From a virus, in IMG/VR virus record IMGVR_UViG_3300043411_001243, positions 1-20,343 of that record: DNA of 20,343 bases; one strand, written 5' to 3'. Positions 1 through 20,343 of this stretch are shown one piece after another (the stretch's first letter is position 1; every line of letters begins with the position of its first letter). The position numbers and the translations under genes are program-made. The notes under the pieces are model-generated. The model was given only the letters and a program-made list of their open reading frames with translations, did not search any database and had not been told where the DNA came from.

Positions 1-1
1 C

Positions 2-1495
2 GAGTCGGCCGCCGGCCGGGCCTACGCCGAGCCCGAGGTGGCCGAGTACCTGTCCCGCTACCGCTCGGCGCTCCACGACGACGAGGTCATCAAGCGGTAC
101 CAGAAGGGCATGGAGTGGTACTCCAACTTCCTCGCCCGCTACCAGACGTCGGCGCTCACCAAGGGCACCGGGTTCATGGCCCGCAACACCTTCGGCAACG
201 TGTGGGTCAACACCGTCGAGGGCGTCCGCCCCCAGTTCTACGGCCAGGCCGCCCAGGTGCAGAACGCCCAGCGCAAGATCGGCAAGCTCATGCGCCGGGA
301 GGGCGTCGACTGGGAGACCGCCGCCGCCCGCTCCGGCGTGCCGGACTGGGCCGTCTCGGCCATCCGCAAGATCGACGAGCACGGCGTCACCAGCTCGGGC
401 TTCTTCCGGTCCGACTCGTGGAACAAGGCCAAGCGCCAGGCCGAGGCCGTCACCCGCCCCACCAAGGCCAAGGCCGGCCGGGCCGTCAACCCGTTCGGGG
501 AGGACTTCGTCGCCACCCGGGCCGGCGGGCTCCTGAACCAGTGGGCCGAGGACAACGCCCGCATCGCCCACTTCCTCTCGAAGGCGGACGAGCTGGGCTC
601 GTTCGAGGCGGCCCGAGCTTCGGTCGCCCGCACCCTGTTCGACTACGACGACCTCACCCCGTTCGAGAAGGTCGTAGCCAAGCGCTTCAACCGGTTCTAC
701 ACCTACATGCGGAAGAACGTCGGCCTGCAGGCCGCCATGTTCGCCCGCATGCCGGGCCGCTACGCCAACCTCTACGAGGCCAAGGACGCCGCCCTCGGCG
801 CCGGCGGCGGCCGTGACGAGCAGACCATGTTCCCCGACGGCGAGCGCCAGGGCACCCACACCGCCGGCGCCGTCCTCAACAAGCTGCTCGGCGGCAAGAA
901 CGCTAAGGGCGTCGTCACCGTGGAGACCCCGATCGACGCCGCCTTCCAGGCGCTCGACCCCGGCATGACCGCCCTGATGATGCTGCCCGGCCTGCGGGAC
1001 ACCGTCCCGAGCGGGCCGCCCACGGGCAAGGACCTGGCCCGCTCCGTGCTGAACACGCAGCTCGCCGGCGGTCCTGTGCAGCTCGTCGAGACCATGTTCG
1101 AGATCGGCACGGGCAAGGACGTCTACACCGACCGGGACCTGACGCAGCAGTCCACCCGGGACAAGCTGATCGGGCTCGTGGCCCCGCTCTACACGCAGAG
1201 CAAGTCGAGCTACGACGTGGCCGCCAACCGGGACCGGGCCGACCTGGTCAAGTTCCTCGTCGGCGTCGGCTACCAGAACCGCAACACCGACAAGTACCGC
1301 AACGCCATCAACTGGGCGTACATCGACCAGCTCGAACAGATCATCGCCCGGATGAAGGCCCGGGGCGAGGACCCTCCGTCGATCACCGAGCTGCGGGACG
1401 CCGGGCTCCTCGGTGACGAGGAGAAGAAGCCCCGCTCGGTGCCGACCTCCAAGGAGGAGAAGAAGTCCGCCGCCCGGGAGAAGCTGCTCCGGTAA
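2..1495 (+). CDS. C-terminal part of a large virion-associated protein (5' end outside window)
   Basis: The frame is open from the first bases of the window, so the 5' end lies to the left. A GTG at 38 is possible but has no reason to be the true start. About 497 residues are visible. The segment DYDDLTPFEKVVAKRF followed by NRFYTYMRKN and PGRYANL resembles a conserved stretch found near the C-terminus of very large phage structural or internal virion proteins (a YDDLTxFE ... FYTxxRKN ... PGxY pattern). That match is from memory, not a search. The tail is Lys/Glu rich (EEKKPRSVPTSKEEKKSAAR). It is the only rightward gene in the window and ends at a strong hairpin, so it is probably the last gene of the structural operon. 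The exact role is unknown; it could also be a minor head or tail protein. Confidence 0.6.
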   Translation, partial: ESAAGRAYAEPEVAEYLSRYRSALHDDEVIKRYQKGMEWYSNFLARYQTSALTKGTGFMARNTFGNVWVNTVEGVRPQFYGQAAQVQNAQRKIGKLMRREGVDWETAAARSGVPDWAVSAIRKIDEHGVTSSGFFRSDSWNKAKRQAEAVTRPTKAKAGRAVNPFGEDFVATRAGGLLNQWAEDNARIAHFLSKADELGSFEAARASVARTLFDYDDLTPFEKVVAKRFNRFYTYMRKNVGLQAAMFARMPGRYANLYEAKDAALGAGGGRDEQTMFPDGERQGTHTAGAVLNKLLGGKNAKGVVTVETPIDAAFQALDPGMTALMMLPGLRDTVPSGPPTGKDLARSVLNTQLAGGPVQLVETMFEIGTGKDVYTDRDLTQQSTRDKLIGLVAPLYTQSKSSYDVAANRDRADLVKFLVGVGYQNRNTDKYRNAINWAYIDQLEQIIARMKARGEDPPSITELRDAGLLGDEEKKPRSVPTSKEEKKSAAREKLLR

Positions 1496-1500
1496 CGCAG

Positions 1501-1526
1501 AAGGGCCGCCCCGAAGGGCGGCCCTT
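1501..1526. terminator. Bidirectional hairpin terminator between convergent genes
   Basis: A perfect 11-bp inverted repeat (AAGGGCCGCCC / GGGCGGCCCTT) with a 4-nt loop starts six bases after the TAA of the rightward gene and lies 17 bases before the TAG of the leftward gene. Read leftward, the loop is C(UUCG)G, an extra-stable tetraloop. There is no long U-tract on either side, as is usual for terminators of high-GC actinobacteria. It can end both transcription units. Confidence 0.85.
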
Positions 1527-1543
1527 GGCTTGCTAGGTACCCC

Positions 1544-1969
1544 CTAGCGGGCGATGAAGCAGGGGATGTAGGCGGGTTCGGAGTACAGCACGATCGTCTC
1601 GTCGCCCCACCGGTGGTGGATGGTGAGCCACGTCTGCGTCACGAACCACTGCTTCGGGAACGTGTAGGTGTAGTCGCACTCTCGCAGGTTGCGGAAGTCC
1701 TTGTCGGCGTTCGCCCCCTCGGACGAGCACCCGTCGTGGGTGTAGTTCGAGGCGCTCGGCGTCCACCGAAGCAGGCACGTCATCCACAGCGTGGCGTTGG
1801 TGTGGTACTCCCCGGTGGTGTACCCGGTCTGCCCGAGCGGGTGCCCGAACCAGTTGATCGGGGCGTACGGCCCGGTGTTCCAGGCGTGGACCTCGACCGC
1901 CCCCGAGGGGGCGGCCGTCCCGAAGACCAGGGTTGCTGCGAGCAGCAGAGCTGCCAGGAGGCGCTTCAT
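1544..1969 (-). CDS. Secreted small protein with signal peptide and four cysteines
   Basis: 141 residues. The start chosen is the ATG at 1969, not the longer in-frame ORF from 2005, because GGAAAGG lies just upstream and the new N-terminus is a classic Sec signal: MKR, then a hydrophobic run (LLAALLLAATLVFGTAA), then a small-residue cleavage region near PSGA. No lipobox Cys and no membrane anchor follow. The mature part (about 117 residues) is Trp/Tyr rich with Cys at 65, 81, 98 and 137, enough for two disulfides. It is the last gene of the leftward operon, next to a holin-like gene. A short stretch, RWGDETIVL (120-128), resembles RYGDETATVL in the LPETG protein at 16804-17421. The family is not recognised. 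An envelope or extracellular role is inferred. Confidence 0.8.
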   Translation of the reverse strand: MKRLLAALLLAATLVFGTAAPSGAVEVHAWNTGPYAPINWFGHPLGQTGYTTGEYHTNATLWMTCLLRWTPSASNYTHDGCSSEGANADKDFRNLRECDYTYTFPKQWFVTQTWLTIHHRWGDETIVLYSEPAYIPCFIAR

Positions 1970-2001
1970 GTTGCCTTTCCGTGCCCGGGCGGTTCCCGAG
2001 G

Positions 2002-2217
2002 TCACACTTCGGCCGAGGCGTCGGCCAGCGCCTTGCGGCGCTTGATGAACTCCTTGACCGGCACGATGGCGGCGGCCAGGGCGCCCACGGCGGCGGTGCG
2101 CAGCGTGGACGTGTCGGTCAGGACGAGCACGGCCACGAACGCTTCTGCGAAGGTCCAGGCCGCACGCTCGGCGGTGTTCAGGAGGTCGGAGGTGATGGAG
2201 GTGGAGGTGGTGCTCAT
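2002..2217 (-). CDS. Small two-helix membrane protein, putative r1t-like holin
   Basis: 71 residues from the ATG at 2217. After a polar N-terminus come two hydrophobic segments, about residues 20-34 (WTFAEAFVAVLVLTD) and 38-55 (LRTAAVGALAAAIVPVKE), then a charged tail (FIKRRKALADASAEV). The layout AERAxxTFxxAFxAVL ... AAxxALAAAxxxVKxF matches small r1t-type actinophage holins as I know them. It sits between a phosphoesterase and a secreted protein. No endolysin gene is visible in the window, so the lysis role rests on topology only. The gap to the next gene downstream is 32 bp. Confidence 0.6.
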   Translation of the reverse strand: MSTTSTSITSDLLNTAERAAWTFAEAFVAVLVLTDTSTLRTAAVGALAAAIVPVKEFIKRRKALADASAEV

Positions 2218-2234
2218 GGCCCCGACTCTACCAC

Positions 2235-3320
2235 CTACGCCGGGTCGGCGTACACGGCCGTCTGCGTCGTGATGCCCCGCTCGGGGGTGACGATGAACAG
2301 CGCCTGGCGGGCCTTCTCGAAGCGGAACCCGCCGTGCTTGGCGTACTGGTCGTAGCCCTTCAGCGAGCCGTTCACCACGAAGTCCGAGCCCCACAGGAGC
2401 TGGTGCCAGTGGCCCATGAGCGCCACGTCCCAGCTCTTGCCGACCTGGGCGTACAGCTCGTGCTTGCGGTGCAGGAACTTCAGCATCGAGGGGTAGATGC
2501 CGCCGACCCCGCCGGCGGACCGGAAGCCGTCCCCGTGCGTGAGGAGGAACCGGGTGTCGTGGATCTGGATGATCTGCTCGGGCGCCACGGAGATCGAGAA
2601 CGTGATGCGGGGATCGTGACGGAGCGTGTCGGCCAGCCAGTTGTAGACGATCCAGGCGTAGCTCGACTCGGCCCGGCGCTTGGTCTCGATCTTGTGGGTG
2701 GTGCGGTCGTGGTTGCCGTCGACCGTGGGGACGTGGACGTGGCCGAAGACGTCGGCCAGGTACGTGAGGGCCGAGGCAAGGATCGGCACCCAGTGGACGA
2801 TCGTCGCCGGCTCGGGCGCCTCGTTGGTCTTCGCCAGCTCGGGGTGGATCGAGCCCGTGATGATGTCACCCAGGAGCGGCACGACGATGCCGTCGTACCG
2901 CAGGTTGCCGGTGTAGCGCTGGCAGAACTCGACGGTGAAGTCGATGACCCGCTGGAGCCGGCGCTCTGCGATGGCCCGGTTGTACTCGTTCATGCCGTCC
3001 ATCTCGTAGAGGTCCACGACCTCGTCGAGGTGGAGGTCGGAGAGCATGAGCACGGGCGTCGCACGGTGGTCCCGCTTCGTCGCCTTCGGGGCCAGCCACT
3101 TCGGCACCCGCAGGTCCTCCGGCCGCACCGAGGCGAACCGCTGCACGAGCGCCTGGGCAGCGTCACGCTCCTCGACGAGCTGACGCACCTCGGCCCGCAG
3201 CGCCGACAGCTCGGAGCGCTCCTCGACGATCTCGGCGTGCGGTCGGCGGGCGACGGCCTGGTTCCGGGCAGCGGCAGCTCGCCGCTCGTTGTAGCGGCGC
3301 TGCGATTCGGTCTGTGGCAT
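2235..3320 (-). CDS. Calcineurin-like metallophosphoesterase with N-terminal coiled coil
   Basis: 361 residues, ATG at 3320 preceded by GAGGGA. The five metal-binding blocks of calcineurin-like phosphoesterases are all present in order: SDLHL (94-98), LLGD (149-152), GNHD (202-205), THGD (261-264) and GHWH (303-306). The fold hydrolyses phosphoesters with two metal ions; phage members act on DNA ends (SbcD/Mre11-like) or on nucleotides. Residues about 1-75 are charged, Ala/Arg/Glu rich and predicted coiled coil, which could mediate oligomerisation. There is no SbcC-like partner gene in the window. It lies just downstream of the primase-helicase block, so a DNA-end or nucleotide role is likely but not shown. 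Confidence 0.85.
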   Translation of the reverse strand: MPQTESQRRYNERRAAAARNQAVARRPHAEIVEERSELSALRAEVRQLVEERDAAQALVQRFASVRPEDLRVPKWLAPKATKRDHRATPVLMLSDLHLDEVVDLYEMDGMNEYNRAIAERRLQRVIDFTVEFCQRYTGNLRYDGIVVPLLGDIITGSIHPELAKTNEAPEPATIVHWVPILASALTYLADVFGHVHVPTVDGNHDRTTHKIETKRRAESSYAWIVYNWLADTLRHDPRITFSISVAPEQIIQIHDTRFLLTHGDGFRSAGGVGGIYPSMLKFLHRKHELYAQVGKSWDVALMGHWHQLLWGSDFVVNGSLKGYDQYAKHGGFRFEKARQALFIVTPERGITTQTAVYADPA

Positions 3321-3328
3321 GAGGTCCC

Positions 3329-3595
3329 TCAGTGTCGGTGGAGCTGGTCTTCGAGGAGGTCGTGTCGTCGGTTGTGCTCATCTCGCCAGGTCAGGAACTC
3401 CTGGCGATGGGCTCGCATTTCCGCCAGTGCTCGTGCATTCAGCGATGTGGCGGTGGAGACGGCCTTCCGGAGCTGCTGGTTGCTCTCCTCCTGCCGGGCC
3501 GAGGCCGCCGTGATGCGATCTGCGATCGCCTTGCTGACGGCCAGGATCGCCCCGACAATGGCGGGGTACACGAGGTACTGGAGGTGGAAGTTCAC
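3329..3595 (-). CDS. Small protein with one N-terminal TM helix and a coiled-coil tail
   Basis: 88 residues from a GTG at 3595 that shares GTGA with the stop of the primase-helicase gene. A hydrophobic segment (about residues 7-24, YLVYPAIVGAILAVSKAI) is followed by a long charged helical part rich in Gln, Arg and Glu, predicted coiled coil, ending HRRH-like. The TM plus coiled-coil design is seen in lysis accessory proteins and second holins of actinophages, but also in membrane tethers for replication. No family is recognised. It is translationally coupled to the upstream gene, with 8 bp to the phosphoesterase start. Confidence 0.75.
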   Translation of the reverse strand: MNFHLQYLVYPAIVGAILAVSKAIADRITAASARQEESNQQLRKAVSTATSLNARALAEMRAHRQEFLTWRDEHNRRHDLLEDQLHRH

Positions 3596-6123
3596 GAGCC
3601 AGATTGTAGCAGCTCTGCCGGAAATGACCAGGTCCGCATCTTGGTCCCGGGGCCGATCTGCGACGGCAGGATGAACTGCATCGCCTCGGCGCCGAGCTGC
3701 GACTGCAGGTACTTAGCGATCGCTCGGTGCCCGCCGGGGAGGGTGAGCACCCCTGCCCGGGCGACGGCTGCGACGAACGGCACAACACGGACGTGGATCC
3801 GGCCGTCGTGTTCGAACACGACGTGCTCCTCCCGCAGGCGGACGTCTTCGAGCGCCCACTGCACGGCCTCCAGGATCGGGTTCGAGCTGGCCGCCTCGGC
3901 CGCCTCGGACGTGACGAGCGACCAGTCGGGCTCGGCCGGCAGCAGGTCGTCGAGGCCGTGCTCGGCCAGGAAGGCGTGGAGCAGGTTCCAGCCGGCCCGG
4001 AGCACGCCCAGGTTGTAGCGGCTGCGGAGCGGTAGGGTCTCGGGGCCCTCGGGGACGATGGTCGGCGGATCGAGCCGGCGCACCCAGTCGAGGTACTGGG
4101 CCGGGAACCCGGTCGTGGCGGCCTCGATGACCTGCGGCATGGCCTCGGTGTTCCGGCCCTCCTTCGGGAGGTGGACGAGGATCATGCGCTCGGTGTGCGA
4201 CGTCTCGTGGAAGGCGTCCTCGCCGGACACGATCATGGGGGCCACGACGGCGACCTCCCGGACCGAGGCCCAGGAGTCGGACATGCCGCCCTTGATCGAC
4301 GCCTGGCCGGTGTAGGCGTCCCGGAGGAGCTGGTTGAACTCGGCCAGGGTCTCCTTGCGGGCACCCGGGCGGTACTCGTCGAACCACACGGGGAAGCCGT
4401 TGGAGCAGCCCATGTAGGCGAGCACGGCGAACTTCGTGGTGCCGGTCAGGTTGGCGGTGATCTCGGTGGCCGTGAAGTGGCGCAGCGTCTCCCGCACGAG
4501 CGTGGTCTTGCCCGTCCCGGAGGCGCCGGTGACGGCCAGGATGGGGAACACCTCGATGCGGGAGCGCAGCGGGGCGATGGCGAGCCACGACAGGATCGGG
4601 TCCATGACCGCCGGCGTGTGCAGGCGGTGCAGGGCGGCCGGCACGCCGGCGGCGGGATCGGCGGCCTGGGAGTCCTTGAGGTGGACGAGGCTCTGGAGCG
4701 GGACCTCGATCTTCGCCGGCACGTAGACGTAGTTCGACAGGCCGATGCGGCCGTCAGGGAAGACGAAGGTGTCGCCGTGCAGGCCGGCGATGGACACGGC
4801 CCGCCCTCGGGGCAGCAGCGTGCTCTTGGCGTACAGCGAGCCGACGATGACCTGGGCGTCACGGTCAGAGCCGAACCAGCTCACGCCGTGCTGCTGGCAC
4901 CAGGCGGTGATCTTCGACTTCGAGGCGAGGTCGGCGGCCCGGATGGTGACGGTGCGGCCGAGCGGCCACAGCACGCCCTCCCACACGAAGCCGTCGTCGG
5001 ACACGAGGACCCGCTTCGGGTCGAAGCACCAGTCGGTGATCTGGAACGCCTGCCGGCCCTGGCGCTCGTAGCCGACCCGGCCCGGCATCTCGGTGGGGGC
5101 GTCGGTGGGCGCCGGCCGGGCCGGCAGGGCCTCCTCGGCGGCGAGCCGGATGTCGATGGCGGAGAGGGACGAGAGGTCGTGGCCGTCGGGGAGGTAGGCC
5201 ACGGAGACGTCACAGCCCTCATCGAGGAGGGCGACGCTCCAGGTCTCCACGGCCCGCCGGCCGGCCTCGTCGCCGTCGAAGGCGATGATGACCCGCCGAC
5301 CGGCGAGGTGGTGGGCGAGGCGGGGCTTGGCGCCGGCGCCGGTAGGGAGCCCGATGGGGGTGTACGGGTGGCCTCGGAGGGCGTGGGTGGCGGCCCACAC
5401 GTCGCTCTCGCCCTCGCACAGGAGGATGGCGCCCTCGCCCGGGTCCCGCCAGATGCCGTACAGCTCGGTGTGGTGGGCACCGGCGGCGGAGTGGACGGGC
5501 TGCCCCGGCTTGCGGGTCTTGTAGGTCGACAGCTCGCCGGCCCGGTTGAAGTAGGGGATGAGGATGCGGTCACCGTCCCACCCGACCTGGAAGGTCTCGA
5601 TGAGCCAGGAGGCCGGCACCTCTCGGAGGTAGTCGGTGCGCTCGTCGAGCCACTCGTGGAGCGGCACGGCGACGGCGGCGGGGTCCTGCGCCTGGCACGC
5701 CTCGACGTACGAGCGTGCGGCTGCGAGGTCGAACGTACGGCGCTCGGGCGGCGGCGGGGCCTGCCACCCGGAGTCCCGGCACTCGGCCAGGAGCCGAGCC
5801 GCCCAGTCCTTGACGGCGGGCATGGTCGGCTCCTGGCCGTGGAGCTGGAGGAACCGGCCGAGGAGGTCGAGCACATCGCCCGACGTCCCCTCGGCCCAGT
5901 CCCCCCACCGGTCGAAGTCCTCACCGTACACGTCGAACGACGGGGAGTTGTCCGGGCGGAAGGGCGACAGCGCCTTGTAGACGCCGTCGACCTCCTCGTA
6001 GGCGATGCCGGCTCGCTCCAGAACGTAGAGGATCGGGAGCTGCTTGAGCTGCTCGATGCGGGGGAATCGAGCAGCGGGCGCCGCCTGCGCCACGGCTGAG
6101 ACTTCGGACCAGTTGTTGCTCAC
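3592..6123 (-). CDS. DNA primase-helicase (Toprim plus P-loop ATPase)
   Basis: 843 residues from a GTG at 6123, overlapping the previous gene by GTGA. Residues 50-85 align with the CHC2 zinc-binding start of DnaG-type primases (SPFRPDNSPSF ... SGDVLDLL), but every metal ligand is changed (S53, R56, D75, E78). The Toprim core is intact: EGESD (237-241) and DGDEAG (283-288). The C-terminal half has a Walker A GASGTGKT (533-540), a Walker B-like VWFDEY (579-584) and an Arg-rich downstream part, as in DUF927/D5-like phage helicases. It should make primers and unwind DNA at the fork. The nearby polymerase, SSB-like protein and SNF2 helicase fit this. Whether the N-terminal region still recognises template is open. 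Confidence 0.9.
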   Translation of the reverse strand: MSNNWSEVSAVAQAAPAARFPRIEQLKQLPILYVLERAGIAYEEVDGVYKALSPFRPDNSPSFDVYGEDFDRWGDWAEGTSGDVLDLLGRFLQLHGQEPTMPAVKDWAARLLAECRDSGWQAPPPPERRTFDLAAARSYVEACQAQDPAAVAVPLHEWLDERTDYLREVPASWLIETFQVGWDGDRILIPYFNRAGELSTYKTRKPGQPVHSAAGAHHTELYGIWRDPGEGAILLCEGESDVWAATHALRGHPYTPIGLPTGAGAKPRLAHHLAGRRVIIAFDGDEAGRRAVETWSVALLDEGCDVSVAYLPDGHDLSSLSAIDIRLAAEEALPARPAPTDAPTEMPGRVGYERQGRQAFQITDWCFDPKRVLVSDDGFVWEGVLWPLGRTVTIRAADLASKSKITAWCQQHGVSWFGSDRDAQVIVGSLYAKSTLLPRGRAVSIAGLHGDTFVFPDGRIGLSNYVYVPAKIEVPLQSLVHLKDSQAADPAAGVPAALHRLHTPAVMDPILSWLAIAPLRSRIEVFPILAVTGASGTGKTTLVRETLRHFTATEITANLTGTTKFAVLAYMGCSNGFPVWFDEYRPGARKETLAEFNQLLRDAYTGQASIKGGMSDSWASVREVAVVAPMIVSGEDAFHETSHTERMILVHLPKEGRNTEAMPQVIEAATTGFPAQYLDWVRRLDPPTIVPEGPETLPLRSRYNLGVLRAGWNLLHAFLAEHGLDDLLPAEPDWSLVTSEAAEAASSNPILEAVQWALEDVRLREEHVVFEHDGRIHVRVVPFVAAVARAGVLTLPGGHRAIAKYLQSQLGAEAMQFILPSQIGPGTKMRTWSFPAELLQSGS

Positions 6124-6248
6124 CAGGTGACTTTCTTCTCAGGGCTCACGAGGACGGGGCGCTCGTGGCAGTGCCCACAGCGCCGGAGCGGGTGGCCGAG
6201 CACGACCTGCCAGAGGCGGCAGCGACACTCGGCCACCCGGTACGTCAT
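6120..6248 (-). CDS. 42-residue putative zinc-ribbon protein
   Basis: A tiny gene between the SSB-like gene and the primase. The ATG at 6248 shares one base with the upstream TGA (TGATG), and its own TGA overlaps the GTG of the primase (GTGA), so both junctions follow the operon's pattern. The protein has CRC (8-10) and CGHC (24-27) plus extra His, a plausible four-ligand zinc site. It is basic. The position directly before a primase that has lost its own zinc ligands is suggestive but not proof of partnership. Function unknown. Confidence 0.75.
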   Translation of the reverse strand: MTYRVAECRCRLWQVVLGHPLRRCGHCHERPVLVSPEKKVTW

Positions 6249-6859
6249 CAGAACGGCAGGGCGCTCTGCGCCGCCGGCGCTGCGGCGGGGGCCGGGGCGG
6301 CCTGCTGCTGCAGGGCGGCGAGCTGTGCCTGCAGCTCCTCCACCGTCGGGCCCTCGGCCGCCGGCGCTGCGGCCGGCGCAGGGGCCGGCAGCGGTGCGAG
6401 GGCGGGCGCTGCCGCCACCGGTGCGACCGGCACGACGACCGGCGCCTGGCCCTCGACGAGCTTCAGGCCCTTGAACTTGGCCGAGGTGCGGCCGTTGTAC
6501 TCGTCGTGCTTGATGTCGTACGACACCCGGCGGCCGATCGAGGTCTGGATGATGGTCTCCGGCGGCGTGCCGTCGGGGAACTGCTCCAGCACGATGCCGA
6601 GGTCCTGCAGGGTGCGGTACCAGATGGCGACCGAGACCCCGTTGTCGGGGGCGTAGGTCTGGAAGTGGCGGTCGCTCTTGCCGGCCGAGGGGCCGACGAG
6701 GCACTTGATCTGCCACCACCACTGGTCGTTCTTGCCCTGCTTCTTCAGGACGCCGGCCTTGACGATCTCGCCCACGAAGCCGGAGCCCTCGGGGTGCGAG
6801 GGCCCGCCGCCGTTCTCCTTGGCGGTCGTGGCGATCTGGCTCCAGTTGTAGGTGCTCAC
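6248..6859 (-). CDS. Putative single-stranded DNA-binding protein (DUF669-like role)
   Basis: 203 residues from a GTG at 6859 (GTGA overlap upstream). Residues about 1-140 are a beta-rich globular part with many aromatic residues (NDQWWWQIKCLVG, FQTYAPDNG, AIWYRTL, RRVSYDIKHDEYNGRTSAKFKGLKLV), consistent with an OB-fold. A low-complexity Ala/Pro linker (about 141-198) follows, and the chain ends SALPF. Globular domain, flexible Pro/Ala linker and a terminal PF is the architecture of SSB proteins, although the usual acidic residues before PF are missing. It sits one gene away from a Sak4-like ATPase, the usual place of phage SSB/DUF669 genes. The assignment is by context and architecture, not by a recognised signature. 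Confidence 0.6.
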   Translation of the reverse strand: MSTYNWSQIATTAKENGGGPSHPEGSGFVGEIVKAGVLKKQGKNDQWWWQIKCLVGPSAGKSDRHFQTYAPDNGVSVAIWYRTLQDLGIVLEQFPDGTPPETIIQTSIGRRVSYDIKHDEYNGRTSAKFKGLKLVEGQAPVVVPVAPVAAAPALAPLPAPAPAAAPAAEGPTVEELQAQLAALQQQAAPAPAAAPAAQSALPF

Positions 6860-7185
6860 TGGTCGGTACCCTCCTGGGTGGTGTTGCGGTTGACGAGCGC
6901 CGCCTCGATGGCGGCGCCCAGGATCTCGGGGGTGGTGAACCCGAGGTCGATGGCGACGTCCGACGGGTAGAGGACGGGGAGGCGGAAGGCCGCCCCGCTG
7001 GTGGAGAGGAGCGTGACGAGCGTGACGACCCACCACGTCTCGGGGTCCTCGGACGTCTCGACGTCGGCCACGGGGTGGAGGCGCAGCTCGAAGCCGAAGC
7101 ACACGGCCGGCTCGACCTGGGGCGCCCTGTCGATGATGAGGTCCAGCTCGTCCTCGCTCAGGAGGTTGATGTCGATGGTGCTCAC
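6856..7185 (-). CDS. Hypothetical protein in recombination block
   Basis: 109 residues from a GTG at 7185, with GTGA overlaps at both ends. The protein is acidic, starting MSTIDINLLSEDELDLIIDR. It has one central beta-like hydrophobic segment (WWVVTLVTLLS) and a C-terminal helix, with no TM or motif I can name. It is wedged between the Sak4-like ATPase and the SSB-like gene, so it may be an accessory of that machinery. Function unknown. Confidence 0.75.
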   Translation of the reverse strand: MSTIDINLLSEDELDLIIDRAPQVEPAVCFGFELRLHPVADVETSEDPETWWVVTLVTLLSTSGAAFRLPVLYPSDVAIDLGFTTPEILGAAIEAALVNRNTTQEGTDQ

Positions 7186-7943
7186 GATGCTCCGTTCAGG
7201 TGCTTGATGATGGTGGTGATGTTGGGTTCCCGGATCACGCCCCCGGGGTAGGCGACGGCGAGGAGGCCGGTGCGGTCACCGGACTCGACCCCGGGGAAGG
7301 GGGCCACCAGCAGCTCACGGGAGAGCGTGCCGTCCTCCCGGTAGTACGGGCGGAGGTGGCCGATGACGTCGTAGAAGCCGCCGATGCGCTTGGCGAGCGC
7401 ACCCTGCAGCATGGGGCGGAGCATCCCGTCCCGCTCGTCGGAGTGCCCGAGCACGAGCACGGCCCACAGCGGGTTGGTGGGGTGGTCGAGGAAGTCACGC
7501 CACTGGCGGGCGACCACGAGGCCCATGTCCCGCAGCTCGCCCCACTGGCGCTGGTCGTTGAACGTGGCCGAGGAGATGTGGCCCTTGGCCTGCTCCTGCA
7601 GCTCGGTGATGGTGTCCACCACGAAGCTGCGGAAGACGTGCTGGCCGGAGAGGATCCAGTCCTGCACGACCTTGGCCGTGGACCAGCTCAGGCACCGGAC
7701 GACCACGATGTCGTCGAGCCCGAGCGGCGTGCCGTCGGCCCGGGTCGTGGGCGGCGGGCCGGCCATCGGGTCCCAGTACGTGAGCGGGCGGGCCGGCCAG
7801 CCCGGCAGCTCCAGCCCGAGGAAGCGGGTACCGCCCTCGGGGTCGAGGAACAGGATCGGGCCCGGCGCCGTGGCGGCGAGACGGGTCTTGCCGATCTTCG
7901 GGACCCCGTGGATCAGCGCACTCAGGCGCAGCACGTCACTCAC
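7182..7943 (-). CDS. RecA-fold ATPase, Sak4-like single-strand annealing/recombination protein
   Basis: 253 residues from a GTG at 7943. A Walker A GVPKIGKT lies at residues 13-20, a FLDPEGG strand at 32-38, and a Walker B-like SFVVDTITEL with Asp110 at 106-115. These are the hallmarks of the short RecA-like phage NTPases (AAA_24 / Sak4). Such proteins bind ssDNA and support annealing, often with a phage SSB, and the SSB-like gene is two genes downstream. An 8-bp overlap couples it to the PD-(D/E)XK nuclease. The full-length RecA C-terminal domain is absent, as expected for Sak4. Confidence 0.85.
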   Translation of the reverse strand: MSDVLRLSALIHGVPKIGKTRLAATAPGPILFLDPEGGTRFLGLELPGWPARPLTYWDPMAGPPPTTRADGTPLGLDDIVVVRCLSWSTAKVVQDWILSGQHVFRSFVVDTITELQEQAKGHISSATFNDQRQWGELRDMGLVVARQWRDFLDHPTNPLWAVLVLGHSDERDGMLRPMLQGALAKRIGGFYDVIGHLRPYYREDGTLSRELLVAPFPGVESGDRTGLLAVAYPGGVIREPNITTIIKHLNGAS

Positions 7944-8856
7944 TTGCGTCCTCCTCCTCGCCCTCGGGGGCGTTGTCGGGCTTCTTCCGGTGGCTGATGT
8001 TCAGGATGTGCTCGTAGTTCGAGCCGTCATCCATGGCGGCGCAGACGGCGAGGAAGTCGCAGTCCCAGTCGCAGGTGCTGGTCGGGTTCGGGTAGAACAG
8101 CTTGTCGTACTCGTATCGGTCGGAAGTGCCCCTCTCCTCCCAGTATTGCATCAGCTCGACCATCGTGTCAACCTGTGCCTGGGTGCGGATGTAGTGGTGG
8201 CGGAGCATCTGCGTGTTGATGAACGCCTCGGACCGCTGGTAGAACGGGGGCTTGGCCCGGGCCGTGCGCTTCACCTTGCGGAGCTGCGTGGTGCGGAACA
8301 GGTCGGGCTCCAGGTCGTAGCCCATCTTCAGCATGAGCCCGTACGTGAGGCCCTGGCCGGAGTGGATGAGGGCGTTCTGGAACTTGCCGACGGTCTTGGT
8401 GTCGTCGATGATGATGAGGTCGTTGAGGGTGTTACGCACGACGAGGTCGGGCTTGCCGGTGAGGATCACGTCGTCACCGTGGAACGTGCCGAGGTGCAGC
8501 TCCAGGTTCTCCTCGCAGAGCAGGACCTCCTCGTTGGCGTCGGCGGCGGTGGTGGTGAGCCACTCCTCCCAGCCTTCGACCATGATGCGGGCCAGCTCGT
8601 AGACCTCCATCCACTCCGGCGACCAGGTGCCGGCGGTGACCTTGGCCTCGATGGCGGCCTTCATCTCGTCCTTCCACGAGCGGCCGGTGTAGTACGCCTC
8701 GACGGCGGTGTGGACGACGGTGCCGATGTCTCGGGCGCCCTTCGTCTGGTCGGGGTTGCGGGCCAGCTCCAGGCCCCGGACGTACTCCATCTCGAATGCT
8801 CGCCGGCAGCGCCGGAACTTGCTGATTGCGGACTGTCGGATGCGGCGTTCGGTCAT
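7936..8856 (-). CDS. PD-(D/E)XK nuclease with predicted 4Fe-4S cluster (Cas4/RecB type)
   Basis: 306 residues, ATG at 8856 (ATGA overlap upstream). The RecB-family blocks are present: SAISKFRRCRRAF near the N-terminus, GTVVH with His49, GKPD with Asp137, the catalytic DDTK (151-154) in place of the common DxK, and a Gln168 region helix. Cys17 together with C262, C266 and C272 (C-x3-C-x5-C) reproduces the split Cys arrangement that holds a 4Fe-4S cluster in Cas4 and AddB nucleases. It probably resects DNA ends to give ssDNA for the Sak4-like protein encoded next. The tail is acidic (GEEEDASE). There are no CRISPR genes nearby, so a Cas4 adaptation role is unlikely. Confidence 0.88.
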   Translation of the reverse strand: MTERRIRQSAISKFRRCRRAFEMEYVRGLELARNPDQTKGARDIGTVVHTAVEAYYTGRSWKDEMKAAIEAKVTAGTWSPEWMEVYELARIMVEGWEEWLTTTAADANEEVLLCEENLELHLGTFHGDDVILTGKPDLVVRNTLNDLIIIDDTKTVGKFQNALIHSGQGLTYGLMLKMGYDLEPDLFRTTQLRKVKRTARAKPPFYQRSEAFINTQMLRHHYIRTQAQVDTMVELMQYWEERGTSDRYEYDKLFYPNPTSTCDWDCDFLAVCAAMDDGSNYEHILNISHRKKPDNAPEGEEEDASE

Positions 8857-9185
8857 CGCTTCTTTCCTAGGTCGGGGCGGCCGCCCCGGTTGCGGTACTG
8901 GCGCTTCGGCTTGCGGTAGAAGAACGGGTGCATCTTGAGCGGGTCACGCTCCTCACCGTCGAGCGGCGGGTAGATGCCGGTGTAGCTGCGGAACCGGACG
9001 TACTCGGCCCACGCCCGCCGGCTCTCGTCACAGGGCACCTCGCCCCGCTTCGAGTGCCGGCGGTAGTCCCGCACGGTGCCGTCGCACGGCATGACGTCGT
9101 CGGTCTTCGGCGGCTTCGGCGGGTTCTTGCGGGGCCGGCCCGTTCGCCCACCAGGCGCACGCCCTCGGGGCGATGGGCCGGTCAC
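8853..9185 (-). CDS. Basic small protein of the actinobacterial Cys/YRRH type
   Basis: 110 residues from a GTG at 9185 (GTGA with the SNF2 stop), ending in ATGA with the nuclease gene. The core PCDGTVRDYRRHSKRGEVPCDESRRAWAEY (33-62) matches the common actinobacterial and actinophage pattern C-GT-x-YRRH-x-RxGE-x-C-x2-(C)-R. Here the usual final Cys is Ser, which leaves two Cys. Both ends are very basic (GRPRKNPPKPPK and RKPKRQYRNRGGR), suggesting nucleic acid contact. The function of the family is not established. Confidence 0.75.
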   Translation of the reverse strand: MTGPSPRGRAPGGRTGRPRKNPPKPPKTDDVMPCDGTVRDYRRHSKRGEVPCDESRRAWAEYVRFRSYTGIYPPLDGEERDPLKMHPFFYRKPKRQYRNRGGRPDLGKKR

Positions 9186-10933
9186 GACAGCAGCTCCCGC
9201 AGGCGGGCCTTGTCCCGGGTCACGGACTCCAGGGTCTCCTCCTTCTCGACGAGCGTGGCGTAGACCGCCTCGTCGATCGTGCCCTGCGACACGACGTCGA
9301 TGATGAGCACCGAGCTGGCCTCCTGGCCGATGCGGTGGATGCGGTCCTCGGCCTGCTTGGACTGCACGAGGGACCACGGCCGCTGCAGGAACACGGCCGT
9401 GCTGGCCCGGGTGAGGGTGATGCCCTCGGAGCCGGCGCCGAACGTGCAGAGGGCGATGCGGACCGTGCCCTCCTGGAACAGGCGCACGTTGTTCGCCCGC
9501 TCCTCGGAGGACTCGGTGCCGGTGATCCGCACGATGGTGTGCTTCTTCTCCAGCTCGGCCTCGCACAGGTCGATGAGCTTGCGGCTGGCGGCGAACACGA
9601 CGATGGGCTCGTCGGTCTCGTCGAGGATGTCCTTCAGGGCGGCGAGCTTGTTCGACGGCGTGCCGAGCGCCACGACGTCGGCGTAGCGCCGCACCTCGCC
9701 GGTCTCGGGGTCGGTGACCTCCCGCTCCTCCAGGATCGGGGTGGCGCTGGCGATCTGCGAGAGCCGGCCGGCCTTGGTGAGTGGGTCGCCGGCGATGAGG
9801 AGCGTGTCGTCGATCGTGGCGATCAGCTCCTTCTTCATCGACTTGTAGGCGGCGGCCTGCTTCGGGGTCAGCTCGACAGTGCGGCGCTCGTAGCGCTTGG
9901 CCGGCAGGTCGGGGAGGACCTCTGCCTTCGTGCGGCGCAGCAGGTAGTGGTCGACGAACCGGAACAGCTCGTCCTTGGTCGAGGCGTTCCAGCCGATCGG
10001 CACGAAGCCCCAGTCGGCCATGTAGCCGTTGACGTAGCGGGACACGAAGTCGGACCGGGACGGCCACACCTCGGGGTCGAGGAAGTGGAGCAGCGACCAC
10101 AGGTCGACGTGGGCGTTCACGATCGGCGTGCCGGTGAGCGCCCATCGGTGGTCGGCGTTCCGGCTCACGTACCACAGGGCCCGGGTCTGCTTGGCCGTGG
10201 GGTCCTTGGCCCGGTGCGCCTCGTCTGCGATGACGACGCCGATGCGGCGGGCGTTCAGCTCCTTGTCGGTGCGCTCCTCGGCGGAGAGCGCCGTCGAGCC
10301 GAACCCAGCGAGGCGGGAGTGCGAGCGGAGCAGGTCCCAGTTGATGACGAACAGCGTGGAGGGCGGCGCCTGGGCGATGAGCTTGCGGCGCTTGTCGGCC
10401 GAGCCGTCGATGACGACGACCGACTCCCACGCCGGCGCCCACTTGCGGGCCTCCTCGGCCCACTTGAACTTCATCGAGCCGGTGGTGACCACGAGCGCAT
10501 CGGTGCTGCGCCCGAGGGCGTTGAGTGCAGCGAGCGCCTGCACGGTCTTGCCGGTGCCCATGTCGTCCCCGAGCAGGGCGTGGCCGGCGTAGAGCCAGTT
10601 CGCCCCGGTCTTCTGGTAGCCGAACAGCGGGCCGCCGGCGCCGACGGGTGCCGTGCGGATGAGCTGCCGGCGAACCTCGTCGAGGATCTGCTGCTCGCCC
10701 CAGGCCCGCACGGCGGGGCCGTAGCTGAGGCGCTGGCCGAAGACGTTGCGGAGCACGACGGCGTGGTAGAGCGTGGCGGGGCACGTCCACTGCACGGCGC
10801 CCGCTCGGGGGTCGAGCTTGCCGGCACGGGTGCCGGGCACGAGCTTACACAGCTCGGTGTCCCGGGGCCCGGCGCCGACGACGAACGTGTCGAAGGAGTC
10901 GTTCTTGAAGGTGAGGTAGACGGTGTCGCTCAC
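9182..10933 (-). CDS. SNF2-family DEAH helicase/translocase
   Basis: 583 residues from a GTG at 10933, overlapping the resolvase stop by GTGA. The frame is open further upstream, but that part lies inside the resolvase gene. The motifs are in order: FGYQKTGANWL (104-114), motif I DDMGTGKT (123-130), DEAH (237-240), LTGTP (267-271), GSEGITL (501-507) and motif VI QAEDRIHRIGQ (527-537). The RIHRIGQ ending is diagnostic of SNF2 proteins, which translocate on dsDNA and move proteins or remodel forks. Phage members usually sit in replication modules. Residues 1-95 are a phage-specific N-terminal region. Confidence 0.93.
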   Translation of the reverse strand: MSDTVYLTFKNDSFDTFVVGAGPRDTELCKLVPGTRAGKLDPRAGAVQWTCPATLYHAVVLRNVFGQRLSYGPAVRAWGEQQILDEVRRQLIRTAPVGAGGPLFGYQKTGANWLYAGHALLGDDMGTGKTVQALAALNALGRSTDALVVTTGSMKFKWAEEARKWAPAWESVVVIDGSADKRRKLIAQAPPSTLFVINWDLLRSHSRLAGFGSTALSAEERTDKELNARRIGVVIADEAHRAKDPTAKQTRALWYVSRNADHRWALTGTPIVNAHVDLWSLLHFLDPEVWPSRSDFVSRYVNGYMADWGFVPIGWNASTKDELFRFVDHYLLRRTKAEVLPDLPAKRYERRTVELTPKQAAAYKSMKKELIATIDDTLLIAGDPLTKAGRLSQIASATPILEEREVTDPETGEVRRYADVVALGTPSNKLAALKDILDETDEPIVVFAASRKLIDLCEAELEKKHTIVRITGTESSEERANNVRLFQEGTVRIALCTFGAGSEGITLTRASTAVFLQRPWSLVQSKQAEDRIHRIGQEASSVLIIDVVSQGTIDEAVYATLVEKEETLESVTRDKARLRELLS

Positions 10934-11406
10934 GCCAGGGCCTTCAGGTGGTCGAGCACGTGCGGGTTGCGGTCCCGGACGGCGAGGTAGGTGAGCAGGT
11001 GCCGGAAGGCGTCGTTGCTGTGGCCGCCGGCGGACGAGGTGTACCAGCCGAAGTGCCGGAGCTTCGGGTTCGTGGCGAAGCTCTTGGCGGTGCTCGGCGT
11101 CTGGAGCACGAACGGCACACCGTGCTGGTGCGTCCACGCTTCGAGGTAGCCGATGACCCGCATGGCGTCCGGCTGCTGGGTGAGCTGGGCCGTCTTGGCG
11201 GTGACGAGGAAGTCCTCGCAGATGATGGCCTTGAACGGGTAGCCTCGCTCGACGAACGCACCGAACCAGTCGTAGAACCCGAACCGGCCGCCGGGCACCT
11301 CGCCGCCGACGGAGGCGCCGGCCACCGTCGGGTCGTCGCCGGCGCACCAGGCCACGCCAGTGATGCCGCCGGGGTCGATGGCGAGGGTGATGGCGGGCTC
11401 AGTCAC
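10930..11406 (-). CDS. RuvC-like Holliday junction resolvase (RNase H fold)
   Basis: 158 residues if started at the GTG at 11406, with a TTG at 11415 as an alternative. The first strand carries AIDPGGITGVAW with Asp11, the second acidic site is ICED (E64, D65), and the C-terminal helix has HSNDAFRH with His129 and Asp132. This is the D-E-HxxD metal-site layout of RuvC. Length fits RuvC (about 160-170). It would cut branched DNA made by phage recombination and replication before packaging. It overlaps the upstream 69-residue gene by 8 bp and the SNF2 gene by 4 bp. Confidence 0.82.
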   Translation of the reverse strand: MTEPAITLAIDPGGITGVAWCAGDDPTVAGASVGGEVPGGRFGFYDWFGAFVERGYPFKAIICEDFLVTAKTAQLTQQPDAMRVIGYLEAWTHQHGVPFVLQTPSTAKSFATNPKLRHFGWYTSSAGGHSNDAFRHLLTYLAVRDRNPHVLDHLKALA

Positions 11407-11608
11407 GGGACGCAAGGTCGTCCTTGGCGAGGTGCGCCAGGTAGTGCTCGGACGTGAGCCGGTCGAGGAACTGGCGCACGTCGAGCAGGAGGTCGGTGAC
11501 CGCCGGCGGCGTGTAGCCGTGGATCTTCCGGGCCTTCACGATCAGCGAGTCGCAGTTGGCGATGAGCTGGCGCAGCTCGGACTGGGGGGTGATGCCGAGG
11601 TCGGTCAT
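11399..11608 (-). CDS. Hypothetical helical protein
   Basis: 69 residues from the ATG at 11608, chosen because GGAGGA lies six bases upstream (11615-11620). A longer in-frame option from a GTG at 11686 would give a GTGA junction with the polymerase stop, but its extra codons use A/T third positions unlike the neighbours. The protein looks all-helical (ELRQLIANCDSLIVKARKI, VTDLLLDVRQFLDRL). No family recognised. Confidence 0.7.
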   Translation of the reverse strand: MTDLGITPQSELRQLIANCDSLIVKARKIHGYTPPAVTDLLLDVRQFLDRLTSEHYLAHLAKDDLASRD

Positions 11609-11682
11609 GCGTGGTCCTCCGGTTGGATGTTGTGCTTGATGGTCTTGTGGCACCGCCCGGTGCCGAGTTCTCGGGCAATCTC
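11605..11682 (-). other. In-frame coding-like tail after the polymerase stop codon
   Basis: Directly after the polymerase TGA the same frame stays open for 25 codons and then stops in an ATGA overlap with the ATG at 11608. The peptide would begin EIARELGTGRCHKTIKHN, which looks like a short HTH-type helix pair. Twenty of 25 third positions are G or C, against roughly half in the alternative frame. One change (TGA to CGA or TGG) would fuse it to the polymerase. It may be a lost C-terminal tail, a readthrough extension or a sequencing error. No separate start codon of the usual kind exists for it. Confidence 0.45.
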
Positions 11683-13524
11683 TCACAGCAACTCCTCCGG
11701 CATGTAGGGGACGCCCCAGGAATCGAACGGGCCCTTCAACTCCGTGCTGATGGGGACGGAGAGTTCGTGGTCTTCCATGAGGGAGGCGGCCTCTCGTGCC
11801 GCATACTCCCCATCATGCCCCATCGGGAACTGAAACACAAGCTCGTCGTGGACGGGGAGCACGATGTTGTCGGCCAGGCCGACCTGATCGAGGCGGATGA
11901 TGGCGTCCTTCAGGACGTCCGCACCCGAGCCCTGCATCAGCCCGTTCACGCACTTGTACAGCTCGTCGTCGTTCGGGACGGAGAACCGCCGGCCGGACTT
12001 GGTGAGCACGTAGCGCAGGCCCTCGGTGGCTCCCCGCTGGCGGGCAACGGTGGCCGGACCGCCGGGGTAGCTGCCGCCGATGGCGTGGTCGCCGGTCAGC
12101 TCCCGCACGTTCGGGAAGGACTCGAACAGGCGCATGATGAACGCCCTCGTGTCCTCGTGGCTGAGACCCGAGGTCTTCGCCAGCTTGTCGATGCCGGCGC
12201 CGTAGAGGAACGCCAGCATGTTCACCTTCGTGAGCGTGCGGCGGTCGTCGGACTTCGTGATGGTCGGGTCGCCGTAGATGATGCGGGCCGTGTAGGTGTA
12301 CAGGTCCTCGCCGGCGGCGAGAGCGGCGAGCATGCCGGGGTCCCGGCTGTAGTGGGCGAACAGCCGGGCCTCCTGGCTGTTGTAGTCCACGGTCCAGATG
12401 CTGTTGCCGTCGTCGGGCAGGATGCAGCGGCGGATCATCCAGGCGCCGTCGTCCCGGGCGGGAAGCGTCTGCATGGGCGGACCGGTGATGGAGTCCCGAC
12501 CCGTGCGGGCCTGGAGCACACGGATGCTGTGGTGGACCCGCCCGTCGGCGTCGGCCCGGTCGAGGAACGGATCGAGGTAGGCGGAGATCCACTTCGTGAT
12601 GCGGCGGTAGCGCAGCAGCGGCACCGCCACCGGGCCGAAGCTCGGGTGCTGGGAGAGCTGGGCGAGGATCACCTTGTCGAGCTTGGCTGCGCCCGTGGGC
12701 GTGAACTCGTCGGGCTCCCAGTCGAGCCCTTCCAGCACGGCGGACACCTGCTGGTTCGAGCGGGGGTTCTCGACGCCGGCGGCTTCGAGCTGGTCGGCCA
12801 GGCGCACGGCCTCGTGGGTCCACGAGGTGCGGAGGTCGGCGGCCCAGTCCCGGTCGATGCGAAGGCCCCGCTTCTCGCCCCGGTAGTGGATGGCACGGAC
12901 CGCCATCTCCCGCTCGTAGAGCGGGGTGAGGCCGGCCTGGTGCAGCTCTGCGAAGATGAGCTGGGCGCAGCGGAACGTGAGGATGGTGTCCATGACGGCG
13001 TACACCCAGTACGCCGGCTCTCGGGTGTCGATCAGCGCCCAGTAGGTCTGGCCGCCGTAGCCCAGCTCCTTCGCCCGGGCCTTCAGCTCGGACTGTCCGG
13101 CGTACGCCTGCGGGCCGAAGTAGCTGGCGGCCATCGTCTTCAGGGCGTGCGAGGCGTGTGGGGTCACGAGGTGGTGGGCGAGCATCGTGTCGTGGACGTC
13201 GACCCAGCGGGGCACGGGGTAGCCGTCGCCCTCCAGGGCGTGCATGTCGAAGGCGCTGTTGTGCATGATGATCGGGTTGCGTCGCTCGACGAGGAGCTGC
13301 AGCGCTTCCTCGATGGCGCCCCGCCACCGCTCGGTGTCGAGTGCCCAGCCCTCGTCGCCGGTGCCGAACTGCACGAGGCGCACGAACCGGGGCGTCCACC
13401 ACTCCAGGCCGGTGGTCTCGGTGTCGATGGACACCGGTCCCGTGCCGAGCTGGTGGACCCACTCGATGAACGCCGTGGCCTCGGCCAGGGTGTCCACGTA
13501 GTGGAGTCGTGCGTCTGCTAGCAT
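11683..13524 (-). CDS. polA: DNA polymerase, family A, with 3'-5' exonuclease
   Basis: 613 residues, ATG at 13524 with a good upstream GAGGAAGGG. The 3'-5' proofreading domain is intact: SIDTET (D34, E36), NSAFD (D93) and Y175-x3-D179. The polymerase domain has motif A WTVDYNSQEARLFAH (Asp380), motif B RTLTKVNMLAFLYG (R429, K433, Y441) and motif C VHDE (558-561). The position equal to E. coli Phe762 (K+4 in motif B) is Leu437. There is no 5'-3' exonuclease domain, normal for phage enzymes. It is the replicative polymerase of this phage by content, downstream of a dNMP kinase and upstream of the resolvase and helicase genes. Its first 7 bp overlap the zinc-ribbon gene. Confidence 0.97.
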   Translation of the reverse strand: MLADARLHYVDTLAEATAFIEWVHQLGTGPVSIDTETTGLEWWTPRFVRLVQFGTGDEGWALDTERWRGAIEEALQLLVERRNPIIMHNSAFDMHALEGDGYPVPRWVDVHDTMLAHHLVTPHASHALKTMAASYFGPQAYAGQSELKARAKELGYGGQTYWALIDTREPAYWVYAVMDTILTFRCAQLIFAELHQAGLTPLYEREMAVRAIHYRGEKRGLRIDRDWAADLRTSWTHEAVRLADQLEAAGVENPRSNQQVSAVLEGLDWEPDEFTPTGAAKLDKVILAQLSQHPSFGPVAVPLLRYRRITKWISAYLDPFLDRADADGRVHHSIRVLQARTGRDSITGPPMQTLPARDDGAWMIRRCILPDDGNSIWTVDYNSQEARLFAHYSRDPGMLAALAAGEDLYTYTARIIYGDPTITKSDDRRTLTKVNMLAFLYGAGIDKLAKTSGLSHEDTRAFIMRLFESFPNVRELTGDHAIGGSYPGGPATVARQRGATEGLRYVLTKSGRRFSVPNDDELYKCVNGLMQGSGADVLKDAIIRLDQVGLADNIVLPVHDELVFQFPMGHDGEYAAREAASLMEDHELSVPISTELKGPFDSWGVPYMPEELL

Positions 13525-13766
13525 GCCTCGCCCTTCCTCAGGCCCTTCTGCAGGGTCCTCTTACGTTCCCGCTCTCGGCGGTTGTACTCGTCACGGCCGC
13601 CGATCTTGGCGATGTGCCGGTCCTTGGCTGCTCGGGCACGTTCGGGGTCATGATAGCTCCGGACGATGCTCTTGCGGCACTCCTTGCAGTAGCCGTCCCG
13701 CCGGCCCTTGCTCCAGTAGAAGCCGGCCGGCGGGAACAGCCCCGTGCACCGAGGGCAGCGGGTCAT
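13518..13766 (-). CDS. Zinc-ribbon protein (Endonuclease VII N-terminal-like)
   Basis: 82 residues, ATG at 13766 in an ATGA overlap with the kinase stop. MTRCPRC (C4, C7) and YCKEC (C27, C30), with F16 and DG between, follow the C-x2-C ... F ... DG ... C-x2-C pattern seen in front of HNH/Endonuclease VII domains, but no HNH follows. The remainder is a highly charged helix (GGRDEYNRRERERKRTLQK). It could be a stand-alone nucleic-acid-binding zinc ribbon or a truncated nuclease. It immediately precedes the polymerase and ends in TAG, unlike the usual TGA here. Confidence 0.75.
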   Translation of the reverse strand: MTRCPRCTGLFPPAGFYWSKGRRDGYCKECRKSIVRSYHDPERARAAKDRHIAKIGGRDEYNRRERERKRTLQKGLRKGEAC

Positions 13767-14332
13767 CGGTTCTGGAGGTAGCCCTCGACGTTGTCGAGCA
13801 GGTCCTCGACCGTGCCGGAGTTGTTGAACCCGACGGTGAACAGGTGCCGCTGGAGGATGCCGTTGATGCTCTCGGCCTCCTCGTCGTTCGCCGGCCCGAA
13901 GCCCCTGCGGGTGACGTACCACACCTCACCGCCGAAGCGGAGGATGCGGGCGGCCTCGTTCGGGTAGCGGACGTCGGTGATGACGAGCGGGGCGTGGTCG
14001 TCCGGCAGAGCGTCGGGCAGCACGGCGTCGACCCAGGTGTTCGGGCCGAGCACGTCCCGCACGCCCTTGCCGAGCGCCACCAGGAACCGGCGGATCTCAG
14101 GGAACTCGTCCTTGGCCTTCTCGTAGCCGTGCGAGGCGAGGGCCTCGGAGTAGCGGATGTGGGTGATGAAGTCCTCGTCGGACACCCACGGGTCCAGGTC
14201 CTCGGCCAGCAGGCGCAGCTTGTCTGCGAACGCCTGGCGCTCGTAGCCGTGCCGCTCGGCCAGGTAGGCGCCGACTGTGTCCTTGCCGGTGCGGGCGAAG
14301 CCGCACAGGCCGATGATGCGGGGGCCCGTCAC
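13763..14332 (-). CDS. Deoxynucleoside monophosphate kinase-like protein
   Basis: 189 residues from a GTG at 14332 (GTGA with the DUF4406 stop). The P-loop is GFARTGKDT (11-19), the K-D-T form typical of phage dNMP kinases of the T4 gene 1 type. A second block, VITDVRYPNEAARI (117-130), matches the conserved DVRxxNE segment of that family. It should phosphorylate dNMPs to dNDPs and so supply the polymerase. It is followed directly by the zinc-ribbon and polymerase genes. Confidence 0.85.
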   Translation of the reverse strand: MTGPRIIGLCGFARTGKDTVGAYLAERHGYERQAFADKLRLLAEDLDPWVSDEDFITHIRYSEALASHGYEKAKDEFPEIRRFLVALGKGVRDVLGPNTWVDAVLPDALPDDHAPLVITDVRYPNEAARILRFGGEVWYVTRRGFGPANDEEAESINGILQRHLFTVGFNNSGTVEDLLDNVEGYLQNR

Positions 14333-14832
14333 TGTTCCCCCCTCGGCCGGCGCTCGCCGTCCTGCCACAGCTCGGACGGGTCCGGGGCGGCGAACTCGGA
14401 CACGAGCAGGTGCGGGGGGAAGGCGTAGTCGGGGACGGTGATCGGCCACAGCTCGTGGTGGAAGCCGTTGGCCCGGTCCGGCGGGTAGTACAGGCGGACG
14501 TGCTTGCCGACCGCCCACGCCAGGTGCGCCTCGGCCCGGGCGCCGGTGCTGCGCTCCCAGCCGGGGAGCAGGACCACGCCCTCGCACAGCGGGGAGAGGA
14601 TCGTGGAGCAGCAGTCGGCCAGGGCCGCCGGCAGGTTGAACTTCAGGGCCAGCAGCTCGGCGTCGGTGCCGGCCAGGTCGTCGAACACCTCGCCGTAGAT
14701 CACCTCGTCCGCCTCGTGCGGAGAGCAGACGTGGAGGCCCCGCTTCCGCAGGTCCTGGGCGGCCTGGCGGAAGACGGGGAAGTTGAAGCCGGGGAGCCCC
14801 CTCATGGGGCCGGCGAGGTAGACGTAGCTCAC
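14329..14832 (-). CDS. DUF4406 / nucleoside deoxyribosyltransferase-like protein
   Basis: 167 residues from a GTG at 14832. The start YLAGPMRGLPGFN (5-17), then AAQDLRKRGLHVCSPHE, then GVVLLPGWERSTGARAE (85-101) and AVGKHV are the characteristic blocks of DUF4406, a relative of nucleoside 2-deoxyribosyltransferases. The GAxAE segment provides the possible catalytic Glu101. A role in nucleotide or nucleoside metabolism is likely, and the dNMP kinase next door supports this. The C-terminal 50 residues are extra to the core domain. Substrate unknown. Confidence 0.83.
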   Translation of the reverse strand: MSYVYLAGPMRGLPGFNFPVFRQAAQDLRKRGLHVCSPHEADEVIYGEVFDDLAGTDAELLALKFNLPAALADCCSTILSPLCEGVVLLPGWERSTGARAEAHLAWAVGKHVRLYYPPDRANGFHHELWPITVPDYAFPPHLLVSEFAAPDPSELWQDGERRPRGEQ

Positions 14833-15041
14833 AGGACCTCGATCTCGGTGCCGTCGGTGTTGACGAGGGTGCAGGCGGCGACGTCCTGGCCGGTGAGGTA
14901 GGCGAGGGCGAAGGACTCGACGGCGAGGTAGTCGAGGTCGGTGAGGGCCTGCCCATCCTCCCGGCCGAACTGGGCGTCGAGGCCGACGAAGGCGCCGTAC
15001 TGGTCGGTCTTGGGGTCGAGGGTGACGAGGATCTTGCTCAT
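14829..15041 (-). CDS. Hypothetical small acidic protein
   Basis: 70 residues, ATG at 15041, overlapping the WhiB stop (ATGA) and ending in GTGA with the DUF4406 gene. Starts MSKILVTLDPKTDQYGAF and ends GTEIEVL. The mix of strand-helix-strand looks like a small alpha/beta domain with an acidic surface. No family recognised. Confidence 0.72.
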   Translation of the reverse strand: MSKILVTLDPKTDQYGAFVGLDAQFGREDGQALTDLDYLAVESFALAYLTGQDVAACTLVNTDGTEIEVL

Positions 15042-15274
15042 GGCGCTAGGCCCTTCTGCCGCAGTCTGCGGCGGTCGGCGGGGCTGGTTCCGCCCCACAC
15101 TCCGTACGGTTCCCGGCGCTGGAGGGCGCCGGCGAGACACTCGAACTGTGCAGGGCACTGGAAGCAGATGCCCTTGGCTCTCTCTTGCAGGTCGTGGGTC
15201 TCCCCGAAGAAGACCGGGACCAGCTCGGGCTGGCCGGCGCAGGCCCCGACCTCATGGGGTTGGGGGGAAGGCAA
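15038..15274 (-). CDS. whiB: WhiB-family Fe-S transcriptional regulator
   Basis: 78 residues. Cys12, then C37-x2-C40-x5-C46 (GICFQCPAQFEC), gives the four ligands of the WhiB 4Fe-4S cluster. GVWGG (58-62) and the basic tail DRRRLRQ are the DNA-binding turn and C-terminus of the family. The start is a TTG, supported by a GGAGGTG seven bases upstream, and no ATG or GTG exists in frame before Cys12. WhiB proteins bind the principal sigma factor and change promoter choice; phage copies can repress host genes or block superinfection. The 5' end overlaps the upstream gene by 23 bp. A 22-bp perfect palindrome lies about 90 bp upstream of the start. WhiB marks an actinobacterial host. Confidence 0.95.
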   Translation of the reverse strand: MPSPQPHEVGACAGQPELVPVFFGETHDLQERAKGICFQCPAQFECLAGALQRREPYGVWGGTSPADRRRLRQKGLAP

Positions 15275-15539
15275 CCTTCAGCACCTCCGACACGTCGAGC
15301 GGGCGGGCCGCCCACAGCGTACCGTCGGACCGGCGCAGCACCACCCCCGCCTCGTCGCCGGCCAGCTCCTCCCAGGCCTGGGAGGAGGGTAGCCGGCCCC
15401 GCACAACGGGATGCACGCCCCCCTCCTGCTCGAACAGCTCGGAGATGTCGGGCTCGTCGTCCGGCTCGTCTGCCGGCGGGCGGGTGCGGAGCGCAGCGAG
15501 CGCCTGCACCGGCCCGCCGGCGGCCGTCGGGGAGGGCAT
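15252..15539 (-). CDS. Hypothetical protein upstream of whiB
   Basis: 95 residues, ATG at 15539 sharing a base with the upstream TGA (TGATG). An acidic middle (PPADEPDDEPDISELFEQEG) is followed by an alpha/beta-like end (GVVLRRSDGTLWAARPLDVSEVLKV). The gene contains the perfect palindrome at 15366-15387 and overlaps the whiB start by 23 bp. No family recognised. Confidence 0.72.
   Translation of the reverse strand: MPSPTAAGGPVQALAALRTRPPADEPDDEPDISELFEQEGGVHPVVRGRLPSSQAWEELAGDEAGVVLRRSDGTLWAARPLDVSEVLKVAFPPTP
15282..15288 (-). promoter_or_regulatory. Strong ribosome binding site that fixes a TTG start (whiB)
   Basis: GGAGGTG is separated by seven bases from the TTG at 15274. It lies inside the upstream coding sequence and is the main evidence that the WhiB gene begins at this rare start codon. 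Confidence 0.7.
15366..15387. repeat. 22-bp perfect palindrome inside the gene before whiB
   Basis: CTCCTCCCAGG is followed with no spacer by CCTGGGAGGAG. It lies about 90 bp upstream of the whiB TTG, within a coding sequence. With this base composition a perfect 11-pair palindrome at one site has a chance of about 1 in 10^6, so it is uncommon in 20 kb. It could be a dimer-binding operator; it could also be a codon-usage accident (SSQAWEELA). Confidence 0.5.
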
Positions 15540-15883
15540 CAGATCGTCCCCTCGGCGTCGATCAGCACGAGGGCGGCGGCGTAGAACGACCACTTGTCGT
15601 GGTGGTGCGAGGCCCAGTGGAGGTAGTCCTCCCGCACGGTGTGGCAGGTGTTCCACTCCCGCACCGTAGTGGTGTAGAGGGCGGCGAGGAACCCGGCCCA
15701 CAGCACGGCCCGCAGGTCCGACGTCCAGCGAGACACGCCGGCGTCCCGCAGGTACTGGCGGACCCGCTCGGCGTGTTCGAACAGGTCCGGGGTCGGGTTC
15801 TCCAGGTGGCGCTGGCCGACCTCGATCCAGCTCTGGATCTTCTCGTTCTGGTCGATGCGGGGGTCACCCGTTGTCGTCGTCAT
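15539..15883 (-). CDS. Hypothetical helical protein
   Basis: 114 residues from the ATG at 15883, preceded by GAGGAGG. It overlaps the end of the acidic gene by 20 bp, more than most junctions here. The sequence is rich in Trp, His and Leu, and the helices (PDLFEHAERVRQYLRDAG, DLRAVLWAGFLAALYTTTV) include one moderately hydrophobic segment that is not a clear TM. No family recognised. Confidence 0.75.
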   Translation of the reverse strand: MTTTTGDPRIDQNEKIQSWIEVGQRHLENPTPDLFEHAERVRQYLRDAGVSRWTSDLRAVLWAGFLAALYTTTVREWNTCHTVREDYLHWASHHHDKWSFYAAALVLIDAEGTI

Positions 15884-16007
15884 CGTCCTCCTCTCGGGCG
15901 GCGTACACGGTGAACCCGTGCAGCTCGTTCTCGTAGTCGCCGTACTTCTCGTCCTCACGGTCGTACAGCGGGTCGTCGTAGCGGTCAGTGTAGCGGGGCC
16001 GACTCAC
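15864..16007 (-). CDS. 47-residue strongly acidic protein
   Basis: GTG at 16007 in a GTGA overlap with the preceding basic-protein gene. Seventeen of 47 residues are Asp or Glu, seven are Tyr, and it ends EEDDDDDNG. Such small acidic Tyr-rich phage proteins can mimic DNA or bind basic partners. It is encoded directly after a 43-residue Arg-rich protein. Function unknown. Confidence 0.65.
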   Translation of the reverse strand: MSRPRYTDRYDDPLYDREDEKYGDYENELHGFTVYAAREEDDDDDNG

Positions 16008-16135
16008 TTCTGCCTCCGGCGCTTGGCCCGCCAGTTCGACGTGCCCCGCACGTAGCGCTTCACGGTGGTGGCGGCGCCGCCGAGGGCGGCCCGGCGGCGG
16101 TGCCGGCGCAGCCGGCGGCTCGGGTTGAAGCTCAT
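16004..16135 (-). CDS. 43-residue Arg-rich basic protein
   Basis: ATG at 16135 (ATGA upstream), stop in GTGA downstream. Sixteen of 43 residues are Arg or Lys and none is acidic (RRLRRHRRR near the start, RAKRRRQK at the end). It probably binds nucleic acid or the acidic protein encoded next. It resembles no family I can name. Confidence 0.62.
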   Translation of the reverse strand: MSFNPSRRLRRHRRRAALGGAATTVKRYVRGTSNWRAKRRRQK

Positions 16136-16461
16136 CGGGCCGCCCTCGGGCCGACGTAGCCGGGGATGCCGCCCGTGCGGCGCCACTCGGCCATCTTGGC
16201 GGCGAACGCCCGCTGCTGGAGGTCGGTGCCCTCGGGCACGGTGCGGAGGGCGGCGGCGGCCCGTCGGCGGGCCCGCTCGGACTCCTCCCGGGTCGCCTCG
16301 GCGGCCTCACGCAGGAGCGCCTCGGAGCCGTCGTCCTTGCGGGCGTGCGAGCGGCCGGTGTTGATGCACCGGTACATGCAGCCGATGTCGTTCACGCAGA
16401 ACGGGGACTCGCAGGCCGGCGGCTCGTGGTCCGTGAGGTAGGTCTCGGACACGGCGGGCAT
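16132..16461 (-). CDS. Small protein with N-terminal Cys cluster and helical tail
   Basis: 109 residues, ATG at 16461 (TGATG upstream). C17, C22, C28 and C32 (C-x4-C-x5-C-x3-C) lie close together in ACESPFCVNDIGCMYRC and could bind zinc or an Fe-S cluster. The rest is a charged Ala/Arg/Glu helix (EALLREAAEATREESERARRR) likely to be coiled coil, ending GIPGYVGPRAAR. The spacing is not the WhiB pattern and there is no GVWGG. Function unknown. Confidence 0.72.
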   Translation of the reverse strand: MPAVSETYLTDHEPPACESPFCVNDIGCMYRCINTGRSHARKDDGSEALLREAAEATREESERARRRAAAALRTVPEGTDLQQRAFAAKMAEWRRTGGIPGYVGPRAAR

Positions 16462-16652
16462 CAGTCGACCACCTCGATGCTGGCGATGTTCTCGGTCGGG
16501 ATCGTGACCCGTGCCCCTCGCTGGTTCACGAGCGTGATCGAATCGAGGAGGAGCCACTTCTGCGGGTTGGCGTCGGCCAGGCCGATCGGCGGCTCGTTGG
16601 AGGTGATGCGCACGCCGGCGGGGCGGGAGAGGAAGACCGTGGTGAGGCTCAC
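16461..16652 (-). CDS. 63-residue hypothetical protein
   Basis: GTG at 16652 in a GTGA overlap, TGA shared with the next ATG. Alternating hydrophobic residues (SLTTVFLS, WLLLDSITLVNQ, ARVTIPTENIASIEVVD) suggest a small beta-sheet domain. No family recognised. Confidence 0.68.
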   Translation of the reverse strand: MSLTTVFLSRPAGVRITSNEPPIGLADANPQKWLLLDSITLVNQRGARVTIPTENIASIEVVD

Positions 16653-16804
16653 AGCTCCTCGCTCGCTGCTCGGGCGGCTCGGTAGTACCGGGCCAGCGCA
16701 CGGTCGCTGGGGGACTCGTACCACTCCGGCGGGCGCTCGTAGGAGCGGGACCGGGACAGGTCCTGCACCTCCTCGTCGGTGAGGGTGACGGCGATGAGGG
16801 GCAT
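16649..16804 (-). CDS. 51-residue hypothetical protein
   Basis: Found by reading the gap after the LPETG gene. ATG at 16804 shares its A with the LPETG gene's TGA (TGATG), and its own TGA overlaps the next GTG (GTGA). It starts MPLIAVTLTDEEVQDL, close to the start of the 17418-17789 protein (MPDITLSLTDDEIEAC). The rest is charged with Tyr and Arg (SRSYERPPEWYES, ALARYYRAA). Function unknown. Confidence 0.7.
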   Translation of the reverse strand: MPLIAVTLTDEEVQDLSRSRSYERPPEWYESPSDRALARYYRAARAASEEL

Positions 16805-17421
16805 CAGCGGGCCTTTCGGTTCAGCAGCTTGCGGGTGAGGATCTCGACGGCGCCGCCGAGCGTGAGCACGGAGAGGCCGATGAACGCCAGCGTCGAGCCG
16901 GTGCCCGTCTCGGGGAGCCGCTCCCGCTCAGGGGCGGGCGCCGGTGCGGGCGGCACCGGCTCCGGGGCGGGTGCGGGCGGCGGGTCCGGCACGCAGCGGG
17001 GGTCGTCGTGGTCGTAGATGCCCTTGCCGAAGATCAGGCAGACGGGCGTGGCCGGCGGGCCGGCCGTCGTGGGGGGCGGCGGGGCCGCCGTGGTGGGCGG
17101 AGGCGGCGGGGGCGTGGCGGCCTTGCAGATGGTCCAGCTCGTGAGCGGGCCGTCGGCCAGGAACCGGTACGGGCCCGGCGCCGGGCGCAGCACGGTGGCG
17201 GTCTCGTCGCCGTAGCGCAGCACGAGGCGGGAGTAGTGGTCACCGTGCCGGGGGGACCAGGCCGGGTCGAACGGCCGCAGGTGGACCGTCGTCTCGTCGG
17301 CCCAGCCGTGCGGCGTGTCCCCGGGGGCGGGGTGGTCGTAGCACTCCTCCGCCGGGGCGGCCTGGGCCGCCGCCGGGGAGGGGAGCAGGAGGAGCGCCGT
17401 GAGGGCGGCGGAGGCGATCAC
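16804..17421 (-). CDS. LPXTG cell-wall-anchored surface protein, phage-encoded
   Basis: 205 residues from a GTG at 17421 (GTGA with the upstream stop; no other start is in frame for over 40 codons). Residues 2-19 are a hydrophobic signal-like segment (IASAALTALLLLPSPAAA) ending in AQA, although it lacks the usual N-terminal Lys/Arg. The mature part has DETTVHLRP (42-50) and DETATVLRP (72-80), a 30-residue repeat. Cys lie at 27, 99, 128 and 143. Two Pro-rich wall-spanning linkers (about 104-127 and 145-165) follow. The end is a complete sortase signal: LPETG (169-173), a hydrophobic segment (STLAFIGLSVLTLGGAV) and a basic tail RKLLNRKAR. It should be exported, cut and attached to the peptidoglycan by host sortase. 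The role may be superinfection exclusion or surface change. Confidence 0.9.
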   Translation of the reverse strand: MIASAALTALLLLPSPAAAQAAPAEECYDHPAPGDTPHGWADETTVHLRPFDPAWSPRHGDHYSRLVLRYGDETATVLRPAPGPYRFLADGPLTSWTICKAATPPPPPPTTAAPPPPTTAGPPATPVCLIFGKGIYDHDDPRCVPDPPPAPAPEPVPPAPAPAPERERLPETGTGSTLAFIGLSVLTLGGAVEILTRKLLNRKAR

Positions 17422-17789
17422 TGGACCGTCTCGAAGCGGTAGTAGCCGGTCTCGTAGGTGCAGATGTCGCCATCGGCGTGCTCGACGATGAGGTAGTCGA
17501 GGCCACGCTTCGGGGAGCTGTGGTAGGCGATGACCGTGCAGCGCCGGCGGTAGGGCAGGGCGGCGTTTCGTTCCTCGGGGCCAAGCCTGACGGTTGACGC
17601 CGCCTCGACGACCCGCACGAGGTCGCCCTTCTTCAGCGTCGACGGGTCGAGGGCCCTGGGGACGGCGATGGCGGCCTGGTGCAGCTTCTGCTTGACCCGG
17701 GCGAGCGGGAGCTGACCAGGGAAGAGGCCCCAATTGGTGCGGCAGGCCTCGATCTCGTCGTCGGTCAGGGACAGGGTGATGTCGGGCAC
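17418..17789 (-). CDS. Hypothetical protein with C-terminal SH3/KOW-like barrel
   Basis: 123 residues from a GTG at 17789 preceded by GAGGAG. The N-terminus MPDITLSLTDDEIEA resembles that of the 51-residue protein at 16649-16804. The second half, KKGDLVRVVEAA followed by RCTVIAYHSS, LDYLIVEHADGD and ETGYYRFETV, reads as a five-strand small barrel. The next gene upstream (17800-18030) has a similar GDRVRTYHRG start of a barrel. Function unknown. Confidence 0.72.
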   Translation of the reverse strand: MPDITLSLTDDEIEACRTNWGLFPGQLPLARVKQKLHQAAIAVPRALDPSTLKKGDLVRVVEAASTVRLGPEERNAALPYRRRCTVIAYHSSPKRGLDYLIVEHADGDICTYETGYYRFETVQ

Positions 17790-17799
17790 GGTGTGCTCC

Positions 17800-18030
17800 T
17801 CAGAGGTAGCGGTTGAAGGGGGCGGCGGGACGGGCGAAGAACTGGACGTTGAGCGTGAGGAAGGGGTGCGGGGTGTCGTTGTCGGGGCAGACGAGGAAGG
17901 CGCTCCGGTTCGGCTCGGTCCGCAGGACCGTGGCGTAGGTGGGGCGGCCTCGGTGGTAGGTGCGGACCCGGTCGCCGGCCTGGATGGCCGGGCGCCGGAG
18001 GCGTCGGGGGTGGGTGTAGCCGGTGGGCAT
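17800..18030 (-). CDS. Small basic beta-barrel-like protein, first gene after promoter
   Basis: 76 residues, ATG at 18030 with AGGAG about nine bases upstream. Residues 17-62 (QAGDRVRTYHRG, YATVLRTEPNRSAFLV, HPFLTLNVQFF) look like a KOW/SH3-type barrel. The N-terminus is Arg rich. It follows a 132-base leader from the TTGACA promoter and is separated from the next gene by 10 bp. Function unknown. Confidence 0.72.
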   Translation of the reverse strand: MPTGYTHPRRLRRPAIQAGDRVRTYHRGRPTYATVLRTEPNRSAFLVCPDNDTPHPFLTLNVQFFARPAAPFNRYL

Positions 18031-18162
18031 CGTGTGTGTCTCCTGTGGGTGGCTGGCTGGGGGGTGAGGGGCCCGCCCCGGGATTTCGACCGCTGGCTGG
18101 CCGGACGGCGGACTGGGCGTCCTCCGGCTCTACGTTTCGGGCAGCTAGGCCCCTCTGTTCCT

Positions 18163-18192
18163 ATCGTCTCACGGGTGGGTGGGGTCTGTCAA
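18163..18192 (-). promoter_or_regulatory. Candidate leftward promoter with consensus -35
   Basis: On the minus strand TTGACA (18192-18187) is followed after 18 bases by GACGAT (18168-18163), which keeps A2, A5 and T6 of the -10. The -35 lies within the last codons of the 157-residue gene, and the 132 bases 18031-18162 form an untranslated leader before the next ATG. That leader shows no strong hairpin or other signal I can name beyond a repeated GGCTGGCTGG. This is likely to drive the genes from 18030 leftward, including the surface protein, WhiB and polymerase. Confidence 0.55.
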
Positions 18193-18642
18193 GCTCTCCG
18201 GCACCCGAAGGTGCCGGCCCTTGGTGATGACGTAGACGGCGTTCGGTCGGGCGCTGGGCAGGCGCCGCACTTCGTCCTCGGTGGCGGGGCGCTCGACGCT
18301 CGTGAGCAGGTCGTAGCTCTTGCGGAGCAGGGCGTACTTCTGCTGGTACCAGGCCGACTGGCCGACCGGGTAGTCGATGGTGTGCCACCGGCCGTCTCGG
18401 GGGATGGCGAGGGCGGCCTCGACGTAGCCGTTGGCCGGGTACAGGCTGAGGGGCCGGCGGGCCTCGACGAAGATCCGGCCGCCGGGGGCCAGCTCGCCGG
18501 TGGCCCGCACCAGGATGCCGAGGGCGTTGAGGGCGGCCCGGTGGCGGGCCAGGGCGGTCGAGCCGACGGGCAGGGGGACGGGCGACCACTCCTCGGTGAG
18601 GGGGAGGGCGGCGACGGTGGGGACGAACGGGAGGTTGCTCAT
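18169..18642 (-). CDS. Hypothetical protein, possibly leaderless
   Basis: 157 residues, ATG at 18642. No Shine-Dalgarno lies in front (the bases just before are CATCAGGGT). The protein is a mix of strands and helices (GRIFVEARRPLSLYPANGY, RWHTIDYPVGQSAWYQQKY, AVYVITKGRHLRVPESL), with no TM or recognised motif. It is the first gene after the palindromic control region, so it could be a regulator or an early protein, but no HTH is obvious. Confidence 0.75.
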   Translation of the reverse strand: MSNLPFVPTVAALPLTEEWSPVPLPVGSTALARHRAALNALGILVRATGELAPGGRIFVEARRPLSLYPANGYVEAALAIPRDGRWHTIDYPVGQSAWYQQKYALLRKSYDLLTSVERPATEDEVRRLPSARPNAVYVITKGRHLRVPESLTDPTHP

Positions 18643-18648
18643 ACCCTG

Positions 18649-18678
18649 ATGGTAGCAGGGTAGGTGTCAGTAGCGCAA
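18649..18678 (-). promoter_or_regulatory. Candidate promoter for a leaderless transcript
   Basis: TTGCGC (18678-18673), an 18-base spacer and TACCAT (18654-18649) fit the loose actinobacterial -35/-10. The expected first base, seven after the -10, is the A of the ATG at 18642, and no ribosome site is present. A perfect palindrome (18679-18707) abuts the -35. Confidence 0.4.
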
Positions 18679-18707
18679 CGATCCCGCAAGCCGAGCTTGC
18701 GGGATCG
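18679..18707. promoter_or_regulatory. Perfect 12-bp inverted repeat, probable operator or hairpin
   Basis: CGATCCCGCAAG, five bases (CCGAG), then CTTGCGGGATCG. The arms match at all 12 positions and the element touches the candidate -35. It could be a repressor or activator site, or, if transcribed from upstream, a terminator-like hairpin without a U-tract. The flanking bases give another TGGGA copy (GAGTGGGAC). Confidence 0.65.
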
Positions 18708-18720
18708 AGTGGGACGGCTT

Positions 18721-18899
18721 GTGGGATGGTCGGGCAGGGCGTCTGACCAGGGGAAACACCAACAGAGGCACCACAGAATCCCACAATCCCACAACATAAC
18801 AGTTTCAGAGTTCTTATAAAGAACTCAATAGGTTGCACTACTACAACCTATTCAGTTCCTTGAACGCAGAAACGGTCATGGGACGTGGGATTGTGGGAT
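18721..18899. repeat. Five GTGGGAT heptamers (iteron-like)
   Basis: GTGGGAT occurs on the plus strand at 18721-18727, 18885-18891 and 18893-18899, and on the minus strand at 18778-18784 and 18786-18792. The two tandem pairs have an 8-bp period and face each other across the AT-rich core. TTGTGGGATGG is a direct repeat at 18719-18729 and 18891-18901. Iterons of this kind bind initiators, repressors or integrase arms. Confidence 0.7.
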
Positions 18900-18922
18900 G
18901 GCGGGAGCGTTTCCCCTGGTCA
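18744..18922. other. Nested long imperfect palindrome with AT-rich core
   Basis: Matching arms share a centre near 18838: TGACCAGGGGAAAC (18744-18757) with GTTTCCCCTGGTCA (18909-18922); ATCCCACAATCCCAC (18778-18792) with its complement (18885-18899); ACAGTTTC (18799-18806) with GAAACGGT (18869-18876, one G-T pair); and AATAGGTTG (18827-18835) with CAACCTATT (18844-18852). The core 18793-18872 has 28 G/C in 80 bases, in a genome of about 70% GC. The outer right arm includes the stop codon of the 45-residue gene. No DnaA box was seen. Possible roles are a replication origin, an operator array or an attachment site. Confidence 0.75.
18808..18865. other. Mutually exclusive hairpins in the AT-rich core
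   Basis: GAGTTCTT (18808-18815) pairs with AAGAACTC (18819-18826). GAACT (18821-18825) can instead join AATAGGTTG to pair with CAACCTATT and AGTTC (18854-18858), giving 14 pairs with one C-C mismatch. GTTC (18855-18858) can also pair with GAAC (18862-18865). If transcribed, these structures compete, like an attenuator; as DNA they are cruciform-prone. Confidence 0.5.
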
Positions 18923-19057
18923 GGGGCGGTTTCTGGCCGGCGGGTTCTGGGAGGCCGGCTGGTAGGCACGGCCGCAGGCGCAGGTGAGGTAGCCGTAGCG
19001 GTCGGCGTACAGCGTGGTGTCGGGGTGGCAGGGGCTCGGGCGGTCGGTGTCGGTCAC
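18920..19057 (-). CDS. 45-residue putative zinc-binding protein
   Basis: GTG at 19057 in a GTGA overlap. The protein has CH (10-11) and CAC (26-28) with aromatic residues between (LYADRYGYLT), a possible CH/CxC metal site, and ends in a Pro/Asn/Arg tail. It is the last gene before the control region; its stop codon lies in the outer arm of the palindrome. Function unknown. Confidence 0.62.
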   Translation of the reverse strand: MTDTDRPSPCHPDTTLYADRYGYLTCACGRAYQPASQNPPARNRP

Positions 19058-19530
19058 AGGAAGACCCGGGGGGGCAGGGCGGCCCGGATCGTGGCGGCCC
19101 CGGGCGGGAAGGTCGCCTGGAGCAGGAGCGGGGACAGGGCCACCTCGCCGGCCGGCACGTCGATGACGTAGACCAGGGCCGGCTCGGTGTAGCCGGAGGG
19201 AGGGAAGGGGCCCCGGCCGAACCAGGTCCGCAGGGCCAGGATCGACGGGGCGGCGTAGAGGTCCTCGTAGTCGTCGTTGACGTCGTGCCACACCCGGGCC
19301 CGGCCGTGGCGGTGCCCGTCGGGCAGGGCCCGGCCGGAGCGGCGCTCGCATTCCCAGGTGGGCACGCTGCGGGCGTCGAGGGCGTCGAGGACCGGGCACA
19401 GGTGGTCGGGCGGGCCACACTGCCAGCCGAGGGAGGCGGTCCAGGGGCCCCTGCGCCAGTTGGCGGCGGCGGCCAGGCGGTAGAGGCGCACGTGGCCGGG
19501 GAGCGGGGCGGGGAGGTCAGCGGCGAGCAT
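19054..19530 (-). CDS. Hypothetical protein
   Basis: 158 residues, ATG at 19530 chosen because GGAGG lies six bases upstream; a longer frame to 19593 overlaps the next gene more. Trp- and Pro-rich, with C38, C45 and C61 in the first half (LGWQCGPPDHLC, WECERRSG) and a beta-like end (PALVYVIDVPAGEVALSPLLLQ). No family recognised. Confidence 0.72.
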   Translation of the reverse strand: MLAADLPAPLPGHVRLYRLAAAANWRRGPWTASLGWQCGPPDHLCPVLDALDARSVPTWECERRSGRALPDGHRHGRARVWHDVNDDYEDLYAAPSILALRTWFGRGPFPPSGYTEPALVYVIDVPAGEVALSPLLLQATFPPGAATIRAALPPRVFL

Positions 19531-19726
19531 CGGCGGCCTCCAGGAAGCGGACGAGGTCGAACCGGGGGCTGTCGGCGGCGAGGGCGTGGGCAACGGCGTT
19601 GACGGCCTCGGCCCAGGCGTTGTAGGCCCCGTCGGCGGCGTCGGCCGTGTCGTAGTCCTGCAGGTGGTGCCGGGGATGGGCGGCGGCCAGGGCGGCCGCC
19701 AGGCGGACGTAGTCCTTGCGGGTCAT
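19517..19726 (-). CDS. Small MTRKDY-type phage protein
   Basis: 69 residues, ATG at 19726 with GGAG close upstream. It begins MTRKDYVRLAAALAAAH and continues as a helical domain ending DSPRFDLVRFLEAA. Short proteins starting MTRKDY with this ending (xFDxxRFLxAA) are common in tailed phages, with no known function. It overlaps the next gene by 14 bp. Confidence 0.78.
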   Translation of the reverse strand: MTRKDYVRLAAALAAAHPRHHLQDYDTADAADGAYNAWAEAVNAVAHALAADSPRFDLVRFLEAADARR

Positions 19727-19767
19727 GGGTCTCCTCGTGGGCTCGTGGGGAGCGGGCGCTCCGGCAG

Positions 19768-19793
19768 GGCCCCGGCCGGGTGGGGCCGGGGCC
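19768..19793. terminator. GC-rich hairpin between two leftward genes
   Basis: GGCCCCGGCC, a 6-base loop, then GGCCGGGGCC, a perfect 10-bp stem about 15 bases after the stop of the 110-residue gene. No U-tract follows. It may end or weaken transcription from the right. The rest of the 82-base gap (19727-19808) holds the ribosome site of the next gene and no promoter I can name. Confidence 0.55.
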
Positions 19794-19808
19794 TAGCCGC
19801 AACGTCCC

Positions 19809-20141
19809 TCAGTCGCCGTGGTAGCGGGCGGGATCGTAGTGGGCGCCGATGACGGCGGCCGTGATGGCCTGCAGCGTGTCGTCGTCGGGTTCGGTGCAGA
19901 GGTGCTGGAGCGCTTCCCGGATGGACTGGGCCAGCTCGGAGAACGGGGAGCGGGTCGGGTCGAAGTAGAGCGTGGTGGAAGCGCTCAGGTGCTCGTGTGG
20001 CCGGGTGCTGTAGCGCAGGCCGTCCGGCACGGCGAGGCGCACGGTGACGTGGAGGGCCACGGTCGTGGTCCCGAGGGCGTCGGCACGGTAGCCGAGGTAG
20101 GCGGGCACGGCGGCCGTGGCGTTGGTCGGGCGGTCAGACAT
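19809..20141 (-). CDS. Hypothetical protein
   Basis: 110 residues, ATG at 20141 with AGGAG seven bases upstream and an 8-bp overlap with the gene to the right. The middle reads as beta strands (TVALHVTVRLAVPDGLRY, SASTTLYFDP) followed by helices (PFSELAQSIREALQHL, DTLQAITAAVIGAHY). Predicted soluble. No family recognised. Confidence 0.72.
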   Translation of the reverse strand: MSDRPTNATAAVPAYLGYRADALGTTTVALHVTVRLAVPDGLRYSTRPHEHLSASTTLYFDPTRSPFSELAQSIREALQHLCTEPDDDTLQAITAAVIGAHYDPARYHGD

Positions 20142-20343
20142 CGGTGGTCTCCTGGTCGTGGTGGTCGAAGGCGGCGGTGAGCAGGGCCAGGGCATCGGCC
20201 CGGAAGCTCGGGTTGCGGTGGCGCTTGAGGCGCCGGACCCGTCCGACGGACACGGACCAGATGCGGGACCACGGGACCGTGGTCACGGCGTAGAGCGTCT
20301 CCTGGGGGCCGAACGGGTTGGACGGCGGCAGGACACGGTAGAG
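20134..20343 (-). CDS. Hypothetical protein, C-terminal part (cut by window edge)
   Basis: The frame is open at the right edge and 69 residues are visible. It starts within the sequence LYRVLPPSNPFG and ends FDHHDQETTDV. A basic middle segment (GRVRRLKRHRNPSF) may contact nucleic acid. Its start lies outside the window. Function unknown. Confidence 0.65.
   Translation of the reverse strand, partial: LYRVLPPSNPFGPQETLYAVTTVPWSRIWSVSVGRVRRLKRHRNPSFRADALALLTAAFDHHDQETTDV

Follow-up and report, generated by a model that had tools for sequence, protein, structure and literature searches.

The locus described here raises the question whether a phage can encode a protein that the sortase of its host would attach to the cell wall, and what such a protein would do on the surface of an infected cell. 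The gene in question encodes a protein with an LPETG motif near its C-terminus and lies in a linear IMG/VR virus record of 20,343 bases, which is called the window below and probably represents a phage fragment.

The window phage and the operon of the LPETG gene

Profile searches of the window identified a family A DNA polymerase, a Toprim/AAA primase-helicase, an SNF2 helicase and a WhiB-family regulator, as well as an AAA_24 ATPase, a dNMP kinase and a DUF4406 protein; the matches to a metallophosphatase and to an r1t-like holin were both weak. Judged by this gene set, the window belongs to a tailed phage of an actinobacterium. An actinobacterial host is indicated by the WhiB gene and by the WhiB genes in 6 of the 26 related viral records searched. 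There was no close DNA relative of the window among the named phages, and the nearest DNA polymerases, at 31-34% identity, come from actinophages, among them DSL-LC01, GMA2 and, from Microbacterium, Big4, Zooman and A3Wally. The search for prophages in GTDB, which could point to the host, returned just distant primase matches in unrelated phyla. An odd detail, the two phages being otherwise unrelated, is a stretch of 34 bases (window 13949-13982) that stands unchanged in Thermus phage Lalka27a, within its dNMP kinase gene.

The frame of the LPETG gene is the only one of the six at this place with a positive codon score, and its G+C content at the three codon positions (0.738/0.631/0.966) resembles that of other phage genes. 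The GTG start overlaps the stop of the upstream gene as GTGA, and the stop overlaps the ATG of the downstream gene as TGATG. Both the phage-like codon statistics and the overlaps on the two sides thus speak against a chimera and against a spurious open reading frame: the LPETG gene is a real phage gene within a phage operon. The two small genes that flank it have similar N-termini (MPLIAVTLTDEEV in the 51-aa product and MPDITLSLTDDEI in the 123-aa product; DNA repeat D1), which suggests a duplicated leader or domain. The LPETG gene belongs to a group of small genes that precede the replication genes, from which we infer that it is expressed early. No sigma-70-like promoter was found. Between early genes the window also contains an AT-rich intergenic stretch (18660-18925), a candidate origin or operator region, in which perfect inverted repeats are nested (CTGACCAGGGGAAAC/GTTTCCCCTGGTCAG at 18743/18909 and ATCCCACAATCCCAC/GTGGGATTGTGGGAT at 18778/18885); a hairpin lies at 18818-18861.

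No homologue of the LPETG protein was found in named phages (tblastn, E up to 1), in IMG/VR or in GTDB genomes, and searches of Pfam, PHROGs and NCBIfam yielded no homologous family. Weak matches to ABC transporters among plasmids and to PprA in the PDB (E 0.2) were taken as chance. A tblastn search with the tail only is uninformative, because even an exact 38-aa tail finds itself only at E = 1. As far as the collections searched show, the gene would be a lone acquisition or innovation of the window phage. Wall-anchored proteins are mostly encoded by hosts, and together with the orphan status of the LPETG protein across all viral sets searched this could be taken to mean that the gene is a recently captured host surface gene without a selected role, or that it was joined to the phage by an assembly error. 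Such an origin is nevertheless very improbable: the start and stop overlaps and the codon bias bind the gene to the phage, it stands alone within a row of phage genes, and the search of GTDB genomes found no relative.

Anatomy of the LPETG protein

The preliminary description of this DNA had assigned to the protein a signal-like N-terminus, two Pro-rich linkers, LPETG, a hydrophobic segment and a basic tail. All of these parts are seen in the product of the gene (Table 1), so that the description is confirmed. The signal-like N-terminus has a hydrophobic core with a possible AXA cleavage site after A19 or A21, but no basic residue precedes the core when translation begins at the GTG start. The only nearby in-frame start that could give one is a CTG at 17463, 14 codons upstream.

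Table 1. Position of the LPETG gene, of the parts of its product and of the genes discussed in the text (window coordinates unless an accession or locus is given).
Feature	Position	Strand	Basis or remark
LPETG protein gene, 205 aa	16804..17421	-	GTG start 17421, TGA stop 16806-16804; open frame, codon score, GC3
Signal-peptide-like residues 1-21 (MIASAALTALLLLPSPAAAQA)	17359..17421	-	hydropathy 1.71 over residues 1-19
Predicted displayed domain, residues 22-101, ~80 aa, seven beta strands	17119..17358	-	AlphaFold2, isolated domain
Pro/Thr-rich linker 1, residues 102-126	17044..17118	-	sequence; low pLDDT
Loop bracketed by Cys128 and Cys143 (CLIFGKGIYDHDDPRC), between the linkers	16990..17043	-	sequence
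Pro/Ala/Glu-rich linker 2, residues 145-168	16918..16989	-	sequence
LPETG sorting motif, residues 169-173	16903..16917	-	sequence; TIGR01167 match 16852-16917
Hydrophobic segment, residues 176-195	16837..16896	-	hydropathy up to 1.89; helix 178-204 in full-length model
Basic tail RKLLNRKAR, residues 197-205	16807..16833	-	sequence
Upstream small gene, 123 aa, orphan	17418..17789	-	ORF list, codon-position G+C; relatives searched, none found
Downstream small gene, 51 aa	16649..16804	-	ORF list; DNA repeat D1
WhiB-family regulator	15038..15274	-	Pfam PF02467, E 1.3e-16; same strand, downstream of LPETG gene
LAXTG-type family loci	ON637770 148029-150284 (L114:3030-5285); L115-L121; L133		annotated hypothetical or membrane proteins

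The part of the protein that would be displayed was modelled by AlphaFold2 as an isolated domain. The best of five models reached a pLDDT of 81.3 and a pTM of 0.72, the other models having a pLDDT of 41-53. Cys27 and Cys99 lie near the two ends of the domain and could possibly form a disulfide. The fold search with this model gave generic beta-sandwiches as the best matches (Z up to 4.8), which is a common arrangement and reveals no clear relative. The full-length model is of low confidence (pLDDT 52.6, with low values in linker 1), and the fold search with it produced no match. A repeat of 30 residues had been proposed to form the displayed domain. This idea is not upheld by our data, as the similarity is near chance (of 300 shuffles, 10 reached the 9-mer match and 22 a 30-mer match) and the model shows the domain as one unit of seven strands.

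The sorting signal and similar proteins in other actinophages

After LPETG the protein continues with some 20 hydrophobic residues and ends in a basic tail. In the motif, the hydrophobic segment, the basic tail, their C-terminal position and the Pro-rich linker the protein is like the Gram-positive proteins with LPXTG sorting signals (TIGR01167/PF00746). It differs from them in being encoded by a phage, in its missing basic n-region and in its borderline fit to both profiles: NCBIfam TIGR01167 (LPXTG anchor) gives 16.6 bits with the 41-aa tail against a cut-off of 15.9 and falls to 15.3 bits, under the cut-off, with the 59-aa tail or in a six-frame search, and Pfam PF00746 gives 14.3, under its cut-off of 20. 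It should be added that TIGR01167 is unspecific in six-frame searches of whole genomes, where it had matches in 14 of 14 control genomes, Gram-negatives included. The LPXTG profile revealed no comparable sorting signal in 31 whole related records beside the window, which have primase-helicase or other replication genes in common with it. One related record, G005, has a TIGR01167 match over the cut-off, which covers only model positions 7-32, misses the motif and was taken as false; among the ORFs of 60-150 aa with LPXT in G005 none has a sorting signal.

The borderline scores would also suit a secreted phage protein that is held in the membrane and is not a sortase substrate, with LPETG standing fortuitously before a C-terminal transmembrane helix. 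The exact LPETGTG is indeed present by chance in unrelated phage proteins (the GC-rich pattern was found in 11 other stretches of IMG/VR, all in other proteins and nine apparently from one family), and the LPETG protein has no homologues through which conservation of the sorting signal could appear. However, none of these 11 sites precedes a hydrophobic segment and a basic tail, although in two cases the ORF ends 25-44 residues further on. Therefore, it is the placement and not the bare motif that carries the signal. In the LPETG protein the spacing of the motif, the length of the helix and the basic tail all fit, and the Pro-rich linkers are of the wall-spanning kind typical of sortase substrates. 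Among 300,000 shuffled versions of the protein, 73 had a relaxed sorting signal and only 2 combined it with an N-terminal hydrophobic core. A relaxed six-frame screen of 1.17 Mb, comprising the window and viral and genome loci, turned up four other matches, all of them lacking LPXTG itself. We consider a fortuitous motif unlikely and regard the sortase substrate as the best reading of the anatomy.

This reading gains from the finding that proteins of the same layout recur in unrelated actinophages. When 15 named actinophages were searched with the profile, one match exceeded the cut-off, gp260 of Microbacterium phage Big4. This protein of 751 aa, annotated as 'hypothetical protein', has MKRFLKAPAAFALALVLTFSGAGMASA as its signal peptide, contains an Excalibur domain and ends in LAATGAELPLGITAGAILTLLIGGALIARRKKVAAE. 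Its relatives are encoded by A3Wally, Zooman, Pumpernickel, Magritte, Micrococcus phage Kurnik, SM23 and FuzzBuster, by one further record and by one IMG/VR contig (L133). Of the eight named proteins, Big4 gp260 included, seven have LAATG, LAQTG or LATTG followed by a hydrophobic segment and an Arg/Lys tail, as does L133. LAXTG is a sorting motif of the class E type. In Microbacterium phage SM23 (L120, ~3360-3440) the frame changes within the LATTG signal, so that its hydrophobic segment and Arg-rich tail are encoded in a different frame. L133 and six of the eight named proteins begin with what looks like a signal peptide; the proteins of Pumpernickel and SM23 have none at their annotated starts, possibly due to the choice of start. 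Between Big4 and A3Wally the ectodomains are 82% identical and the sorting signals just 41%, yet the motif, the segment and the tail are kept in both, as would be expected if anchoring itself were selected.

The LPETG protein has in common with the Big4 family that it is encoded by a phage and combines a Pro-rich stalk with a sortase-type motif, a hydrophobic segment and a basic tail at the C-terminus, and with a putative N-terminal signal peptide, such as most members of the family have. It is no member of the family, as it has no homologous ectodomain (tblastn, E up to 1). The Big4-type proteins, from phages of Microbacterium and Micrococcus, differ by ectodomains of 458-877 aa unrelated to the window protein and by LAXTG in place of LPETG. 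Searches for a sortase came back empty for the window, for 15 related records and for 11 named actinophages, and none turned up in the phages of the Big4 family, which implies a sortase of the host.

Both the anatomy and the LAXTG proteins of unrelated actinophages thus strengthen the original reading of the gene, and we consider it likely that the LPETG protein is a phage-encoded substrate of a host sortase. Actinophages probably contain at least two independent cases of such substrates, the LPETG protein, an orphan in sequence, being one. We lean slightly towards the wider view that several unrelated actinophage lineages have repeatedly recruited host sortases, through LPXTG or LAXTG, for display on the wall, in which case the window protein would be one independent instance of a general and hitherto undescribed strategy. 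The special connection with WhiB that had been suggested for this locus was not supported. WhiB follows 1.5 kb downstream of the LPETG gene, after about seven small genes, and the pairing, thought to be possibly undescribed, occurs in named phages as well (WhiB is present in 5 of the 9 records with a LAXTG protein). Since 711 of 2951 actinophage genomes (24%) encode WhiB (PMC8612146), its presence together with a sortase-type substrate needs no special link.

Possible role at the cell surface

From this layout we infer the following course of events. The LPETG gene would be translated together with its small neighbours of the early region through coupled starts, and the protein would be exported by Sec. 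The C-terminal hydrophobic segment and the basic tail would then hold it in the membrane until the host sortase cuts LPETG between T and G and joins the protein to peptidoglycan precursors. Thereby the small beta domain, bridged by its putative disulfide, would be shown beyond the wall on the Pro-rich stalk and could change the surface of the host cell during infection.

As to the purpose of such display, we tentatively favour as the foremost role superinfection exclusion, in which the domain would mask a phage receptor or compete for it, because prophage surface proteins with such an effect are known (reviewed in PMC9863714). The likeness to them lies in the proposed outcome, a phage protein on the surface of the infected cell that would hinder adsorption. 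No integrase was seen within the 20-kb fragment. The preliminary description had allowed for display during infection or lysogeny. The Microbacterium phages surveyed are lytic for the most part (PMC7302621), and therefore display need not serve lysogeny. The main rival to exclusion is a role as an adhesin or a host-modifying protein, equally anchored by sortase, whose domain would bind glycans, surfaces or cells and promote aggregation, biofilm formation or spread. Among the many modules that the beta-sandwich resembles are carbohydrate-binding and Ig/FNIII-like ones, and Big4 gp260, a protein of like layout, carries the Excalibur domain. However, the structural matches, all with Z < 5, are too weak for assigning a ligand, and no sequence relative of the domain was found, so that we hold this role to be possible but rather doubtful.

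No description of sortase substrates encoded by actinophages was found in the open-access literature searched, which is weak evidence of novelty, as most subscription journals lay outside its scope. If actinophages do use host sortases for display, infection would change the surface that other phages and neighbouring cells meet, and a set of phage proteins now annotated as 'hypothetical' or 'membrane' would acquire both a location and a role that can be tested. The phages of Microbacterium foliorum make the idea testable in a cultured host. Finally, the window encodes a second predicted secreted protein (1544-2005, minus strand) with the signal peptide MKRLLAALLLAATLVFGTAAPSGA and without a family match, whose gene adjoins the weak r1t-holin-like ORF (2002-2214).
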